The translations under genes were made by a program, and so were the position numbers. A stretch of 64,000 bases of DNA from NCBI RefSeq assembly GCF_003443735.1, contig NZ_CP031969.1:4154001-4218000 (forward strand). The letters are read 5' to 3'. The number at the start of each line of letters is the position of its first letter. Position 1 is the stretch's first letter. Shown here piece after piece: positions 1 to 64,000 of this stretch. Origin of the DNA: Streptomyces sp. CC0208 (GTDB taxonomy: Bacteria; Actinomycetota; Actinomycetes; Streptomycetales; Streptomycetaceae). Under the pieces are notes generated by a model. That model made no database searches. It had not been told where the DNA came from and worked only from the letters and a program-made list of their open reading frames with translations.

Positions 1-1003
1 CCCTCGTCAGCGCGACGACCTGGACGAGCTGGGCCGGGATGTCCTTGTTGGTGGGGCTGTCGACGCTGTCCGTGGCGAGGGCGTCGAACTGGATGCCCTT
101 GCCCTGGATCTTCGTCACGGCCATCTCGGCGGCGGCCTCGGCCTCGTCCGGGTACGGCTTGTAGACGCTCATGTACTGCTCGCCCGCGACGATCCGCTGC
201 ACCGCGGCCAGCTCCGCATCCTGGCCAGTGATCGGCGGGAGCTTGCTCATGCCCGCGTCCTCCATCGCCTGGATGGCGGCGCCGGCCATGGCGTCGTTGG
301 CGGAGTACACGGCCTTGATGTTGCCCTTGCCGACCGCGCTGATCGCCTCGGCCATGTTCTTCTGCGCGGTCTCCGGCTTCCAGCCGTCGACGTCGTAGCT
401 CTTGGCGATCGTCACCTTGCCGTTGAGCTCGGACATCGCGCCCGCCTTGAACTGCCCGGCGTTCGGGTCGGACGGCGAACCGTTGATCATCACGATCTTG
501 TCGGAGGTGTCGATGCCCGAGCCGAGCGACTCCAGGAGGGAGCGGCCCTGCACCTCGCCGACGAGCTCGTTGTCGAAGGAGACGTACCCGTCGATCGGGC
601 CCTCGGCGAGCCGGTCGTAGGCGATGACCGGGATGCCCGCGTCCCTGGCCTTCTCCACCATGCCGGCGATGGCGTGCGAGTCCACGGCGTCCAGCAGGAT
701 GACGTCGACCTTCTGGTCGATCATCTGCTGCATCTGCGTGGCCTGCTTCTTGGCGTTGGCCTCGCCGTTGGCGTAGACGGTCTTGCCCTGCTTGTTCGTG
801 AGCGCGGCGACCTTCTTCTGGATGATCGGGTAGTCGAACTCCTCGTAGCGGGTGTTCGTCTTCTCCGGCATCAGCACACCCACGGTGATGTCGTTGCCCT
901 TGGTCGGACTCGCCTCGCTCCCGCTCGCGGCGCCGAGCGCGCCGCAGGCGGCCAGCGAGAAGGTCATCGTGGACGCGGCCACGGCTATGGCGATACGACG
1001 CAT
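1..1003 (-). CDS. Sugar ABC transporter substrate-binding lipoprotein (partial, 3' end outside window)
   Basis: Periplasmic-binding-protein type lipoprotein that would capture a sugar outside the membrane and deliver it to an ABC permease. The reading frame runs off the left edge, so about 334 residues are visible. The N-terminus is a lipoprotein signal with lipobox SLAAC, followed by a mature start rich in G, A and S. The body matches the xylose/ribose-binding family (type I fold): a stretch near DITVGVLMPEK, then VDVILLDAVDSHAI, IPVIAYDR, and PPITGQDAELAAVQRI. The ATG at 1003 has a purine-rich stretch upstream; an in-frame GTG lies 12 bases further upstream. The ATP-binding and permease genes would be expected beyond the left edge. 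The sugar cannot be fixed from sequence; xylose is the best guess. Confidence 0.9.
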   Translation of the reverse strand, partial: MRRIAIAVAASTMTFSLAACGALGAASGSEASPTKGNDITVGVLMPEKTNTRYEEFDYPIIQKKVAALTNKQGKTVYANGEANAKKQATQMQQMIDQKVDVILLDAVDSHAIAGMVEKARDAGIPVIAYDRLAEGPIDGYVSFDNELVGEVQGRSLLESLGSGIDTSDKIVMINGSPSDPNAGQFKAGAMSELNGKVTIAKSYDVDGWKPETAQKNMAEAISAVGKGNIKAVYSANDAMAGAAIQAMEDAGMSKLPPITGQDAELAAVQRIVAGEQYMSVYKPYPDEAEAAAEMAVTKIQGKGIQFDALATDSVDSPTNKDIPAQLVQVVALTR

Positions 1004-1138
1004 GGGGCTGCTCACTTCTGGTGCTTTCCGGACGCGGGCGCGGCATTGCGGCCCATGTGACTGAAAAGCCAACGCGGGGCCGCCCACCGACGTCAAGCGG
1101 AATCACTTAACGAGTGCGCAACGCCACTCTCCGCCGAT

Positions 1139-1183
1139 GGTGTGAAGGCTTGGCGCGAACACTAGTACAACCAACTTCACACC
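1139..1183. promoter_or_regulatory. Inverted repeat between divergent genes, possible operator
   Basis: GGTGTGAAG at 1139-1147 is repeated inverted as CTTCACACC at 1175-1183. It lies in the divergent intergenic region between the sugar-binding lipoprotein and the PA14/FnIII gene. The 27-base spacer contains an AT-richer stretch with ACTAGT. A regulator site or a transcribed stem are both possible; this is inference. Confidence 0.35.
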
Positions 1184-1243
1184 TCGCGAGTCATGATCAC
1201 AGCAGCCGCACAACTGCTGTTCCTTACTCGACCAGAGGACCGA

Positions 1244-3628
1244 ATGAAGTCAGCCAGACGGACGACTGCCGGCGCCGTCGTTCTCGCCACCGCAGGCGCC
1301 CTCTTCACCATCACCGCGACTCCCGCCTCCGCGGCGACCACCTGCGCCTCCCCCGTGTTCACGCGGCAGTTCTACGCGAACACGAGTCTGTCCGGCACCC
1401 CGAAGAAGACCGACTGCGACAGCGCGATCGACCAGTCCTGGAGCGGCGCCCCCGTCACCGGCCTGCCGAAGGACAACTTCGGCGTTCGCTGGACCGTGAC
1501 CCGCGACTTCGGCTCCGGCGGCCCCTTCGCGCTGAGCGCCACCGGCCTCGACGGCATCCGCGTCCATCTCGACGGCGTCCGCAAGATCGACCTCTGGAAG
1601 AACGTCTCCACCACGGTGGCGAAGACCGCCAACGTCACCGTCCCGTCCGGCAGGCACACCCTGCGCATCGACTACGCCAACTGGACCGGCGCCGCCAAGG
1701 TCAAGGTCACGTACACGCCCCGCACTTCGGCCGACGTCGACAAGGTCAAGCCCCTCACCCCGGCCGGCACGTCCGTCACGTACGACAAGAGCACCCGCAA
1801 GGCCAAGGTCACCTGGGCGCGGAACCAGGAGATGGACCTCGCCGGGTACCAGGTCTACCGGCGGCTCAAGGGCACGTCGTTCGGCACCAAGCCGCTCACG
1901 ACGACCACCTCGACCTCGTACACGGACACCCCGCCGCCCACCGGCGCCACGTACTACTACGAGGTCCGCGCCCGCGACAGGGCCGGCAACACCTCGGGCG
2001 GCACCGCCGACCAGCCCGTCACCACCGTGGACACGACTCCGCCCGCGGCGCCGTTCCTGGAGATGGACGCGTGCCCGGACGACCAGCCCTTCGCGGCTCC
2101 GGAGCTCGTCACCACCGCAGAGAACCGGGCCGACATCGCCTGGTACGAGCTCCAGCGGCTCGACCCGGCCACGAACGCCTGGGCCACCGTGTACACCGGC
2201 GCCAAGGGCGCGGTCTGCGACACGGGGCAGCCCGCCGACGGCAGCAAGGTCACCTACCGCGGCCGGGCCCGGGACGCCGCCGGGAACTGGTCCGTGTACT
2301 CGGCGGCCACCCCGTTCACCACCTTCGACATGACGCCGCCGGCGACCGCCGCCGACGCCCGCGTCGCGTACCGCTCGGGCGTGCCGCACCTGGTGTGGTC
2401 GGCCGTCGACGGAGCCGCGCGGTACGAGGTCCTCCAGTACGACCCGAAGACCGGCGGCTGGCTCGACGCGCTGCCCGGAGCGGCCGGCACCACCACCCGG
2501 ACCGACGTCGTACCGCGCCAACTGGCCGCCGTCGCCGACTCCTACCGGTACGCGGTGCGCGCCCAGGACACCAAGGGCAACGCCTCCGCTCCGGTGGAGA
2601 CCACCCTGGACATGGCGGACCGGCCGGAGGCGATCGCCCCGTACGAGACCACCGCGACCCGCTCCGGCGAGGGCGTGTCCGTCTCCTGGGCCAGTGCCGA
2701 CCCGTGGGCCCACGACAGTGCCCCGCTGCTCACCTACCGGATCGAGCGGACCGACCCGGCGACCGGTGAGACCGTCGTCGTGGACACGTGCGGGCGGGAC
2801 AGCGCGGATCCGTCGGTGGACTGGTGGTGGGCGGGCGACGACGCTCCCTCCTACGCCGGGCGCCAGGTCCTGCGCGGCACCTGCCAGGACGTCTCCGGAG
2901 CCTCCGAGACGACGTACGAGTACCGGGTCGTCACCGTCGACCCGTACGGACACACCTCACAGCCCGGTCCGGCGGCCACCGCGACCACCCCGGACACCAA
3001 GCGTCCGGACCCGGTGCAGAACCTGACCGCCGAGCAGGTCCCGCTCGGCGTACGCCTGAGCTGGACCCCGCACGCCGACGACGACGTCTTCACGTACTAC
3101 GTGTGGCAGGGCGTCACCGACCCGGAGTCCGGCGAAACGCTCTGGAAGCGGAACTGCTGGAGGGGGGAGTCCCTTGCCGAGACCGAGATCCTCTGCCCGA
3201 CCGTCGCGGACGGCGCGACCCACGTCTATCGGGTGGCCGCCGTCGACGCCCTCTGGGACGAGGGGCCGGACTTCTTCCACACGGCCGACGTCTCCGTGAC
3301 CCTGCCCGACACCCGGCCGCCCGGCTGGACCGGCACCGAGATCGTCGAGGACAGCTACCCGGACCTGTCCGTCGGCTGCTTCGAGAGCTCCGGCCTCGGG
3401 GACTGCGCCCGGTTCACGCGCTACCGCGTGGAGCGCTGGGACCCGGCCACGGGCGCCTACGCCACCCTGAGCGAGGGCGCGACGGGTGACGCCCACTCCT
3501 TCATGGACACGACCGTCCACGAGGACCGGCTGGCCCTGTACTACTACCGCGTCGTCCTCCTGGACTCCGCGGGCGCCGAGACCGTGGCCAGGTCGGCGGC
3601 GTACGGCATCTGGGAGTACGAGTTCTGA
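1244..3628 (+). CDS. Secreted PA14-like and fibronectin type III repeat protein
   Basis: A 794-residue exported protein. Residues 1-31 form a Sec signal peptide (basic MKSARR start, hydrophobic core, TPASA cleavage region). Residues about 36-160 look like a PA14-type carbohydrate-binding fold (FYANTSLSG, WSGAPVTGLPKDNFGVRWT). The rest, from about residue 170, consists of five to six fibronectin type III repeats, with recurring YEVRARDRAGN, YRYAVRAQD and YRVVTVDPYGH strands. The ATG at 1244 was preferred over an upstream in-frame ATG because AGAGGA sits at proper distance and the signal peptide begins there. No catalytic domain is visible, so an adhesive or matrix role is inferred. Confidence 0.88.
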   Translation: MKSARRTTAGAVVLATAGALFTITATPASAATTCASPVFTRQFYANTSLSGTPKKTDCDSAIDQSWSGAPVTGLPKDNFGVRWTVTRDFGSGGPFALSATGLDGIRVHLDGVRKIDLWKNVSTTVAKTANVTVPSGRHTLRIDYANWTGAAKVKVTYTPRTSADVDKVKPLTPAGTSVTYDKSTRKAKVTWARNQEMDLAGYQVYRRLKGTSFGTKPLTTTTSTSYTDTPPPTGATYYYEVRARDRAGNTSGGTADQPVTTVDTTPPAAPFLEMDACPDDQPFAAPELVTTAENRADIAWYELQRLDPATNAWATVYTGAKGAVCDTGQPADGSKVTYRGRARDAAGNWSVYSAATPFTTFDMTPPATAADARVAYRSGVPHLVWSAVDGAARYEVLQYDPKTGGWLDALPGAAGTTTRTDVVPRQLAAVADSYRYAVRAQDTKGNASAPVETTLDMADRPEAIAPYETTATRSGEGVSVSWASADPWAHDSAPLLTYRIERTDPATGETVVVDTCGRDSADPSVDWWWAGDDAPSYAGRQVLRGTCQDVSGASETTYEYRVVTVDPYGHTSQPGPAATATTPDTKRPDPVQNLTAEQVPLGVRLSWTPHADDDVFTYYVWQGVTDPESGETLWKRNCWRGESLAETEILCPTVADGATHVYRVAAVDALWDEGPDFFHTADVSVTLPDTRPPGWTGTEIVEDSYPDLSVGCFESSGLGDCARFTRYRVERWDPATGAYATLSEGATGDAHSFMDTTVHEDRLALYYYRVVLLDSAGAETVARSAAYGIWEYEF

Positions 3629-3639
3629 CCCGGAACACA

Positions 3640-3675
3640 GGGAAGGGGCCCGGAGAGATCTCCGGGCCCCTTCCC
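3640..3675. terminator. Strong bidirectional terminator hairpin
   Basis: A perfect 15-bp stem (3640-3654 with 3661-3675, loop 3655-3660) lies between the converging PA14/FnIII gene and hspR. It lacks a U tract, as is usual for Streptomyces terminators. Confidence 0.85.
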
Positions 3676-3686
3676 CTGACTGCCGC

Positions 3687-4142
3687 CTAGTCCTTCGCCT
3701 TCTTCGGCCGCCACACCACCAGCGCGCTGGTCTGCTGGACCTCCTGGTACGGCACCAGGTCACGGCGGTACGACGCGTGCACCGCCGCCTCGCGCTGCTG
3801 GATGGCCGCCGCGGCGCCCTCGACGGCCGCCTGGAGCTCGGCCACCCGGGACTGCAGCGCCGCGACCTGGTTCTCCAGCTCGATGATGCGCTTGATGCCG
3901 GCGAGGTTGATGCCCTCGTCCTGCGACAACTGCTGGACGGTGCGCAGCAGTTCGATGTCCCGGGCCGAGTAGCGCCGGCCCCGGCCCGCGGTGCGGTCCG
4001 GGGACACCAGGCCCAGGCGGTCGTACTGACGCAGCGTCTGCGGGTGCAGGCCGGAGAGCTGGGCCGCCACCGAAATGACGTAGACCGGGGTTTCCTCGGT
4101 CAGTTCATACGGGTTCCGTCGACGACCGTCCATCTGCGTCAT
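3687..4142 (-). CDS. hspR: HspR, MerR-type heat-shock repressor
   Basis: A 151-residue autorepressor of the dnaK operon. The N-terminal MerR-type winged helix covers residues about 15-85 (VYVISVAAQLSGLHPQTLRQYDR and the wing segment GRGRRYSARDI), followed by a coiled coil from about 90 (RIIELENQVAALQSRVAEL) and a basic tail. In the S. coelicolor family, HspR binds HAIR inverted repeats with DnaK as co-repressor. The start overlaps the dnaJ stop by 4 bases (ATGA), making it the last gene of dnaK-grpE-dnaJ-hspR. A second ATG three codons downstream is the start used in some annotations. Confidence 0.97.
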   Translation of the reverse strand: MTQMDGRRRNPYELTEETPVYVISVAAQLSGLHPQTLRQYDRLGLVSPDRTAGRGRRYSARDIELLRTVQQLSQDEGINLAGIKRIIELENQVAALQSRVAELQAAVEGAAAAIQQREAAVHASYRRDLVPYQEVQQTSALVVWRPKKAKD

Positions 4143-5320
4143 GCTCCTTTCGCGGCCTGGAACAGCTCCGCCCGTGGATCCTCACCCACGGTCGCCTCGC
4201 GATACGCCTCCAGCGCGTCACGAGCCTTCCCCGACAGCTCGGTCGGGACACTCACCTCTACGGTGACCAGCAGGTCGCCCCGGGTGCCGTCCTTGCGGAC
4301 CGCGCCCTTGCCCCGCGCCCGCATGGTGCGGCCGTTGGGCGTGCCCGGGGGCAGTTTCAGGGTCACCGAGGGGCCGCCCAGCGTCGGCACCTTGACCTCG
4401 CCGCCGAGCGCCGCCTCGGAGAAGGTCACCGGGACCGTCACCGTGAGGTTGTCGCCCTTGCGGCCGAAGACGGGGTGCGTGTCGACGTGCACGGTGACGT
4501 ACAGGTCGCCCGCGGGGCCGCCGCGTTCACCGGGCGCCCCCTTTCCACGCAGCCGGATCCGCTGGCTGTCCGACACCCCGGCCGGGATGCGGACCTGCAT
4601 GGTGCGCGAGGACTTGGCCCGCCCGGAGCCCTTGCAGATCTCGCAGGGGTTCTCCGCGATCAGGCCGCGGCCCTTGCAGTCCGGGCACGGGTCCGTGAGG
4701 GAGAAGCCTCCCCCGGAGCCCCGGGCCACCTGGCCGGTGCCCACGCAGGTCGGGCACACGCGCGGGTTGCCGTTGGCGTCGCCGGTGCCCGAACAGGCCT
4801 TGCAGGGGGCCTGCGAGGACATCCTGAGCGGGACGGTCGCACCCTCGATCGCCTCGGTGAAGCTGAGGGTGACCTCGGTGTCGATGTCCTGGCCGCGCCT
4901 CGGCTGGACGCGCGTGGTTCCGGAGCTGCCCCGGTTGAACAGGCCCCCGAAGACGTCTCCGAGTCCGCCGCCGAAGCCGCCGGCGCCCTGGCCCCCGCCC
5001 TGGGCGCCGCCTCCGAAGAGGTCGCCCAGGTCGAAGTTGAAGGAGCCGCCCGCGCCGCCCGGCCCCGGGCGGAAGCCGCCGTTGCCGAACAGGGCGCGGG
5101 CCTCGTCGTACTCCTTGCGCTTCTTGGGGTCACCGAGGACGTCGTTCGCCTCGGAGATCTCCTTGAAGCGCTCCTCGGCCTTGGTGTTGCCCTTGTTGGC
5201 GTCCGGGTGGAACTCGCGGGCGAGCTTCCGGTACGCCTTCTTGATCTCGGCCTCGGTGGCGTCCTTGGGGACGCCGAGGACCTTGTAGTAGTCCTTCTCG
5301 ATGAAGTCCTTGGTGCTCAT
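4139..5320 (-). CDS. dnaJ: DnaJ co-chaperone (type I, with zinc fingers)
   Basis: A 393-residue Hsp40 that delivers clients to DnaK and stimulates its ATPase. The J domain at residues about 9-75 contains the HPD tripeptide (AREFHPDANKG). A Gly/Phe-rich linker covers about 80-135. The four CxxCxGxG-type zinc motifs (CKACSGTG, CPTCVGTG, CPDCKGRG, CEICKGSG) lie around 170-235, and the C-terminal substrate-binding domains follow. It sits 36 bases after grpE and is coupled to hspR by a 4-base overlap. The length is normal for actinobacterial DnaJ1. Confidence 0.98.
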   Translation of the reverse strand: MSTKDFIEKDYYKVLGVPKDATEAEIKKAYRKLAREFHPDANKGNTKAEERFKEISEANDVLGDPKKRKEYDEARALFGNGGFRPGPGGAGGSFNFDLGDLFGGGAQGGGQGAGGFGGGLGDVFGGLFNRGSSGTTRVQPRRGQDIDTEVTLSFTEAIEGATVPLRMSSQAPCKACSGTGDANGNPRVCPTCVGTGQVARGSGGGFSLTDPCPDCKGRGLIAENPCEICKGSGRAKSSRTMQVRIPAGVSDSQRIRLRGKGAPGERGGPAGDLYVTVHVDTHPVFGRKGDNLTVTVPVTFSEAALGGEVKVPTLGGPSVTLKLPPGTPNGRTMRARGKGAVRKDGTRGDLLVTVEVSVPTELSGKARDALEAYREATVGEDPRAELFQAAKGA

Positions 5321-5356
5321 CCTCAGCGTCCCTCCTTCCGCTCATTCCCTGCGATC

Positions 5357-5998
5357 TCAGCCCTCTTCAGGGCCGTTGTCCTTCTCCTCGCCGGCCTCGG
5401 ACTCGTCCTTGACCGTCTGCGCGCCCGGCTGCGGTTCGGCGACGGCCACCCGCGCGGGGCGGATGGTGCGCTCGCCGATGCGATACCCGGGCTGCAGAAT
5501 CGCCACGCACGTCGTCTCGGTGACATCCGGCGCGTAGCTGTGCATCAGGGCCTCGTGGATCGTCGGGTCGAAGGGCTCGCCCTCCTTGCCGAACTGCTGC
5601 AGGCCCATCTTCGCCGCGACGGTCTCCAGGGACTCCGCGACGGACTTGAACCCGCCCAGGAGTTCCCCGTGTTCCCGCGCGCGGCCGATGTCGTCGAGTG
5701 TGGGCAGGAGTTCGGTCAGGAGGTTCGCGATGGCGATCTCCTTGACCGTGATCCGGTCCCGCTCCACGCGGCGGCGGTAGTTCTGGAACTCGGCCTGGAG
5801 CCGCTGGAGGTCCGCGGTGCGCTCGTCGAGCGCCTTGCGCGACTGGTCCAGCTGGGCCGTCAGGCCGGCGATCTGCGCTGTTGCGTCCCCGGCCGGGGCC
5901 GCCCCTTCTTCGGGGGCGGCCTTCGGCTCGGCGTCGTCGGGGGTGGCGCCGGAGGGGACGTCGGGCTTCTCGTCGAAGCCCGGGGTCTCCTCCGTCAC
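5357..5998 (-). CDS. grpE: GrpE nucleotide exchange factor
   Basis: A 213-residue nucleotide-exchange factor for DnaK. An acidic, proline-rich N-terminal extension (about 1-45) precedes the long coiled coil (about 48-105, [20 protein letters not shown]) and the beta-domain that contacts DnaK ([19 protein letters not shown]). The C-terminus is acidic. It starts with GTG, overlapping the dnaK stop by 4 bases (GTGA), which indicates translational coupling in the heat-shock operon. Confidence 0.97.
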
Positions 5999-7839
5999 GC
6001 GGCACCGTCCTTGCGCTCGTCGTCCACGATCTCGGCGTCCACGACGTCGTCGTCCGCCTTGGCCTGGGAGGCATCGGCGTCCTCGCCGCCGGCGGCCGCT
6101 CCGGCCTGGGCGTCGGCGTACATGGCCTGGCCGACCTTCTGGGAGACCGCGGCGACCTTCTCGGTCGCGGTGCGGATCTCCGCGGTGTCCTCGCCCTTGA
6201 GCGCGGCCTTCAGCTCCTCGACGGCGGACTCGACCTCGGTCTTGACCTCACCGGGGACCTTGTCCTCGTTGTCCTTGAGGAACTTCTCCGTCTGGTAGAC
6301 GAGCTGCTCGCCCTGGTTGCGGGTCTCGGCGGCCTCGCGGCGGCGGTGGTCCTCCTCCGCGTACTGCTCGGCCTCCTGGCGCATCCGGTCGACCTCGTCC
6401 TTCGGCAGCGAGGAGCCGCCGGTGACGGTCATCTTCTGCTCCTTGCCCGTGCCCAGGTCCTTCGCGGTCACGTGCATGATGCCGTTGGCGTCGATGTCGA
6501 AGGCGACCTCGATCTGCGGGACACCGCGCGGGGCCGGCGGCAGACCGGTCAGCTCGAACATCCCGAGCTTCTTGTTGTACGCCGCGATCTCGCGCTCGCC
6601 CTGGTAGACCTGGATCTGCACGGACGGCTGGTTGTCCTCGGCCGTCGTGAAGATCTCGGACCGCTTGGTCGGGATCGTGGTGTTGCGCTCGATGAGCTTG
6701 GTCATGATGCCGCCCTTGGTCTCGATGCCGAGGGACAGCGGGGTCACGTCGAGGAGCAGGACGTCCTTGACCTCACCCTTGAGGACACCGGCCTGCAGGG
6801 CGGCGCCGATGGCGACGACCTCGTCCGGGTTGACGCCCTTGTTGGCGTCCTTGCCGCCGGTGAGCTCCTTGACGAGCTCGGCCACGGCGGGCATACGGGT
6901 GGAGCCACCGACGAGGACGACGTGGTCGATCTCGTTGATGGAGACGCCGGCGTCCTTCATGACGTTGAAGAACGGGGTCTTGCAGCGCTCCAGCAGGTCC
7001 GCGGTCAGCTGCTGGAACTGAGCCCGGGTGAGCTTCTCGTCCAGGTGCAGCGGGCCCTCGGCGGAGGCCGTGATGTAGGGCAGGTTGATCGAGGTCTCCG
7101 TCGAGGAGGACAGCTCGATCTTCGCCTTCTCGGCGGCCTCGCGCAGACGCTGCAGCGCCATCTTGTCCTTGGCGAGGTCCACGCCGTGACCGGACTTGAA
7201 CTGCTGCACCAGGTAGTCGACGACGCGCTGGTCCCAGTCGTCACCACCGAGGTGGTTGTCACCGTTGGTGGCCTTCACCTCGACGACGCCGTCGCCGATC
7301 TCCAGCAGGGACACGTCGAAGGTGCCGCCACCGAGGTCGAAGACGAGGATCGTCTGGTCGTCCTTGTCGAGGCCGTACGCGAGCGCGGCCGCGGTGGGCT
7401 CGTTGACGATGCGCAGGACGTTCAGACCCGCGATCTCGCCGGCCTCCTTGGTCGCCTGACGCTCGGAGTCGTTGAAGTACGCCGGGACGGTGATGACCGC
7501 GTCGGTCACCTTCTCGCCCAGGTAGGACTCGGCGTCCCGCTTCAGCTTCTGGAGGATGAAGGCGGAGATCTGCTGCGGGTTGAAGGGCTTCCCGTCCAGC
7601 TCCATCTTCCAGTCGGTGCCCATGTGACGCTTCACCGAACGGATGGTCCGGTCCACGTTGGTGACCGCCTGGCGCTTGGCCACCTCGCCGACCAGCACTT
7701 CGCCGTTCTTCGCGAAGGCGACGACGGACGGCGTGGTCCTGGCACCCTCGGCGTTGGTGATGACGGTGGGCTCGCCGCCTTCGAGAACGCTGACGACGGA
7801 GTTAGTCGTGCCCAGGTCGATGCCGACCGCACGTGCCAT
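5995..7839 (-). CDS. dnaK: DnaK (Hsp70) chaperone
   Basis: A 614-residue Hsp70. The ATPase domain starts with [17 protein letters not shown], has the phosphate-2 motif [19 protein letters not shown] and the adenosine motif [13 protein letters not shown]. The substrate-binding domain follows ([17 protein letters not shown]), then a lid rich in charged helices and a disordered C-terminus. The ATG at 7839 was chosen because [10 protein letters not shown] is the family N-terminus; an upstream in-frame ATG would overlap the HAIR operator. First gene of the heat-shock operon, controlled by HspR from the two inverted repeats just upstream. Confidence 0.99.
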
Positions 7840-7857
7840 GGTTGATTCCTCCAGCTG

Positions 7858-7880
7858 ACTTGAGTGGAACAGACTCAAGT
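7858..7880. promoter_or_regulatory. HAIR operator 1 (HspR site) upstream of dnaK
   Basis: Perfect ACTTGAGT-N7-ACTCAAGT. This is the HspR-associated inverted repeat consensus known from S. coelicolor, located 19 bases upstream of the dnaK start. Confidence 0.95.
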
Positions 7881-7911
7881 GTGCACGACAGCCCCGACTC
7901 GGTCAACAGAC

Positions 7912-7930
7912 CTGAGTCGTACGGACTCAA
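7912..7930. promoter_or_regulatory. HAIR operator 2 (slightly degenerate) upstream of dnaK
   Basis: CTGAGT-N7-ACTCAA, with a 5-bp perfect core (TGAGT/ACTCA) and the same 7-base spacer as the first site. It starts 54 bases upstream of site 1 (measured start to start) and ends just before the stop of the neighbouring gene. It is probably the second HspR site of the promoter. Confidence 0.85.
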
Positions 7931-7933
7931 CTC

Positions 7934-8953
7934 TTATCCGTTCCTTACACGCAACTGGCCTCTGACCTGCGTCGATACCGGACGAGGAGCACTGTGGCCT
8001 TTGACACGAAGGAGTGCGAGTACGACGACCAGGGCGCCCCCGGCGACCCAGAGGGCGCCGGTCGCGGCGATCCACCCGAGGTGCACCAGGACGCCGACGA
8101 GTACCCCGCCGAAGGCCGCGACACCCAGCACGACGGACGCGCCCTGCGGAGTGAGCCCGAGCCGCCGCAGCCGGTGGGCGAGATGGTCGGGGGCGGCCCG
8201 CAACAGCGGCCGTCCGGACAGTGCCCGAGCCAGGACGACGAGCACGACGTCGGCGCTCACCACAGCCGTCAGCGCGAACAACACCCCCGCGCCGGAACCG
8301 AGTTCCTGCCCCGCGCGGGTCGACACGGCCGCGGCCGCGAGCACGAACCCGGTGAACAGCGACCCGCACGCGCCGAGTCCCGCGCGCGCGGGATGCCAGT
8401 TGTGCATCAGGAACCCGGTCAGCGCGGCGGCCAGCACGCTCAGCAGCACCGCGAGCCCGTCCATCACCTCGGCCGCCGCACAGGCCCCCGCCCCGAAGGC
8501 GGTGACGACCCCCACGGTCCCGGCGAGCCCGTCGGCATGGTCCAGCGCCTTGAACCCGAGGGCGACGAAGACGATCCAGCCGACCGCGAGGAGCCCGGCG
8601 GCCACCCCCGTCTCCTCGTACGGCACGACACACGCCGCCGCCACGGCCGTACCGCCCACGAGGAACCGCGCCTTGACCCGCCGTACGTCGGCGACGAGCC
8701 CGAGGAGGGCCACGCCGGCCCCGGCGACGAGCAGCCGTCCGACATCGGGCCCGAGCGGGGTGACGCCCCGCCAGTCCCCGACGAACGCCACGCCACAGGT
8801 GGCCGCCACCATCGCCACACCTCCGGACAGCGGCATCGGCCGTCGCCATCGCCGGTCGACGATGCCGAGGCGCAGGGCGGCCACCCGCAGCACGGCGGTG
8901 AGCACGGCGGCGAGGAGCAGGGCGGAGGTGGCGGCAAGGATCCCGTAGAGCAC
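7934..8953 (-). CDS. MraY/WecA-like glycosyltransferase-4 membrane protein, catalytic residues altered
   Basis: A 339-residue polytopic membrane protein with about 10 hydrophobic segments, resembling polyprenyl-phosphate sugar-1-phosphate transferases. The PMPLSGG substrate motif is at residues 40-45. The first aspartate pair is degraded (VAD, A88-D89). The NLxDGxDGLAG motif reads KALDHADGLAG (D138 and D141 kept, Asn replaced by Lys). The FLxxNxxPA motif is retained, but the following GDxGS aspartate is replaced by Ala (GACGS, A195). It may therefore be non-catalytic or act on a different substrate. Its stop lies just upstream of the dnaK promoter; it is divergent from the Fe-S oxidoreductase. 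Confidence 0.8.
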   Translation of the reverse strand: MLYGILAATSALLLAAVLTAVLRVAALRLGIVDRRWRRPMPLSGGVAMVAATCGVAFVGDWRGVTPLGPDVGRLLVAGAGVALLGLVADVRRVKARFLVGGTAVAAACVVPYEETGVAAGLLAVGWIVFVALGFKALDHADGLAGTVGVVTAFGAGACAAAEVMDGLAVLLSVLAAALTGFLMHNWHPARAGLGACGSLFTGFVLAAAAVSTRAGQELGSGAGVLFALTAVVSADVVLVVLARALSGRPLLRAAPDHLAHRLRRLGLTPQGASVVLGVAAFGGVLVGVLVHLGWIAATGALWVAGGALVVVLALLRVKGHSAPRPVSTQVRGQLRVRNG

Positions 8954-9168
8954 GACCCTAAATTAGCGCCGTATGTACCAATTCATCACGAATAACACGA
9001 TCGGGTTTTAAGGTAACCCTCAGCGATTCAGATCACCCCGCGCCCGGCTACAGTGCGGCGGAGGATGGGGGTAGTCTCAGACGGACTGCATAAGTTACCG
9101 CTTAGTAATGACGAGATCCCTTCTCACGGACCTCTCGTAGACCCCTCGCAGGCCCGAGGAGCCCCGAA

Positions 9169-11451
9169 ATGCAACTCGCCGCGATCATCGTGTCGCTGGT
9201 TCTGATCGTGGTCGGCGTGGCCCTGTTCGCCCGCGCCCTCCTCCAGATCTACACCTTCATGCGGCTCGGTCAGGACGTGCCCGCGGGCACCCGCACCGAC
9301 GAACCCGGCAAGCGCACCGTCACCGTGGCCAAGGAGTTCCTCGGCCATACCCGGATGAACCGCTGGGGCGTCGTCGGTGTCGCGCACTGGTTCGTGGCGG
9401 TGGGCTTCTTCACCCTGCTGCTGACGATCGTCAACGCCATCGGCCAGCTGTTCCAGGCCGACTGGATCCTGCCGGTCATCGGCGACTGGGCGCCGTACAA
9501 CGTCTTCGTCGAGTTCATCGGCACGATGACCGTGCTCGGCATCCTGGCCCTGATCGTGATCCGCCAGCTGAGCCACCCGCGCAACCCGGGCCGCAAGTCC
9601 CGCTTCGCCGGCTCCAACTTCGGCCAGGCGTACTTCGTCGAGACCGTCATCCTCGTCGTCGGCGTCTGCATCTTCATGCTGCACGCCCTGGAGGGCGCCC
9701 AGCACCACGTGGACGGCTACGAGGCCTCGTTCTTCATCTCGTACCCGGTGGTCCACTGGCTCGCGGGCATGGACGTCTCCACGCTGCAGAACCTCACGTA
9801 CTTCTTCGCCGGCCTGAAGATCGCCACCTCGTTCATCTGGATGATCGTGGTCGCCCTGAAGACCGACATGGGTGTGGCCTGGCACCGCTTCCTCGCGTTC
9901 CCGAACATCTGGTTCAAGCGGAACGCGACGGGTGAGACCTCGCTCGGCGCGCTGCTCCCGATGACCTCCGGCGGCAAGCCGATCGACTTCACCGACCCCG
10001 GTGACGACGACGTCTTCGGTGTCTCCCAGGTCGAGCAGTTCTCCTGGAAGGGCCTGCTGGACTTCTCCACCTGCACCGAGTGCGGCCGCTGCCAGTCGCA
10101 GTGCCCCGCCTGGAACACCGGCAAGCCGCTCTCCCCCAAGCTCCTGATCATGTCGCTGCGCGACCACGCGCACGCCAAGGCCCCGTACCTGCTGGCCGGC
10201 GGCGGCAAGACGATGGAGGGCGAGGAGAAGGCGTCCGAGGAGCAGCTGGCCGGCGTGCCCGCCGCCGCTCTCGCCGAGGCCGAGCGCCCGCTGATCGGCA
10301 CGCTCGAAGAGAACGGCGTCATCGACCCGGACGTCCTGTGGTCCTGCACCACCTGCGGTGCCTGCGTGGAGCAGTGCCCGGTGGACATCGAGCACGTGGA
10401 CCACATCGTCGACATGCGCCGCTACCAGGTGATGATCGAGAGCGCGTTCCCGTCCGAGGCGGGCACCATGCTCAAGAACCTGGAGAAGAAGGGCAACCCC
10501 TGGGGCCTGGCCAAGAAGCAGCGCCTGGAGTGGCTCAAGGAGGTCGAGTTCGAGGTCCCGGTCGTCGGCCAGGACATCGAGGACCTCACCGAGGTCGAGT
10601 ACCTGTACTGGGTCGGCTGTGCCGGTGCCCTGGAGGACCGCGCCAAGAAGACCACCAAGGCCTTCGCCGAGCTGCTGCACATCGCGGGCGTCAAGTTCGC
10701 GATCATGGGCGGCGACGAGAAGTGCACGGGCGACTCGGCGCGGAGGTTGGGTAACGAGCCCCTGTTCCAGGAGCTCGGCATGGAGAACGTCATGGCGCTG
10801 AACATGGCGTTCGGCGAGGAGCTGGACGACGACGGCAAGGTCGTGGCCGAGTCCGCGAAGCCGAAGTCGGCCAAGAAGATCGTCGCCACCTGCCCGCACT
10901 GCCTCAACACGATCGGCAACGAGTACCCGCAGCTCGGCGGCGACTACGAGGTCATCCACCACACCCAGCTGCTCCAGCACCTCGTCGACGAGGGCAAGCT
11001 GGTCCCGGTGACCCCGGTCGAGGGCATCATCACCTACCACGACCCGTGCTACCTGGGCCGCCACAACAAGATCTACACGCCGCCGCGCGAGATCATCGCG
11101 AACGTGCCCGGCCTCCGGAACGAGGAGATGCACCGCCACAAGGAGCGCGGCTTCTGCTGCGGTGCCGGTGGCGCGCGGATGTGGATGGAGGAGCGGATCG
11201 GCAAGCGCATCAACAACGAGCGCGTCGACGAGGCGCTTTCGGTGAACCCGGACATCGTCTCCACGGCCTGCCCGTTCTGCCTGGTCATGCTGACCGACTC
11301 GGTCAACGGCAAGAAGAACGACGGCAAGGCCAAGGAGTCGATCCAGGTCGTCGACGTCGCCCAGCTGCTGCTGGAGTCCGTCAAGACCCCGGGCGACCCG
11401 CAGGACTCGGCGGAGCCGGAGAGCGCTCCGGAGCCGGAGCCCGTGAAGTAG
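9169..11451 (+). CDS. Membrane-anchored Fe-S oxidoreductase (HdrD/GlpC-like with NarI-like membrane domain)
   Basis: A 760-residue fused electron-transfer protein. Residues about 1-245 hold five to six transmembrane segments of nitrate-reductase-gamma/HdrE type. Two CxxCxxCxxxCP ferredoxin motifs follow, at about 302 (CTECGRCQSQCP) and about 393 (CTTCGACVEQCP). The second half has two cysteine-rich CCG-type domains (WVGCAG with CTGDSARR, TCPHCLNT; HDPCYLGR, GFCCGAGGARMW, ACPFC). This is the architecture of the mycobacterial Rv0338c family, which probably passes electrons between the quinone pool and a soluble partner. AGGAG precedes the ATG by 8 bases. The tail is Pro/Glu-rich. Confidence 0.93.
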   Translation: MQLAAIIVSLVLIVVGVALFARALLQIYTFMRLGQDVPAGTRTDEPGKRTVTVAKEFLGHTRMNRWGVVGVAHWFVAVGFFTLLLTIVNAIGQLFQADWILPVIGDWAPYNVFVEFIGTMTVLGILALIVIRQLSHPRNPGRKSRFAGSNFGQAYFVETVILVVGVCIFMLHALEGAQHHVDGYEASFFISYPVVHWLAGMDVSTLQNLTYFFAGLKIATSFIWMIVVALKTDMGVAWHRFLAFPNIWFKRNATGETSLGALLPMTSGGKPIDFTDPGDDDVFGVSQVEQFSWKGLLDFSTCTECGRCQSQCPAWNTGKPLSPKLLIMSLRDHAHAKAPYLLAGGGKTMEGEEKASEEQLAGVPAAALAEAERPLIGTLEENGVIDPDVLWSCTTCGACVEQCPVDIEHVDHIVDMRRYQVMIESAFPSEAGTMLKNLEKKGNPWGLAKKQRLEWLKEVEFEVPVVGQDIEDLTEVEYLYWVGCAGALEDRAKKTTKAFAELLHIAGVKFAIMGGDEKCTGDSARRLGNEPLFQELGMENVMALNMAFGEELDDDGKVVAESAKPKSAKKIVATCPHCLNTIGNEYPQLGGDYEVIHHTQLLQHLVDEGKLVPVTPVEGIITYHDPCYLGRHNKIYTPPREIIANVPGLRNEEMHRHKERGFCCGAGGARMWMEERIGKRINNERVDEALSVNPDIVSTACPFCLVMLTDSVNGKKNDGKAKESIQVVDVAQLLLESVKTPGDPQDSAEPESAPEPEPVK

Positions 11452-11466
11452 TCCCCACGGCCTGAA

Positions 11467-11502
11467 CGGCACCCCCGGTCCCCTCTGGGCCCGGGGGTGC
11501 CG
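11467..11502. terminator. Terminator hairpin after the Fe-S oxidoreductase
   Basis: A 12-bp perfect stem (11467-11478 with 11491-11502) starts 16 bases after the stop codon, between converging genes. Confidence 0.8.
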
Positions 11503-11697
11503 CCGTTTCCGGGACCCGCCGCGGCAGCGCGGCCCCGAGCGGGGGCGGCGGCGTACGTGAGCCCGGGGTCCAGCCTCTCGGGGGCAGCGCGTGTGGGCAG
11601 CGCGCGTGGGCAGGCGCAACCCGCGCGCGGGGGCAGCGCGCGTGGACGTGGGATTCAACCACTCCCCGAGCACGGTCAGCGAGTCCGGACGCCGCGT

Positions 11698-12702
11698 TCA
11701 GCCACTGCCGAAGCCCTGCGGAACCGTCCGTCGCAGCAGCGCCGCCCCGAGCGGGGTCAGTGTGTGCACGACCATCGGACCGACCTGCTGGCTGGTCGTC
11801 AGACCGGCGTCCCGCAGCACCGTGGTGTGCCGGCTGGCGGCGGACAGCGAGACCCCCACGACCTGCGCGAGCTCCCCCGTGGTCAGACCGTCCGCGACAC
11901 ACCGCAGAACCCGCGCCCGCGTGCCACCGAGCAGGGCCCGCAGGGGCACCGCGTCACCGGGGAGCGCCTCTTCCGGCACCGTCGGCCGGCTCAGGGGAAG
12001 CGGATACGAAAGGGTGGGCGGGAGATCGGGGTTGGCCAGCGCGACCGGCGTCCCCCACGAGAAGTACGTCGGCACGAGCCGGAGCCCCCGCCCCTGGAGG
12101 TGCAGGTCGCGGTCCGTCCGGTACTCCACCTCGAGCACCGGCCTGCGCCAGCGCACACGCGGTCCGAGGTTCGACAGCAGCCCCTCCACCCCGTCGGCCA
12201 GCAGCACCCGGGCGAGCAGACCCCTGTGCGCGACGATCCCGCTGTCCATGCGCTCCGCGAAGGGGGCTACGGCGACCCCGTGGAAGCGGTTGATCAGCTC
12301 GGTGAGTTCCCGGCGCTCGTCCTGCTGCGCCAGCCGCGGAGCCCAGGCGGGCAGGGTGTGGAACCGGCGGAGAAGCTGGAGCTCGGTGAGGATCTGCCGG
12401 CCGGGGAGGCGCAGGACGCCGTCGAGGCCCGCGCCCAGCCCGTCCTCGGACTCCGCCGGCGTCAGGAAGTCGGGCAGGTAGGGCCCGAGCGGATACAGGG
12501 CCAACAGCACCTCCCGCACGGGCCGGGCTAGTCCGGCCGTGTGCAGGTCGGCCCGCACCGCGCGGTACCACGCGGCGAACTGTCCCCGGCCGCCGCGCGA
12601 CTGGAGCCGATGGAGACACGAGAGCACTTCCCACATCGGATCCGGCTCCCCGGCGACACGGACCCGGGCGAGATCGACTTCGGTGAAGTGAATACGGAGC
12701 AC
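11698..12702 (-). CDS. ArsR-type winged-helix regulator (DUF5937-like N-terminus)
   Basis: A 334-residue DNA-binding protein. The N-terminal two thirds (LRIHFTEVDLARVRV, then a WEVL/SLHRLQ region) match the ligand-binding part of a large Streptomyces ArsR-like family. Residues about 250-334 form the winged helix (LGGTRARVLRCVADGLTTGELAQVVGVSLSAASRHTTVLRDAGL is the HTH stretch, seen as two helices). I chose the GTG at 12702: GGGGG lies about 6 bases upstream and the family begins at LRIHF. The neighbour across a 147-base gap is a divergent secreted peptidoglycan-binding protein, a possible target. Confidence 0.85.
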   Translation of the reverse strand: MLRIHFTEVDLARVRVAGEPDPMWEVLSCLHRLQSRGGRGQFAAWYRAVRADLHTAGLARPVREVLLALYPLGPYLPDFLTPAESEDGLGAGLDGVLRLPGRQILTELQLLRRFHTLPAWAPRLAQQDERRELTELINRFHGVAVAPFAERMDSGIVAHRGLLARVLLADGVEGLLSNLGPRVRWRRPVLEVEYRTDRDLHLQGRGLRLVPTYFSWGTPVALANPDLPPTLSYPLPLSRPTVPEEALPGDAVPLRALLGGTRARVLRCVADGLTTGELAQVVGVSLSAASRHTTVLRDAGLTTSQQVGPMVVHTLTPLGAALLRRTVPQGFGSG

Positions 12703-12849
12703 GTGATTCCCCCCACGGATCTCCACATTTGCGCTGTGGCGCAAGAGTGTGTCGCCGCTGACGAGTCCCTGCCAAGGTGCCCCCAGGCCAACTGGTCACA
12801 GTGGCCCGAATCCGACGGTCCGCCGTCGCCCGAACCAGGAGGAACTGCC

Positions 12850-13380
12850 GTGACTTCGAAGAGATCCAGGCTGGCCGCCTGCACGATCGGTGCCCTGACG
12901 GCCGGTGTCCTCACACTGAGCGCCACGCCGGCTTCGGCGAGCGGGTCGTACAGCGGGCTGGCCTATGTCTACGGCGGTGGCGTCTTCGCCGACGACTGGG
13001 ACAACGAGGGCATCGTGGACACCAGCCACAACAAGCAGTCCAACGCCACCTGCCTGTGGCAGAAGATCCTGTGGGCCGACGGCGAACTCGCCGCATCCGG
13101 CATCGACGGCGACTTCGGGAGCAACACCGCGGCCGCGACCGCGAGGTGGCAGACCAAGTTCCAGGTGCCCAGCGACGGTTCGGCCGGACAGCAGACCTGG
13201 ACCGCGGCCGGCAACTGGCTGCGCAACTCCAGCTGGCTTCCGGACGGCAGCACGGTGGCCCACTACATCGGCACCAGCCATTCCCTCGATCTCACACGCG
13301 ACAGCGACGGCTACTACCACTTCACCGACGGCGACGGTAACGGCCGCATCGCGGGCTACAACTACCGCACCTGCAGCTAG
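12850..13380 (+). CDS. Small secreted peptidoglycan-binding domain protein
   Basis: A 176-residue exported protein. The signal peptide covers residues 1-34 (KRSRLAAC, hydrophobic core, ATPASAS). The mature part carries a PG_binding_1-like three-helix segment (CLWQKILWADG, then IDGDFGSNTAAATARWQ, then VPSDGSAGQQTW), in which the DGDFG motif is characteristic. A short C-terminal region (GYYHFTDGDGNGRIAGYNY) is unassigned. The GTG at 12850 has a strong AGGAGGAA site 6 bases upstream. Divergent from the ArsR-type regulator. No peptidase domain is present, so it may be a wall-binding protein or inhibitor. Confidence 0.85.
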   Translation: MTSKRSRLAACTIGALTAGVLTLSATPASASGSYSGLAYVYGGGVFADDWDNEGIVDTSHNKQSNATCLWQKILWADGELAASGIDGDFGSNTAAATARWQTKFQVPSDGSAGQQTWTAAGNWLRNSSWLPDGSTVAHYIGTSHSLDLTRDSDGYYHFTDGDGNGRIAGYNYRTCS

Positions 13381-13618
13381 CCGCCGACCTGGCCTGTTGC
13401 GTGGGGCCGGCTGAGGTGGCGTAACGCGGGGAGCCGTCCGGCCAGAGGGGAGCCGTACGGCCCCGCACATCCGCGTACGCCCCGTACGGCACTACCCTGA
13501 GCGGCCCCCCGGCTCCTCTCTGACTGCCCCTTAGGGGATGTCACAGCTCGGCAGCAAAGCCGTCCCCGGAACGCCCGGCCGCACCCGTCACTCTCCAGGA
13601 CCAGGTACGTTCGAAGAC

Positions 13619-14488
13619 GTGGCTGGATTCAGGATCGGACGCGGCCGGGACAACGGCGCTCCTCACACGCGACCGCAGCAACCTCCGTACGGGCAGCAGG
13701 CGCCCCAGGGACAGCCGTACGGCTATCCCCCCGCGCCGCAGCCCCACCCGGGTCAGTGGACCCAGGGCGGCGGGGGCTACGACGAGCCGGAGTACTTCGG
13801 CGGCGACGGCGCCCCGCCCCCGCAGGGCGGCCATGACCCGTACGCGGCGAACAACCCCGGGCACACCCAGGCCTTCTCGGTCGGCGAGGACCCGTACACC
13901 CAGGGCGGCACGTATCGCGCGGGTTCCGCCCCGGCGGGTCCCGTGGGCCCCCGACTGCCCTGGAAGGAGCTCTTGAAGGGGATCCTCACGTCCCCCAACC
14001 AGACCTTCCTCCGGATGCGGGACTACACGATGTGGGGCCCGGCCCTCATCGTGACCTTCCTCTACGGCCTGCTCGCGGTCTTCGGCTTCGAGGGCGCCCG
14101 TGAGGACGCGATCAACGCCACCCTCTCGAACGCGGTTCCGATCGTCCTCACGACCGCGGTCGCGATGGTCCTTTCCGCCTTCGTCCTCGGCGTGGTCACC
14201 CACGCCCTGGCCCGCCAGCTCGGTGGCGACGGCGCGTGGCAGCCCACGGTCGGCCTCTCCATGCTGATCATGTCCCTCACCGACGCCCCCCGCCTGGTCG
14301 TGGCCATGTTCCTCGGCGGCGACGCGCCCTTCGTCCAGATCCTGGGCTGGGCAACCTGGGTGGCGGCCGGCGCCCTGCTCACCCTGATGGTCTCCAAGTC
14401 CCACGACCTCCCGTGGCCGAAAGCCCTGGGCGCGTCGGCCATCCAGCTGATCGCACTGCTGTCGATCGTGAAGCTGGGCACGTTCTAG
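13619..14488 (+). CDS. Yip1 family integral membrane protein
   Basis: About 289 residues. The N-terminus (about 1-110) is disordered and rich in P, Q, G and Y (QQPPYGQQAPQGQPYGYPP). The C-terminal 170 residues have five hydrophobic helices of the Yip1/YIP-domain type, entered by LKGILTSPNQTFLRMRD. The start is uncertain: an ATG lies 27 codons upstream, but GTG at 13619 gives the family N-terminus (AGFRIGRGRDN). The function is unknown in bacteria; it is probably an envelope membrane protein. A short hairpin follows. Confidence 0.82.
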   Translation: MAGFRIGRGRDNGAPHTRPQQPPYGQQAPQGQPYGYPPAPQPHPGQWTQGGGGYDEPEYFGGDGAPPPQGGHDPYAANNPGHTQAFSVGEDPYTQGGTYRAGSAPAGPVGPRLPWKELLKGILTSPNQTFLRMRDYTMWGPALIVTFLYGLLAVFGFEGAREDAINATLSNAVPIVLTTAVAMVLSAFVLGVVTHALARQLGGDGAWQPTVGLSMLIMSLTDAPRLVVAMFLGGDAPFVQILGWATWVAAGALLTLMVSKSHDLPWPKALGASAIQLIALLSIVKLGTF

Positions 14489-14508
14489 CCCCTGCACGAG
14501 AAGGGGCT
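14487..14508 (+). terminator. Short hairpin after the Yip1-like gene
   Basis: AGCCCCT / AGGGGCT, a 7-bp stem with an 8-base loop that overlaps the stop codon region. A weak terminator candidate. Confidence 0.45.
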
Positions 14509-14537
14509 GCGGATGCTCTCCGGTACGGTCCCGGGCC

Positions 14538-14945
14538 ATGACGAGTGGCAACAGCGTGCCGGAGAAGGTGGCTTGGGTCCTGGTGCGGGACGAACGGGTG
14601 TTGGTGACACGCAGTCACGGCAGAGACCGCTTCTACCTCCCGGGCGGTCATCGCGAACCGGGCGAGTCCGACAGCGAGACCCTGGTACGGGAGATCGACG
14701 AGGAACTGCGGACGGCGATCGACCCCGCTTCCATGGTGCGCTTCGGCACGTTCGAGATCGCCGAGGGCCATCCGGAGCACGACCCCTTCCGGATGATCTG
14801 CTACACCGCCGATCACCGCGGCGAGCTGACCCCGTCGCGGGAGATCGCCGAGAAGGCATGGTTCCGCCACACCGACCGGGCCCGCGTCTCGGCCGTCGAC
14901 CAGATGGTCTTCGACGCGCTGCGCGAGGCGGGGTGGCTCACCTGA
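14538..14945 (+). CDS. Nudix hydrolase
   Basis: A 135-residue Nudix-fold pyrophosphohydrolase. The full Nudix box is visible at residues about 36-58 (GGHREPGESD followed by LVREIDEEL), with the REIDEE metal-binding helix intact. It hydrolyses a nucleoside diphosphate linked to another moiety; the exact substrate cannot be read from sequence. It is convergent with the phosphoribosyltransferase gene (33-base gap). The start codon has only a weak ribosome-binding site. Confidence 0.93.
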   Translation: MTSGNSVPEKVAWVLVRDERVLVTRSHGRDRFYLPGGHREPGESDSETLVREIDEELRTAIDPASMVRFGTFEIAEGHPEHDPFRMICYTADHRGELTPSREIAEKAWFRHTDRARVSAVDQMVFDALREAGWLT

Positions 14946-14978
14946 GCCCACGACAGGACCGGTGGGAGAACTCCCGGC

Positions 14979-15494
14979 TCAGACCGCTTCCCGGTTCTCC
15001 TTGGGCGCCTGGCCCGACCTGTGGACCGGAGGCAGGACACTCCACGGGAAGTTGATCCAGTCGTCGGTGCGCTTCCAGACGTACTCGCACTTCACCAGGG
15101 ACTGCGACTTCTCGTAGATGACCGCGGAGCGGACCTCGGCGACGGCGTCGAGGCAGAAGTCGCGGACCAGTTTGAGCGTCTTGCCGGTGTCGGCGACGTC
15201 GTCGGTGATGAGGACCTTCTTGTCGGAGAAGTCGATGGCGTTGGGGACGGGGGCCAGCATGACCGGCATCTCCAGGGTGGTCCCCACGCCGGTGTAGAAC
15301 TCGACGTTCACCAGGTGGATGTTCTTGCAGTCGAGCGCGTACGCGAGACCGCCGGCGACGAAGACTCCGCCGCGGGCGATCGAGAGCACCACGTCGGGCT
15401 CGTAGCCGTCGTCGGCGATGGTCTGCGCGAGCTCGCGCACGGCGGTGCCGAACGCCTCGTAGGTGAGGTTCTCCCGCGGCTCTGCGTTGCTCAT
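14979..15494 (-). CDS. Purine-type phosphoribosyltransferase
   Basis: A 171-residue type I PRTase, cytoplasmic, likely for purine-base salvage (hypoxanthine/xanthine/guanine). The PRPP-binding motif [14 protein letters not shown] is at about residue 95-108, and the PPi loop segment [16 protein letters not shown] at about 36-51. A C-terminal WINFPW segment is typical of the xanthine/hypoxanthine branch. Its ATG overlaps the stop of dcd by 4 bases (ATGA), so it is translated after dcd. The base specificity is inferred, not seen. Confidence 0.92.
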
Positions 15495-16066
15495 ACCTGG
15501 GTCCGGTGGAAGTTGAGGAAGGACCGGGAGGCGGTGGGTCCGCGCTGGCCCTGGTAGCGGGAGCCGTAGCGCTCACTGCCGTAGGGGAAGTCGGCCGGCG
15601 AGGAGAGCCGGAACATGCACAGCTGGCCGATCTTCATGCCCGGCCAGAGCTTGATGGGAAGCGTGGCCAGGTTGGAGAGTTCGAGGGTCACGTGGCCGCT
15701 GAAGCCGGGGTCGATGAACCCGGCGGTGGAGTGGGTCACGAGCCCGAGCCGGCCGAGGGAGGACTTGCCCTCGAGCCGCGAGGCGAGGTCGTCGGGGAGC
15801 GTGATGACCTCGTACGTGGAGGCGAGGACGAACTCCCCGGGGTGCAGGATGAACGGCTCGTCGCCCTCCGGCTCCACGAGCCGCGTGAGGTCGGTCTGCT
15901 CGACCGCGGGGTCGATGTGGGGGTAGCGGTGGTTCTCGAACACCCGGAAGAAGCGGTCGAGGCGCACGTCGATGCTGGACGGCTGCACCATGGATTCGTC
16001 GTAGGGATCGATCCGTACCCGCCCGGCGTCGATCTCGGCCCGGATGTCCTTGTCTGAGAGAAGCAC
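15491..16066 (-). CDS. dcd: dCTP deaminase
   Basis: A 191-residue trimeric enzyme converting dCTP to dUTP for thymidylate synthesis. It begins [21 protein letters not shown]. The conserved [46 protein letters not shown] (catalytic Glu plus nucleotide-binding Ser/Arg) and the C-terminal [12 protein letters not shown] triphosphate-binding tail are all present. The length is typical. First gene of a two-gene operon with the phosphoribosyltransferase. Confidence 0.98.
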
Positions 16067-16082
16067 GCCCCGAGGATACGCA

Positions 16083-16123
16083 AGGCGCGCGGACCGGCCA
16101 CCATCGGACGGACCCGCGCGCCT
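16083..16123 (-). terminator. Hairpin between the zinc-ribbon gene and dcd
   Basis: AGGCGCGCGG (16083-16092) pairs with CCGCGCGCCT (16114-16123). It lies just after the zinc-ribbon stop and ahead of dcd. Confidence 0.6.
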
Positions 16124-16135
16124 GGTACCGATCTC

Positions 16136-16294
16136 TCAGTGCTTCTCCAAGGTCACCGGAACGACGCTGCGAAGCCGGGCACAGCGAGGACACCGGACGA
16201 GCCGTCCGGGACCGAGGCGCTCGGCCTGCTGCATCGGGAACGAAGCGGTGCTGAACACGTGCCCATCGGCACAACGGACGACGGTGCGCTCCAT
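16136..16294 (-). CDS. Small putative zinc-ribbon protein (52 aa)
   Basis: A compact reading frame of 52 residues, too short for usual gene calling. It starts MERTVVRC, has GHVFSTASFPMQQ, and ends with RCPRCARLRSVVPV. Cys8 and His12 plus the CxxC pair Cys35/Cys38 could bind one zinc. AGGA lies 5 bases before the ATG, and the codon third positions are GC-rich like real genes. A hairpin follows the stop. I recall very similar small proteins next to dcd in other Streptomyces, but cannot verify this here. The function is unknown; nucleic-acid or protein binding is possible. Confidence 0.75.
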   Translation of the reverse strand: MERTVVRCADGHVFSTASFPMQQAERLGPGRLVRCPRCARLRSVVPVTLEKH

Positions 16295-16565
16295 CAAGTC
16301 CTAGAGTCCCTTCCCCAAGAGCCGCGTCAGACTGCTGCTTGCCTGACGACAAAAGCCACATTACGGGATGGACGGGACGACCCTCCAGGCGGCACTCCGG
16401 TCCCGCTCGGCCCCTGCGCCACCCCTCCACCGTACGCCCCAACTCCCGCGCCCCGCAGCCCCGTCCCACCCCGCGAACGCGCTCAGGCCCCACGGCTTCA
16501 GCGCCGGGAGCCTGGGATGGGGTAGGGTAACGTTGCGTTCGGACGGGTTCCGTCCGGCGTCTTAC

Positions 16566-16639
16566 GCGGGTGTAGTTTAATGGTAGAACATCAGCTTCCC
16601 AAGCTGAGAGCGCGAGTTCGATTCTCGTCACCCGCTCCA
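16566..16639 (+). tRNA. tRNA-Gly (anticodon CCC), CCA encoded
   Basis: The acceptor stem GCGGGTG pairs with CACCCGC (16629-16635). The anticodon stem TCAGC/GCTGA encloses the loop TTCCCAA, giving anticodon CCC. The T arm GCGAG-TTCGATT-CTCGT is intact. The 3' sequence TCCA supplies the discriminator base and an encoded CCA. An intrinsic terminator follows at once. Confidence 0.96.
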
Positions 16640-16643
16640 TGTG

Positions 16644-16670
16644 AAACCCCAGGCCAGTGGCCTGGGGTTT
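16644..16670 (+). terminator. tRNA-Gly terminator
   Basis: A perfect 12-bp stem AAACCCCAGGCC/GGCCTGGGGTTT with a 3-base loop, followed by a T-rich stretch (GTTTCTG). It starts 4 bases after the CCA end. Confidence 0.9.
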
Positions 16671-16984
16671 GTTTCTGTCCGGTCAGCCTGCTCTTCGCCC
16701 GTACGTACCCCCCTGCGGGGTCGAAACGGCGTGCGTGGACGAGGGGGTCGAGCAGCCGGTTCGGGAAGTGGCGGGTATGCCGGTCGAGTGCACTTTGTCC
16801 GGCGACGGGCGGCGGACCGGCCGCAAGAAACGTCACGGCTCTCATGTCTTCGCGGGACGTGCCCCTCCGAGGGGCTCTGTCGCTGTTCCCTGAGGCCATG
16901 CTTGGAGCCGAGGGCGAGCACCGCGACCTCGCGCTCGGCGACGCGACCTCCTGCGCCGTGTCCGGCCGGCCCTGCCCGCGGGCC
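16671..16984. other. Intergenic region without a recognisable gene
   Basis: Between the tRNA terminator and the stop of the converging serine hydrolase. I see no convincing coding frame. Genes beyond this point are mostly accessory, so this is where an island integrated in the tRNA would begin, but no second copy of the tRNA 3' end was found in the window. Confidence 0.4.
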
Positions 16985-18619
16985 CTAGTCGTTCCTCGTG
17001 AAGGTGCCGAGACCGGACGTGTCGAGGTGCTCGACCCGGACCTTGTCGGCGCGTCCGCCGGGTCCGACGGTGAAGGTCACGCCGGACAGGCCGACGGCCA
17101 TTTCGCCGGTGGTGCGGTAGCTGAAGGTGTCACCGTCGTAGTGGCTCAAGGAGAACCGTTGCTTCTTGGGCCCAAGTTGCATGGTGAGTTCGTTCCCCTG
17201 GACGCTGACGGTCATCGGGCCGTAGTAATCATTGGAGTACGTTCCGGTGTAGGCGCTGTTCGCCTTGGCGGGTGCGGGCGAGGCCGGAGGCTTGCTGTAG
17301 TCGACAGGCGACTGTTCCCCGTGCAGGGACTGCTTGAAGATCGGCCCGAGGAACGTCAGCCAGTCGACGGTCGGCCCGCCCGTCGACGCGGTGTCGAGGA
17401 ACGTGGAGGCGATCGCCTCGGGCACGCCGATGGGCTCGCCGTTGGTCAGGACGACGATGCCGAGCTTCTCCGAGGGCAACAACGCGACGTTGGTGGCCGC
17501 CCCCAGCGCGAAGCCCCCGGAGTGGCCGAGCTTCAGCCTGCCCTGGTCGTCGTAGCTCACGTTCCAGCCGAGCCCGTAGAACCCGGACCTGCCCGCGGGC
17601 GCGTGCGGCGGCTCGGAGACCATGCGCGGCAGGTGGGTCTGCTCCAGCGCCTCGGCGTCGACGACTTGCCGCCCCTCAAATTTGCCGTTGCCCAGTTGCA
17701 GGCGCAGCCACTTCGTCATGTCCCGGACCGTGGAGCTGGCCCCGCCCGCCGGGCTCTGGGCGTCCGGGTCGCGCACATGCTCGGCACGCCAGGTGTCCCC
17801 GGTCTTCACATGCAAGGCGGCCTTGTTGCCCGCTTTCTCGTAGTCGGCGAAGGAAGAGCTGGTGGAGCCCATGCCGAGCGGCCGGTACAGCTTCTCGTCG
17901 GACAGCTTCTCCCAGCTGGTCCCCGCTGCGCGCGCGGTGGCGACGCTGGCTTCGGTCAGCCCGAAGTTGGTGTACGCGTAGTGGGCACGGAAGGGGGCCG
18001 ACGGTTCGTAACGAAGGTGGTCCAGGACATACGAGCGGTCGTAACCGAGGTCCTCCAGGACGTCCCCGGCGTGGTCGGGCAGTCCGCTGCGATGCGAGAA
18101 CAGGTCGGCCAGCGTGACATGGCGGGTGACCCATGGGTCCTTCAGCTTGAAGCCGGGGTTGTGGTCGACCACCGGGTCGTCCCAGCCGACGGTCTTCTCG
18201 CCCACGACCGCGGCGACCACGGTGGACGCAACGGGCTTGGAGACCGAGGCGAGCTGGAAGACGGTGTCCGCTCCGACCCGGTCCTTCGTACCTGCCTTCC
18301 GCAGGCCGAACCCCTTCAGATACAGCACCTTGTCGTTGTGCACCACGCCCACGGCGACTCCGGGCACACCGGTGCGGCGCATGGCATCCCGTACGACGTC
18401 GTCCAGCTGGCTCACCGCGCTCTCGACCTCGGCCCGGGTGAGCTGTGGCGGTGGCTGGGCGGGTGGGACGGTGGGCAGCGGCGAGGTCGCGACGGCCGCA
18501 CGCCCGGCGACGGCGGTGTCGGCATCGGCCCCGGTACAGCCGACGGCCAGTACCGCTACCAGGCCGAGTGCAGCGGCGGAGCGAACGGGGCGGGGGCATG
18601 CATGGTCGAGTCGGGACAT
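16985..18619 (-). CDS. Serine hydrolase lipoprotein (class C beta-lactamase/DD-peptidase family)
   Basis: A 544-residue exported protein. The N-terminus is a lipoprotein signal (hydrophobic stretch then AVGC at Cys28). The catalytic SxxK is S125-V-S-K128, the second motif is YTN (in YAYTNFG), and the KTG-equivalent is HSGG. A C-terminal lipocalin-like domain (YTGTYSNDYYGPMTVSVQG) is the extra domain seen in many Streptomyces esterase/beta-lactamase relatives. The activity may be esterase, DD-peptidase or D-aminopeptidase; sequence does not decide. The start at 18619 was chosen by the signal peptide; the spacing from GAGG is short. Convergent with the tRNA. Confidence 0.9.
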   Translation of the reverse strand: MSRLDHACPRPVRSAAALGLVAVLAVGCTGADADTAVAGRAAVATSPLPTVPPAQPPPQLTRAEVESAVSQLDDVVRDAMRRTGVPGVAVGVVHNDKVLYLKGFGLRKAGTKDRVGADTVFQLASVSKPVASTVVAAVVGEKTVGWDDPVVDHNPGFKLKDPWVTRHVTLADLFSHRSGLPDHAGDVLEDLGYDRSYVLDHLRYEPSAPFRAHYAYTNFGLTEASVATARAAGTSWEKLSDEKLYRPLGMGSTSSSFADYEKAGNKAALHVKTGDTWRAEHVRDPDAQSPAGGASSTVRDMTKWLRLQLGNGKFEGRQVVDAEALEQTHLPRMVSEPPHAPAGRSGFYGLGWNVSYDDQGRLKLGHSGGFALGAATNVALLPSEKLGIVVLTNGEPIGVPEAIASTFLDTASTGGPTVDWLTFLGPIFKQSLHGEQSPVDYSKPPASPAPAKANSAYTGTYSNDYYGPMTVSVQGNELTMQLGPKKQRFSLSHYDGDTFSYRTTGEMAVGLSGVTFTVGPGGRADKVRVEHLDTSGLGTFTRND

Positions 18620-18966
18620 GTCCTCAATGGAAGTCCCGCCCCCGGCACCTGTCGCGCCTTGGCGGGCCGTTCGGGGGGCTGAGTCCCTGTGCACGGTGTC
18701 GTGCCCATAGCGTGCCCAAGAGAGCGGACGACTACGGTCAACAGCGGTGCGCAGGTCAGAGCTGTAGAGACCACCCAAGCGCCGTCGCCACCAGGCGAAC
18801 ACGATGGTCTCCCGTCATGAGTCCATCGGCCGACTCACCGTCTCGTCGGCCGCCCCCTTGGAGGGGGCGGCCGTCCGATCGCGGCGACAAGGCTCCGCCG
18901 CGATGCCGTGGTGCGGAGCTTCGCGGCAGTGGTGGAGCGACTGCGCGCCAAGGGCTGAGTCGGGGG
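18620..18966. other. Intergenic region with terminator, no gene seen
   Basis: It contains the presumed promoter of the serine hydrolase and the terminator of the PNGase A-like gene. I see no coding frame with a credible start and ribosome-binding site. Confidence 0.4.
18847..18873. terminator. Terminator hairpin downstream of the PNGase A-like gene
   Basis: A perfect 12-bp stem CGGCCGCCCCCT/AGGGGGCGGCCG with a 3-base loop, 94 bases after the minus-strand stop. Confidence 0.8.
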
Positions 18967-20559
18967 TCAGCAGCCGCGCACGTCCTTCGTCAGCACCCCT
19001 TGCTCCGTCGCGAGCGTGTGGTCGTAGCACGCGCCGGGAGCCCGGAGCCGGTAGCGCTCGCTGGTCGTGGCCACCGCGTGCCGGTCCTCGCGGGCGACGC
19101 CGAGGGTGAAGGTGGCGTCTCCCTGATAGGTGTCGTCGATGCGGGTGGCGCCGAGGTGCGCCCGGTCGGCGACGGACATGATCACGCGCAGTCGGTTGGC
19201 GCTGTCGATGGTGGCGCGGCCGTCGAGCGTGTAGGTGCGGTCGGTGCGGGAGACGTGCCCGTTGGTCGTCACGGTCTGGTCGTCGGTCCACGTGCCGGTC
19301 TGGTCGTCGGTGTTCTCGTCCGGCGTCCACTGGTGGTCGATCGCGCTCGTGACTGCTCGCTCGACCGTCGTCGTGACCCGGCCGTGGGAGGTGTCCAGGT
19401 AGCCGGTGACCTTCAACCGGTCCTTGCCGTCGGTCACCAGGTGGCGCAGCGAACCGTCGGTGTAGGTGTTGCTCACCGCCGGATCCGCCTTCTTGTACGA
19501 CGTCACGGCGCCCGTCACCACCGACTTGTGTGCGTCCTGCCACACCAGGATGTTCGTCGGCGCGCTCCACCCCGTCTGGCCGCTCGGCACCCCGACCACC
19601 GACACGTCGACCTTGTGTGCTCTGCCGTCGTTGAGCAGGCCGGCGAACGGAGTCAGGTCGAACTTCAACGGCCGTACGTCGAAGGCGTGTGGGGCGGGGA
19701 TCACCGACCACAGATAGGGCGACCAGCCGCCGGTCCACACGTTCGGATACGGCGAGGCGATTCCGGCGACCTTCCCGTCGATGCTCACCCGCACCTCGCG
19801 GTACGGACCGTCGTCCCCGCCCTCGCAGGAGTACGACGCGGACGGCGTGACCACCGAGTACCAGAACTCCTCACAGCCGCCGCCCGAGCCGGTGGCGTAC
19901 ACCTCGGCGAGAATCCGCGTGGAGTTGCGTGGAGTGGTCAGCGAGGCGCCGGTCGTCACGCTGTCGCCGTCGCTGAGGGGGATGACCCGGTCGGGGGCGG
20001 AGGGTGTGCGGCCGGGCTTGGGGGCGTAGAAGGTGAGGGTCACCTTGACGTCGAGCACGCCGGTGTAGGTGTCGTTGACAACGTTGCCTATGAGCATGTC
20101 GACCGACTGTGCGCTGCTCAGCGTCTTCTCGTACTCGGTCACGTCCTTCTCGACGGACCATTTGATCCCGTCCTGCGAGGGCTCGGGCGTCGATGTACGG
20201 AAGACCTGTACGCCTCCGATGTCCAGATAACCGAGCCGGTCGAATTGCCGTCCCTTCACGCTCCCGTCCATCCGCAGGACGACCTTGGACCAGCGGCCGG
20301 GGGTGCCGCAGCCGGTGGGCGGCGTGTAGGTGCCGGTGTAGGGGGTGAAGTCCTTGAACTGCGCCTGGGCGATCGTGACCGAACACGACCTGGTGTGCGG
20401 CGTCGAGATGGCCGGGGCGGCGGTCACCGGGTCGTGGTAGTCGGTCCCGAACTCCGCCGGCACCGTGTCCGCGGCGGCTGTTCCCAGGGACAGGCCGAGT
20501 GCGGCAAGCGCGCCGGTCAGCACGGTGGCCGTCCGTCTCGGACGGATCAGGACTCTCAT
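18967..20559 (-). CDS. Secreted PNGase A-like protein (peptide-N4-asparagine amidase A family)
   Basis: A 530-residue exported protein that by family would release N-linked glycans from glycoproteins. The signal peptide is at 1-30 (basic MRVLIRPRR start, then ATAAAD). The mature part has the PNGase A-like features TGTYTPP, WSKVVLRMDGSVKGRQFDRLG, YLDIGGVQVFRTSTPEP, and WSVEKDVTEY, then VWTGGWSPYLWSVIPAPHAFDVRP, characteristic of the family. AGGAAA lies 6 bases before the ATG at 20559. An upstream ATG six codons earlier has no better site. The next gene is a secreted GH2 glycosidase, fitting a glycan-degrading locus. Enzyme activity is inferred from family only. Confidence 0.88.
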   Translation of the reverse strand: MRVLIRPRRTATVLTGALAALGLSLGTAAADTVPAEFGTDYHDPVTAAPAISTPHTRSCSVTIAQAQFKDFTPYTGTYTPPTGCGTPGRWSKVVLRMDGSVKGRQFDRLGYLDIGGVQVFRTSTPEPSQDGIKWSVEKDVTEYEKTLSSAQSVDMLIGNVVNDTYTGVLDVKVTLTFYAPKPGRTPSAPDRVIPLSDGDSVTTGASLTTPRNSTRILAEVYATGSGGGCEEFWYSVVTPSASYSCEGGDDGPYREVRVSIDGKVAGIASPYPNVWTGGWSPYLWSVIPAPHAFDVRPLKFDLTPFAGLLNDGRAHKVDVSVVGVPSGQTGWSAPTNILVWQDAHKSVVTGAVTSYKKADPAVSNTYTDGSLRHLVTDGKDRLKVTGYLDTSHGRVTTTVERAVTSAIDHQWTPDENTDDQTGTWTDDQTVTTNGHVSRTDRTYTLDGRATIDSANRLRVIMSVADRAHLGATRIDDTYQGDATFTLGVAREDRHAVATTSERYRLRAPGACYDHTLATEQGVLTKDVRGC

Positions 20560-21042
20560 GGGTTTCCTGTGTCGCATACGGCGCAGTGAACAGGCATGTG
20601 TCAGCCCCGGCCAAGAGGAGATGGAAAGGTGTTGACCAATTCCTGTCCGTTCACCGACCAAGCAGCCACACACCCGTAACTCAGTCACCGGGGAAGCCCG
20701 GCTCCCGAGGGTCACCTCGCGGGTCCCCTCCCGACGGAGTTCGCAGAGTCGGCGACGCCGGAGTCATCCCCGCCTACGGCAACCAGCGCACCGCCTGGGA
20801 CGCCAGCTGCCTCCACGACTACGAGAACCCGGAACACCACGGATCTTCGACCCGATCATCTCGTCCTGTTCCCGAACCTGCGCCAAACAGCCGATGGCCG
20901 TCCGGACGCACGGCACCACACCGAAGCGCTCGCGGTCTGTGCAAAGCCCCCCGTCACCGATTGCGCCGGCTGTGCGTACCAGCCCGCATCGCGGTCCGAG
21001 ACGTCGGCGACCAGGAAGTCGGCGTTCTGTGCCCCGAGCGCG
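20560..21042. other. Gene-free stretch with possible coding debris
   Basis: The left part must hold the promoter of the PNGase A-like gene. From about 20745 to 21042 the plus strand reads a protein-like stretch (GVIPAYGNQRTAWDASC then LHDYENP) without start or ribosome-binding site. It then loses sense in that frame. I cannot name the parent family. Confidence 0.35.
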
Positions 21043-21077
21043 CCCGAGGCCGCTGATCAGTCGTCAGCGGCCTCGGG
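21043..21077. terminator. Terminator hairpin downstream of the GH2 gene
   Basis: A 14-bp perfect stem CCCGAGGCCGCTGA/TCAGCGGCCTCGGG with a 7-base loop, 26 bases past the minus-strand stop. Confidence 0.85.
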
Positions 21078-21102
21078 GGTCATCAGCTGTAACGGGAACG
21101 GA

Positions 21103-24100
21103 TCACGCCGGTACCAGCTGCCATTGCTGGTTGGCGCCGCCGCCGGGTGTGTACTGCACGACCTTCGCGCCGTCGGTGGTGTCCCAGTTGTAGTCGTCCG
21201 CCGCCAGCCCGCTGTCGTGGCTGACGACGGTGAAGTACCCGTCGGCGTTGGGGCGCAGGTACCACTGCTGGTTGGTGCCGCCGCCTGCCGTCCACTGCTG
21301 GAGCTGGAGCCCGACGGTCGAGGAGTAGCCGTCGACATCGAGCGCCTTGCCGCTGCTGACGTAGTTCAGCGTGTACGCGCCCCCGGGGGCGGTGTTGATG
21401 GTCCAGGCACCGCCGTCCGCCTTCTGGACGACCTTCGCACCGTTCTGGGTCACGTCACCGGTGACGGCGAGCGCCTTGCCGCTGTTGCGGTTGACGATGC
21501 GGTAGTTCGTGCCCGCCACCGGTTGGTTGGCGATCTCGAAGCGGTCGACGGTGGCCCAGTCGTGCGTCGCCGCGGCCCGCTGGGTGCCGGTGACGCGCAC
21601 CCGGATCGTGTGCTTGCCGGAGGAGAGCCGGGGGCTGGTCCACACCGAGACGTCGCCGGTGCGCGCCGTCGAGTACAGGTCGACCAGCGCCTCGGCCCCG
21701 CCGTCGACGGTGACGCCCACCATGCCGTGGCTCGGCGCGGTCACGGCGTGCAGCGTGACGCCGGTACCGACGAAGTCCAGCGTCGCCGTGTCGCCCGTCG
21801 TGTCGCTGTAGGAGTTCGTCCCGGCGTACGGGCCGCTCTCGCCGCTCGCGTGGCTCCAACCGCCGTTGTACGTCACCGCGGTGGCGGCGTCGTCCACGCT
21901 GGTCGTGGCGCTGCTGCCCAGGTTGAGGTACTCGACCGAGTCGGTGAACGTGGTGCTGCCCGACTTCGTGGTCGACAGCACCAGGTACACGCGGGAGCCA
22001 CTGGCCGGCGCGGTGAACGAGATCGGCCGGGTGACCCGGGAGCCGAGCGGGATGGTGAGGGACTCGTTTCCGGACGCGATGACCGCGCCGTCGGGCCGGT
22101 CGAGTCGTGCCGTCCAGTTCAGGCCGACGGACGTGTTGCTGAAGTCGTCGTTGAAGACGGTGATGTTCCGGGTGACGGTGCTGTTGTAGGAGTAGGTGTC
22201 CACCTTGTCCGGGAGCGGGAAGGTGCCGTTCTGGTCCGACTGGCCGGAGGCCGACCAGTAGGGCAGGTCGATCGCGGCGACCGGGTTGAACGCGGCCTGG
22301 ATCCGCTGGATCTGCGGGTTGCTCCACGGGGCGGACAGGTTGTCCTCGCCGTAGACGGGGTGACCGCCCTCCTCGGGGACGAAGTCGGTGCTCTTCACGC
22401 CGGGCACGAAGCTCGCCCAGCCGGACAGCAGGGTGTAGGGGCGCAGGTCGCTGGCGTCCTTGGCGCGCTTGGCGACCGTCGTGGTGGCGAACCACTCGAA
22501 GCCCTGCTTGGTGTTGGACTTGTCCCAGACGTACTCGCCCTCACCGTCGGGCCGGCCGGCCAGGTCGGCCCGCGCCTCGCCGTACTTGCCGATGCCGTCG
22601 ATGTAGTGCGAGAAGACGGCGAAGTTGCCGTTCAGCATGGTGGGCCACGGGTTGGTGTTCCAGGCGGTGTCGGCGCTGACCGGCCGGGTGCCGTCGTTGC
22701 CGTTCATCGCCGCGTACAGGTCCTTCTCGAACGACTCGGAGTCGAAGCGGCTGATGTCGTTCTCGTTGCTCTGGCTCCAGCGGATGATCGCGGGGTGGTT
22801 GCGGTCGCGCAGGGTCAGCGCCTTGGCGTGGTTGACCATGTTGTCATGCCCGACGACGAAGTCCTGGCAGCTGCAGGTGCCGCGGATCGCGGTCTCGTCG
22901 ATGACCATCAGGCCCATCTCGTCGGCCACGTCGAGCATGTACGGGCTGCCCGGCTCCTGGTGGATGCGGACCACGTTGTAGTTGAGCCGCTGGTAGTTGC
23001 CGACCGCCTGCGGCCAGCCGCCGTTGCCGCTGGACGGCGGGAGGAAGCCAGGGAGCGTGTCGTAGGCGTCGCCCTTGCCGCCGTTGTCGATCCGGTCGTA
23101 GTCCGCGCCCTGCAGGCTGTCACCGCGCAGGTTCACCCGTACGCCGTTGAGGTAGTAGTACTCGCCGTTCTGGGTCGTCTCGCGGAATCCGAACCGGTAG
23201 GTGGCGTCGCTGGTGCGGCCGTCGTCCGTGGACGCGTGCACCGACAGCTTGTGCAGCTGGGCGCGGTACCCGGAGCGGTAGGGCACGTTCGGCCACCAGT
23301 ACGAGGACGAGCCGAGGTTCCACGCCACCGGGCCGACCGTCACCTTGGCGGTCGAGTGGGCGGCCAAGGTGACCGTACGGCTGGGCAGCGACGGGTAGGT
23401 GAAGGATCCGCCGCTGTCCGAGGCCAGCGAGCCGGTCAGCGTCACCGACCGCGAGTTGCCGGAGGTGTTCGTCACGGACACGTCGTAGGTGAGGGTCTTG
23501 TCGGTCACGGAGGTGCGGACGAAGGTGTCGCTGACGTACACCGCCGGGTACACGCGCAGGAACGCCGAGCGGTAGATGCCCTGCGGGATCGCCTCGGACC
23601 AGTTGGCGGCGTCGGGAACCAGGACCTGATCCCCGCTCGCGTTCTTCAGGGCGTAGCGGCCCTTGACGTTCACGCTGATCGTGTGGGTGCTGCCGGGGGC
23701 GGCGAAGGGGGAGATGTCGAATCTCGACGACGTGAAGGAGGTGGTCTGGGTGGCGACCACCTGCCCGTCCACCGACAGCGTCGCCTCGTGGTTCACCGCG
23801 CCGAACTCGATCCACACCGACTGCGGTTGCCCCGTGTCCGGCACGGTCACGGTGCGCGAGTACGTCGCCTCGTTCACGTCGGTGAAGCCCTGCTTGTACC
23901 AACCGCCGCCGGGCACCGTGATCGACGTCGCCGCACGGCCCTTCGGCGTGAAGCTCCACGTTCCGGCCAGGTCGACCGACCTGATCGCGGCGTTGCCCGC
24001 AGTGAACCCGTTGATGTCCGACACCGTCGTGGCGGACGCCGATACCGGCGCGGCCGACGCCGGTGGCGGCGCCGCCAGGACCCCGGCTAGCAGCGCCGCG

Positions 24101-24159
24101 GCGGCCACGAACAACTGGGCGAAACGTCTCCGGTGGGGTGGCGGACTGTGCTGGCGCAC
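21103..24159 (-). CDS. Secreted glycoside hydrolase family 2 with ricin-type lectin domain
   Basis: A 1018-residue exported exo-glycosidase. The signal peptide ends around residue 36 (PPPASAAP). A GH2 sugar-binding jelly-roll lies at about 60-205 (WYKQGFTDVNEATYSRTV), Ig-like domain at about 210-320, and TIM barrel from about 330. The catalytic acid/base is Glu466 in WSQSNEN. A further Ig/CBM-like part follows, then a ricin B beta-trefoil at about 885-1018 (repeated NQQWYLRP, NQQWQLVPA) for carbohydrate binding. The substrate (galactoside, mannoside or glucosaminide) cannot be fixed. The PNGase A-like gene downstream in the same direction suggests cooperation on N-glycans. Confidence 0.93.
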   Translation of the reverse strand: MRQHSPPPHRRRFAQLFVAAAALLAGVLAAPPPASAAPVSASATTVSDINGFTAGNAAIRSVDLAGTWSFTPKGRAATSITVPGGGWYKQGFTDVNEATYSRTVTVPDTGQPQSVWIEFGAVNHEATLSVDGQVVATQTTSFTSSRFDISPFAAPGSTHTISVNVKGRYALKNASGDQVLVPDAANWSEAIPQGIYRSAFLRVYPAVYVSDTFVRTSVTDKTLTYDVSVTNTSGNSRSVTLTGSLASDSGGSFTYPSLPSRTVTLAAHSTAKVTVGPVAWNLGSSSYWWPNVPYRSGYRAQLHKLSVHASTDDGRTSDATYRFGFRETTQNGEYYYLNGVRVNLRGDSLQGADYDRIDNGGKGDAYDTLPGFLPPSSGNGGWPQAVGNYQRLNYNVVRIHQEPGSPYMLDVADEMGLMVIDETAIRGTCSCQDFVVGHDNMVNHAKALTLRDRNHPAIIRWSQSNENDISRFDSESFEKDLYAAMNGNDGTRPVSADTAWNTNPWPTMLNGNFAVFSHYIDGIGKYGEARADLAGRPDGEGEYVWDKSNTKQGFEWFATTTVAKRAKDASDLRPYTLLSGWASFVPGVKSTDFVPEEGGHPVYGEDNLSAPWSNPQIQRIQAAFNPVAAIDLPYWSASGQSDQNGTFPLPDKVDTYSYNSTVTRNITVFNDDFSNTSVGLNWTARLDRPDGAVIASGNESLTIPLGSRVTRPISFTAPASGSRVYLVLSTTKSGSTTFTDSVEYLNLGSSATTSVDDAATAVTYNGGWSHASGESGPYAGTNSYSDTTGDTATLDFVGTGVTLHAVTAPSHGMVGVTVDGGAEALVDLYSTARTGDVSVWTSPRLSSGKHTIRVRVTGTQRAAATHDWATVDRFEIANQPVAGTNYRIVNRNSGKALAVTGDVTQNGAKVVQKADGGAWTINTAPGGAYTLNYVSSGKALDVDGYSSTVGLQLQQWTAGGGTNQQWYLRPNADGYFTVVSHDSGLAADDYNWDTTDGAKVVQYTPGGGANQQWQLVPA

Positions 24160-25060
24160 GGCTACTCCTCGGTGTGCGGATCCGAAGCAAGGTGAACGCG
24201 ATCGACGACCGGCTCTCGCTCAAGCCCGTCGCGGTATGCCGTCAAGCAGCGTTCGTGCCTGAGGACTGGTGACAGCGGCCTCGTGAGGCTGCGGGTACGA
24301 GGACAGCCGTCGCCGTCATGACGGGATGTGACTCGGCATCAGTACGCGGGCTGGGCCGTGGTCCACCTTGACGGCGACGGCTGCACGTTTCGCGGTCATC
24401 AACTCGGTCATCGCGCCCGGTGCCCTCGGCTTGTGAGGCCGTGTTCATCACTGAAGGACATGCGAGCCCCTGTCTCGACGCGTCAAGGAGATGTCCGGCG
24501 CCCAGCGACAGCGCCTGGGACATCGGATGTATGTATAAGGGCCCCGGGAAGGGTTGTCCATACTCCACACAAAAAAGATGATCTCGAAGAGCCTTCACCT
24601 GCTGCTATGTAGAAATCAACGTGAACCTGTAACCAGGCAGTCACCCCCCGTCTTCCCGCTTCATGGGATGTATTGCTAGGCTGCCGCCGCCCGGTTGTGG
24701 CCGTCATGGGGTGGATGGCGCGTGAGAGTACTGGTCCCGAGCCCACGCGGCCCTCGTCGCCGTGCTCGCCGAGGTGGCTCACCGGCTTGCGCGACCGAGG
24801 CGAGAACCCGGTTCATACCCGGCGCCGGCCCTCCGCACCGAGGAACCCCCGCTGACGGCCGCCTGCCGGGCGAACGCGGTAGTCGTCGCGTCCGTAGGTG
24901 GTCAGCGGCGCGCCAGTTGCCGCTCGCCGGCGGAACCGGCCCGGTGGGGCGGGCCGTAGTGCTTCGACACCGCTTCCCCTGCTCGGCGGGAAGCACGCCG
25001 TCGGTGCCGATCGAAGGGCCTGCTTCACCAGTGTCCTGCTGCGGGAATCTTGGCCTCTCC
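24160..25060. other. 900-base region without a convincing gene
   Basis: Several open frames cross it on both strands but none has a ribosome-binding site plus family-like sequence. Around 24525-24620 is an AT-rich patch (ATGTATGTATAAG, ACACAAAAAAGATG) unusual for this genome. The left end is the promoter region of the GH2 gene, and the right end follows the stop of the ANTAR gene. Decayed coding sequence or regulatory DNA are both possible. Confidence 0.4.
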
Positions 25061-25453
25061 CTACCTGGACCGCTCATCGGCCGGGGGCGAGTCGCACTGT
25101 CGCTCTTCCGCGTAAAGCCGCCCCAGCGCATGCCGCAGCGCCCGCTGCATCCGCTCCGGGAGCGGCTTGCCCTCCCACGCGGCGACCATGGCCGCGGCCA
25201 CCTCTGCGAGTTTGGTGTGGCACTGCCGCGAGATGTCGACCAGGAGGTCCCTGGCCGTCGCGCGACTGCAAGGGGTCAGGGCCATCATCATGCCGCGGGC
25301 CTGGTCGATGACGGCGCGGCCGGCCAGCGCCCGCCGCAGCTGATCGTTCTCGGCGCGCAGTGCGACGAGATCGTCTCCAGCGGCTGCGTTCCCCCACGTG
25401 GCCTCGGCCCGCAGCTTCCAGTAGTCCTCCTGTAGCAGGGTCGTGCGATGCAT
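25061..25453 (-). CDS. ANTAR-domain protein (stand-alone)
   Basis: A 130-residue protein with a coiled N-terminus (LVALRAENDQLRRAL) leading into an ANTAR RNA-binding domain (about 55-115: AVIDQARGMMMALTPCS, ARDLLVDISRQCHTKLAEVA). ANTAR proteins bind paired hexaloop hairpins in leader RNAs and cause antitermination. No GAF or receiver domain is present. I took the second ATG, since AGAGG is 8 bases from it but only 3 from an ATG nine bases further upstream. It opens a region with two further ANTAR proteins. Confidence 0.85.
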   Translation of the reverse strand: MHRTTLLQEDYWKLRAEATWGNAAAGDDLVALRAENDQLRRALAGRAVIDQARGMMMALTPCSRATARDLLVDISRQCHTKLAEVAAAMVAAWEGKPLPERMQRALRHALGRLYAEERQCDSPPADERSR

Positions 25454-25535
25454 GACATGCACCTCTCAATGAGTTCGAACTGCCCGGCCCGGCTGAAGCC
25501 GTCCGGCACAGATGACGGCCAGGTCGCTCCACGAG

Positions 25536-25814
25536 TCACCTGTGGTGTTGGTGGTCCCGGCGGTCCTCGCGCTGCCAGCGCGCCCGGTTCCGGCGGCTGT
25601 AGCGGCGATCCCAGCGGTCCTGACGATCCCGGCGCTCCTGGTAGTCGCGGTAGTCCCCGAAATCGGAACCGCCGTCGCGGTCCCGGACTCCGCCACGACC
25701 GCGGGCCTGCCGGGTCGCGCCGTAGACCAGCACCGCTGCGGCCACCCACCAGATCGGGTGAAGGAAGCCGAGGCCGAACAGGGCGGCGATGAGGATGAGG
25801 AGCAGGACGAACAC
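25536..25814 (-). CDS. Small membrane protein with charged RD-rich tail
   Basis: A 92-residue protein with two hydrophobic N-terminal helices (FVLLLILIAALFGLGF and WWVAAAVLVYGAT) and a low-complexity tail of R, D, Q and Y (RDYQERRDRQDRWDRR). GTG start with GGGAGG 7 bases upstream. It resembles in layout the 75-residue protein at 40736-40963, which has the same RRRDRQDR-type tail, inside the Asp23 module. Function unknown. Confidence 0.78.
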   Translation of the reverse strand: MFVLLLILIAALFGLGFLHPIWWVAAAVLVYGATRQARGRGGVRDRDGGSDFGDYRDYQERRDRQDRWDRRYSRRNRARWQREDRRDHQHHR

Positions 25815-26149
25815 GGTAGGCCTCCCCGGGAGTTGGACGCTGCGTCGATACCGGGGACTGGGGCCTCACACCAGAGCGTAGTCCTGCCCGACGGTTGTGG
25901 ATACCGTGCGAGGTCAGCGCTTCTGCCCGGGCGCGGATGGCTGCTTGACGCCTGTCGGAAAGCCGCTGCGAGGGCTAGCGTGTTTCATGCCGCCCCTGCC
26001 CCCGGCAGCGTCGATCGCCTCTCGCGCTCCTTCCGGGGGCGCACCCTGCGCATCGGTGCGTCACGCGATCCCGGCGCGCCGGATGTGCCTCAAGCGGGCA
26101 ACGATCTGCTGCCCGCCGCGTCGCACGCATCCCGAACCAGGCGGCACGC
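25815..26149. other. Intergenic region between divergent small membrane genes
   Basis: About 335 bases with no credible gene. It must hold promoters for both flanking genes; I could not identify a clear consensus promoter. Confidence 0.35.
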
Positions 26150-26422
26150 ATGTACGCCCTGATCGTTCCGGCTTCGACCCCCTTTGTCCTGCTCGCCGTC
26201 GTGATGGCCCTGTCCTGGTGGGAGGACCACATCCTGCCGACGTCGCCGACCGAGCCGGCCGAACCACCCGCCGAGGCTCCGTTCCCCCCGGCGGCCCCTG
26301 CTCAACTCCCCCGAGTCCTCAGTGTCGACCCCACGTTGACGGGCGCGGCATTCCACCTTCCCGCTTCGCCCGGACCCCGCGGACATACAGGAAATCCCCG
26401 CGATCCGGAGGCCCGGCAATGA
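26150..26422 (+). CDS. Small membrane protein with Pro-rich tail
   Basis: A 90-residue frame starting MYALIVPASTPFVLLAVVM, a single transmembrane helix followed by WWEDHILP and a proline/alanine-rich tail. The ribosome-binding site is weak. The stop overlaps the ATG of the next small frame (ATGA), and that one overlaps the DUF1206 gene (GTGA), so the three could form one translationally coupled operon. Function unknown. Confidence 0.6.
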   Translation: MYALIVPASTPFVLLAVVMALSWWEDHILPTSPTEPAEPPAEAPFPPAAPAQLPRVLSVDPTLTGAAFHLPASPGPRGHTGNPRDPEARQ

Positions 26423-26625
26423 TCTGGATCCTTCTCCTTCTGCTGATCCTGATGGTCTTCGGGTCCGGCTTCGCCATGCGGGGCGCAGTGGTGGCCGCCG
26501 CCGGTACAGCCGCAGGTAGTCCGTTCCGGAACTCGATCCTGCGGGAGGCTGCCGTGAGCATCGGACGGACCATCAGGCACACGGAACAGGTATCGCGCGC
26601 CCACACCATGGGGAGGACCTCGTGA
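26419..26625 (+). CDS. Small single-pass membrane protein
   Basis: A 68-residue frame with one strongly hydrophobic N-terminal helix (MIWILLLLLILMVFGSGFAM) and a polar C-terminus. GGAG lies 8 bases before the ATG. It overlaps the stop of the previous gene and the GTG start of the DUF1206 gene by 4 bases each. I do not recognise a named family. Confidence 0.6.
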   Translation: MIWILLLLLILMVFGSGFAMRGAVVAAAGTAAGSPFRNSILREAAVSIGRTIRHTEQVSRAHTMGRTS

Positions 26626-27518
26626 CGTCGTCCACCGCACAAGGGCGCGGCCGGGGCGCGAAGTCCGCGGAGCGCGAGACGCTGACCGCCGCAGGACGGG
26701 CGGGCTTTGTCGCGCGCGGCATCGTGTACGTACTGATCGGACTGCTGTCCATCCGGATCGCCGTGGGGAGCGGCGGCGGCCAGGCGGACCGGCAGGGGGC
26801 GCTGCACGAGATCGCGAGGCAACCCTTCGGGAAAGCGATGCTCTGGGCGCTGGTGGTCGGTTTCGCGGCCATGGCGCTCCGGCGGGGAGCCCGCGCCGTG
26901 CTCGCCACCGGGCCCCGGCGCAAGGCGGGTTCGCGCGTGCTGGACGGCGGGCGGGCGGTCTTCTACGCCTTCGTCTGCTGGACCACGGCGGTGTACGCCG
27001 CCGTGGGCGGGCAGGGCTCCAGCGGCAACGCGCAGTCGCAGGACTGGACGGCCTCGGCGCTCAAACTGTCGTACGGGCAGGTGCTGGTGGGAGCCGGGGG
27101 TTGCCTCGTGATCGGCATCGGCGGGGTACTCGCCGTCCGAGCGGCCCTGCGAAGCTTCCTGAAGCAGCTCGAGACCAGCGGCATGAGCCACCGTACGAAG
27201 CAGGTCGTCACCGCTCTGGGCATGGGTGGAGGCGTGGCGCGTGGCGTGGTGTTCGCCGCGGCCGGGGTCTTCGTCCTGGTGGCAGCCGTCCGCTTCGATC
27301 CGGCCGAGGCCAAGGGCGTGGACGCGACGCTCCGGAGCTTCGCGCAGACACCGGTGGGACCGTGGCTCCTGGTCGCCGTGGCGATCGGGCTGATCCTCTT
27401 CGGTGTCTGCGACAGCCCGCGCCAGGGTGGTCAGGCCACCAGCCCGGGGAGGGGTTCGGAGTCGTCGATGAAGGCGCGGGCCACGTCGGACAGTCGCCGG
27501 TTGTGGGCGCGGGCGTAG
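26622..27518 (+). CDS. DUF1206 membrane protein with aberrant C-terminal tail
   Basis: A 298-residue polytopic membrane protein. Three repeated pairs of helices of the DUF1206 type are visible (AGFVARGIVYVLIGLLSIRIA, and GGGVARGVVFAAAGVFVLVAA, each with RG-x-VY/VF). Family members normally end shortly after a motif like LGLxxFGxYSxxEARWRRV. Here homology stops at LILFGV and an unrelated 35-residue tail runs on, overlapping the 3' end of the converging GAF-ANTAR gene by 88 bases. A small deletion or frameshift at the junction is likely. Function of the family is unknown. Confidence 0.82.
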   Translation: MTSSTAQGRGRGAKSAERETLTAAGRAGFVARGIVYVLIGLLSIRIAVGSGGGQADRQGALHEIARQPFGKAMLWALVVGFAAMALRRGARAVLATGPRRKAGSRVLDGGRAVFYAFVCWTTAVYAAVGGQGSSGNAQSQDWTASALKLSYGQVLVGAGGCLVIGIGGVLAVRAALRSFLKQLETSGMSHRTKQVVTALGMGGGVARGVVFAAAGVFVLVAAVRFDPAEAKGVDATLRSFAQTPVGPWLLVAVAIGLILFGVCDSPRQGGQATSPGRGSESSMKARATSDSRRLWARA

Positions 27519-28147
27519 CCGCGCAGCGCGGTGAAGGCGCGTTCCATGTCGATGTTCTGTCGTTCGGCGAGCTTCCCCTTGGCCTGTTCGATCAGCACCC
27601 GGCTGTTCAGCGCGGTCTGCAACTGCTCGTTGAGGGCCGTACTGCGCTCGGCGGTGCGTTGCTGCAGGAGGCTGATGGTGGCTACGTCGGCCAGGGCCTG
27701 GGCGACGAGTGTGTCGGGCGCGTCGAAGGGGCCGGGCGCGGCGCGGAAGAGGTTCAGGGCGCCCACGGTCTCCGCACGCAAGCGCATCGGCAGGGCCTGG
27801 ACGGCACCGAAGCCGCTGCGGTGGGCCGCCGTGACGAAGCGCGGCCAGCGGTCGGCCTCCCGCGTCAGGTCGGGGACGATCACCGGTGCACCGGTACTGA
27901 AGCACTCCAGACAGGGCCCCTCGTCGTTCTGGAGCTGGAAGAGTTCCAGCAGGCGCACCTCCTCGTCGGAGGCGGCCATCACCCGCAGTTTGCCGTCCCG
28001 GTCGGCGAGCAGCAGGCCGGCGGCGCTCGCGTCGAGCATGCTCACGCAGCGGTCGGTCAGCAGGCGCAGGAAATCGATCAGGTCGAAGTCGGCGACCAGG
28101 TTGTCGGCCAGCTCGACGAAGGTCTTGGCCAAAAGCTGCTGATTCAT
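27431..28147 (-). CDS. GAF-ANTAR regulatory protein
   Basis: A 238-residue protein. A GAF sensory domain covers about 10-165 (LLTDRCVSMLDASAAGLLLAD, QNDEGPCLECFSTGAPV). The ANTAR RNA-binding domain is at about 175-230 (LNSRVLIEQAKGKLAERQNID, FTALRGYARAHNRRLSDVA). The expected action is signal-dependent transcription antitermination. ATG start; the upstream region contains no obvious partner. The tail overlaps the DUF1206 gene. Confidence 0.93.
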   Translation of the reverse strand: MNQQLLAKTFVELADNLVADFDLIDFLRLLTDRCVSMLDASAAGLLLADRDGKLRVMAASDEEVRLLELFQLQNDEGPCLECFSTGAPVIVPDLTREADRWPRFVTAAHRSGFGAVQALPMRLRAETVGALNLFRAAPGPFDAPDTLVAQALADVATISLLQQRTAERSTALNEQLQTALNSRVLIEQAKGKLAERQNIDMERAFTALRGYARAHNRRLSDVARAFIDDSEPLPGLVA

Positions 28148-28225
28148 CGTGACACCCTCGATTGAGACTAGTCCCGCCGGGAGGGGGCGGGAAGCGCAGC
28201 ACGTTCGTCGGCTTGAGCCGATGGG

Positions 28226-28987
28226 TCAGTCGCCGTTGTCGGTCCGTTTCGGTTCGCTGTCCGGGGAGAAGCGGAGTCGGTGGGCCACCACGTCGGCGGC
28301 CACGTCGGCGAGCCGGCGCCCTTGCGTACAGGCGTAGGCGCGGAGCCGGACGAAGGCTTCGTCGATGCCGACTTCGAGCTGGACGGTGAGGATGCCGGTG
28401 GCCTGGTCGATCTCCGCCCGGCATCCGCCGAGGTCCTCGAAGCCGTGGTCCCGTGACGGTGCGCCGGCCTGCCCGCCCGTCTCGTCGATCCGCGCGTCGA
28501 GCAGGAGCAGCGTCGCGAGATCGGCGAACGCCAGCGCGTCGGCCAGCTCTTCCGCGTCCAGCACGGTCTGCACATCGGCGTACAGGTCGAGGACTCCCGG
28601 GCTGATCGCCCCGATCTGCAGGGGGAGTGCGAAGACGGCGCGTGCCCCGGCTGCCAAGGCCGCGTCCACGAACACGGGCCAGCGGTCCTGCAGGCCGCCG
28701 GTCAGCAGATCGGGGGACAGGACGGCCGAGCCGTGGGCGAAGGCGTCCACGCAGGGGCCCTCGCCCAGGGTGAGCTGGAGCTCCTCCAACTGCTCGCTGA
28801 TGTCGTCGGTGCTGCACAGCGGATGGCTCGCGGTGGTCCTGGACATCGCCGACACCCCGGCTCCGCCGACCGGCAACGCGGCCACGGCGGCGGCGCACAC
28901 GTCCACCACACCGACCGGGGCGCCGCGTCGGGCCGCCTGCTCGGCGACCAGCACCTGGATGCGGGCCGACCGGCTGTCGGCCCTCAT
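28226..28987 (-). CDS. GAF-ANTAR regulatory protein (second copy)
   Basis: A 253-residue paralogue: GAF domain at about 20-170 (LTLGEGPCVDAFAHGSAVL) and ANTAR domain at about 190-245 (EIDQATGILTVQLEVGIDEAF, LRAYACTQGRRLADVA). Its ATG overlaps the stop of the upstream gene by 4 bases (ATGA), so it is the third gene of a coupled set STAS, GNAT-like, GAF-ANTAR. This suggests that the three share a signal pathway. Confidence 0.9.
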   Translation of the reverse strand: MRADSRSARIQVLVAEQAARRGAPVGVVDVCAAAVAALPVGGAGVSAMSRTTASHPLCSTDDISEQLEELQLTLGEGPCVDAFAHGSAVLSPDLLTGGLQDRWPVFVDAALAAGARAVFALPLQIGAISPGVLDLYADVQTVLDAEELADALAFADLATLLLLDARIDETGGQAGAPSRDHGFEDLGGCRAEIDQATGILTVQLEVGIDEAFVRLRAYACTQGRRLADVAADVVAHRLRFSPDSEPKRTDNGD

Positions 28988-29679
28988 CCGGGCCGCCGCG
29001 TCCAGGCGTCGTGGGCCAGGCTCTCCAGCCGCGCCGTGGTGCGTTCCCCGAGAGGGAACACCAGCGCACGGAACATGGTTGGGCCCGTCGGCCGCCACAC
29101 CTCTCCCAGGTCCAGCCATCCCCAGGAGCGGAGCGACGCGAGGGTCAGGTGATCGCCCGGATCCACCAAGGTGGCGCCGAGGGACGCCTGGTGGCCGCTC
29201 AGCAGCCGCTCCTGCACATGGCGGGCGACGTCCTGGTCCCGCGGGTGTGGCCGGACCAGGATGCCGGTGATCGCGAAGACGCCGCCGGACGCGGTGAGCT
29301 GCTCGATGCCCTGCGGCAGCGCTCCGTCGAACCCGAGCCACCAGCTGCCGTCACTGGCCACCGGGAACCCGAAGGCGCATCCCGCCAGGTGGTCCGTCTC
29401 CGCGATCACCATGGCGAACCCCGACCGCCGGATGTCGCCGGTGAGACGGTTCAGGAAGTCCTGGCGGCTGCGACTGCGGTACGCCTCAGCGGCGGACGTC
29501 TCTCGGGAGTCGACGTACAGATCCGCCAGCTGTTCGCACAGGTCCTGCGCCAGCCAGCGGTTCACGCGGCGCAACCGCACCGCGTCCAGGGCGTTCAGGG
29601 TGTCCAGGGCGGACGACTCGCCCGCATGCGGCTCGTGCGGCTGCTCCTGTCCGGGCCGGGCCGGGCCTTCACCGCACAT
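28984..29679 (-). CDS. GNAT-fold-like protein
   Basis: A 231-residue protein of unproven function. The middle (GFAMVIAETDHLAGCAFGFPV, then GVFAITGILVRPHPRDQDVARHVQERLL, then LRSWGWLDLGEVWRP) follows the strand-helix pattern of GNAT acetyltransferases, with R/Q-x-x-x-x at the expected acetyl-CoA loop. It overlaps the upstream STAS gene by 11 bases and the downstream GAF-ANTAR gene by 4. The acetyltransferase assignment is an inference from pattern only. Confidence 0.65.
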   Translation of the reverse strand: MCGEGPARPGQEQPHEPHAGESSALDTLNALDAVRLRRVNRWLAQDLCEQLADLYVDSRETSAAEAYRSRSRQDFLNRLTGDIRRSGFAMVIAETDHLAGCAFGFPVASDGSWWLGFDGALPQGIEQLTASGGVFAITGILVRPHPRDQDVARHVQERLLSGHQASLGATLVDPGDHLTLASLRSWGWLDLGEVWRPTGPTMFRALVFPLGERTTARLESLAHDAWTRRPG

Positions 29680-30094
29680 CGCCCGAGAGGGCAGTCACCA
29701 GCGGAACACTCCGGTCCGGCAGGGCTGGAGCGAGCGGGTCGGGGACGTCCCCGAGAGACGGTGGCAGATGCCCGAGCGGAAGGCCGAGGAGCAGGAACCC
29801 GCAGCCGGTGAGGTCGAGGATCCGTCCCAGTGACTGTGGCGGGTTGTGCAGTTGCAGGACCCCGCCGGCCTCCTTGGTCCGATGCGCGGCGCAGAGGAAG
29901 GCGTTGAGGCCGCTGCAGTCGCAGAAGGTCACAGCAGTGAGGTCGACATCGACGACGCGGATGCCGTCGCTCAGGCATCGCGCCAGCGCCGCGCACACCA
30001 GCGGTGCCGATTCCAGGTCGATCTCACCAGCCAGGGTGATCAGTGCCCGTTTCCGTCGGTCATGACGATGGATGGTGAGCCGTGGGAGGGGCAT
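29669..30094 (-). CDS. STAS-domain anti-sigma factor antagonist
   Basis: A 141-residue protein with the SpoIIAA-like STAS fold: ALITLAGEIDLESAPLV at about 18-34, and VVDVDLTAVTFCDCSGLNAF at 55-74, in which Ser70 of DCSGL is the phosphorylation site. GAGG lies 5 bases before the ATG. It would control an anti-sigma factor kinase by partner switching; no kinase gene adjoins. First gene of a coupled unit with the GNAT-like and GAF-ANTAR genes. Confidence 0.85.
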   Translation of the reverse strand: MPLPRLTIHRHDRRKRALITLAGEIDLESAPLVCAALARCLSDGIRVVDVDLTAVTFCDCSGLNAFLCAAHRTKEAGGVLQLHNPPQSLGRILDLTGCGFLLLGLPLGHLPPSLGDVPDPLAPALPDRSVPLVTALSGDVR

Positions 30095-30866
30095 GACGCC
30101 TCGGTTCCAAAGACCATCCGGCAGCGAGATGGGGGCGCCTGGAGTCCCGGCTCCTCTTGGCGCGCTGCCGGCAGGGGCGTACGTACGGCGGAGGCGGAAC
30201 GACGGCCGGTCCGAAGGCCTGCGCAACAGGACATGGGGCCCGCCCGGTTCTCTCCAGGGATGCGTCGGGAGACGGACGAAAGGTCCGCTCCGCGCAGCCA
30301 TCTGTGTCGTGAAACGACAAGTCGCCGGGGTCTGGGACGCTTGTGGAGCAGCATAGTCCTGGCCCAGTGCGGCAGAGGCCCGAAGCCGCCTAATCTCAGG
30401 ATGTGGACGATGTCGAAGTGTCACGGCGCTGTCATATCCGGTGTCCTGCAAGGTACTTGGCCCCATAACGGGAAGGCGGCCACCTGACAGGCGGGTTGGA
30501 GACGGCGAACGGGACGGCCAGTCGCTCGTGCCTCCTGCCTTCGGGTTCCCGCCGTCGAGGTCGGTGACGAGAATGCCGGAGCCGCCGGGAGCCCGGCGGG
30601 CCGAATGACGTTACGTGTGCCTCGAAGGCGGCAGCCTGCCAAGTCGCCGTCGGTGGACTGAACTTGGGCACCGGGGAGCTCGCGGCACCGTCCAGGTGAG
30701 CAGCGTTCCCGCGGACGGCAGGTCACGACGGGCGGTCACGGCGGGCGGTCATGGACATGCTGTTTGGCTCCCGTCACGCGCGTGGGAGCGGCCGGGGGGC
30801 CGGGGGAAGTGCCAAGGCGTTGCCGTACGTCCCGTCATGCCTTCTTCTTGCCTTTCAGGAGGAACG
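30095..30866. other. 770-base region without a recognised gene
   Basis: It separates the STAS operon (minus) from the secreted FG-GAP gene (plus). Open frames here lack good starts and look like noise. The right end carries the AGGAGGA site of the next gene. Confidence 0.4.
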
Positions 30867-33181
30867 GTGGCACGACTCGGCCAACGCCGACACAGACAGA
30901 CTCATGGTTCACGCTCAGCACGCCTCGGCACATCGGCGACACGTACCGCCGCCGTCCTGGCGACGGCACTGAGTCTCGGCCTTCCGCTCGCCGCTGTACC
31001 GTCCTCGGCGGCAGCCGCTCCGCCGTCGGCAGCCGCGGCCGACGAGGTCGTCCTGCCTGCCGCCGCGCGCGCCGTCCCCAGGGCCACCCAAATCCTCAAC
31101 GCGGGGACCAGCGGATTCCTTTGGGCCCAGGAAGGCGACGACCGGCTCCTGTGGACGGACTACGCCACCGGCACCACAACCGCACTGGAGAAGCGGCTGG
31201 ACGTCCCGGTGCGGTACGACATCGACAGCGGCTACTTCCATGAGGCCGCGTCCTTCCAGCCCGGCTACTACGGGGACGGGTCCGACACCGTCGCCCTCTA
31301 CTCGGAGGAGGACTCCCACGTCACCCTCCTCCAGGGCGCGGGCACCTCGGGCAGCACCGCTGTGTGGGACGGCGACTGCTCCGGCGGCGCCACCCGCGCT
31401 CGGCAGCGGCATCCTCACCACGGCCGATGCCCGGCTGGGGGCCCACCCTCGACACGGGGGACGACAGCCCGCGGCTGAAGGACCTCTCCGGACGGTACGC
31501 GGTCGTCGACGGCGCCTCCTCCGGCACCCAGTACATCAGCGAGTTCCCCGACGGCTCGGCGGGCAAGGTCGTGCAGAAGCGCGACCGGGTCGCCGCGGCC
31601 GTCTGGGGCAACACCCTGTGGAGCGGCGCGGCCACGGGAGGCAAGGTCACGGCCACCCGGCTCCCGTCCGGCACCGCCGTGGAGTCCTTCACCACCCGCA
31701 ACGGCTGCACCCCGTCGGACCTCCAGGCCGTGGGCCGCTGGGTGTACTGGACCTGCGAGGACGCCTGGGGCGACGACCAGGGCTCGGGTGTCTACGACCG
31801 TACGACCAAGCTCACCGCCACCGCCCCGTCGGGCAGGGTCCTCCTCGGTGACGGCTATCTCGTCGAGCGCGTCGGCGGCATCCAGTCGGGCAGCGGTCTG
31901 AAGCTCATCGATCTGCACAACGGGCTTCCGGCCAGCGGTAGTTACACGGACCTGGCGAGCCGCAAGCTCGCCGACTGGACCGACCTCGGCAAGGACAACG
32001 ACGGGGTGGGCACGACCTGGACCGGGGACCGCTTCGGCGGCGGTGTCGCCTATGCCGACGACGAGCAGCGCGTCCACCTCGTGAAGACCGGCGTTCCGGC
32101 GTCCGCACTGTCGGCCATCGACTCCACGGTCACCCCCGGGGCCGCGAGCTGGTCCGGCACCTGGTGGCTGTCGAAGCCCGCCGCCTCCTGGAAGGTGACC
32201 GTCCGCCACAAGGCGTCCGGCGCCACCGTGCGTACCGTGACCGGCTCCGCCGCCCGTGGTCTGCTGACGGCCGCCTGGGACGGCAAGGACTCCGCGGGCC
32301 GCCTCGTCCTCAACGGCACCTACACCTGGACGCTCACCGCCCAACCCGCCGACGGCCAGGGCGCCCCCCTCAGCCTCTCCGGCAACCTCGCGGTGACGGC
32401 CGGAGCGGCGGCACCGCGCGACTACGCGGGCAACGACGGCGTCGGCGACGTCCTCACCCTCAGCTCCTCCGGCACCCTCACCATCCAGCGCGGCACCGGC
32501 ACGGGCACGCTGGGCAGCCAGGTCTCCGGTACCGGCTGGCCGACCACCGCGAAGTTCGTGCCGTTCGGCGACCTCGGCGGCGACCGGTGCAACGACGTCC
32601 TGGTCCGGCTGAGCAGCGGTGCTCTCCGCGCCTACCGCCCCTCCTGCGGCAAGGCGGCGACGCCCTCGACGCCGTACACCTCACTCGGCACCTCCGGCTG
32701 GAACCAGTACGACGTGCTGACCGCGCCCGGCGACGTGACCAAGGACGGCCGCCCGGACCTGATCGCCCGCAACGCCTCGACCGGCACGGTCTACCTGTAC
32801 AAGGGCACCAGTACGGGCACGCTGTCGGCGCGCGTGAAGCTGTACGACAACTGGAAGACGTACAAGAAGGTCGTCGGGGCCGGTGACCTGAACGGCGACG
32901 GCATCGGCGACCTCCTCGCCCAGGACACGTCGAACAACCTGTACCGGTACGACGGCACCGGCAGCGGCACTTTCCGGGCCCGCGTGAAGGTGTTCTCGAA
33001 CTGGGGCGCTTCCTGCAATGCGGTCGTCGGAGTCGGGGACATCACCGGCGACGGTCGGACGGACCTCGTCTCGCGTGACACCAGCGGCAACCTGTACCGC
33101 AACAGTGGTGACGGCAAGGGGTCGTTCGGCGGCCGTACGAAGATCGCGACGGGCTGGCAGGGGTACAAGGCCGTCGGATGA
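30867..33181 (+). pseudogene. Secreted FG-GAP/VCBS repeat protein, frameshifted
   Basis: The coding frame starts at GTG 30867 with AGGAGGA upstream and a signal peptide (basic RRHRQ, then VLATALSLGLPLAAVPSSAAA). It reads well to VTLLQGAGTSGSTAVW near 31370, then loses sense and stops at 31478. The remainder continues in a different frame from about 31400 to 33181, with FlgD-like YTWTLTAQPADGQG and C-terminal FG-GAP/VCBS calcium-binding repeats (GDVTKDGRPDLIAR, GDLNGDGIGDLLAQD, GDITGDGRTDLVSRD). The shift near 31375-31400 includes an apparent loss of residues. Family members often carry an adhesin or hydrolase-like beta-propeller. A sequencing error remains possible. Confidence 0.75.
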
Positions 33182-33209
33182 GGAACACCGACGTGGTGTC
33201 GCTCGCTGC

Positions 33210-33240
33210 CCGGGCCCGGGTCCCCGGGGCCCGGGCCCGG
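33210..33240. terminator. Terminator hairpin between converging genes
   Basis: An 11-bp stem of C and G only (33210-33220 with 33230-33240), loop of 9 bases that itself contains CCCC/GGGG. Confidence 0.65.
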
Positions 33241-33307
33241 CAGTTCGCCCGCTCTGCGAACCGCCGGGCCGGGCTGAAGCGCCCTGCGTGTGGGAGCGGC
33301 ATCGGCC

Positions 33308-34636
33308 CTAGGCGGACGCCGGCACGAAGACCGTCTGCGAGGTGGCCGACTGGAAGTTGTCATCCGCGTCGAAGACGGCCCGGTAGTAGCCGGCGCCACT
33401 CTGGTCGAGGTCCGCGGCGAAGTCGTTGCCGTCGCCGCCCCAGGAAGCCTCGACCGTGGTGAGCGTCGACCAGTTGACGCCGTCGGGCGAGTACTGGATG
33501 TGGACGTTGATCGAGGCGGGCGTCCACCCGTCGGGGAAGTCGATGAGGCCCTCGGTGTGGACCTGTCCCGTGTCGGAGCGGGCGGCCGTGAAGGCGGTGA
33601 ACTTCGACCCCCGGTGCACGTGGACGACGTCGCTCGTGCCGGTGCCGGCCTGGAGGAACGGGTCGTCCGAGGTGTCCAGGGCGAGCTGGAAGTAGCCGCC
33701 CTGCCAGGGCGTGTAGTCCATCGTGAAGGTGCCGTCGTCAGCGGTGGTGAAACGGCCCACGAGGTCGGTCTGCGCGTCGTCGGGGCCGAACAGGACGCCC
33801 CCGGAGCGCCCGGCCAGCGGCACCCAGCCGTCCGCGGTCTTCTGCTCGACCTTGACGCTCAGCGTGACCGGCTGACCGAAGTCGATGTCGGCCGAACTGA
33901 CCGTGGACGTGAAACGGGTGGGAATCTGGTCGACACCGATCTGAACCGGTTCCGACTCCCCGTAAAGCACCGTCGGCGTGCCACCGTCCATGCGGAACAC
34001 GGCCTGGATGGGTGCGGCCGCGTCGAGCCGCACCGAGGCGGTGAAGTGACCCTGGGCGTCGGTGGTCACAGTGGTCTGCGTCCAGTAGTCGACATCGACC
34101 TCGACCTGACGTGCCACGAGAGGCTTCACCTGACGGGTCGGCCATCGCCCGTACAGCGTCCCCTCCACCTGCACGTCACGGTGTTCCCGGTCGATGGCGG
34201 TACGGTCGACGGTGAGCGCGCCGAACTGCGCCACGACGAAGTAGGCGAAGTCTCCCGCGGACTGACGCAGCACATGGCCGCCGTCGGCGTCCGTCACCTC
34301 CACGTCGATGCGGTAGGAACCGAACTCCGGGAGCTTCAAAGGCTTCTTGGTACGCCAGTTGCCGTCCTGCCGGGTGCCGGAGAAGAGCCGGAAGTCCTTG
34401 GTCCCGATCTCGGCGACCTCGGTCTGCGACGCGTACGAGACCAGGTGTGCCGTGATGCCCGTGATGTCGGCCCCGGACCGGGCATTGATCTGCAGGATCC
34501 CGAGATCGCCCGACACGCTCCCCGCGTAGGTGACCTCCGGCTGATCCGCGGCGTGCGCGGCTGTCACACCTCCGATGGCGAGCGCAGCGGCCGCGGCGGT
34601 CACCGTGACCCATCTGCGTATTTTCCACAACAACAT
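33308..34636 (-). CDS. Secreted Ig-like domain protein
   Basis: A 442-residue exported protein. Signal peptide at about 1-29 (KIRRWVTVTAAAAALAIGGV, then AHAA). The mature part is all beta, with four or so Ig/bacterial-Ig-like repeats (YRIDVEVTDADGG, TLSVKVEQKTADGWVPLAG, INVHIQYSPDGVNWSTL). No catalytic motif. GAGGTGGG lies 8 bases before the ATG. It is convergent with the frameshifted FG-GAP gene and probably cell-surface or matrix-associated, but this is inferred. Confidence 0.8.
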   Translation of the reverse strand: MLLWKIRRWVTVTAAAAALAIGGVTAAHAADQPEVTYAGSVSGDLGILQINARSGADITGITAHLVSYASQTEVAEIGTKDFRLFSGTRQDGNWRTKKPLKLPEFGSYRIDVEVTDADGGHVLRQSAGDFAYFVVAQFGALTVDRTAIDREHRDVQVEGTLYGRWPTRQVKPLVARQVEVDVDYWTQTTVTTDAQGHFTASVRLDAAAPIQAVFRMDGGTPTVLYGESEPVQIGVDQIPTRFTSTVSSADIDFGQPVTLSVKVEQKTADGWVPLAGRSGGVLFGPDDAQTDLVGRFTTADDGTFTMDYTPWQGGYFQLALDTSDDPFLQAGTGTSDVVHVHRGSKFTAFTAARSDTGQVHTEGLIDFPDGWTPASINVHIQYSPDGVNWSTLTTVEASWGGDGNDFAADLDQSGAGYYRAVFDADDNFQSATSQTVFVPASA

Positions 34637-34837
34637 CGCGATCCCACCTCTGACGCGTTCGACGACGGGGCCCTCTTCGGAACGCCCGCCCGGCCGTCCG
34701 TCTTTATATCCGCCGCTCAGCACGGAACGCACGGCAATGGGGAGCGGCCGCACGAACGTCCCGAGTCTCAGCCAACAACGGAGGCCCGGCCCCGCGCTCT
34801 GCCGACCGAGGCGGAATCCGGTCCCTCCTTCCTGCTG

Positions 34838-35851
34838 TTACTGCAGTGCGTGGACCGCTGCCGAGAACACCGGGGGCATCCGGGAGGCTGCGGGGACGAT
34901 GAGGCGGGCGGTGCCGGGACGGCGGCTCGCGGCCAGCAGGGCTCCGGTCAGCAGTCGGTGACGGCGGGTCAGCCGGGACCAGGTGTGCTCGTACGCGTCC
35001 GCTCGTCCGGCGGCAAGGCAGCGGACGGCGGCCCCGGCCGTCGCCAGCGCGAGGGCGATGCCCTCGCCGGTGAGGGCGTCCAGGTAGCCGGCGGCGTCGC
35101 CGACGAGCAGGACACGGCCGGCGACTCTGCGCCGTACCCGCTGTCGCAGTGGTCCGGCGCCGCGTACCTCCGTCGTGGCCGGGCCGCGCAGCGAGGCGGT
35201 GAGGGCGGGGAAGTCGGCCAGGTGCTCGTCGTACCCGCGACGGTTGCGGCTGAGGACCGCGACGCCCACCAGGTCGTCGCCGACCGGGGTCACATAGGCC
35301 TCGCCGTGCCGGGACCAGTGGACCTCCACGAAGTCCGTCCACGGTTCGACGCGGTAGTGCCTGCGCAGCCCGTAGCGGCCGTGGGGGCGGCCCGGCAGTT
35401 CCAGTCCCAGGCCGCGGCGCACCGGGGAGTGCAGGCCGTCGGCGGCGATCAGCCAACGGGCTGTGGTTCCGGCGGCGGTGACCGTGTCCGCGTTCTGGCG
35501 CACCTCGCCGACCTTGCCCGGCAGCATCCGCACGCCGAGGCCGAGAGCGCGCTGGTGCAGGGCGGCGTGCAGCGTCGTACGGCGGATCCCCAGCCCGCCG
35601 CGACCGCGGAAGGACGCTTCGGCGCGGACTGCACCGTCCACGTAACGGATGCCGCGCAGTTCGCGGCCACCGGCCTCGACGCCCAGTGCTCTCAGCGCGG
35701 CGACTCCGCCGGGCATGACGCCTTCTCCGCAGGCTTTGTCCACGGGCGAGGTCCGGGGTTCGACGACGACGGCCTCCAGGCCGGCGAGCGCGGCGTGGAT
35801 CGCGGCGGCCAGACCGGCCGGCCCACCGCCGGCCACCAGTACGTCGATCAC
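34838..35851 (-). CDS. srsC: SrsC-like flavin-dependent hydroxylase
   Basis: A 337-residue FAD monooxygenase of the geranylgeranyl-reductase/PHBH type. The Rossmann motif VLVAGGGPAGLAAAI is at residues 4-18 and the second FAD motif LLVGDAAGYLDALTGEGIALAL at about 250-271. In S. griseus SrsC hydroxylates methylated alkylresorcinols to quinone-type lipids. The GTG start overlaps the stop of srsB by 4 bases (GTGA). Gene order (srsA, srsB, srsC in one direction) matches the known operon exactly; the identity is inferred from order and family. Confidence 0.85.
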   Translation of the reverse strand: MIDVLVAGGGPAGLAAAIHAALAGLEAVVVEPRTSPVDKACGEGVMPGGVAALRALGVEAGGRELRGIRYVDGAVRAEASFRGRGGLGIRRTTLHAALHQRALGLGVRMLPGKVGEVRQNADTVTAAGTTARWLIAADGLHSPVRRGLGLELPGRPHGRYGLRRHYRVEPWTDFVEVHWSRHGEAYVTPVGDDLVGVAVLSRNRRGYDEHLADFPALTASLRGPATTEVRGAGPLRQRVRRRVAGRVLLVGDAAGYLDALTGEGIALALATAGAAVRCLAAGRADAYEHTWSRLTRRHRLLTGALLAASRRPGTARLIVPAASRMPPVFSAAVHALQ

Positions 35852-36396
35852 GCCGGAGCGTTCGTGGTCGGCGTGGTCGGCGTGGCCGCGGCGGCCAGCG
35901 CCCGGTTCTCACAACGGATGCGCACGGTGAGCAGGGCGGCGTTGAGCACCGTGAACACGGTCGCGGTGATCCAGGCGGTGTGCACCAGGGGCAGGGCCAG
36001 GCCCTCGGCGACGACGGCCACGTAGTTCGGGTGCCGCAGCCACCGCCACCGGTAGGGGCCGCGGGCCACCAGCGGCAGGCCGGGTACGACGATCACCCGG
36101 GTGTTCCACCGGGGCCCCAGGGTGTGGATGCACCACCACCGCAGCGCCTGGGCGCCCGCGAGCACAGCCAGCATCGGCCAGGCCAGGACGGGCACGAAGG
36201 GCCGGTCGCCCAGCCAGACCTCGGCCGGGCAGGCGGCCAGCAGGCCGGTGTGGAGGGCGACCATGGCCGGGTAGTGGCCCTGCCCGGTCTCGGTCGCGCC
36301 GCGGGCGGTGCTCCACCGTTCGTTGCGGCGGGCGACGACGAGTTCGGCGACGCGCTCGGCGGCGACGCCGGCCACCAGCAGTCCGTACCAGATCAT
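35848..36396 (-). CDS. srsB: SrsB-like isoprenylcysteine methyltransferase-family O-methyltransferase
   Basis: A 182-residue membrane enzyme with four to five helices. The C-terminal catalytic signature of the ICMT family is present: GPYRWRWLRHPNYVAVVAEG (the RHPxY motif), preceded by WNTRVIVVPGLPLVARGPY. In S. griseus the homologue methylates alkylresorcinols made by SrsA. Coupled to srsC by a 4-base overlap, 64 bases after srsA. The gap to srsA holds an imperfect CTTCGTGG repeat. Confidence 0.85.
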   Translation of the reverse strand: MIWYGLLVAGVAAERVAELVVARRNERWSTARGATETGQGHYPAMVALHTGLLAACPAEVWLGDRPFVPVLAWPMLAVLAGAQALRWWCIHTLGPRWNTRVIVVPGLPLVARGPYRWRWLRHPNYVAVVAEGLALPLVHTAWITATVFTVLNAALLTVRIRCENRALAAAATPTTPTTNAPA

Positions 36397-36460
36397 GTGT
36401 CCCTGTGTCCCTCGTGCTTCTTCGTGGCTTCGTGGCTTCGTGGTTCTTCGTCGGGGCGAA

Positions 36461-37528
36461 CTACCAGTGCAGCAGGACGAGTTCGCAGGCGAAGCCGGGT
36501 CCCATGGCCAGCAGTACCCCCGGTGTGCCCGGCGGTGGGCGTCGTCGGGCCAGGGTGTCGCGCAGTACGTGGAGCACCGAGGACGAGGACAGGTTGCCGA
36601 CGTCGGCCAGGTGACGCCAGGTCACATCGAGTGCGTCGTCGGGCAGGTCGAGGGCCTCGGTGACGGCCTGAAGGACCTTGGGACCCCCGGGGTGGCACAC
36701 CCAGGCGGTCACGTCCTTCGGCTTGATCCCGTGGTCGCCGAGGAACCCCTCGACGTCGTCGGCGAGGTAACGGCGTACGACATCGGGGACCCGCGGGTCG
36801 AGGACGACCTGGAAGCCCGAGTCCTTGATGTCCCAGCCCATGACGCGGCCGGTGTCCGGGTACAGGTGGCTGCGGGTGTCCACGATCGTCGGGCCGGCGG
36901 TCTCGTCCGGGCGGCCCGGGCGGTTCGCGCCGCAGGCGACGACCGCGGCGGCACCGTCGCCGAACAGCCCGGTGGCGACCAGGTTGGCCATGGAGGCGTC
37001 GTCGCGCTGGAAGGTGAGCGAGCACAGTTCGACGGACAGCAGTACCGCCACCTGGTCGGGCCGGCCCAGCAGGTAGTCGTGCATACGGGCCAGGCCGGCC
37101 GCGCCGCCGGCACAGCCCAGGCCGAACAGGGGCAGCCGTTTGACATCCGGCCGCAGTCCGAGGCGGCCGACCAGCCGTGCGTCGATCGAGGGGGTGGCGA
37201 TGCCGGTAACGGAGGTGAAGATCAGCAGGTCCACGTCGGCTGCGGTCAGGCCCGCCATGTCCAGTGCGCCTTGGACGGCCTCGGCGCCCAGGTCGGTGGC
37301 AGCGGCGATGAAGACGTCGTTGGCGGCGCCGAATCCGTCCAGTTCCCCGTACCGTTCGAGCGGCAGCGTCATGTGGCGCGCGCCGACCTTCGTGCTGTGG
37401 TGCAGCCGGTCCAGGACCCGTCGGTCGGTGCCCTCCGGCAGGCAGGTGCGGGCGACCATGTCGGTGATCTCGGACTGGGTGCGACGATGCGGTGCGAGGG
37501 CACCGTGAACGGCGGCGATCCGCGTCAT
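36461..37528 (-). CDS. srsA: SrsA-like type III polyketide synthase (alkylresorcinol synthase)
   Basis: A 355-residue thiolase-fold synthase. The Cys-His-Asn triad is C139 (FGLGCAGG), H279 (VCHPGG) and N312 (GNLSSSS). The Phe-type gatekeeper and the family GTPSIDARLV/ATPS region are seen. By analogy with S. griseus SrsA it would condense a fatty acyl-CoA starter with malonyl and methylmalonyl units to alkylresorcinols and alkylpyrones (phenolic lipids of the envelope). It is the first gene of srsABC; a UbiA prenyltransferase is transcribed divergently 149 bases away. It could also be an RppA-like enzyme, but the neighbours argue against this. Confidence 0.9.
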   Translation of the reverse strand: MTRIAAVHGALAPHRRTQSEITDMVARTCLPEGTDRRVLDRLHHSTKVGARHMTLPLERYGELDGFGAANDVFIAAATDLGAEAVQGALDMAGLTAADVDLLIFTSVTGIATPSIDARLVGRLGLRPDVKRLPLFGLGCAGGAAGLARMHDYLLGRPDQVAVLLSVELCSLTFQRDDASMANLVATGLFGDGAAAVVACGANRPGRPDETAGPTIVDTRSHLYPDTGRVMGWDIKDSGFQVVLDPRVPDVVRRYLADDVEGFLGDHGIKPKDVTAWVCHPGGPKVLQAVTEALDLPDDALDVTWRHLADVGNLSSSSVLHVLRDTLARRRPPPGTPGVLLAMGPGFACELVLLHW

Positions 37529-37677
37529 ATGGTTCCCGTCCGGTTACCGACTCGGGTGAGTTGCTTCCCACATGTTCCCCGGACCGGGACGTCGACACCA
37601 TGAATGGCCCGTCCGGCCGTGCCTCCCGAGGGGCGTGTGCTCCGGCCGGGTGGGGCTCGGGCGCCTAGGATCGGCGG

Positions 37678-38547
37678 GTGGGCACTCCTGAGCAGTCGAC
37701 GGCCGACGGCCCGACGGCGAGTTGGGCCGACCGGGTGGCCGGTCTGGCCGGGTCGTGCCACCCCGGGCCTGTCGTGGCGGTCACCGCCCTGACGGCGGCC
37801 CTGGCCGTCACCGCCGGCCAGAGCGCCGCGCGTTGCCTCCTGACCGCCGCCGCCGTGCTGACCGGGCAGTTGTCCGTCGGCTGGTGCAACGACGCGTTCG
37901 ACGCGCGCCGGGACCTCGCGGCCGGCCGCCGCGGCAAACCCGTCGTCGACGGCACGGTCGGCGTGACGGACGTGTGGGTGGCCGCGTATGCCGCGCTGGC
38001 GTTGTGCGTGCCGCTCTCGCTCGCCTGTGGCCTGCGGGCGGGCGCCGTTCACCTGACCGGGGTGGCGGCGGCGTGGGCCTATGACCTGCGGCTCAAGGCG
38101 ACGGTGTGGTCCTGGGCACCGTACGCGGTGGGCTTCGCCGCGCTCCCGGCGTTCGTCGCGCTCGCCTTGCCGGGGCAGCCATGGCCGGCGTGGTGGGTGG
38201 TCACCGCCGGGGCGCTGTTGGGGGTCGGCGCCCATCTGGGTGACGTACTGCCGGACATGCGCGGGGATGCGGCGACGGGGGTGCGGGGGTGGCCGCATCG
38301 GCTGGGCCCGGACGGCACCCGGCTGCTGCTGCCGGTGCCGCTGGTGGCCGCGTCCGCGGTTCTGGTGCTGGGGCCTGCCGGGCCGCCCGGCAGGTGGGGA
38401 CCGGCGGCGCTCGCGGTGGCCGGCCTGGTCGCGGTGGCGGGGACGGTGCTGGGGCACCGCTGGGAGCGGGCGGCGTTCGCGGCGGCGGTCGCCGTGGCGG
38501 TGGTCGACGTGGCGCTGCTGCTGGTGCGCGACACCGGGATCGCCTGA
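37678..38547 (+). CDS. UbiA-family prenyltransferase
   Basis: A 289-residue polytopic membrane prenyltransferase. The two aspartate-rich motifs are visible: NDAFDARRD at about 64-72 and DVLPDMRGD at about 188-196. About eight helices. GTG start. It lies divergent to the srsABC operon and may prenylate or otherwise modify its product, though it could also act in menaquinone-like or unrelated lipid metabolism. Confidence 0.9.
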   Translation: MGTPEQSTADGPTASWADRVAGLAGSCHPGPVVAVTALTAALAVTAGQSAARCLLTAAAVLTGQLSVGWCNDAFDARRDLAAGRRGKPVVDGTVGVTDVWVAAYAALALCVPLSLACGLRAGAVHLTGVAAAWAYDLRLKATVWSWAPYAVGFAALPAFVALALPGQPWPAWWVVTAGALLGVGAHLGDVLPDMRGDAATGVRGWPHRLGPDGTRLLLPVPLVAASAVLVLGPAGPPGRWGPAALAVAGLVAVAGTVLGHRWERAAFAAAVAVAVVDVALLLVRDTGIA

Positions 38548-38736
38548 TCCGCGGCCTCTGCGTCGGTGACGGTGACGGTGCCATGGACCCGCAGAAGCTG
38601 ATCCGCCCGGGGTTTTTGAAGGATCCGCCGCAACGGCTCGGGCACACAAGCAGGATGAGGGGGAAGGCTGGGCAGCATGCCTGTCCGCTCGTTGACGGCC
38701 GCGAGTCCCGCTTCCACTGACCGGCTGGCACCGAGG

Positions 38737-38907
38737 TCAGCGGGCCGGGCGATGGGTGGAGCGCCAGATGGAGCGGGTCGCCAGGTAGAGCAGATCGACG
38801 ATCAGAAGCAGTACACCGATGGACATCAGGTAGCGCATGCCGTCGACGGCCGCACCTGTGGCGATCAGAGCGATTCCGGCGATGAGCAGGGTCAGGGAGA
38901 GAAGCAT
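38737..38907 (-). CDS. Small membrane protein (56 aa)
   Basis: A 56-residue, two-helix protein (MLLSLTLLIAGIALIATGA and YLMSIGVLLLIVDLLYLATR) with a basic tail SIWRSTHRPAR. AGGAGG precedes the ATG by about 10 bases. It lies downstream of the Asp23 module in the same direction, after an 89-base gap from the AmaP-like gene. Function unknown. Confidence 0.72.
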   Translation of the reverse strand: MLLSLTLLIAGIALIATGAAVDGMRYLMSIGVLLLIVDLLYLATRSIWRSTHRPAR

Positions 38908-38996
38908 GACGGGATGCCTCCTGGCAAGGAACCGTTGAGGCCCCGGCGCACAAGGCCGCAAAGGGCCGGTGCCAACAACGCTCGTGATCACTCCAC

Positions 38997-39590
38997 CTAG
39001 ACGGTGCGTTCGGCGCGATGGCGGGCTGCCCGGAATCGCACCTTCGAGGGAAGGCGGTCCAGGCCGGTCGAGTCTCGTGCGTGGGCGAGTGTTTCGCGGC
39101 TCAGCCGCCCAAGTGCCCCTGTCGGATCGGCGTGAGGCTCCAGCAGCAGCCGCACGCGTGCGGTCGGAGCGGTACGTCGGCCCGTCAGCCGGACATGGGC
39201 CCGCGAGACCCCGTCCAGGGCTTGCGCCTCTTCCTCGATGACGTTCTCCAGTGTGCCGCCGTTGAGTCGGGCCGGCGCGCCGTCTTCGCTGTCGACGAGG
39301 ACCTGGTCCAGGCGGTGTCTGCGTTGCGCGAGGAGCCACCACAGCAGCAGGGCCAGCAGTACGGCGAGCACCGCGATGACGGTCGGCCACCACCAGTCCT
39401 CTTCCCGCCACCGGGTGCGTCCCCAGGTGCCCAGCACCACGTCGTCCGGCCCGCGGAAGGGCCACCAGCCCGGCACGTCGAAATCCCAGTGGCGCTGCAG
39501 GTCCAGGGCTCCCAGCAGCACGCCGCCGCCCAGGGCGAACAGTCCGAGGCCGAGAAGCCCGAGCAGCACCCGGTTCACCGTCCTGAGCAT
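38997..39590 (-). CDS. Alkaline-shock membrane anchor (AmaP-like) protein
   Basis: A 197-residue protein: two hydrophobic helices (LLGLLGLGLFALGGGVLLGAL at about 8-28 and WWWPTVIAVLAVLLALLLWWLLA at about 66-88). The C-terminal cytoplasmic domain (LENVIEEEAQALDGVSRAHVRLTG, VRLLLEPHADPTGAL) is an Asp23-like fold. This is the layout of AmaP, the membrane anchor of Asp23 proteins. Last of five genes with short gaps or overlaps. Confidence 0.85.
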   Translation of the reverse strand: MLRTVNRVLLGLLGLGLFALGGGVLLGALDLQRHWDFDVPGWWPFRGPDDVVLGTWGRTRWREEDWWWPTVIAVLAVLLALLLWWLLAQRRHRLDQVLVDSEDGAPARLNGGTLENVIEEEAQALDGVSRAHVRLTGRRTAPTARVRLLLEPHADPTGALGRLSRETLAHARDSTGLDRLPSKVRFRAARHRAERTV

Positions 39591-39600
39591 GAGGATCACC

Positions 39601-40296
39601 TCAGCCCTTCTTGGGGCGATGGACGCGCACGGCCAGTGTGGGTTGCCGGGCCAGGCCCAAGGACGCCATGGCCTCGCCCAGCTCGGCGTCCAGGTCCGCG
39701 CGCACTTCCTCGAGATCGCGGAAATGTGCCCGTGCCCGGGCCCTGACCTTCCGGCGGCCGACATCGACCTGTGCCGACTGGACACCGGACACCCGCATGG
39801 CCCGGTCGCGCAGCACCAGGGCGGCCGCGCGCCGGTCGAGCCCGGCGCGGACGTCCTCCGTCCCGGAGATGCCCGTGGGCTGCCGCATGGGCAGCAGCCT
39901 GCGCAGTCCCGGCGTCACCGCCAGCAGGAAAAGCCACAGGCCGAGGACCATCGCCACCGCGGCCCCGACGATCATCCAGACGTCGTCCAGGGGCCGGGTG
40001 GCCAGTTCCTCGGCGAGCCGTCGCCGCCAGCGCATCGCGTCCCGGCCTGCCCGCACCGCGATGACGTCGTACAGGAGAAATCCGACGGCCACGGCGGACA
40101 ACAGGGCTGCCAAGGCCGCGGGAATCCGCCGCGACGACCAGAAACGGTGCGCCGACCGGCCTGATCCGTCGATCACCTTCCTGTCCGTGGCGCCTCCGGC
40201 CGTCCCCGGGGTGCCGTCGGCGGGCGGAGCCGTCTGGCCGGGACCGGAGGAGAGGTCGCTGTCACCGGTCGGCTGCCGCGAGGCGTGCGCGCTCAT
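39601..40296 (-). CDS. DUF6286-like membrane protein
   Basis: A 231-residue protein. A disordered N-terminus (about 1-50) precedes two helices (ALAALLSAVAVGFLLYDVI and WMIVGAAVAMVLGLWLFLLAV), followed by a DUF6286-type C-terminal domain (RAAALVLRDRAMRVSGVQSAQVDVGRRKV), again Asp23-like. The ATG overlaps the stop of the upstream Asp23 gene by 4 bases, and it is 10 bases ahead of the AmaP-like gene. Confidence 0.8.
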   Translation of the reverse strand: MSAHASRQPTGDSDLSSGPGQTAPPADGTPGTAGGATDRKVIDGSGRSAHRFWSSRRIPAALAALLSAVAVGFLLYDVIAVRAGRDAMRWRRRLAEELATRPLDDVWMIVGAAVAMVLGLWLFLLAVTPGLRRLLPMRQPTGISGTEDVRAGLDRRAAALVLRDRAMRVSGVQSAQVDVGRRKVRARARAHFRDLEEVRADLDAELGEAMASLGLARQPTLAVRVHRPKKG

Positions 40297-40739
40297 CTCA
40301 CCCTCTCCCGGTCCGTGTGCCGCGTATGCGCCGAGTGCAGTTGCCCGACCGATACCGCGAGGTCGTACACCTCCATGCCGGCCCATGCCCTGATCCGTTC
40401 GGTGACCTCCCGGCGCACCGCGGCGCACTGCGCCCCGATGTCGGAGGGGTAGCCGAGCTCGACGGTGATGTGCAGCCGTGCCTCGCCGAGAACCGCCTGC
40501 CGTCCGGCGGCGGACTCGGCGTCCCGTGCCGCGCTGGTCCGTTCCGGCGCCCGCCGTACGGATGTGCTCACGTGTGGCGTCCGACGGCCGGGAGGTACGT
40601 GGCCGGCCGACTCGGCGAACCGGCTCAGCGCCTCGCGCGCCACCCGGGCCGCGATCTTCGCGACGACCCGGTCGGTGACGGCGGTCGCCCCGCGCTCCCC
40701 GCGGGGGACGTCCGGACGCTCGTCGGCTTCCCCGCTCAC
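40293..40739 (-). CDS. Asp23/Gls24 family protein
   Basis: A 148-residue protein with the Asp23 fold: VTDRVVAKIAARVAREALSRF at about 20-41, LHITVELGYPSDIGAQCAAVRREVTERIRAW later. A variable Arg/Ala-rich insertion lies between the halves. GTG start overlapping the stop of the upstream small membrane gene (GTGA). Envelope-stress role by family. Confidence 0.83.
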   Translation of the reverse strand: MSGEADERPDVPRGERGATAVTDRVVAKIAARVAREALSRFAESAGHVPPGRRTPHVSTSVRRAPERTSAARDAESAAGRQAVLGEARLHITVELGYPSDIGAQCAAVRREVTERIRAWAGMEVYDLAVSVGQLHSAHTRHTDRERVR

Positions 40740-40963
40740 CGCCGCCAGTCTCCCCGGTCCTGTCGCCGGTCGTCGCGGATGCGATCCTGCCGGTCCCGGC
40801 GGCGGACGAAGTCGCCCGGTTCGAGATCACCTTCAGAGAACCGTCCGACGACGAGACCGACGATGCCCAGCACCAGCACCAGCAGGAAAGCCCAGAAGTC
40901 ACCGAAATACGCGGCGAAACCCAGCGCCATTCCGGCCATCAAGCCCACCACGGCCCTGCTCAT
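40736..40963 (-). CDS. Small membrane protein with RD-rich tail
   Basis: A 75-residue protein with two transmembrane helices (VVGLMAGMALGFAAYFGDF and AFLLVLVLGIVGLVVGRF) and a low-complexity tail rich in R, D and Q (FVRRRDRQDRIRDDRR). AGGAG lies 7 bases before the ATG. Inside the Asp23 module; the tail recalls the 92-residue protein at 25536-25814. Confidence 0.8.
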   Translation of the reverse strand: MSRAVVGLMAGMALGFAAYFGDFWAFLLVLVLGIVGLVVGRFSEGDLEPGDFVRRRDRQDRIRDDRRQDRGDWRR

Positions 40964-41000
40964 GTCGCGCTCCTTCACTCAAGTGCGCTGCTCCGCCCCG

Positions 41001-41435
41001 CTACTGGATCCGCTGCCGCTCCTCCCCTTCGTCCTCCTCGTCCTCCGGCAGCTTCACGTCGCTGACCGTGATGTTGACCTCCACGACTTCCCGGTCCGCC
41101 ATCCGCTCCACCGCGGAGATCACGTTCTCCCGCACCGCTGCCGCCACGTCCGTGATCGAGACGCCGTAGTCGACGACGAGCTCCAGATCGATGGCCGCCT
41201 GCAGCTCCCCGACCTCGACACTGATCCCGCGCGTGACGGACTTGCCGCTGCCGGCACCGGGCATCCGCTCTCGCACGGATCCCATCGAGCGGGCGAATCC
41301 GCTGCCCAGGGCGTAGACGCCGGGTACGTCCCGTGCCGCCATCCCGGCGATCTTCTCCACCACCACATCGGCGATGGTCGTCCGGCCGCGAGAACCGGGC
41401 GCGGCGCCGAGCTTGACGCGGGTGTTCTCAGTCAT
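41001..41435 (-). CDS. Asp23/Gls24 family envelope stress protein
   Basis: A 144-residue canonical Asp23 protein: TTIADVVVEKIAGMAARDVPGV at about 19-40, then ISVEVGELQAAIDLELVVDYGVSI and VRENVISAVERM. A strongly acidic tail (LPEDEEDEGEE). A very good ribosome-binding site (GGGAGGAA) lies 8 bases ahead of the ATG. First gene of the Asp23 operon; a divergent Asp23-like gene sits across a 122-base gap with a palindrome. Confidence 0.9.
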   Translation of the reverse strand: MTENTRVKLGAAPGSRGRTTIADVVVEKIAGMAARDVPGVYALGSGFARSMGSVRERMPGAGSGKSVTRGISVEVGELQAAIDLELVVDYGVSITDVAAAVRENVISAVERMADREVVEVNITVSDVKLPEDEEDEGEERQRIQ

Positions 41436-41480
41436 TGGGGTATTCCTCCCTGACGAGTCCACAAAGCACCCATTAATCGG

Positions 41481-41486
41481 ATTATA
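41481..41486 (-). promoter_or_regulatory. Candidate -10 (TATAAT) upstream of the Asp23 operon
   Basis: Reverse complement reads TATAAT in an unusually AT-rich stretch between the divergent Asp23 genes. No good -35 hexamer is visible 17 bases upstream, so the assignment is tentative. Confidence 0.35.
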
Positions 41487-41506
41487 GTCTTTTCAGTACC
41501 TTTTGC

Positions 41507-41520
41507 CGGTCTGTAGACCG
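41507..41520. promoter_or_regulatory. Palindrome in the divergent Asp23 intergenic region
   Basis: CGGTCT-GT-AGACCG, a perfect 6-bp inverted repeat with a 2-base centre. It lies between the two divergent transcripts. Possible operator; the regulator is unknown. Confidence 0.4.
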
Positions 41521-41557
41521 TCGGACGAGGTGGTCCGACGAGAAGGGCGAGAGGCCA

Positions 41558-42382
41558 GTGAGCGAGGTGTGGACGCTGGAAGTACGACGTCGGCTCGGCC
41601 TGGGCCGACTGCTCCCGCTCGGCGGCCCCCACGACGGGACGTGGATCACCGAGCAAGCGGCCGTCCAGGCCCTCGGGCGCACTGCCGCCGAGGTCCCGGG
41701 TGTCCGGCTGGAGTCCCTGCGCATCGGCTCGGCGCCGCTCCAACCCGTGTCCGAGCCGGCCGTCCGTCCGCCGGCCAGCGCGCTACCGCCCGGCCCGCTC
41801 ACCATCGAGGCCGCCTTCACCGCATCCTTTGTGCGGCCGCTGCCGGAGAGCGCCGAGGAATTGAGGAGCGCGCTGCTGGGCGCGGCCGCTGAGCAGCTCG
41901 GGCTGGCCACGGTGACGGCTGACCTGCGGATAACGGATCTCCTTGAGGGCCCGGAGGCAGGCATGGCAGGCATGGCAGGCATGGCCTCTCCGACCGCGGC
42001 GACGGCCACGACGCCCACGCCAGAAGCCGCGGCCACGCGGAACTCGCCCCCCGTGACCGGAACAGGGTCCATGCGGGGACTCGTCGGGGAGCTGGCGGAC
42101 GTCGCGACGGGGGTGCCGGGCGTCGCCCGCCTCACCACCGTGCTGGGCAGCCGCCCGGTCAGGGTGGAGGACCACGATGATCCACCCGGCCGGCACATCG
42201 AGGTGCACCTCGCGGTCGGCCCAGGACACCGTCCACTGAGCGTCGCCCGTGCCGTCCGGGACGCGGTGGCCGGGGCAGCGACCACTGACACCCCGGGCCC
42301 GGTCACCGTCGCCGTCCTCATCACGGAAACCGCGGCCTGGCGAGCGACCCCGCCGGTCACCGCGATGAGTGCCCCTCGGTGA
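41558..42382 (+). CDS. Asp23-like protein with two half-domains
   Basis: A 274-residue protein with two Asp23-like halves separated by a linker of Ala/Pro/Thr. The first half contains ITEQAAVQALGRTAAEVPGVRL, the second LADVATGVPGVARLTTVLG and HLAVGPGHRPLSVARAVRDAV. The linker includes a repeat of three Ala/Gly-Met units (GMAGMAGMA) from a 9-base DNA repeat at about 41960-41985. GTG start, divergent from the main Asp23 operon; a broken desaturase follows with overlapping start. Confidence 0.8.
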   Translation: MSEVWTLEVRRRLGLGRLLPLGGPHDGTWITEQAAVQALGRTAAEVPGVRLESLRIGSAPLQPVSEPAVRPPASALPPGPLTIEAAFTASFVRPLPESAEELRSALLGAAAEQLGLATVTADLRITDLLEGPEAGMAGMAGMASPTAATATTPTPEAAATRNSPPVTGTGSMRGLVGELADVATGVPGVARLTTVLGSRPVRVEDHDDPPGRHIEVHLAVGPGHRPLSVARAVRDAVAGAATTDTPGPVTVAVLITETAAWRATPPVTAMSAPR

Positions 42383-43076
42383 TGCCCTGCGTAGGGATGA
42401 GCTACGGGTGGTGGCAGGACAAGCACACCCGCCACCACGCCAACCACGCCAACCACGCCAACCACGCCAACCACGAGGAACTCGACCCCGACCTCGACCC
42501 CGACCTGCTGGTCTGGTCCCAGGACCAGGCCCGGGCCGCCAAGGGGCTCCCCCGCCTGATCGGCCGCTGGCAGGCGTTCCTGTTTTTCCCCTCCTCACCC
42601 TGGAGGGCTTCAACCTGCACGTGTCGAGCGTGAAGGCGCCGGCCAACCGCTCACTCAAGCGCCGACCGCTCGACGGCGCCCTGCTGTGCGCGCACTTCGC
42701 GCTCTACCCGACCGTCCTGCTCTGGCTGCTGCCGCCCGGCATGGCGATCGCGTTCATCGCCGTGCACCAGGGCCTGTTCGGCGTCTACCTCGGCTCCCTC
42801 TTCGCGCCGAACCACAAGGGCATGCCGATCCTGACGGGCGATGACCGCCCGGACTTCCTCCGCCGCCAGGTGCTCACCTCACGCAACGTGCGCGGCGGCT
42901 GGTTCACGGACATCGCCCTGGGCGGCCTGAACCACCAGATCGAGCATCACCTGTTCCCCAGCATGCCCAGCCCCAACCTGCGCAAGGCCCGGGCCATCCG
43001 GCCCTCGCCAGTCTCCATCAGGCTGGAGCACCGCTCAGGCACCCCGGCGTCCCCGCCTAGAGAGGCACGGCCGTAG
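42379..43076 (+). pseudogene. Fatty acid desaturase, truncated and frameshifted
   Basis: Only the middle and C-terminal part of a membrane desaturase remain. The second histidine box is in the first frame (YGWWQDKHTRHHA); the third (LNHQIEHHLFPSMP) is in the second frame. One base appears missing in the C run at 42588-42591: adding a C restores QAFLFFPLLTLEGFNLHVSS. Between the boxes is a tandem of four NHA units (9-base DNA repeat at about 42437-42474) not found in normal desaturases. About 130 N-terminal residues with the first His box and the helices are absent. Not functional as it stands. Confidence 0.82.
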
Positions 43077-43157
43077 CCATCCGTGCCGGTGATGTGGTGA
43101 CGGCGACCCTCCGGCGAAGATCGGGCCGTTTGAAGCCCCAGGTCGGCGGCCGGGTCC

Positions 43158-44288
43158 TCAGTGGCTCGACGGTGCGGACTGCGACGGCACGCGTGCTCGT
43201 TCCCCGCTCGGCGGAGCCACCGTCTTCCCGGCGTCCGGCCGCCTGCTCGTGCGCGGCCACAGGCGTCCCAGTGACCGGTAGAAGCGGTCCGGCAGGAACA
43301 CCGCGTCCGCGATGATCATCGCGCCGGAGAAGAGCGGCAGCCCCATGAGGACGGCGATGCCCAGGTGCATTCCCAGCAGCATGGTCAGGACCGGGTACTT
43401 GAGCCGTCCGAACAGGACGAACGGGAAGGCGACCTGCAGCAGCACTGTCAGGTAGCTCGCGACGGCGATCAGCACGTCGTGCTCGTCCGCCACGACGGAG
43501 AGCTCGGGCCAGGGGCGGAACAGATCGAGGTTCAGGACGTAGTGCAGGGCGGTCCCGTTGCCCCAGGAGCCGCCCTGCGCCTTGTAGAGGCCCGCGGACC
43601 CGTAGAGGAAGCAGACCTGGGCCGCGATGACGAACATGCCGCAGTTGTGCAGCACGGCCGTCAGAGTCCGCTGGGAGGAGCCGAGTCGGTGCCGGAGACC
43701 GTCGGCATCCGGGGCCGCCGAGCTCCTCGCCGTCTTCCCCGTGGAGGCCTGGAGACGGGTTCTGCGCGCATCCAGGGACCAGCGTCGGCCGCACGCGGTG
43801 AGGACGAGGTACAGGGCCATGAGGAGGATGAGGTTGTCTCCTCCGTCCGTCATGAAGATCGCCCTGGCGTGGAACGACGCGACCACGACAGCGAACAGCA
43901 CGGACACCGCTCGGGTACGCCAGCCCAGCATGAAGAGCGCGGACGTGACGAGGGCCAGCGCGTAGCAGCTCTCGAAGTACGGCCGGCTGTCGGACAGGGT
44001 GAGGATGCTGGCCCACCCCGTCTGGTCGAACAGCTGTCTGGCCAGCTCGGGCGTCCACGGTGATCCGGGTCCCCAGATCTCGTCGCGGTGCGGAAACTCG
44101 CGCAGGAGGAAGACGAGGTAGAGGAGTCCGTAGCCGATGCGCAGAACGGCCGCGGCGTAGAGGGAGACCGGCCGCTCGGTCAGGACGGTGAGAAACGCGC
44201 CGATCCGCTCCGGGGCACGGCACGGCGGGTCGGTTTCCGCCCCGCCGGGGATACGGCGGTGCGGAGCGAGTGCCTGCTCAGTTTCCAC
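43158..44288 (-). CDS. HTTM-domain membrane protein (vitamin K gamma-carboxylase-like)
   Basis: A 376-residue membrane protein with the HTTM layout of four to six helices. LYAAAVLRIGYGLLYLVFLLRE marks the first helix; HNCGMFVIAAQVCFLYGSAGLYKAQG and GNGTALHYVLNLDLF are the most conserved HTTM segments (with the DxF/xLxxDxFRP signature near PWPELSVV). Its function in actinobacteria is unknown. GTG start, with 11 bases overlap with the preceding DUF5819 gene, a pairing seen repeatedly in actinobacteria. Confidence 0.85.
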   Translation of the reverse strand: METEQALAPHRRIPGGAETDPPCRAPERIGAFLTVLTERPVSLYAAAVLRIGYGLLYLVFLLREFPHRDEIWGPGSPWTPELARQLFDQTGWASILTLSDSRPYFESCYALALVTSALFMLGWRTRAVSVLFAVVVASFHARAIFMTDGGDNLILLMALYLVLTACGRRWSLDARRTRLQASTGKTARSSAAPDADGLRHRLGSSQRTLTAVLHNCGMFVIAAQVCFLYGSAGLYKAQGGSWGNGTALHYVLNLDLFRPWPELSVVADEHDVLIAVASYLTVLLQVAFPFVLFGRLKYPVLTMLLGMHLGIAVLMGLPLFSGAMIIADAVFLPDRFYRSLGRLWPRTSRRPDAGKTVAPPSGERARVPSQSAPSSH

Positions 44289-45042
44289 GGGGGGTCACCT
44301 TCCACCAGGGCAGATACCGCGTTTCGACGGACCTCGGCGCGGCAGCCGACGAGCCGGGGCCGGGCCCCTGGGCCGAGGCGGCGATGGGCACGGTGATCAC
44401 CCGCAGCTGGACGGACTCGAAAGTGCCGCCGCGCCGCTCGGCGATGCGGTCCGCCGCGATGTCGGTCAGGTACTTCTGCATCATCAGCGCCCGCTCCGAG
44501 CGGGGCCGGTCGTCACCACCATGGGTCTCGAGGTACGAACTCCAGGCCCGCCGCAGCATGTTCTGCGCGGTGTGACTCGGGAAGGCGTCATGCCTCACCG
44601 CCGAGTTGTCGACGCCGCTCAGATCGAACCAGCCGCTCACCCGCACCCTGCCGTCCGCGGTGGTGTGCAGGGTCCTTGCCGAGATCTGCCGGTTGACCGA
44701 CTCCGGATCCGGGGCGAAGAGCCGCCAGTTCTGTTCGAACAGGGGGAAGACCCAGGCGTTGATCTGCCGGCTGTACTGCCGGGAGAGCGGATTCGGGGGT
44801 GCCACGTGCAGAAACACCAGGAGAACGTGGACCAGGGCTGTCGCCAGGCACAGGGCCACAGCTGCGCCCGTTCCCGCCTTGAGGAGCACGGGCGGAGGCT
44901 TCGAAAGCCCATGGCGCGGAAGGGTGGTCCCGCTCCGACCCCGGCTCCGGTCCGATTCGTCGACGTCCGCCGTTTCGATGCCGCCCGGTACGGCCTCGCC
45001 CGGTACGGCCCCGCCCGGGCTTTCCATCCTGGCTTCTCTCAC
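44278..45042 (-). CDS. DUF5819 family membrane protein
   Basis: A 254-residue protein with one N-terminal helix (GAAVALCLATALVHVLLVFLH) and a long extracytoplasmic domain (WVFPLFEQNWRLFAPDP, SGWFDLSGVDNSAV, RSVETRYLPWWKVTPR). The WRLFAPDP segment is typical of DUF5819. I chose the GTG at 45042: AGGAGAAA precedes it by 6 bases. It is coupled to the HTTM gene by an 11-base overlap. Confidence 0.82.
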   Translation of the reverse strand: MREARMESPGGAVPGEAVPGGIETADVDESDRSRGRSGTTLPRHGLSKPPPVLLKAGTGAAVALCLATALVHVLLVFLHVAPPNPLSRQYSRQINAWVFPLFEQNWRLFAPDPESVNRQISARTLHTTADGRVRVSGWFDLSGVDNSAVRHDAFPSHTAQNMLRRAWSSYLETHGGDDRPRSERALMMQKYLTDIAADRIAERRGGTFESVQLRVITVPIAASAQGPGPGSSAAAPRSVETRYLPWWKVTPRGN

Positions 45043-45128
45043 TGTTTCTCCTGAGATCGCGCCAACGGCGCGCGACGGAACCGACCACAATCCGTCGCGC
45101 GCCGCTCGTCCTGCTCGCTCAAGGGGAG

Positions 45129-46460
45129 CTAGGCAGCTTCCTTGTCGTGGCCTTCGTGATCGGTGCCGTAGCCCTCGGGCTTGTCGGGGTTGCCCTGATG
45201 CCCGCCATAACCGCCGTGGTCATCGGGCTTCCCGCCGTGATCGTGGTCGCTGGGCTTCTCGTCGTGATCGTGGCCGCCGGGCTTCTCGCCATGGTCGTGG
45301 TCGCCGGGCTTCTCGCCATGGTCATGGTCGCCGGGCTTCTCGCCATGGTCGTGGTCGCCGGGCTGGTGGCCGTGATCGTGATCGCCGTTTCCGCCGATCG
45401 AGCCGCCTGTCACACCGCCGTTCGTCCCGCCGATCGAGCCGCCGTTCGTACCGCCCGTGGTGCCGCTGGTGGTAACGCCCGCGACCAGACCACCCAGCAC
45501 GCCTCCGGTGGTTCCGCCCGTCGTCAGGACACCGCCGAGAAGACCGCCGCCGGTTCCGCCGCCCGTCGGCACACCGCCGATGACGCCGACCGTGGTGCTG
45601 CCCGTCGTGCCCGTGGTGGTGCTGCCCGTCGTGCCCGTGGTGGTGCCGCCCGACGTGGCACCGGCGACAACGCCACCCGTGATCAGACCACCGGTGGTTC
45701 CGCCGGCGGCACACGTACCGCGGTTGATCGTGTTGCTGTCCAGCGTCACGGCGCCGGTACGGGCCAGCGCCCGGCCGGCGATGGTCGCTCCCGTGGTGAC
45801 GGTGATCGACGCCTGGGCCATGATCGTGCCCACGAAGGTGGAGTTGGTGCCGAGGGTGGCCGAACTGCCGATCTGCCAGTACACGTTGCACGGCGAGGCG
45901 CCGTTGACGAGAGACACGGCGCTGCCGGATGCCGTCGTCAGGGTCGAACCGATCTGGAACACCCAGACCGCGCTGGGGTCGCCGTGTGCGTCGAGAGTGA
46001 GCGTGCCGGTGATGCCCGCGGAGATGGGGGCCTTGTAGACGCCCGGATCCAGCGTCCTGCCACCGAGCTCCACGGGGTCGGGAGCGGTGGGGTACGTGAC
46101 GTCCGGCGCCTGTCCGGCAGCGTTGTTGTACGCCGTGACCAGATCGCTCTTGGCCTGGAGTGCCACCGCGTCCGCGGAGTGCACGGCTCCGTTCACGACA
46201 CCGGGCGGGAATCCGGTGATGGCCGTTCCCGGCGACACCCCGAGATCACCGGTGATCAACGAGGGTCCGGTGTTGGTGACCTGGGAACCGGCCAGTACGG
46301 CAAAGCTGCTCGCCGTACCCAGAGGCACCGGGGTGGCAATGGCGCTCGCGGTTGTCGGCGTCATCGCGAGCACGACAGCGGCGATCACCACGGCCGTCAC
46401 CGCCGCGATCCACATCGACATGGTGCGCCGTAGCGGCGCTTCAGGGATGTTCAGCGTCAT
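45129..46460 (-). CDS. Secreted ice-binding-like (DUF3494) protein with Gly/Thr and His-rich repeat tail
   Basis: A 443-residue exported protein. Signal peptide about 1-40. The DUF3494 ice-binding-like fold is at about 42-250 (SSFAVLAGSQVTNTGPSLITGDLGVSPG, WVFQIGSTLTTASGSAV, TFVGTIMAQASITVTTGATIAGRAL). Then a Gly/Thr-rich linker (TTGTTGSTTTGTTG) and six or so repeats of the GDHDHGEKP type, with dense histidines and acids (about 370-430), before an acidic end. DUF3494 proteins in actinobacteria often serve as adhesins; ice binding is only suggested. The His/Asp tail could bind metal ions. GAAGGAG precedes the ATG by 11 bases. Confidence 0.85.
   Translation of the reverse strand: MTLNIPEAPLRRTMSMWIAAVTAVVIAAVVLAMTPTTASAIATPVPLGTASSFAVLAGSQVTNTGPSLITGDLGVSPGTAITGFPPGVVNGAVHSADAVALQAKSDLVTAYNNAAGQAPDVTYPTAPDPVELGGRTLDPGVYKAPISAGITGTLTLDAHGDPSAVWVFQIGSTLTTASGSAVSLVNGASPCNVYWQIGSSATLGTNSTFVGTIMAQASITVTTGATIAGRALARTGAVTLDSNTINRGTCAAGGTTGGLITGGVVAGATSGGTTTGTTGSTTTGTTGSTTVGVIGGVPTGGGTGGGLLGGVLTTGGTTGGVLGGLVAGVTTSGTTGGTNGGSIGGTNGGVTGGSIGGNGDHDHGHQPGDHDHGEKPGDHDHGEKPGDHDHGEKPGGHDHDEKPSDHDHGGKPDDHGGYGGHQGNPDKPEGYGTDHEGHDKEAA
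45210..45375 (-). repeat. Tandem repeats coding for the His-rich tail
   Basis: About six imperfect copies of a 27-base unit (reads GDHDHGEKP per copy) inside the gene's 3' part. Such repeats expand and contract by slippage, so the copy number may vary between strains. Confidence 0.7.
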
Positions 46461-46863
46461 CGAGGGGCCAACTCCTTCGAGCAGATGTTCTTGGCGGTAC
46501 CCGGTCGCACAGAGGCGCCTGTTTCTGGCGCTGGAATATTACTGAGGAGTGTGCCGCCCGACGCTTTCCCCAAGGGGCACCGAAAATTACATAGAAATGC
46601 TTAATGGGCCGGGTGGTTGCAAACCCTGAATTCTCGCCGGGTGCGACCGTCCGGCACGGCCAAGGTGCCGCGTCACGGTATTCAGCGCCTGGCAGGCCGA
46701 CGGAAAGTGCGCGGTCGGCGCATCGCTCGCGCTGTGAATGCGCCCGAGCTGCGTCATCCGCAGTATTATTGAATGCGGGTTGGTTCACTCTCACGTGCAA
46801 CCGCCCGGAAGGGTGGCTCCGGCGTGTTCGCGCCGGAGCCATTGCCGTCCTCGCCGACAAAAG
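46461..46863. other. Intergenic region, no gene seen
   Basis: It includes the upstream region of the ice-binding-like gene (an AT-rich stretch near 46588-46608) and a terminator for the saccharopine-dehydrogenase-like gene. I find no credible coding frame. Confidence 0.4.
46814..46841. terminator. Terminator hairpin
   Basis: A perfect stem TGGCTCCGGCG/CGCCGGAGCCA (11 bp) with loop TGTTCG, 23 bases past the minus-strand stop at 46864. Confidence 0.8.
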
Positions 46864-47898
46864 TCAGGGGTGTCTCAGTTCGAAGGTGATGTGCGGGGAC
46901 AGGGCGCGGAGGAAGTCCGGCGCGTCGAAGGCTTCGCCGGCCGAGGTGACGCCGGGCGTGTGGGTGCGGCCGGTGAGGATGCGGTGGACCGCCTCCACCG
47001 CGAGGGGTGCGGTGACCGCGTAGATGTCCCGGCCGCGTGCCACAGCGCGCCGTTCGGTGTCGCCGGAACGTACGACGGCTTCGACGAGGAATGTCTGGTC
47101 GGACCGCCCGCTCCCGTCGGCCGCGGTCGGCGCCGGGGTGTCCGGGGCGGAGAGGTCCCTGGCCGCTTCGCTCGCCATGTGGGTGCGTACCTCGGGGATG
47201 GAGAGGTGGCTGGGAAGAGTGACCACGTCGGCCATCGTGAACTCCGCGACGACCTCCCTGGTGCCCAGCGGGTCGGGGAAGGACCACTTCAGGAGCGTCG
47301 GCGCGTCGTCGTGGTACTCCAGCCGTCCCTCCGTGTAGCGGACCCGCCGGCCGCCTCGGCGCTCGCCGGAGACCGCACCCGCGGAGCGCGTCCCGGGCGT
47401 GGGGTGCCAACTGCTCAGTCCGTACGCGATGTTCGCCTCGTCGGCCGCCGTCCAGTCCCCCATCGCGGCGGTGGCCAGCAGGTCGCCGAGGCCGCCGTAG
47501 AAGGCCATCGCGGGAACGATCACCACGCCTGCGGAGCGGGCGCGGTCCGCGAAGTGCGTGAACGTGTCGAGGTTGGCCTCGATCTCGGCTGCCACGTCGA
47601 CGTACGGGATCCCGGCGCGCAGTGCCGCCTCGATCACCGGGGCGGCGGTCACCGCGAAGGGCCCGGCGCAGTTGATCACGGCGTCGACGCCGTCCAGGGC
47701 GCGGTCGAGTGCGGCAGGGTCGTCGACCGACGCCGGCCGGACCTCGAGTCCTGGCTCGGATGCCGCCAGCGCCCGCAGTTTGCCGGCGTCGCGGCCGGAG
47801 AGCACCGGGACGAACCCGCGCTCCCGCAGCTGTGCCACCACGAAGCGTCCGGTGTGTCCGTACGCGCCGAACACCGTCACCGTCTGGCCCGGTCCCAT
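46864..47898 (-). CDS. Saccharopine dehydrogenase-like / trans-acting enoyl reductase family protein
   Basis: A 344-residue oxidoreductase-like protein. It begins with the Rossmann motif TVTVFGAYGHTGRFVVAQL (GAxGxTG), then GVDAVINCAGPFA and FYGGLGDLLATAAMGDW, all typical of the family that includes saccharopine reductase and mycobacterial trans-acting enoyl reductase. Substrate unknown. Divergent to a GlxA-type AraC regulator across 110 bases, with direct repeats in between. Confidence 0.85.
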   Translation of the reverse strand: MGPGQTVTVFGAYGHTGRFVVAQLRERGFVPVLSGRDAGKLRALAASEPGLEVRPASVDDPAALDRALDGVDAVINCAGPFAVTAAPVIEAALRAGIPYVDVAAEIEANLDTFTHFADRARSAGVVIVPAMAFYGGLGDLLATAAMGDWTAADEANIAYGLSSWHPTPGTRSAGAVSGERRGGRRVRYTEGRLEYHDDAPTLLKWSFPDPLGTREVVAEFTMADVVTLPSHLSIPEVRTHMASEAARDLSAPDTPAPTAADGSGRSDQTFLVEAVVRSGDTERRAVARGRDIYAVTAPLAVEAVHRILTGRTHTPGVTSAGEAFDAPDFLRALSPHITFELRHP

Positions 47899-47919
47899 GG
47901 GTTCTCCCCCGTGCTCGAG

Positions 47920-47937
47920 TGATCTGCTTGATCTGCC
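47920..47937. promoter_or_regulatory. Direct repeats in the divergent region, candidate AraC operator
   Basis: TGATCTGC occurs twice in tandem (47920-47927 and 47929-47936), 9 bases apart start to start, followed by GAGATCATC. AraC-type regulators often bind direct repeats. Inference only. Confidence 0.35.
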
Positions 47938-48008
47938 GAGATCATCGTGTCGAGGTGGGTCGCTTCAGCGTGAGTGTCCGGAACGACGTGCCCCGTACAC
48001 TTTCGGAC

Positions 48009-48995
48009 ATGGGTACCGTCGTCGGGCTGGCCGTCACCGAGGGGATGCTGCCCTTCGAACTGTCCATGGCGTACGAGGTGTTCGGCGCCGCTCCGGTCGG
48101 CGTGACCGTGCCCTGGTACGACGTGGAGCTCTGCGGGTCGGACGCCGTGCGGCTCGGCCGGTTCCGGCTGGAGCCCGACCAGGGGCTCGACCGGCTCCGG
48201 CATGCCGACACCGTGATCGTCCCCGGCTGGGCGGACACCGACGTGGAGCCGCCCGCCGAGCTCGTCGGCGCGGTGCGTGCGGCCCACGAGGCCGGTGCGC
48301 GCGTGGCCTCCCTGTGCACGGGCGCCTTCGTGCTGGCGGCCGCCGGCCTGCTGGACGGCAGGCGGGCGACCACGCACTGGGTGCACACGGACGCCCTGGC
48401 CGCCCGCTACCCGCGGGTGGAGGTCGATCCGGACGTGCTCTACGTGGACGACGGCAGCGTGCTCACCTCAGCAGGCAAGGCCGCCGCGCTGGACCTGTGC
48501 CTGCACCTCGTCCGTCTCGACCACGGTTCGTCCGTCGCCAACGCCGTCGCCCGCCGCCTGGTGGTACCGCCCCATCGGGCGGGCGGCCAGGCGCAGTTCG
48601 TGGCCGCTCCGGTGCCCGCCCGTGACGACCATCCGCTCTCCGCGCTGCTCCCCTGGGCGATCGAACGCCTCGACCGCCCACTCACCGTGGAGGACCTGGC
48701 CCGCCAGGCCGGGATGAGCTCGCGTCATCTGGGACGCCAGTTCAGGGCGGTGACCGGCACCACCGCGCTCCAATGGCTGCTGACACAACGGATCCGCCGC
48801 GCACAGGAGTTGCTGGAGACCACCGACGACGTCGTCGACGCCATCGCGGCGGCCACCGGCATGGGCACCGCCACGACACTGCGCCGGCACTTCCACCGCA
48901 CGGTCGGTGTGCCTCCGGACACCTACCGCCGGACCTTCCGCTCACAGTCTTCGGGCATGCAGCCGGGGGCTACTTCAACCGGGCGGGGCGCTTGA
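48009..48995 (+). CDS. GlxA-type AraC family transcriptional regulator
   Basis: A 328-residue protein. N-terminal DJ-1/PfpI-like domain (about 1-180: ARVASLCTGAFVLAAAGLLDGRRATTHW, where the nucleophile region is SLCTG). C-terminal AraC domain with two helix-turn-helix motifs (VEDLARQAGMSSRHLGRQF and DAIAAATGMGTATTLRRHFHRTVG). The start ATG has a poor ribosome-binding site; a leaderless or alternative upstream start is possible. It is divergent to the saccharopine-dehydrogenase-like gene, a likely target. The last 26 bases overlap the converging gene. Confidence 0.9.
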   Translation: MGTVVGLAVTEGMLPFELSMAYEVFGAAPVGVTVPWYDVELCGSDAVRLGRFRLEPDQGLDRLRHADTVIVPGWADTDVEPPAELVGAVRAAHEAGARVASLCTGAFVLAAAGLLDGRRATTHWVHTDALAARYPRVEVDPDVLYVDDGSVLTSAGKAAALDLCLHLVRLDHGSSVANAVARRLVVPPHRAGGQAQFVAAPVPARDDHPLSALLPWAIERLDRPLTVEDLARQAGMSSRHLGRQFRAVTGTTALQWLLTQRIRRAQELLETTDDVVDAIAAATGMGTATTLRRHFHRTVGVPPDTYRRTFRSQSSGMQPGATSTGRGA

Positions 48996-49599
48996 TGCCC
49001 GCGCGGTTGGCCTTCTCGACGCGCTCCGGGCCGGCGTCCTTCCGGTACTTCTCCGTTTCGGCCCAGTCCCTGGGCTGCAGGAAGAGCATTTCACCGCCCC
49101 CCGGCACGATGAACGCGCCCCCGAAGGGCTCGTCACCCGCGAACCAGACACCGTCCGTGATGCCGACGGGCCACCGACCCCGCCCCAAGGCGTCCTTGGC
49201 ACGCAGGGTGAAGGGCGTGCCGGTCTGATCTCCGAAGCGCACGTAGAGCGTGTGGGTGGACTCCATGCCGTATTTCTCGACCGGTGTGCGGAATTCGAGC
49301 GGGTAGGTCCGGAACACCTTCGAGCACTTCCGGGCCAGACTCAGGCGGCCGGCGAGAAGGAACAGTGTCCACACCATGCCGAACATTCCGACAATGCCCA
49401 CCGGCAGCAAATAGTCGAGGTGGAGCACGAACAGCTGGACCCACAACAGCAGGAACACCGGGAAGAACTTGAGGAATCTCTTCAGCGCGACGCGGTGGTG
49501 GTAGCGCACCGCACCCTGGAAGTCCGTTCCGTCGGTCGGGTACGGCGCGGGCGGGGTGTCCGACTCCAGACCGTCCTTCCACCGTTCTGGCACCGTCAT
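48970..49599 (-). CDS. Membrane protein of the WXG operon (unknown function)
   Basis: A 209-residue protein with two transmembrane helices in the middle (LKFFPVFLLLWVQLFVLHL and LLPVGIVGMFGMVWTLFLLAG) and a C-terminal cytoplasmic domain with VRFGDQTGTPFTLRAKDALGRG and VPGGGEMLFLQPRDW. The start overlaps the stop of the previous gene by 4 bases (ATGA). It is the last gene of the four-gene WXG100 operon and may be an accessory or immunity factor. I recognise no family. Confidence 0.75.
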   Translation of the reverse strand: MTVPERWKDGLESDTPPAPYPTDGTDFQGAVRYHHRVALKRFLKFFPVFLLLWVQLFVLHLDYLLPVGIVGMFGMVWTLFLLAGRLSLARKCSKVFRTYPLEFRTPVEKYGMESTHTLYVRFGDQTGTPFTLRAKDALGRGRWPVGITDGVWFAGDEPFGGAFIVPGGGEMLFLQPRDWAETEKYRKDAGPERVEKANRAGIKRPARLK

Positions 49600-50300
49600 C
49601 CGAACGGGCTCCTTTCGTCAGTCCCTGAGCCGGAGCCCGGGAACGGGCCGGACGCGTTCTCCGCTTCGGCCGGGTCCGGCACCGCAGGGTCGTCCAACGT
49701 CACCGTACGCGCGACACCGAGCAGCACGGCCCGGTAGTCGTCGGCGAGCTCCACGGACGCGGTGACCAGCTGCACGGTGATGATCGACGAGGTGCGGGGA
49801 ACCGGGATCGCCACGGTGCCCTGCCAGACGGTGCCCTCCGCGGGGCCTTCCTGACCGTCGGGGGGAGCGGTCGGCGCGACCGTGGTGCGTTCCGTCTCCC
49901 ACAGGTATCCGGTGCCGACGGGCAGCTCCACAGGCACGAGGCCGTCGGCCGTGCCGGTGCCGAGCATGTGAAGGAGCACGGCATTAGGGTTGGCACCCGA
50001 GGTGGGGACGGTGGAGACCGTGAGGACGGACAGCGTGGCCCCGTCCTGCTCGTCCGGATGCATACCGAGCGCGCACCCCATGACCTGCTGACTCCGCAAC
50101 ATCGTCAGGACGACGGCGTACAGGCGGAACACCTGGTCGGCGCGGTCCCGCACGTCTTCGGGAAGGGCGCTGAGCTGCCGGGCCACCTCCTGGATGCCCT
50201 CGGGTGACGGCTGAAGGTCCAGCTGGAGGTACCCATGGGGCAGCCCGTACCAGAACTCCGGCTTCGGTTCGGTCGCGACCGTGTCAATGAATCCGTTCAC
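49596..50300 (-). CDS. Soluble protein of the WXG operon (unknown function)
   Basis: A 234-residue protein with no signal and no helix. Contains WYGLPHGYLQLDLQPSPEGI at the start and a repeated beta pattern (ATLSVLTVSTVPTS, TVWQGTVAIPVPRTSSIITVQLVTAS). ATG overlaps the stop of the previous gene (ATGA) and its stop overlaps the next start. It may be a chaperone or EspG/immunity-like partner; this is inferred from context only. Confidence 0.75.
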   Translation of the reverse strand: MNGFIDTVATEPKPEFWYGLPHGYLQLDLQPSPEGIQEVARQLSALPEDVRDRADQVFRLYAVVLTMLRSQQVMGCALGMHPDEQDGATLSVLTVSTVPTSGANPNAVLLHMLGTGTADGLVPVELPVGTGYLWETERTTVAPTAPPDGQEGPAEGTVWQGTVAIPVPRTSSIITVQLVTASVELADDYRAVLLGVARTVTLDDPAVPDPAEAENASGPFPGSGSGTDERSPFG

Positions 50301-51583
50301 AGCCTGACCCCCGCCATCAGTTGTCCGACATCCAGCGCGATGCCTTTGACACCGTCGACCAGACCGGTCGAGGCGGCCGCACCCTTCGTGACCTCGGACG
50401 CGTCGTGTCCGGGACCGTTCTTCGGCAACACGCCCATGTTCTCCAGGGACGACGCCATGTTCGCCGCCACGTTGACGCCGTTGATGCCGTACTGGAGCGC
50501 GCCGGTGGCGGGGGAGGTCGCCGCATCGAGAGCCTTGTAACTGAAGGCGGGAACGATTTCCTTGCCGAACGCACCGAGCTTCGAGCCCAGCGACAAGGCC
50601 TCGCCTCCTTCCCGGGCGACCGCCGCCGCGAGACCCGCCTCGCTGCCGGCCCTCGCGAGGGCACCGACACCGGGCACCATGCCGAGGCCGTCACCGACCA
50701 TGGAGGCCCAGGCGAACGCGCCTTCCTTGAGGCCGTACTCACCCATCAGCGAGTCTCTGAAGTCCTCACTCGCGAGGTTCTTGGCCATGGAGACCGCGCT
50801 CGCCGCGACCGCGATACCGAGGAAGACCGGCGCCAACGGGGTGGGGAGCAGGGCCAGCAGACCCGCGATGGCGCCGATGGTCCCGGCGTGCTCCACGAGG
50901 AACTCGCCGACCGCCTTCAGGCCCTCGCCGATGGCGCTGAGGGCCTTGTCGAACCACCCCGGCTCCTTGGGGGCGAGCTTGTCGTCGGCCTCGTCGAGGC
51001 TGCGGGCGACGGTCTCGGCCGCGTCGGTGTGGGTGCCCTCCAGTTCCTTGGCCTTCGCGATGACGTCGTTGTAGGCGGTGTTGGCGTTGTTGAGGTGAGT
51101 GGTGGCCTCGTTCAGTTCGCGCTCGGCGGTACGCAGGCGCTCCGTCGCGGCATCCGCCTCCGCCTGGCTGGGGTATTCCCTGCCGGCGAGCTTGAGGTCC
51201 GGGTTCCCCGCGGCCTGGTCGTAGCGGGTCCTGGCCTTGTCGGCGTCAGCCTTGTTCTCGCGGGCGGCGTCGTCGTACTTCTTGGCCAGTTCGCGGTGGG
51301 AGGTCAGGTCGCCTTCCCATTTGCCGAGCGCCACGGCGGCTTTGTCGAGCGAATGCCCCGCGTTCATCATGGCGGTCTTGAGGTCGCCGTCCAGCGTGTC
51401 CCGGAACGCGCTCGCGGCGTCTCCGTGCCAACTGGAGCTCGCCCCGAGCAGATACTCGATCTGACGGTGGCAGTTGTTGAGTGTGTCGGCCGCGGACTTC
51501 ACCTTGCGGTAGAGGGAGGTGACCTGCTCGGGTATCCCGGGTACCGGATTCCAGCCGAGGCTCGGGAACGGGTTGTCAGCCAC
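50297..51583 (-). CDS. Putative type VII-secreted protein with WXG/ESAT-6-like N-terminus
   Basis: A 428-residue protein. Residues about 15-200 are helical and resemble a WXG/LXG-type secretion domain (SSSWHGDAASAFRDTLDGDLKTAM, SHREL, then ADKARTRYDQAAG, RLRTAERELNEATTHLNNANTAYND). The middle holds a hydrophobic, glycine-rich segment (GTIGAIAGLLALLPTPLAPVFLGIAVAASAVSMAK), resembling a pore or membrane-insertion region, and the rest has no known toxin fold. It is an effector candidate of a type VII secretion system. It overlaps the next gene by 4 bases and follows the WXG100 gene by 3 bases. Confidence 0.8.
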   Translation of the reverse strand: MADNPFPSLGWNPVPGIPEQVTSLYRKVKSAADTLNNCHRQIEYLLGASSSWHGDAASAFRDTLDGDLKTAMMNAGHSLDKAAVALGKWEGDLTSHRELAKKYDDAARENKADADKARTRYDQAAGNPDLKLAGREYPSQAEADAATERLRTAERELNEATTHLNNANTAYNDVIAKAKELEGTHTDAAETVARSLDEADDKLAPKEPGWFDKALSAIGEGLKAVGEFLVEHAGTIGAIAGLLALLPTPLAPVFLGIAVAASAVSMAKNLASEDFRDSLMGEYGLKEGAFAWASMVGDGLGMVPGVGALARAGSEAGLAAAVAREGGEALSLGSKLGAFGKEIVPAFSYKALDAATSPATGALQYGINGVNVAANMASSLENMGVLPKNGPGHDASEVTKGAAASTGLVDGVKGIALDVGQLMAGVRL

Positions 51584-51586
51584 CGG

Positions 51587-51910
51587 TCACTTACCCCCGG
51601 TGTTCGCGGCGTTGGTCTCTTCCATCTTCTTGAGGGCCTTCGAGAGGTTCTCCTCGAACTGCCGGTAGCTCAGCGCGGTCTTTTCCACGCCTTCGTCCAC
51701 CGCTTTGATCATGTCCTTCAGCTGGCCTGTTCCGTACTTCCATCTGTTCTGGAAGGTCTCGCACGCCTCGTCCAGCCGCGGAGTTCCGATCTGGTCGGCA
51801 CTGACCGCGGAGAGCGCTGAGCGCGCCTCCTCCAGGTCAGTCACGGACTGCTTCAACACCCGGCCAAAAGAGTTCAATTGACCCAGATCGACCTTAAATT
51901 CATCCGCCAT
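51587..51910 (-). CDS. WXG100-family protein (ESAT-6-like)
   Basis: A 107-residue helical protein: FKVDLGQLNSFGRVLKQSVTDLEEARSAL, then ETFQNRWKYGTGQLKDMIKAVDEGVEKTAL, then FEENLSKALKKMEE. A W (in NRWKYG) occupies the turn between two helices in place of the strict WxG. AAGGGGG lies about 8 bases before the ATG. First gene of the operon, likely secretion partner of the downstream 428-residue protein. No ESX core genes (EccB, EccC, EccD) are in the window. Confidence 0.82.
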   Translation of the reverse strand: MADEFKVDLGQLNSFGRVLKQSVTDLEEARSALSAVSADQIGTPRLDEACETFQNRWKYGTGQLKDMIKAVDEGVEKTALSYRQFEENLSKALKKMEETNAANTGGK

Positions 51911-52159
51911 GAGGCGACCCCCTTCTTCGACTGTTCCCGCCAGGCTGCCGGCGCGGCACCAGACTAAAGTACGAGCAAAGGCGCGTTGTCGCCGTTCCCC
52001 CTGCGAATCGGCAACTCTCATGCGGTGAAGCCGAGTCGAGCGGAAAACCGGCCCGCTTTCCGCCCACCGTCTCCTTGATCTCCACAGGTTCGCCAACTCC
52101 GGCGCCCGTGTTGTGCGGCCACCCTTGAGGCGTTCTCTGTGTGCTCCTGCAATCAATCC

Positions 52160-52420
52160 CTGGCAGAAGGACCGGCGCCAGTCCCAGGGCGAGGCCGCCG
52201 CGGGAGTGGTTCACCGGCATCCAGTCGGCGAGTGAGGCGCCGAGGGGGCGGGTGACGACGTAGGCGGCCCAGAAGGCGGTCACCGCGTTCAGACCGCTGA
52301 GGCAGTGGGCTGCCGCGGGCACGCGGATCGCCGGCAGCTGTGCCGAGGGCGAACGCGGCGAGGACGGCCGCCCAGTAGAACGTCTCCCGGCGGCGGGTCC
52401 GGTCCGACAGGATCGGCAGG
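52160..52420 (-). pseudogene. COG4705-type membrane protein fragment, decayed
   Basis: Two conserved pieces of a four-helix COG4705 membrane protein are recognisable in different frames. The first (RETFYWAAVLAAFALGTAAGD, about 52330-52420) and the second (FWAAYVVTRPLGASLADW within about 52170-52295) lie too close together, so residues are missing between them and the frame is shifted. No start or stop fits. A gene remnant. Confidence 0.7.
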
Positions 52421-52557
52421 CACGGCGGACCCGCCGGACCCGCCGTGAGGCTCCCGGCTCGCTCGTGAGGGCTGTCCGAGGAACCCGCCAGGTCGAGCCG
52501 CTCGGCGAACTGCCCACGCGGGACCGGCAGTTCACAGAGCGGCAGCCGGCGTCAGCC

Positions 52558-53850
52558 TTACCTGCGTGTCCTGGTCGTAGGCGTAGGCTCCGGGCCGTCG
52601 GCGCGCAGGGGGTCGTGACCGGGCTTCTGGGGGTCGGCGACCACGACACCCTTCTTCTTGTGGTGGCGGGGCACGACGTCCTGGGGGAACGTCAGCTGCT
52701 GGTTCATCCACTTGAGGGCGGGGGGCATCTCCTGCACCCAGGTCGGGAAGTTGTGACTGCCGTGCTCGGGCTGGATCGACACGACCCGCATGGGTGCCCT
52801 GACGGCCTTGATGAAGGCCTGCGTCTGCGGATAACCGCGCTCACCGTGCTTGCTCTCGGCCACCAGGACGGAGACGTCGGGGACCGGCAGGTGCTTGAGC
52901 CGCCACATGAGGTCGTGGCTGTTGATCCGCTCGATGCGTTCCGGGCCGTTGCCGAAGAGGTTGCCGGTCGTCGCGTCGTCCTTGACCTTGTAGTCGGGCG
53001 ACAGGGCGGCGGCCGTCGTGAACACGTGCGGATCGCGCATCGTCAGCTGGAGGGCGCAGCTGCCGCCGGACGAGTAGCCCATGACCCCCCAGGCACTGGC
53101 GTCATGGCCGACCCGGTAGGCGGACTTCAGGGCGTCGGGGAGATCCTTGGCGAGGAAGGTCTCGGTCTGCGGCCCGCCCGGTACGTCCACGCACTCGGTG
53201 TCGCGCGGCGGAGCGATCGTGGGCCGGATCATCACCATGATGGTCGGCTGCATCTGACCGCTCTTCTGCAGCGTCCCGGCCGTCTGTGACACCCGCAGAT
53301 ACTGCGCGAGGTTGAAGATGCTGCCCGGGTAACCGCTGAGCGCGACGATCACCGGGAAGCGCTGCCGCTGGTACGCCTTCTGGAAGTACTGCGGCGGCAG
53401 GTAGACGAAGGCCGGGTCGACCACGCCCGTGCGGCGGCCGATGACCTTCACGGACTCGACGCGCCCGTTGACCGCGGCGGGGCCGGTGGGCAGCCCGCTG
53501 ACCCGGCTCAGCTGCTCGTCGGTGGCGGGCTGGACCAGCGCCCCCTTCACGGCGACGCCGTTCACCGTGCCGGTGCCGCCGTAGTCCCCCGCCTGGGTGA
53601 CGCCGACGGGGGCCGTCTCCACGTGGCCGAAGAGTTCGCCCCACGATCCGAAGAACTGGTACGACGAGTTCAGCCAGCACGCGAACGCCGCGATGATCAC
53701 GACCTGGGTCGTCCCGAGGGCCACCAGGCGTCCGAGCACCTGCAGCAGGCCCTGCCGGGCGAACCGTGGCCACCACCAGACCAGCAGTGCCACGGACACG
53801 GCGGCGAGTGCCGCCATCACATACACGGTCGTCTCGCTGGTCAGACCCAT
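52558..53850 (-). CDS. Membrane-anchored esterase (antigen 85/esterase D-like alpha/beta hydrolase)
   Basis: A 430-residue protein: two to three N-terminal helices (VYVMAALAAVSVALLVWWW and GTTQVVIIAAFACWL) followed by an exported alpha/beta hydrolase. The nucleophile elbow is GYSSGG with Ser in GxSxG, the acid is likely in the later NSHDLMWRL region, and the His is in EHGSHNFPTW. The fold matches bacterial esterases of the antigen 85 family. It could act on surface polyketide or cell-wall esters. Pro/Lys-rich tail. Confidence 0.85.
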   Translation of the reverse strand: MGLTSETTVYVMAALAAVSVALLVWWWPRFARQGLLQVLGRLVALGTTQVVIIAAFACWLNSSYQFFGSWGELFGHVETAPVGVTQAGDYGGTGTVNGVAVKGALVQPATDEQLSRVSGLPTGPAAVNGRVESVKVIGRRTGVVDPAFVYLPPQYFQKAYQRQRFPVIVALSGYPGSIFNLAQYLRVSQTAGTLQKSGQMQPTIMVMIRPTIAPPRDTECVDVPGGPQTETFLAKDLPDALKSAYRVGHDASAWGVMGYSSGGSCALQLTMRDPHVFTTAAALSPDYKVKDDATTGNLFGNGPERIERINSHDLMWRLKHLPVPDVSVLVAESKHGERGYPQTQAFIKAVRAPMRVVSIQPEHGSHNFPTWVQEMPPALKWMNQQLTFPQDVVPRHHKKKGVVVADPQKPGHDPLRADGPEPTPTTRTRR

Positions 53851-53974
53851 ACCGGATGATCCCCGATTTCCCTACCTGTGCGGTTTCCTTCATACAGAAG
53901 GAGGGCTGCGGGATCCTCCGCGTTCCCCAATTAGTGCAAAAGGGGTGCGCTTCTTAGTGCAAAAGGGTTAGGTG

Positions 53975-54117
53975 GCGTCGCGACCGGCACCAAAGCCGGT
54001 GCGGGGCCCGCCCGCGGGCGCCCAGGGCCACCAGGTCGCTGTAGCAGAAGACCGCGTCGGGCGGCTCCGCCAGGTCGAGCAGGTGGGCCATGGCGTCTCC
54101 GCGGCCGCCGGTATGAC
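53975..54117 (-). pseudogene. LacI-family regulator fragment
   Basis: The minus strand reads GRGDAMAHLLDLAEPPDAV and FCYSDLVALGA, typical of the sugar-binding domain of LacI-type regulators just before their DNA-binding-competent end. Only about 45 residues remain, without start or a proper C-terminus. It abuts an SDR fragment on the other strand at 54113. Confidence 0.65.
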
Positions 54118-54235
54118 ACCCGACGATGTCGTCGCGCAGGCCGCCGGTTCCACCTCCACCGGCCGCTTCTCCCAGCCTGGGGAAGTCGCCGAACTGGTCC
54201 TGTTCCCACCTGGTGACGAGGCGTACGGACGCGTC
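54113..54235 (+). pseudogene. Short-chain dehydrogenase C-terminal fragment
   Basis: The plus strand reads MTPDDVVAQAAGSTSTGRF then SQPGEVAELVLF, the C-terminal helix region of SDR enzymes, but nothing of the Rossmann core or the YxxxK site. Then sense is lost. It starts exactly where the LacI fragment ends, so a recombination joint is probable. Confidence 0.6.
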
Positions 54236-54369
54236 CCGTTCACCCCTGACCCGGCCCGCCGGTGGCCAGGGGCCGGTGCGCGCCGTTCCGGTTCAGCGAG
54301 GTGCGTTCGGCACGCCGGTGGGACCGGCGTGGTCGGGGTCCCGCCCGACCACCCCGGCGGGCAGCCGTC

Positions 54370-54750
54370 TCACCGGTCGATGTAGCTGAGATCACCCACG
54401 GTCCACGCGCTGACGTCCTTGATCGCGACGCGGTACATGCCCCCCGTCTCCGGGATGCCGAGGCTCCCCTGCAAGATCCGCGCGAGATGGAAGTGCAGAT
54501 GGGTGGGCGCCTCGTCACGGCCGGGCTCGGCCTGGCCCCCGCGCGGTTCGCGGGCGAAGACGTCGGAGAACGGGCCCAAGCGGTCCGAGTCCTTCAGGAC
54601 CTCCGCCACGCGCTCCCTCCACACGGCCTCAGGAGCCAGCCGGCCGGTGATGACGGCTCCGCCGACGACCACGGTCAACGACATCTGATTGCTTCGCTCG
54701 GACTCCACCGCGGCGGAGAGGGCGACGAGCAGCTCGTCAGGGTTCGACAT
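54370..54750 (-). CDS. Conserved hypothetical protein (126 aa)
   Basis: A 126-residue soluble protein. MSNPDELLVALSAAVESERS starts an amphipathic helix; SLTVVVGGAVITGRL is a beta hairpin; HLHFHLARILQGSLGIP and YRVAIKDVSAWTVGDLSYI follow. It has no signal peptide or helix in the membrane. I recognise no named family. It stands alone, convergent or unrelated to its neighbours. Confidence 0.75.
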   Translation of the reverse strand: MSNPDELLVALSAAVESERSNQMSLTVVVGGAVITGRLAPEAVWRERVAEVLKDSDRLGPFSDVFAREPRGGQAEPGRDEAPTHLHFHLARILQGSLGIPETGGMYRVAIKDVSAWTVGDLSYIDR

Positions 54751-54875
54751 GAGAGCAGATCCTATTCAGTCCCGGGACCGCCCCGCGGTCCGGGCAGCAG
54801 TTTCACCGGCGAGGGAGGGCGGCTCCCGGCCAATCGAGCGGCTCGCAAAGATTCTCCTCCGCCACCGGAGTGAAA

Positions 54876-54895
54876 TCTACTCTTGCCAGAGTAGA
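54876..54895. promoter_or_regulatory. Palindromic operator TCTACTC-N6-GAGTAGA
   Basis: Perfect 7-bp arms around a 6-base centre, overlapping the -35 region of the leader promoter. A dimeric repressor is a plausible partner. Confidence 0.55.
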
Positions 54896-54920
54896 CATCC
54901 TCTTCCGGCATGGTTACGCT
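54892..54920 (+). promoter_or_regulatory. Candidate promoter of the leader transcript
   Basis: -35 TAGACA (54892-54897) and -10 TACGCT (54915-54920) with a 17-base spacer fit the sigma-70-like consensus TTGACA/TAnnnT reasonably well. Confidence 0.55.
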
Positions 54921-55285
54921 TCATATCGTAGACACGGTCGAACGAGACCCGGCAGACACGAACTGGCGGGTGATGTACGCAAATTCGCAGGTCAGTGCGG
55001 CTCTCGAGCCTCGAAGCCAAGGCGTTCCCAGATGGCGACGGGACTGAGAGCCGCACTGGGCGGCTCGCAGGTCGAGGAGCCGCCACGCAGTACCGCACAG
55101 AGAGAAGCAAGAGAGAAACGGAGGAGACGCCATCAGGATCGCCCGGACCGACACTCTCGGCCCGGGTACCGCAAGACCCCGGAATGGATGGTGGTCCCCG
55201 GTCAAGCAGTTGCGATCCCCCCGCACCCCGCTCTGCCGGGCCGGGTAGCGGTAACAGAAGGTCGGCACAGCAGTAGAGCCGACAG

Positions 55286-55363
55286 ATGGTGTTCGATTTC
55301 CTCGGGGCCCTGGTGCGTACGGCACCAGGGCCCCTCGACGCGTTGCACAACGAGGTGACATGA
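55286..55363 (+). CDS. Possible 25-residue leader peptide overlapping the MerR-like start
   Basis: ATG at 55286 opens a frame of 25 codons (MVFDFLGALVRTAPG...NEVT) that stops at TGA overlapping the ATG of the MerR-like gene (ATGA). A 13-bp perfect hairpin (55304-55316 with 55322-55334) lies inside it. Its ribosome-binding site is weak. It may be translationally coupled to the regulator or be chance. Confidence 0.35.
   Translation: MVFDFLGALVRTAPGPLDALHNEVT
55304..55334 (+). promoter_or_regulatory. Hairpin in the leader just upstream of the MerR-like gene
   Basis: GGGGCCCTGGTGC pairs with GCACCAGGGCCCC (13 bp) around loop GTACG, ending 25 bases before the ATG. It looks like a terminator or attenuator. 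Confidence 0.6.
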
Positions 55364-55710
55364 CCCCGGAAAAGCCTCTGAGCGATCGCCTGGAGGACGA
55401 CGACTACCCGGCCTACACGATGGGCCGGGCAGCAGAGATGCTCGGCACGACACCCGGCTTCCTCCGAGCCCTCGGCGAAGCCCGACTGATCACACCCCTG
55501 CGCTCCGAAGGCGGACACCGCCGCTACTCCCGCTACCAACTACGCGTCGCCGCCCGCGCCCGCGAACTCGTCGACCGCGGCACCCCCATCGAAGCCGCCT
55601 GCCGCATCGTCATCCTCGAAGACCAACTCGAAGAAGCCCAACGCATCAACGCCGAATACCGCCGCGCCGCCAACGCCACACCCGGCACCCCCGGCCCCCG
55701 CCCCAGCTGA
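55360..55710 (+). CDS. MerR/BldC-like DNA-binding protein
   Basis: A 116-residue regulator. An MerR-type helix-turn-helix at about 17-60 (YTMGRAAEMLGTTPGFLRALG and the wing GGHRRYSRYQLR) is followed by a coiled-coil region (AACRIVILEDQLEEAQRINAEYRR). The short length and no effector domain resemble BldC-type or RsbR-like actinobacterial MerR proteins. GAGGTGAC lies in front of the ATG. Codon use is biased like core genes. The regulated genes are unknown. Confidence 0.85.
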   Translation: MTPEKPLSDRLEDDDYPAYTMGRAAEMLGTTPGFLRALGEARLITPLRSEGGHRRYSRYQLRVAARARELVDRGTPIEAACRIVILEDQLEEAQRINAEYRRAANATPGTPGPRPS

Positions 55711-55731
55711 CCAGCCGGACTTCCACCGTCC

Positions 55732-56376
55732 TCAGGCCACGCCGAGAAAACGCAGAACGGCCAGCACCCGGCGGTGGTCCGCATCCGCCTTCGGCAGGTC
55801 GAGTTTGGCGAGGATGCTGTTGATGTGCTTGGCCACCGCGCTCTCGCTGACGACGAGCTGCGCTGCTATACCGGCGTTGGACCGACCGCCCGCCATCAGC
55901 TCCAACACCTCGCGTTCTCGTGGGGTGAGCCGGTCCAGCGGGTCGCTGTGGCGGCGTACCAGCAGCTGGGAGACCACCTGTGGGTCCAGTGCGGTGCCGC
56001 CCTCGGCCACCCGGCGCAGGGTGTCGGCGAACTCCTCGACATCCGCGACCCGTTGCTTGAGCAGGTAGCCGATGCCCGAGGTGTGGGCGGAGAGCAGATC
56101 GGCCGCGTACCGCTCCTCCACGTACTGGGACAGCAGCAGTACGGCGGTCCCGGGCCACTGCTGTCTGATGACCAGCGCGGCCCGCACTCCCTCGTCCCCG
56201 AAGCCGGGCGGCATCCGGACGTCCACCACCGCGATGTCCGGCCGGTGTTCCTCCACCGCCGCCAACAGCGCCTCGGCGTCACCGACCTCGGCGACCACCT
56301 CGAACCCGGCCATCTCCAGGACCTTGACCACGCCGATCCGGAGCAGCACGGAATCCTCGGCGATCACGGCACGCAC
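55732..56376 (-). CDS. NarL/LuxR-type response regulator
   Basis: A 214-residue regulator. Receiver domain at 1-120 (VIAEDSVLLRIGV; phosphoacceptor Asp in VVDVRMP) and LuxR helix-turn-helix at about 150-205 (LTPREREVLELMAGGRSNAGIAAQLVVSESAVAKHI). Its start overlaps the histidine kinase stop by 13 bases, so the two form an operon. Confidence 0.95.
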   Translation of the reverse strand: MRAVIAEDSVLLRIGVVKVLEMAGFEVVAEVGDAEALLAAVEEHRPDIAVVDVRMPPGFGDEGVRAALVIRQQWPGTAVLLLSQYVEERYAADLLSAHTSGIGYLLKQRVADVEEFADTLRRVAEGGTALDPQVVSQLLVRRHSDPLDRLTPREREVLELMAGGRSNAGIAAQLVVSESAVAKHINSILAKLDLPKADADHRRVLAVLRFLGVA

Positions 56377-57614
56377 GGCAGCTCCACGGTCATGACGGTC
56401 GGTCCCCCGACGGGACTGTCGACCGACAGCGTGCCATCGACCGACGCGACCCGTTTGGCCAGCCCCGCCAGCCCGGTGCCGCCGGCGGGGTCGGCGCCGC
56501 CCACGCCGTCGTCGCTGACCACGACGAGCAGGGTCGGCCCGAAGCGCTCCACCGTGACCTCGGCCCGGGACGCCTCCGCGTGCTTCACCACGTTCGCCAG
56601 TGCCTCGGAGACGACGAAGTACGCGACGGCCTCGACCGTGGCCGACGGCCGGGACGGCAGGACCACCTTCACCCCCACCGGAAGGGGCACCCGGGCCGCG
56701 ATCCCGGAGATCGCGGCGTCGAGACCGCGATCCTCCAGAACGGCCGGATGCAGCCCGCGCACCAGACCGTTCAGCTCCTCGATCGCCTCCTTCGCCTCCC
56801 GGTGCGCCTCGTCGAGCACGCGACGGACGTCCTCGCTCAGGTCACCGAGCGTCGCCCTGGCCAGTCCGAGGTTGACCGCCAGGGAGACCAGCCGCTGCTG
56901 GGCACCGTCGTGCAGGTCCCGTTCGATGCGCCGCCGTTCGGCGTCGACCGCGTCCACCAGGCCCGCCCGGCTCTCCGCCAGGTCCTCGACCCGGCGCGCC
57001 AGCTGCTCCTCACGGCTGGGCCCGAGCCGGGCCGTGGCGGTGCGGGTGTCGAGCCGGGTGAGGGCATCGGTCAGCCGGGATGCCGCACGGAGCAGCACGG
57101 CCCCGGCCACGGTGACGTACGCCGCCGCGGGGGTGTAGCCGAGGTCGCCGAGGGCCCCGTCCGGCGGAAACAGCCAGATCCACGCGTAGACCGAGGCGGC
57201 CACGACGGCCACGGCCCACATCAGGAGGACGAAGGCCGCCGCGACGGCCAGGAGCGGGCCGTACAGCAGGTGGTACGTGAGCTGCCGGCGGCCCGCCGGG
57301 GACCGCAGCCACTCGGGCAGCGGGGGACGCGGGCCCTCCTGGAGCGCGGGGATGCCCACCCCGAGACGGGTGCGGAAGCGGCCGCGCTGCACCTCGGTCA
57401 GCAGCGGGCCGGCCAGGACGACGGCGGCGAACGGCACGAGAACCGCCGGGAGGATCGCCGCCATCGCCTCCGGGACGAAGAGCATCCACGGCAGAGCCAT
57501 GACGAACACGACGCCGAACTGGATCAGGACTCCCGTGGCGAGGAACGCCGCCGGTCGTCCGGCTCCCCGGAACGGCCACAGGATCACGCGCCGCAGGCGG
57601 GCGGTTATGGGCAT
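56364..57614 (-). CDS. NarL-type sensor histidine kinase
   Basis: A 416-residue membrane kinase with five to six helices in the first 200 residues (FLATGVLIQFGVVFVMALPWML, and VAAAFVLLMWAVAVVAASVYAWIW). HisKA_3 dimerisation domain with the phospho-His in RIERDLHDGAQQRLVSLA, and HATPase_c with the N box SEALANVVKHAEAS and the G box VSDDGVGGADPAGGTGLAGL. The ATG at 57614 gives the full family N-terminus. Signal unknown. Upstream gene of the two-component pair. Confidence 0.95.
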   Translation of the reverse strand: MPITARLRRVILWPFRGAGRPAAFLATGVLIQFGVVFVMALPWMLFVPEAMAAILPAVLVPFAAVVLAGPLLTEVQRGRFRTRLGVGIPALQEGPRPPLPEWLRSPAGRRQLTYHLLYGPLLAVAAAFVLLMWAVAVVAASVYAWIWLFPPDGALGDLGYTPAAAYVTVAGAVLLRAASRLTDALTRLDTRTATARLGPSREEQLARRVEDLAESRAGLVDAVDAERRRIERDLHDGAQQRLVSLAVNLGLARATLGDLSEDVRRVLDEAHREAKEAIEELNGLVRGLHPAVLEDRGLDAAISGIAARVPLPVGVKVVLPSRPSATVEAVAYFVVSEALANVVKHAEASRAEVTVERFGPTLLVVVSDDGVGGADPAGGTGLAGLAKRVASVDGTLSVDSPVGGPTVMTVELPCVP

Positions 57615-57783
57615 GGGGGAACGGTAGGCGCCGAGGTCAGGGGCGGTCCATGGCGCAGGCATCCGTCCCGGGGGTGCAAGTGGTGCCACCCCGGGACGGA
57701 CCTCTGCGTTACTGACGGTGACCGCCGCGCCGGTGAGGCTGGAGGCCATGAAGGAGAGCCGGGAACACGAGGAGTCCGACCCC

Positions 57784-58305
57784 ATGAGCGTGCTGACCGA
57801 CCGTCAACCACAGGGTGCCGAGGGTGTGCCGACGGTGCGGCGGGGGCGTCGTCGGCACCGGATGGGACACGTCCTGGTCGCCTGCGGGCTGGTCCTGCTG
57901 CCCTGGCTGTTCGTGTTGGCGGGCGGCCTGCCCGCAACGGCCGTCGCCTCCAACTGGCGCACCGTCTGGGTGGGCCTGGACGCCTCGGAGGCCGCGGGCT
58001 TGATCGCGACGGGACTGCTGGCCCTGCGGCGCCACCACCTGTACCCGCTCACCGCCACCGCCACCGCCACGCTGCTCGTGGTCGACGCCTGGTTCGACAC
58101 GATGACGGCGGCACCGGGCGCAGACCAGGTCTCGGCGGCGGCGATGGCGCTCGGGGCGGAACTGCCGCTGGCGGTGGTGTGCGTCGTACTGGCAGCGAGG
58201 GGGCAACGCCCGCCCCACGGGCTGACCGCCCCGCGGCGCTCCGGGCCGGCATCACCCCCGCCGACACGCGCGGAGGCCGCCGACTCGGGGAACTCGGCGT
58301 GTTGA
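57784..58305 (+). CDS. Membrane protein with three to four helices
   Basis: A 173-residue membrane protein (HVLVACGLVLLPWLFVLAG, EAAGLIATGLLALRR, ATATATATLLVVDAWFDTM, MALGAELPLAVVCVVLAA), ending in a Pro/Ala-rich tail. An earlier ATG lies 12 codons upstream; GAGGAG, about 8 bases before the ATG at 57784, decided the start. Divergent to the two-component system; it might be its target. Function unknown. Confidence 0.75.
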   Translation: MSVLTDRQPQGAEGVPTVRRGRRRHRMGHVLVACGLVLLPWLFVLAGGLPATAVASNWRTVWVGLDASEAAGLIATGLLALRRHHLYPLTATATATLLVVDAWFDTMTAAPGADQVSAAAMALGAELPLAVVCVVLAARGQRPPHGLTAPRRSGPASPPPTRAEAADSGNSAC

Positions 58306-58404
58306 GCGGGTGAAGCTTGGGCCCGCGTTCGTGTCCCGGGGCATGCATGAAGCTCCCCGCCGTATCCGGACGAGTCGGCGGACACGACGCGCTGGAGGCG
58401 AGTG

Positions 58405-60060
58405 ATGAACCAGAAAGCTGCCCACGCCGACCCCACCACCCACCGGGTCCCGGTCCTCATCGTCGGCGGTTCCCTGGTCGGCCTGTCGACCTCGGTGTTC
58501 CTGGGCCGGCTGGGCGTACCGCACACGCTGGTGGAGCGGCACGCCGGCACCTCCATCCACCCCCGCGGGCGCGGCAACAACGTCCGCACGATGGAGCTGT
58601 TCCGCACGGCCGGTGTCGAACCGATGATCCGTCAGGCCGCCGCCACCCTGGCCGACAACCACGGCATCCTGCAGACCCCCACCCTGGTCGGCGACGCGGG
58701 CGAGTGGCTGTTCAAGGAGATCGACGCGGGCGGCGGACTGGCCCGTTTCAGCTCCAGCTCATGGTGCCTGTGCAGCCAGAACGACCTGGAGCCGGTGCTG
58801 CTCGACCACGCCACGCGGCTCGGCGGCGATCTGCGGTACGCCACCGAACTGCTGTCCTTCGACAGCGGGCCCTCCGGCGTCACCGCGATCCTCAAGAGCC
58901 GGGAGACCGGCGAGCACACCACCGTCCTCGCCGACTACCTGGTCGCCGCCGACGGTCCCCGCAGCCCCATCCGCGAGCAGCTCGGCATCGGGCAGAGCGG
59001 TCCGGGCGACCTGTTCAGCAACGTCAGCATCACCTTCCGCTCCCGCCGCCTCGCCGAGGTCGTCGGCGAGCGCCGTTTCATCGTCTGCTATCTGACCGAC
59101 CCGGCGGCCGACGGCGCCCTGCTGCCCGTGGACAACCGTGAGAACTGGGTCTTCCACGCCCCCTGGCACCCCGAACGCGGCGAAACGCTGGAGGAGTTCA
59201 CCGACGAGCGGTGCGTCGCCCACATCCGCCGCGCGGTCGGCGTCGCCGATCTCGACGTGGAGATCACCGGCCGGGCCCCCTGGCACGCCGCCCAGCGCGT
59301 CGCCACCAGCTACCGGTCGGGACGGGTCTTCCTGGCCGGCGACTCGGCCCACGAGATGTCCCCCACCGGGGCGTTCGGCTCCAACACCGGTATCCAGGAC
59401 GCGCACAACCTCGCCTGGAAGCTCGCCGCGGTCCTCGGCGGCTGGGCCCGGGACGGGCTGCTCGACTCGTACGACGCCGAGCGCCGCCCGGTGGCGGAGG
59501 CCACCAGCGCCCGCGCCGCCGCCCGCTCGGCCGAGCACAGCCACCCCGGCTACGCCCCGGCCGCCGGCACCGGTGGCGGCCCGCAGCGCGGCATCCTCAA
59601 CGTGGCCCTCGGCTACCGCTATCCGCAGGGCGCCGTGGTGGGCGCCGACCCCGCGACCCCGGTCGTCCCGGACCGCCTCGACCTGTCCGGTGAACCCGGC
59701 AGCAGGGCGCCCCACATGGTCGTACGGCACCGCGGTGAACGCGTCTCCACCCTGGACCTCTACGAGCGCTCGCTCGTCCTGCTCAGCGACGCACGGGCGG
59801 CCAGCGGCTGGCACGAGGCCGCCGTCCGCCTCGCCGAGGAGACGTCCGTCCCGCTGACGTCGTACCGGCTGGGCGAGGGACCGGACGCCGAGTTGACGCC
59901 CGAGGGCGACACGGACTGGTCGGCCTCGCACGGTACGACGCCCGAAGGAGCCCTGCTCGTGCGGCCCGACGGGTTCGTGGCCTGGCGGTCGGCGGGGCCG
60001 GTCCCGGACGCCGAGTCGGCGCTGCGTCAGGTTCTGAGCACCGTGCTGGGGTCCCTCTGA
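58405..60060 (+). CDS. FAD-dependent aromatic polyketide hydroxylase (WhiE-ORFVIII/RdmE-like)
   Basis: A 551-residue flavin monooxygenase of the PHBH group. FAD motif VLIVGGSLVGLSTSVFLGRLG at about 13-33; a second motif GRVFLAGDSAHEMSPTGAFG at about 305-325; and DG region AADGPRSPIREQLG at about 180. The C-terminal thioredoxin-like domain is present. This is the architecture of aklavinone and spore-pigment hydroxylases. GGAGG lies 7 bases before the ATG. It is co-directional with the SchA/CurD, cupin and ketosynthase genes, with two genes between, and is likely part of the pigment pathway. Confidence 0.9.
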   Translation: MNQKAAHADPTTHRVPVLIVGGSLVGLSTSVFLGRLGVPHTLVERHAGTSIHPRGRGNNVRTMELFRTAGVEPMIRQAAATLADNHGILQTPTLVGDAGEWLFKEIDAGGGLARFSSSSWCLCSQNDLEPVLLDHATRLGGDLRYATELLSFDSGPSGVTAILKSRETGEHTTVLADYLVAADGPRSPIREQLGIGQSGPGDLFSNVSITFRSRRLAEVVGERRFIVCYLTDPAADGALLPVDNRENWVFHAPWHPERGETLEEFTDERCVAHIRRAVGVADLDVEITGRAPWHAAQRVATSYRSGRVFLAGDSAHEMSPTGAFGSNTGIQDAHNLAWKLAAVLGGWARDGLLDSYDAERRPVAEATSARAAARSAEHSHPGYAPAAGTGGGPQRGILNVALGYRYPQGAVVGADPATPVVPDRLDLSGEPGSRAPHMVVRHRGERVSTLDLYERSLVLLSDARAASGWHEAAVRLAEETSVPLTSYRLGEGPDAELTPEGDTDWSASHGTTPEGALLVRPDGFVAWRSAGPVPDAESALRQVLSTVLGSL

Positions 60061-60206
60061 CGGCCGCTGGATCCGGGCGGGTTCACCCGGCTGACCGCCT
60101 TGAGTGGTGGCGAACGCCCGGCTGACTGACGGTGGATCACGTCGGGGGCGGGTCACCTCAGCTGACGAAGCACCAGCTGCCCTGCCACCGGCGGAAGGAA
60201 CGTCAC

Positions 60207-60578
60207 ATGCGCTCTGCTCGCATCCTCCTGACCACGGCGGCGGCCTCGGCCGTCCTCCTTCTCGGCGCACCCGGCGCGCACGCGGCCGGGGACGACTGGG
60301 ACTCCTCGGACTCCTCCTACAGCAAGGAGCACACCAACCCGAAGTACGACCCGGAGACCTACAAGGACAAGGACAGCGAGCAGGGACGGGAGTCCGGCGG
60401 CGGCAAGCACGACGGCGGCTGGAGCGGCAGCCACGAGAAGCCCAGCGGTGGAATGCACACCGGGGGCGGCGGGTTGGCCTCCCCGGCGGTGACGACGGGC
60501 GGGCTCGCCATGCTGATGGTCGCCGGCACCGGCCTGTACGCGGCACGCCGTAAGAGGGTCGCCGGAAGCCTGGCCTGA
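60207..60578 (+). CDS. Small secreted, C-terminally anchored protein (sortase-associated)
   Basis: A 123-residue protein with signal peptide (MRSARILLTTAAASAVLLLG, then AHAAG) and a hydrophilic, Ser/Asp/Lys-rich mature part. The C-terminus has a hydrophobic helix (GGLAMLMVAGTGLYAARRKR) ending in a basic tail as in sortase substrates, but no LPxTG or LAxTG motif; only the sequence GGGGLASPAVTTGG precedes the helix. A strong site GGAAGGAA precedes the ATG. The next gene is a sortase. Confidence 0.82.
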   Translation: MRSARILLTTAAASAVLLLGAPGAHAAGDDWDSSDSSYSKEHTNPKYDPETYKDKDSEQGRESGGGKHDGGWSGSHEKPSGGMHTGGGGLASPAVTTGGLAMLMVAGTGLYAARRKRVAGSLA

Positions 60579-60696
60579 CCCATGCCGGACGCGATAGCCG
60601 CCGTGGCCGCCGCGCGCGTGGCGCGTGGCGGCCCGGCCGGCCCGGTCCCTGCCCCGTCCGTCCTCTTCGCTGCCGTGCCCTGTGAGGTGGTGCCCG

Positions 60697-61398
60697 ATGG
60701 CAGTTGGTCCTACGCCCCCCGCAGACAGTCCCGGCCCCGATGATCCCGCCCCGGCCGGGGAGGGGTCCCACACCAAGGTGATGCTGGGGGCCGCGGCGCT
60801 CCTGGTGCTGGCCGTGAGCCTGTTCGGCCAGCACGGCGGGTCCTCGTCCGAGGCCTCCCGGCCGCCCCTGGCCGTACCCGCCTCCGTGCCGGTCGCGTCG
60901 GCTCCGCCGCCCGGACAGGCGGCCGGGCAGCCGGCGGGCAGGCAACTTCCGCGCTCACGGCCGGTACGTCTGCTCATTCCGAAGATCTCGGTCGACGCGC
61001 CCTTCACGGATCTCGCCATCGGCCCCACGGGCCGTCTCGAACCTCCTCCCGCCCACGACACCAACCTCGTCGGCTGGCACGCCAAGGGCGTGTCCCCCGG
61101 GGAACCGGGCACCGCGATCATCGCCGGGCACGTGGACACCACGACGTCGGCGGCCGTGTTCGTGAACCTCGGCGAGCTGCAGGAGGGGGACGTCTTCCAC
61201 GTCGACCGGGCCGACGGGCGCAGAGCGTCCTTCGTGGTCGACAGCGTGGAGACGTTCGAGAAGGACAACTTCCCCAGCCGGCGGGTGTACGACGACACGG
61301 CCCGGCCCGAGGTCCGACTCATCACCTGTGCGGGTGACTACGACCACACGGCCAGGGACTACAAGGACAACCTCGTGGTCTTCGCCCACCTGCTCTGA
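60697..61398 (+). CDS. Class F-like sortase
   Basis: A 233-residue transpeptidase. N-terminal membrane anchor (VMLGAAALLVLAVSLFG), Pro/Ala linker, then the sortase fold. Catalytic residues: His145 in IIAGHVDT, Cys211 in RLITCAGDYD and Arg220 (HTARDYKDN). The short TLxTC variant and the lack of a SrtB insert point to class F. GAGGTGG precedes the ATG. The preceding gene is a likely substrate. Its presence inside the spore-pigment locus is unusual. Confidence 0.9.
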   Translation: MAVGPTPPADSPGPDDPAPAGEGSHTKVMLGAAALLVLAVSLFGQHGGSSSEASRPPLAVPASVPVASAPPPGQAAGQPAGRQLPRSRPVRLLIPKISVDAPFTDLAIGPTGRLEPPPAHDTNLVGWHAKGVSPGEPGTAIIAGHVDTTTSAAVFVNLGELQEGDVFHVDRADGRRASFVVDSVETFEKDNFPSRRVYDDTARPEVRLITCAGDYDHTARDYKDNLVVFAHLL

Positions 61399-61551
61399 AC
61401 CCACCCGCCCCGCCCGCCGGACCGCCGGTCACCCCCACGGTGCATCCGAGTCGCGCGCTTCCCGGGGCGGGCTGACGATCGAGGAACGCCGACGTCACGC
61501 CCCGTGGCCGACGTTCGCCCGCCCCTGCCCCCCGAAGGAGATGTGCGCAGG

Positions 61552-62709
61552 ATGACCACCACGTCCGACCGTGTTTCGAAAGCGCCTACGCAACAGGCGT
61601 CGCAGCGGGTCTCCCAGTCCGTGTTCGACGGCTCCCGGCTCCGTGTCGTCCTGCTGGTGGACGTCTACGACGGGGCCCAGCAGCAGTTCCTGGAAGCGTA
61701 CGAGAGCCTGTGCAGCCAGGTCGCCTCCGTACCCGGGCATGTCAGCGACCAGCTGTGCCAGTCCATCGAGAACCCCTCCCAATGGCTCATCACCAGTGAG
61801 TGGGAGAGCGCCCCGCCGTTCCTCACCTGGGTCAACAGCGAGGAACACGTGCGGATGGTGCAGCCGCTGCACAGCTGCGTCCGGGACACCAGGTCGCTGC
61901 GCTTCCACATCGTCCGCGAGACCGGCGGCCCGGCGGTGCCGACCGGACCCGAGAAGCGCCGGCTCCAGGCGGCGCCCAGGATCGGTGACGGAGTCATCCG
62001 CCACGCGCTCACCTTCACCGTCAAGCCGGGCAGCGAGGCCACCGTCGCCGAGATCCTCGCCGGCTACACCTCGCCGGAACCGCGGGTCGACGACACCACC
62101 CGGCTGATCCGCACCTCCCTCTTCATGCACGGCAACCGGGTCGTCCGGGCCATCGAGGTGCGGGGCGACCTGCTCGCCGCCCTGCGCCACGTCGCCCGGC
62201 AGCCCGAGGTGCGGGCCGTCGAGGAAGCCATCAACCCCTATCTGGAGCAGGACCGGGACCTGGACGACCCCGAGTCCGCCCGGCTCTTCTTCACCCGCGC
62301 CGCGCTGCCCGCCGTCCACCATGTGACGGCCGGGCAGGAGAGCCCGGAGGCGGTACGGCACGCGCTGTACTACCCCGCCCGCGAGGGGTGCGGCCTGCGC
62401 CTTGCCGAGCTGCTCGCCCGGCAGGACGAGGCGGCGGCGGACGACCCGCGCGGACCGGTGCTGCGCAGCACGATCTTCCAGCGCGACGACGTCGTGATGC
62501 GGCTGGTCGACGTGCGCGGCCCCCTCGACAGCGACCCCGGCCCCGTCCTCGGTCTCACGGATCGCGGCCAGGCGGCCGAGCTGACGGCCCTCCTCGACGC
62601 CGAAGCCCTCGGAGTGGACGGTCCGGCGCTGCGGGACAGCACCCCCGCCCACCTCCTCGCGGTCTCCCGCATGGACCTCGTCACCGACCGCCGCGCGCCC
62701 GACGCCTGA
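61552..62709 (+). CDS. SchA/CurD-type spore-pigment protein (WhiE-ORFI-like, ABM fold)
   Basis: A 385-residue protein. An antibiotic-biosynthesis-monooxygenase-like domain at about 30-125 (RVVLLVDVYDGAQQQFLEAYE, SEWESAPPFLTWVNSEEH) precedes a SchA/CurD domain (IRHALTFTVKPGSEATVAEIL, ALYYPAREGCGLRLAELLARQ, LRSTIFQRDDVVMRLVDVRG). Such proteins are found as the first gene of whiE/sch/cur pigment clusters and are thought to be oxygenases or cyclisation factors. The ATG at 61552 was preferred to GTG at 61504 because AAGGAG lies at about 11 bases. Confidence 0.88.
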   Translation: MTTTSDRVSKAPTQQASQRVSQSVFDGSRLRVVLLVDVYDGAQQQFLEAYESLCSQVASVPGHVSDQLCQSIENPSQWLITSEWESAPPFLTWVNSEEHVRMVQPLHSCVRDTRSLRFHIVRETGGPAVPTGPEKRRLQAAPRIGDGVIRHALTFTVKPGSEATVAEILAGYTSPEPRVDDTTRLIRTSLFMHGNRVVRAIEVRGDLLAALRHVARQPEVRAVEEAINPYLEQDRDLDDPESARLFFTRAALPAVHHVTAGQESPEAVRHALYYPAREGCGLRLAELLARQDEAAADDPRGPVLRSTIFQRDDVVMRLVDVRGPLDSDPGPVLGLTDRGQAAELTALLDAEALGVDGPALRDSTPAHLLAVSRMDLVTDRRAPDA

Positions 62710-62775
62710 TTCACCGGCCCGGGCCGTGACCGGCCACGCCCTCATGTCGATGCAGCACCTGTTCGGAGGAACGTC

Positions 62776-63228
62776 GTGATCAAACGTCATCCCGGAGTTG
62801 TGGATCTCAGCGAGGTCGAGCCCAACACCCGGCGCGGGGGCGACCTGCGCGCCATGCTCACCCCTGCCACAGTCGGCTCCACCAGCGGTTTCATGGGCGT
62901 GGCCATCGTGCAGCCCGGCGACCGCATCGCCGAGCACTACCACCCGTACTCCGAGGAGTTCATCTACGTGGTGTGCGGGCAGCTCGAGGTGGACCTGGAC
63001 GGCGAGCCCCATGAACTGCGGCCCGAGCAGGGGCTCCTGATCCCGTCCCACATGCGGCACCGCTTCCGCAACGTGGGCAACGTGGAGGCCCGGATGGTCT
63101 TCCACCTCGGCCCGCTGGCCCCGAGCCCGCCGCTCGGACACGTCGACACCGAGGACGCCGACGGTGTGCCGATCCCGGAGGCGGTCCACGCCGGCGGGGC
63201 GGCCGAGCGATCCGGGTTGCGCTCATGA
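62776..63228 (+). CDS. Cupin (SchB/CurC/WhiE-ORFII-like)
   Basis: A 150-residue cupin with metal-binding motif [24 protein letters not shown] and second motif [12 protein letters not shown]. It is the second gene of the whiE/sch/cur pigment clusters and probably assists cyclisation or oxidation. GGAGGAA lies in front of the GTG. Its stop overlaps the ATG of the ketosynthase gene (ATGA). Confidence 0.9.
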
Positions 63229-64000
63229 GGAGGCGCGTCGCGGTCACCGGCATAGGGATCGTCGCCCCGGGCGGCATCGGTGTCCCGGCGTTCTGGGATC
63301 TGCTGACCAGCGGTCGTACGGCGACCCGCGGCATCACGTTCTTCGACCCGTCCGGGCTGCGTTCGCAGATCGCCGCCGAGTGCGACTTCGACCCGGCGGC
63401 CCACGGGCTGGACGCGGAGCAGATCGCCCGGAGCGACCGCTACCTCCAGTTCGCCCTGGTCGCCGGCGCGGAGGCGGTGCGGGACTCCGGCCTCGACCTG
63501 GCCGCGGAGAACCCGTGGCGGGTCGGGGTCTCCCTGGGCACCGCGGTCGGCGGAACCACCCGGCTGGAACACGACTACGTCCTGGTCAGCCACGGCGGAC
63601 AGCGCTGGGACGTGGACCACCGGGAGGCCGGTCCGCATCTGCACCGGGCGTTCTCGCCGAGCACCCTCGCCTCGGCGGTGGCGGAGCGGTTCGAGGCCCG
63701 CGGACCGGTGCAGACCGTCTCCACCGGCTGCACCTCGGGCCTCGACGCCGTCGGGTACGCCTTCCACACGATCGAGGAGGGCAGGGCCGACGTGTGCATC
63801 ACCGGCGCCTCCGACTCGCCGATCTCCCCGATCACCATGGCCTGCTTCGACGCCATCAAGGCCACCTCCCCCAGCAACGACGACCCCGCCCACGCCTCAC
63901 GCCCCTTCGACGCCCGGCGCAACGGGTTCGTCATGGGCGAGGGCGGCGCGGTGCTCGTCCTGGAGGAACTGGAACACGCACGGGCCCGCGGCGCGCACGT
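63225..64000 (+). CDS. Ketosynthase alpha subunit of type II PKS (partial)
   Basis: At least 258 residues before the right edge. The active-site Cys169 is in [16 protein letters not shown]; the N-terminus is [18 protein letters not shown] and [15 protein letters not shown] is the thiolase motif. In a spore-pigment cluster it would pair with a chain-length factor just beyond the edge, elongating a malonyl-ACP chain. Overlap with the cupin (ATGA) shows co-translation. Confidence 0.95.

Follow-up and report, generated by a model that had tools for sequence, protein, structure and literature searches.

A conserved Streptomyces gene cassette with a predicted chaperone-like protein sharing the -FG end of the EsxB of one ESX subtype

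The four genes and their products

The window, the whole stretch of 64,000 nucleotides that was analysed from Streptomyces sp. CC0208, carries on its minus strand a co-directional four-gene operon, g1-g2-g3-g4, at positions 51910-48970. g1 (51587..51910, ATG start) encodes a WXG-like partner of 107 residues, g2 (50297..51583, GTG start) a putative T7SS-exported protein of 428 residues, g3 (49596..50300, GTG start) a protein of 234 residues with a predicted Mog1/PsbP-type fold and a disordered C-terminal arm, and g4 (48970..49599, ATG start) a membrane protein of 209 residues, a candidate immunity protein. The tight junctions reported in an earlier note are seen in the sequence: the g1 stop and the g2 start lie 3 bases apart, g2 and g3 overlap by the four bases GTGA, and g3 and g4 by the four bases ATGA. 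No promoter-like site was found at the operon, and its single terminator-like site was not above the shuffled number (mean 2.1).

g1 contains the motifs W57-x-x-G60 (51742-51731, minus strand) and Y82-x-x-x-E86 (51667-51653, minus strand). It had been named a WXG100 protein; the W-x-x-G is present and the protein is WXG-like, but it scores under the WXG100 cut-offs (16.4 of 27.3 bits for PF06013, 12.8 of 44.85 bits for TIGR03930), and its best Pfam match, DUF6317, is likewise under cut-off. Of the 61 distinct g1 adjoining g2, 59 have the T7SS signal YxxxD/E beyond residue 50 (shuffled mean 17.9, maximum 30 of 61), and in 53 its Y stands 25 residues after the W.

Residues 16-179 of g2 match T7SS_signal (PF21725) with 30.2 bits against a cut-off of 27, and g2 is probably a secreted protein. 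The hydrophobic segment noted earlier was confirmed by Kyte-Doolittle analysis as the single strong stretch of the protein, at residues 242-260 (50860-50804, minus strand; 2.09 over 19 residues from residue 242). The C-terminal half is rich in Gly/Ala, and relatives of the N-terminal part also occur in far longer open frames, of about 1500 residues. By the Pfam cut-off g2 does not belong to the LXG toxins (PF04740, 12.6 of 26.5 bits). We rejected a polymorphic toxin with a swapped C-terminal domain because there is no identity drop at a domain border; in 57 aligned g2, window included, identity drops sharply only in the last 28 residues. Glycine-zipper motifs gave no proof of a pore: the 5 motifs in residues 201-428 are not enriched over shuffles (mean 2.5, P 0.13). 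PADLOC matches, mostly in the coiled-coil half, were ascribed to the coiled coil, and g2 was not retained as a defence-system component.

As the earlier note had remarked, the last two proteins have no family: g3 and g4 matched nothing in Pfam or NCBIfam at E<=1, which by sequence places g3 in neither the Eag family (DUF1795) nor DUF5085 (the ExiAB type). The model of g3 (pLDDT 75.8, pTM 0.70, residues 212-234 under 50) is predicted to adopt a Mog1/PsbP-type fold over residues about 10-204 (VIA Z up to 11.8), with Z scores of 11.2 for LpqN, 9.1 for Mog1 and up to 9.5 for PsbP entries. Further alignments are with the immunity protein Tsi3 (4n7s, Z 10.6) and with the T6SS Eag chaperones EagT6 (6xrf, Z 10.3) and SciW, the latter in complex with a transmembrane domain (6xrr, Z 9.7). 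The best Foldseek hit had an E of 2.6e-3 (prob 0.99), so 0.001 was not reached. These alignments agree with the chaperone role suggested earlier insofar as g3 is, by its predicted fold, chaperone-like; a common fold by itself shows no function.

The description of g4 as a two-helix membrane protein holds. It has two strong hydrophobic stretches, and its model (pLDDT 83.9, pTM 0.77) shows two long helices at residues 27-59 (49521-49423) and 62-98 (49416-49306, both minus strand) and a beta domain at residues 102-176, which the charges flanking the helices, read from the sequence, would place in the cytoplasm. Among solved structures nothing exceeded Z 5.3 (998 chains), and no Foldseek E fell under 0.5.

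Conservation of the cassette and divergence of g4

The operon is a conserved Streptomyces cassette. For 56 FG-tailed g3 of at least 200 bits, counted after nine loci repeating others and L101 had been dropped, g2 lies directly upstream in 54 and g4 directly downstream in 48. Dozens of Streptomyces loci have g2, g3 and g4 in this same succession, so the arrangement is not due to chance. Five of the eight g3 without g4 (L096, L100, L134, L144, L152) belong to a second g3 subfamily, in which a different hydrophobic protein takes the place of g4 downstream; one of the five is the second operon of the same genome, a paralogous g1-g2-g3 set that adjoins eccC. Relatives of g2 at E<=0.001 are present in 64 of 150 genomes of the genus. 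Across the class, g3 had matches at E<=1e-10 in 11 of 394 genomes, every one from the window's own genus (1 of 137 genera), and it had no relative in the plasmid collection at the same limit.

g4 is the fastest-diverging of g2-g4. This holds in every distance band; where g2 is 55-65% identical, the values are 0.50 for g3 and 0.35 for g4. It is found in two or more copies at 14 of 36 loci, pieces counted, and without a strong g3 in 7 of 24 g4-bearing genomes. A membrane protein encoded by an adjacent, duplicated, orphaned and divergent gene fits the pattern of T7SS immunity genes. This immunity-like behaviour of the last gene, with its extra copies and orphans, favours the immunity idea of the earlier note, and we infer that g4 gives protection.

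The Phe-Gly end and the ESX subtype

The earlier note had taken the operon for a candidate effector module without ESX core genes. A T7SS effector-like module is supported, and the core is indeed missing from the window (4.154-4.218 Mb); the genome, however, possesses it. A search elsewhere in the genome, as the note had proposed, located EccC, EccB, mycosins and a WXG100 pair on the same 9.32-Mb contig at about 2.447-2.481 Mb, about 1.7 Mb from the operon on the same chromosome.

g3 ends in RSPFG, and its C-terminal Phe-Gly (codons at 49599..49604, minus strand) is proposed to be an export tail recognised by EccC. At the loci an FG end is found in 50 of 52 g3, 0 of 78 g4, 2 of 62 g2, 3 of 71 g1 and 14 of 659 other proteins. 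Evenly spaced sampling of the own genome (38 stretches and the window, the ESX neighbourhood being kept apart) gave only 3 FG ends among 728 proteins, one of which is g3. In one ESX subtype, the C-terminus of the CFP-10-like EsxB is S[PD]FG at 10 of the 10 loci inspected, versus 0 of 20 inspected loci with lower scores; after removal of repeats the tail was present in 56 of 56 genomes (57 rows, three genomes being repeats, plus two more). The CFP-10-like EsxB of the genome itself carries the tail of g3, so that g3, as judged from the sequence, may be counted among the proteins with an EccC-type tail. What is new here is that g3 and the CFP-10-like EsxB of one ESX subtype both end in -FG, a tie of the module to one ESX subtype that the earlier reading had missed. 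No paper title naming the FG tail or this operon was among the matches listed.

The proposed co-occurrence analysis gave the subtype in 19 of 21 genomes with a strong g3 (E<=1e-11, a limit chosen after the list was seen) versus 28 among all 150 (Fisher p 2.3e-15); with the cut-off relaxed to E<=0.001, 44 genomes had a g3 relative, and only 20 of these had the subtype. The two exceptions, G040 and G079, have strong g3 matches without the subtype. The subtype is present in each of the 36 genomes from which the 36 related loci come. In genomes without it, 0 of 6 complete g3 relatives and 0 of 4 more have the FG end.

The residue at position -3 varies with the machine. For FG-ended g3 with known EsxB it is D in 25 of 26 from D genomes and in 0 of 31 from the other type, where 23 have P and 8 have V. 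On the g3 tree, built from FG-ended g3 of 150 bits or more, this residue agrees (D or not-D) with the EsxB tail of the same genome in 57 of 57 g3. The match rests on five switches, two of which are on well-supported branches, and for this reason a sign test cannot reach significance. A prediction held: for L159 and L168, whose g3 end in KSDFG, the previously unread EsxB proved to be SDFG. The other FG-ended proteins have an acidic -3 residue in 7 of 9 from D genomes versus 0 of 12 from P genomes (p 3e-4). With g3 pieces and EsxB set aside, 19 of these FG-ended proteins are left, of which 13 match WXG100, WXG100_2, EspC or T7SS_signal at E<=0.05, and 11 of these 13 score over the model cut-off. 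In L100 and L134 an extra domain precedes the FG, which remains terminal. Exceptions from D genomes are the divergent g3 of L114 with TFG (under the score limit of the tree and not among the 57 rows), the g2 of L171 with VFG, and three low-scoring or broken g3 pieces without FG (two in L119, one in L171).

EsxB tails (LSSQMGF, VQALLNG) bind a pocket of the EccC ATPase3 domain (PMC6954902). We aligned 14 D and 15 P EccC sequences, G036 and G145 being left out because their best-scoring EccC was not the one nearest to EsxB; in several draft genomes, with EccC and EsxB on separate contigs, the pairing of the two is presumed. The alignment divides the EccCs by subtype into two groups that are set apart by many fixed differences, so that shared history may also underlie the -3 match. 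To locate the tail pocket by hand we used an alignment with EccCb1 and the residue numbers given in PMC6954902; 1 of its 10 positions consistently has Ser in D and Tyr in P. Because 34 of 250 columns in the ATPase3 part also differ consistently between the types, the differences are not concentrated in the pocket, and it gives no proof of a -3 code either way.

Possible roles and known systems

We regard it as an evenly balanced proposition that the operon encodes a complex exported as cargo by the ESX (type VII) machine of this genome, together with a membrane guard, the export tail being borne by the chaperone-like g3; we infer toxicity and export of this module. From the motif and the family match, g1 and the N-terminal half of g2 would pair as a WXG-type helical bundle with the YxxxD/E signal. 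g2 would be the effector, its hydrophobic stretch acting on or crossing a membrane, and the predicted fold of g3 suggests that it could keep this stretch soluble before export in an Eag-like manner. The third ATPase domain of EccC may read the -FG arm of g3 like an EsxB tail, as the shared tail and the -3 match would allow; the export signal would therefore be divided, and g3 would contribute in trans the half that is specific to the machine. At the membrane, g4 might shield the producer and its kin from g2, consistent with its duplication, orphaning and fast divergence. Somewhat more tentatively, we suggest that the x-F-G end is a portable address for Streptomyces ESX machines of one subtype, found on unrelated proteins and matched to the machine through an acidic or non-acidic -3 residue, and that the export signal is split here, with YxxxD/E on g1 and the EccC tail on the Eag-fold chaperone g3 and not on the effector or the WXG partner.

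A possible but rather doubtful alternative is that g3 acts solely as a cytoplasmic chaperone or antitoxin, ExiB-like, which is stripped at the machine, its FG end serving for docking and g3 itself not being exported. There is a precedent in S. aureus (PMC12744356): in the cytoplasm the soluble ExiAB binds to the EsxX glycine zipper, protection from outside comes from a pair of membrane proteins, and ExiAB is proposed to be stripped off at the channel. The same split is met here, g3 going with g2 (54 of 56) and g4-type genes being also orphaned. However, EsxB with the same tail is expected by homology to be exported, as are the FG-ended WXG-type proteins, although their export would still fit docking without export of g3.

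It seems unlikely that the module is exported without being a weapon, with g2 having a structural or signalling function in hyphae or development and g4 serving as a dock or receptor in the membrane instead of giving immunity. Such a role would suit the lack of a toxin domain in g2, its conservation along the length save the last 28 residues, and the beta domain of g4, which, placed in the cytoplasm by the charges, could dock g3. It would also suit the effect of Streptomyces Esx proteins on development. Against it, g4 behaves like an immunity gene by its fast divergence, its multiple copies (14 of 36 loci) and its presence without a strong g3 (7 of 24 genomes), and the second subfamily swaps it for a different hydrophobic protein. 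Finally, that the FG tail and its -3 residue are common by descent and base composition, with no shared receptor, agrees with the few independent switches (five, two well supported) and the two EccC groups with many fixed differences but is improbable, because g3 and EsxB are different families, so that homology cannot explain a tail common to both, few proteins end in FG (3 of 728), most other FG-ended proteins match T7SS-type models (13 of 19, 11 over cut-off), the FG stays terminal behind an added domain (L100, L134), and it is missing in relatives from genomes without the subtype (0 of 6, 0 of 4).

T7SS cargo choice beyond the WXG pair is a long-standing question, studied mostly in mycobacteria and Bacillota. 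If the proposed cargo complex and its tail are correct, cargo could be predicted from sequence by a short tail with two variants, one for each of two machine subtypes, and residue swaps in harmless soil bacteria would put cargo choice directly to the test; the fold of a type VI effector chaperone would also be linked to a type VII cargo.

The module resembles several known systems in part. With the T6SS Eag chaperones (DUF1795: EagT6, SciW) g3 shares the fold of its model and a partner with a hydrophobic stretch, but it has no DUF1795 sequence match and the secretion system is different; Eag proteins are not known to have a C-terminal export arm. The tail of EsxB (CFP-10) read by EccC ATPase3 (PMC6954902) is likewise at the very C-terminus with an aromatic residue near the end, and the CFP-10-like WXG100 here also bears the FG tail; the difference is that the tail occurs here also on the non-WXG-type g3, with a -3 residue varying with the machine subtype. 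TspA-TsaI with its tandem immunity genes (PMC9484751) similarly shows duplicated, divergent membrane-protein genes after a secreted-protein gene, but TsaI is described there as a DUF443 protein with about five helices, whereas g4 has two helices and a beta domain. EsxX-ExiAB-ExiCD and LapX3/X4 of the S. aureus T7SSb, built around an LXG toxin (PMC12744356), are like the operon in having a helical partner for export, a secreted protein that includes a hydrophobic region, a soluble neutraliser accompanying the cargo, and membrane proteins also found alone. According to that paper ExiAB are DUF5085 proteins with a GyrI-like fold, whereas g3 has a predicted Mog1/PsbP-type fold with a C-terminal FG arm; and g2, not an LXG protein by the Pfam cut-off, is a putative toxin.

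An operon in the window and an ESX machine elsewhere

The genes g1 (51910-51587, 107 aa), g2 (51583-50297, 428 aa), g3 (50300-49596, 234 aa) and g4 (49599-48970, 209 aa) follow each other head to tail on the minus strand, and the tight coupling described in an earlier note is borne out: g1 and g2 are 3 bases apart, g2 and g3 overlap by GTGA, and g3 and g4 by ATGA. The g2 protein lies above the Pfam T7SS_signal cut-off and resembles, from its sequence, an exported protein. The g1 protein, previously taken for a WXG100 member, is WXG-like, yet below all cut-offs of Pfam and NCBIfam. As had been stated, g3 and g4 have no match in either collection at E<=1. A YxxxD/E motif beyond residue 50 is present in 59 of 61 distinct g1 proteins adjoining g2 (shuffled sequences: mean 17.9, maximum 30), and in 53 of them the tyrosine stands 25 residues after the tryptophan. 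The proteins may form a complex and be exported.

Among 150 genomes of the genus, relatives at E<=0.001 were found for g2 in 64, g3 in 44 and g4 in 24. The co-occurrence analysis proposed earlier confirmed the run of genes: among 56 g3 genes (repeats dropped, Phe-Gly end, at least 200 bits), g2 is directly upstream in 54 and g4 directly downstream in 48. The genes flanking the cassette vary between genomes. Five of the eight g3 genes devoid of g4 (in loci L096, L100, L134, L144 and L152) belong to a second g3 subfamily, in which the next gene encodes a hydrophobic protein of another kind, the number of its hydrophobic stretches ranging from one to five. The g3 search led to 36 related loci, 34 of them titled Streptomyces, and an even draw of 394 genomes from the class gave g3 in 11, all from the genus of the window. 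L100 (3199-8244) and L134 (3645-9329) each contain a pair of g1-g2-g3 operons that belong to different subfamilies and point towards each other; in L134 the second lies near eccC. One g3 in each locus has an extra C-terminal domain of ~135 residues and keeps an SVFG end.

The window occupies 4.154-4.218 Mb on the single contig of 9.32 Mb. The ESX core genes, which the earlier note had found lacking beside the operon, are located elsewhere on this chromosome: EccC, the sole match over its cut-off, at 2.449-2.451 Mb, and two mycosin-like proteases (one over the cut-off, the other just below), a WXG100 pair and EccB at 2.473-2.481 Mb. The same region holds two further sets of the g1/g2/g3 type, one at ~2.4514-2.4543 Mb that adjoins eccC and whose fourth gene encodes a hydrophobic protein of another kind (166 aa), and one at ~2.4704-2.4729 Mb. 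In S. abyssalis (L158) a module of the window type lies near EccC; in L160 and L163 a gene of comparable size stands at this place. The ESX region (L096, 6208-9379) also encodes a 582-aa protein with a WPNVDE-type N-terminus, followed on the same strand by genes of 190 and 265 aa, possibly a further effector with immunity genes. Another T7SS-type cluster of this genome (L184, G000:C1:3190001-3210000) contains a T7SS_signal gene at 3192795 with an open frame of 867 aa and two proteins ending in Phe-Gly, of which the 240-aa one carries an SseB N-terminal domain.

Two further minus-strand features of the window were also recorded. Between the operon and an esterase gene (52160-52460) lies, by eye, an apparent decayed membrane-protein gene, its helix-type sequence being split over two frames (AFWAAYVVTRPLGASLADW in one, FYWAAVLAAFALGTAAGD in the other). 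At 45129-46460, a secreted-looking protein of 443 aa ends in a run of His-rich GDHDHGEKP-type repeats; we take its N-terminus to recall the DUF3494 ice-binding family.

The Phe-Gly end of g3 and its agreement with EsxB

In the loci read, a C-terminal Phe-Gly (FG) was found in 50 of 52 g3 proteins; the exceptions are the L102 protein and a short g3 piece from L104. The same end occurs in 0 of 78 g4, 2 of 62 g2, 3 of 71 g1 and 14 of 659 other proteins, one of the 14 being a g3 piece. The background in the own genome, sampled from the window and 38 stretches spread over the chromosome, was 3 of 728 proteins: g3 itself and the two of L184. The ESX stretches L096 and L097 hold five such proteins, including a second g3 and a CFP-10-like WXG100 protein (SPFG). 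The 21 FG-ended proteins listed comprise one EsxB, one g3 piece and 19 others, 13 of which match WXG100, WXG100_2, EspC or T7SS_signal at E<=0.05, with 11 passing the cut-off. The remaining six include the 240-aa SseB match of L184 and an unrelated TruB (L211, matching TruB); the FG-ended proteins of L108, L119 and L122:677 and a 78-aa protein of L184 have no family match.

The CFP-10-like EsxB proteins are of two types, and the cassette is tied to the ESX subtype that has the first of them. Among the 30 best EsxB loci read from 61 genomes searched, the 10 with an identity of >=51% invariably have an S[PD]FG end, and an FG end is absent from all 20 at 20-37%. A profile of the first type detected 28 of 150 genomes at E<=1e-45, cleanly separated from the next best at 1e-20. 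Strong g3 matches (E<=1e-11, a limit chosen after the list was seen) occur in 21 genomes, 19 of them within these 28 (Fisher p 2.3e-15), as are 21 of the 24 genomes with g4 (p 9e-17), both tests counting related genomes as independent. At the looser E<=0.001, a g3 relative is present in 44 genomes, 20 of which fall within the 28. All 36 genomes behind the related loci (29 + 7) possess the S[PD]FG type. The g3 relatives from genomes devoid of it have no FG end, neither the 6 complete ones of G009, G024, G040 and G041 nor the 4 of G087 and G095.

The residue preceding FG (position -3) agrees, as D or not D, with that of EsxB, whose tail in this type is SPFG or SDFG. In SDFG genomes, 25 of 26 FG-ended g3 have D at -3; the remaining one, from L114, is divergent and has T. 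The SDFG genomes also hold three g3 pieces, low-scoring or broken, that lack an FG end (L119 twice, L171). In SPFG genomes the residue is P in 23, V in 8 and D in none (31/31 not D). Outside the genomes read for EsxB, the tails also agree within G368 (RSPFG, RSPFG, RDVFG) and within G385 (RSPFG, DSVFG). In a tree built from 57 g3 domains without their tails, from which the L114 copy is absent because of its low score, 57 of 57 agree with EsxB, with 5 switches per trait; well-supported branches give only 2 independent contrasts, so that a formal test is without power. Two genomes read at first for g3 only (KSDFG) then proved to have an SDFG EsxB, as predicted, L168 being a weak test since its g3 is the same as that of G085. 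FG-ended proteins other than g3 have an acidic -3 residue in 7 of 9 cases in D genomes against 0 of 12 in P genomes, EsxB itself and TruB being counted among the latter (Fisher p 3e-4); in the D row the two exceptions are T in a g3 piece and V in one g2.

Predicted roles of EccC, g3, g2 and g4

For mycobacteria and Thermomonospora it is described (PMC6954902) that EsxB binds, by its last residues (LSSQMGF, VQALLNG), a pocket of EccC that lies in the third ATPase domain. Over this domain, alignment of the own EccC with the Thermomonospora structures gave E 1e-95 and 3e-94. By analogy, recognition of the g3 FG tail by EccC is a well-grounded guess, and a tail code would be the boldest reading of the module. 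The -3 residue could instead be a mark of two machine groups, because the EccC proteins fall into two groups, one of D and one of P genomes, set apart by many fixed differences, and by hand mapping 1 of 10 pocket positions shows a consistent difference (Ser in D genomes, Tyr in P genomes), compared with 34 of 250 columns in the ATPase3 part.

The AlphaFold2 model of g3 (29 sequences; pLDDT 75.8, pTM 0.70) predicts a mixed alpha/beta domain with a disordered end. Foldseek gave high probabilities for PsbP, Tsi3, LpqN and Mog1, none with E<0.001. With VIA-align, the model matched a Jonesia protein (3lyd, Z 11.8), a Bacteroides protein (3hlz, Z 11.3), LpqN (Z 11.2), Tsi3 (Z 10.6), EagT6 in complex with Tse6 (Z 10.3) and SciW bound to the Rhs1 transmembrane domain (Z 9.7). 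Since Eag chaperones are described as stabilising effector transmembrane domains, a natural guess from this modeled likeness is that g3 holds the hydrophobic stretch of g2; the chaperone role proposed earlier would fit this fold. The hydrophobic segment noted in g2 is present as one strong stretch, through which g2 may act on membranes. Conservation along g2 is even and drops only in the last 28 residues; the protein does not resemble a toxin with an exchangeable tip.

In the g4 model (38 sequences, pLDDT 83.9), a pair of long helices is predicted together with a beta domain; no solved structure is clearly related to it. When 1035 operon pairs are averaged, conservation is lower in g4 than in g2 or g3 in every band (in one example, means of 0.60 for g2, 0.50 for g3 and 0.35 for g4). 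In 14 of the 36 loci, g4-type genes (counting pieces) occur at least twice, some on the other strand, and 7 of 24 genomes with g4 have no strong g3. Such a pattern is typical of immunity genes, examples being tsaI (PMC9484751) and exiCD (PMC12744356). The immunity function suggested earlier fits this picture, and g4 may by analogy protect the producing cell. Stand-alone g4 relatives in L105, L106, L108 and L111 are each followed by a 183-aa gene on the same strand.

In function, the operon would come closest to EsxX of S. aureus, which is accompanied by soluble as well as membrane neutralisers, a likeness that the present operon reaches through different protein families.
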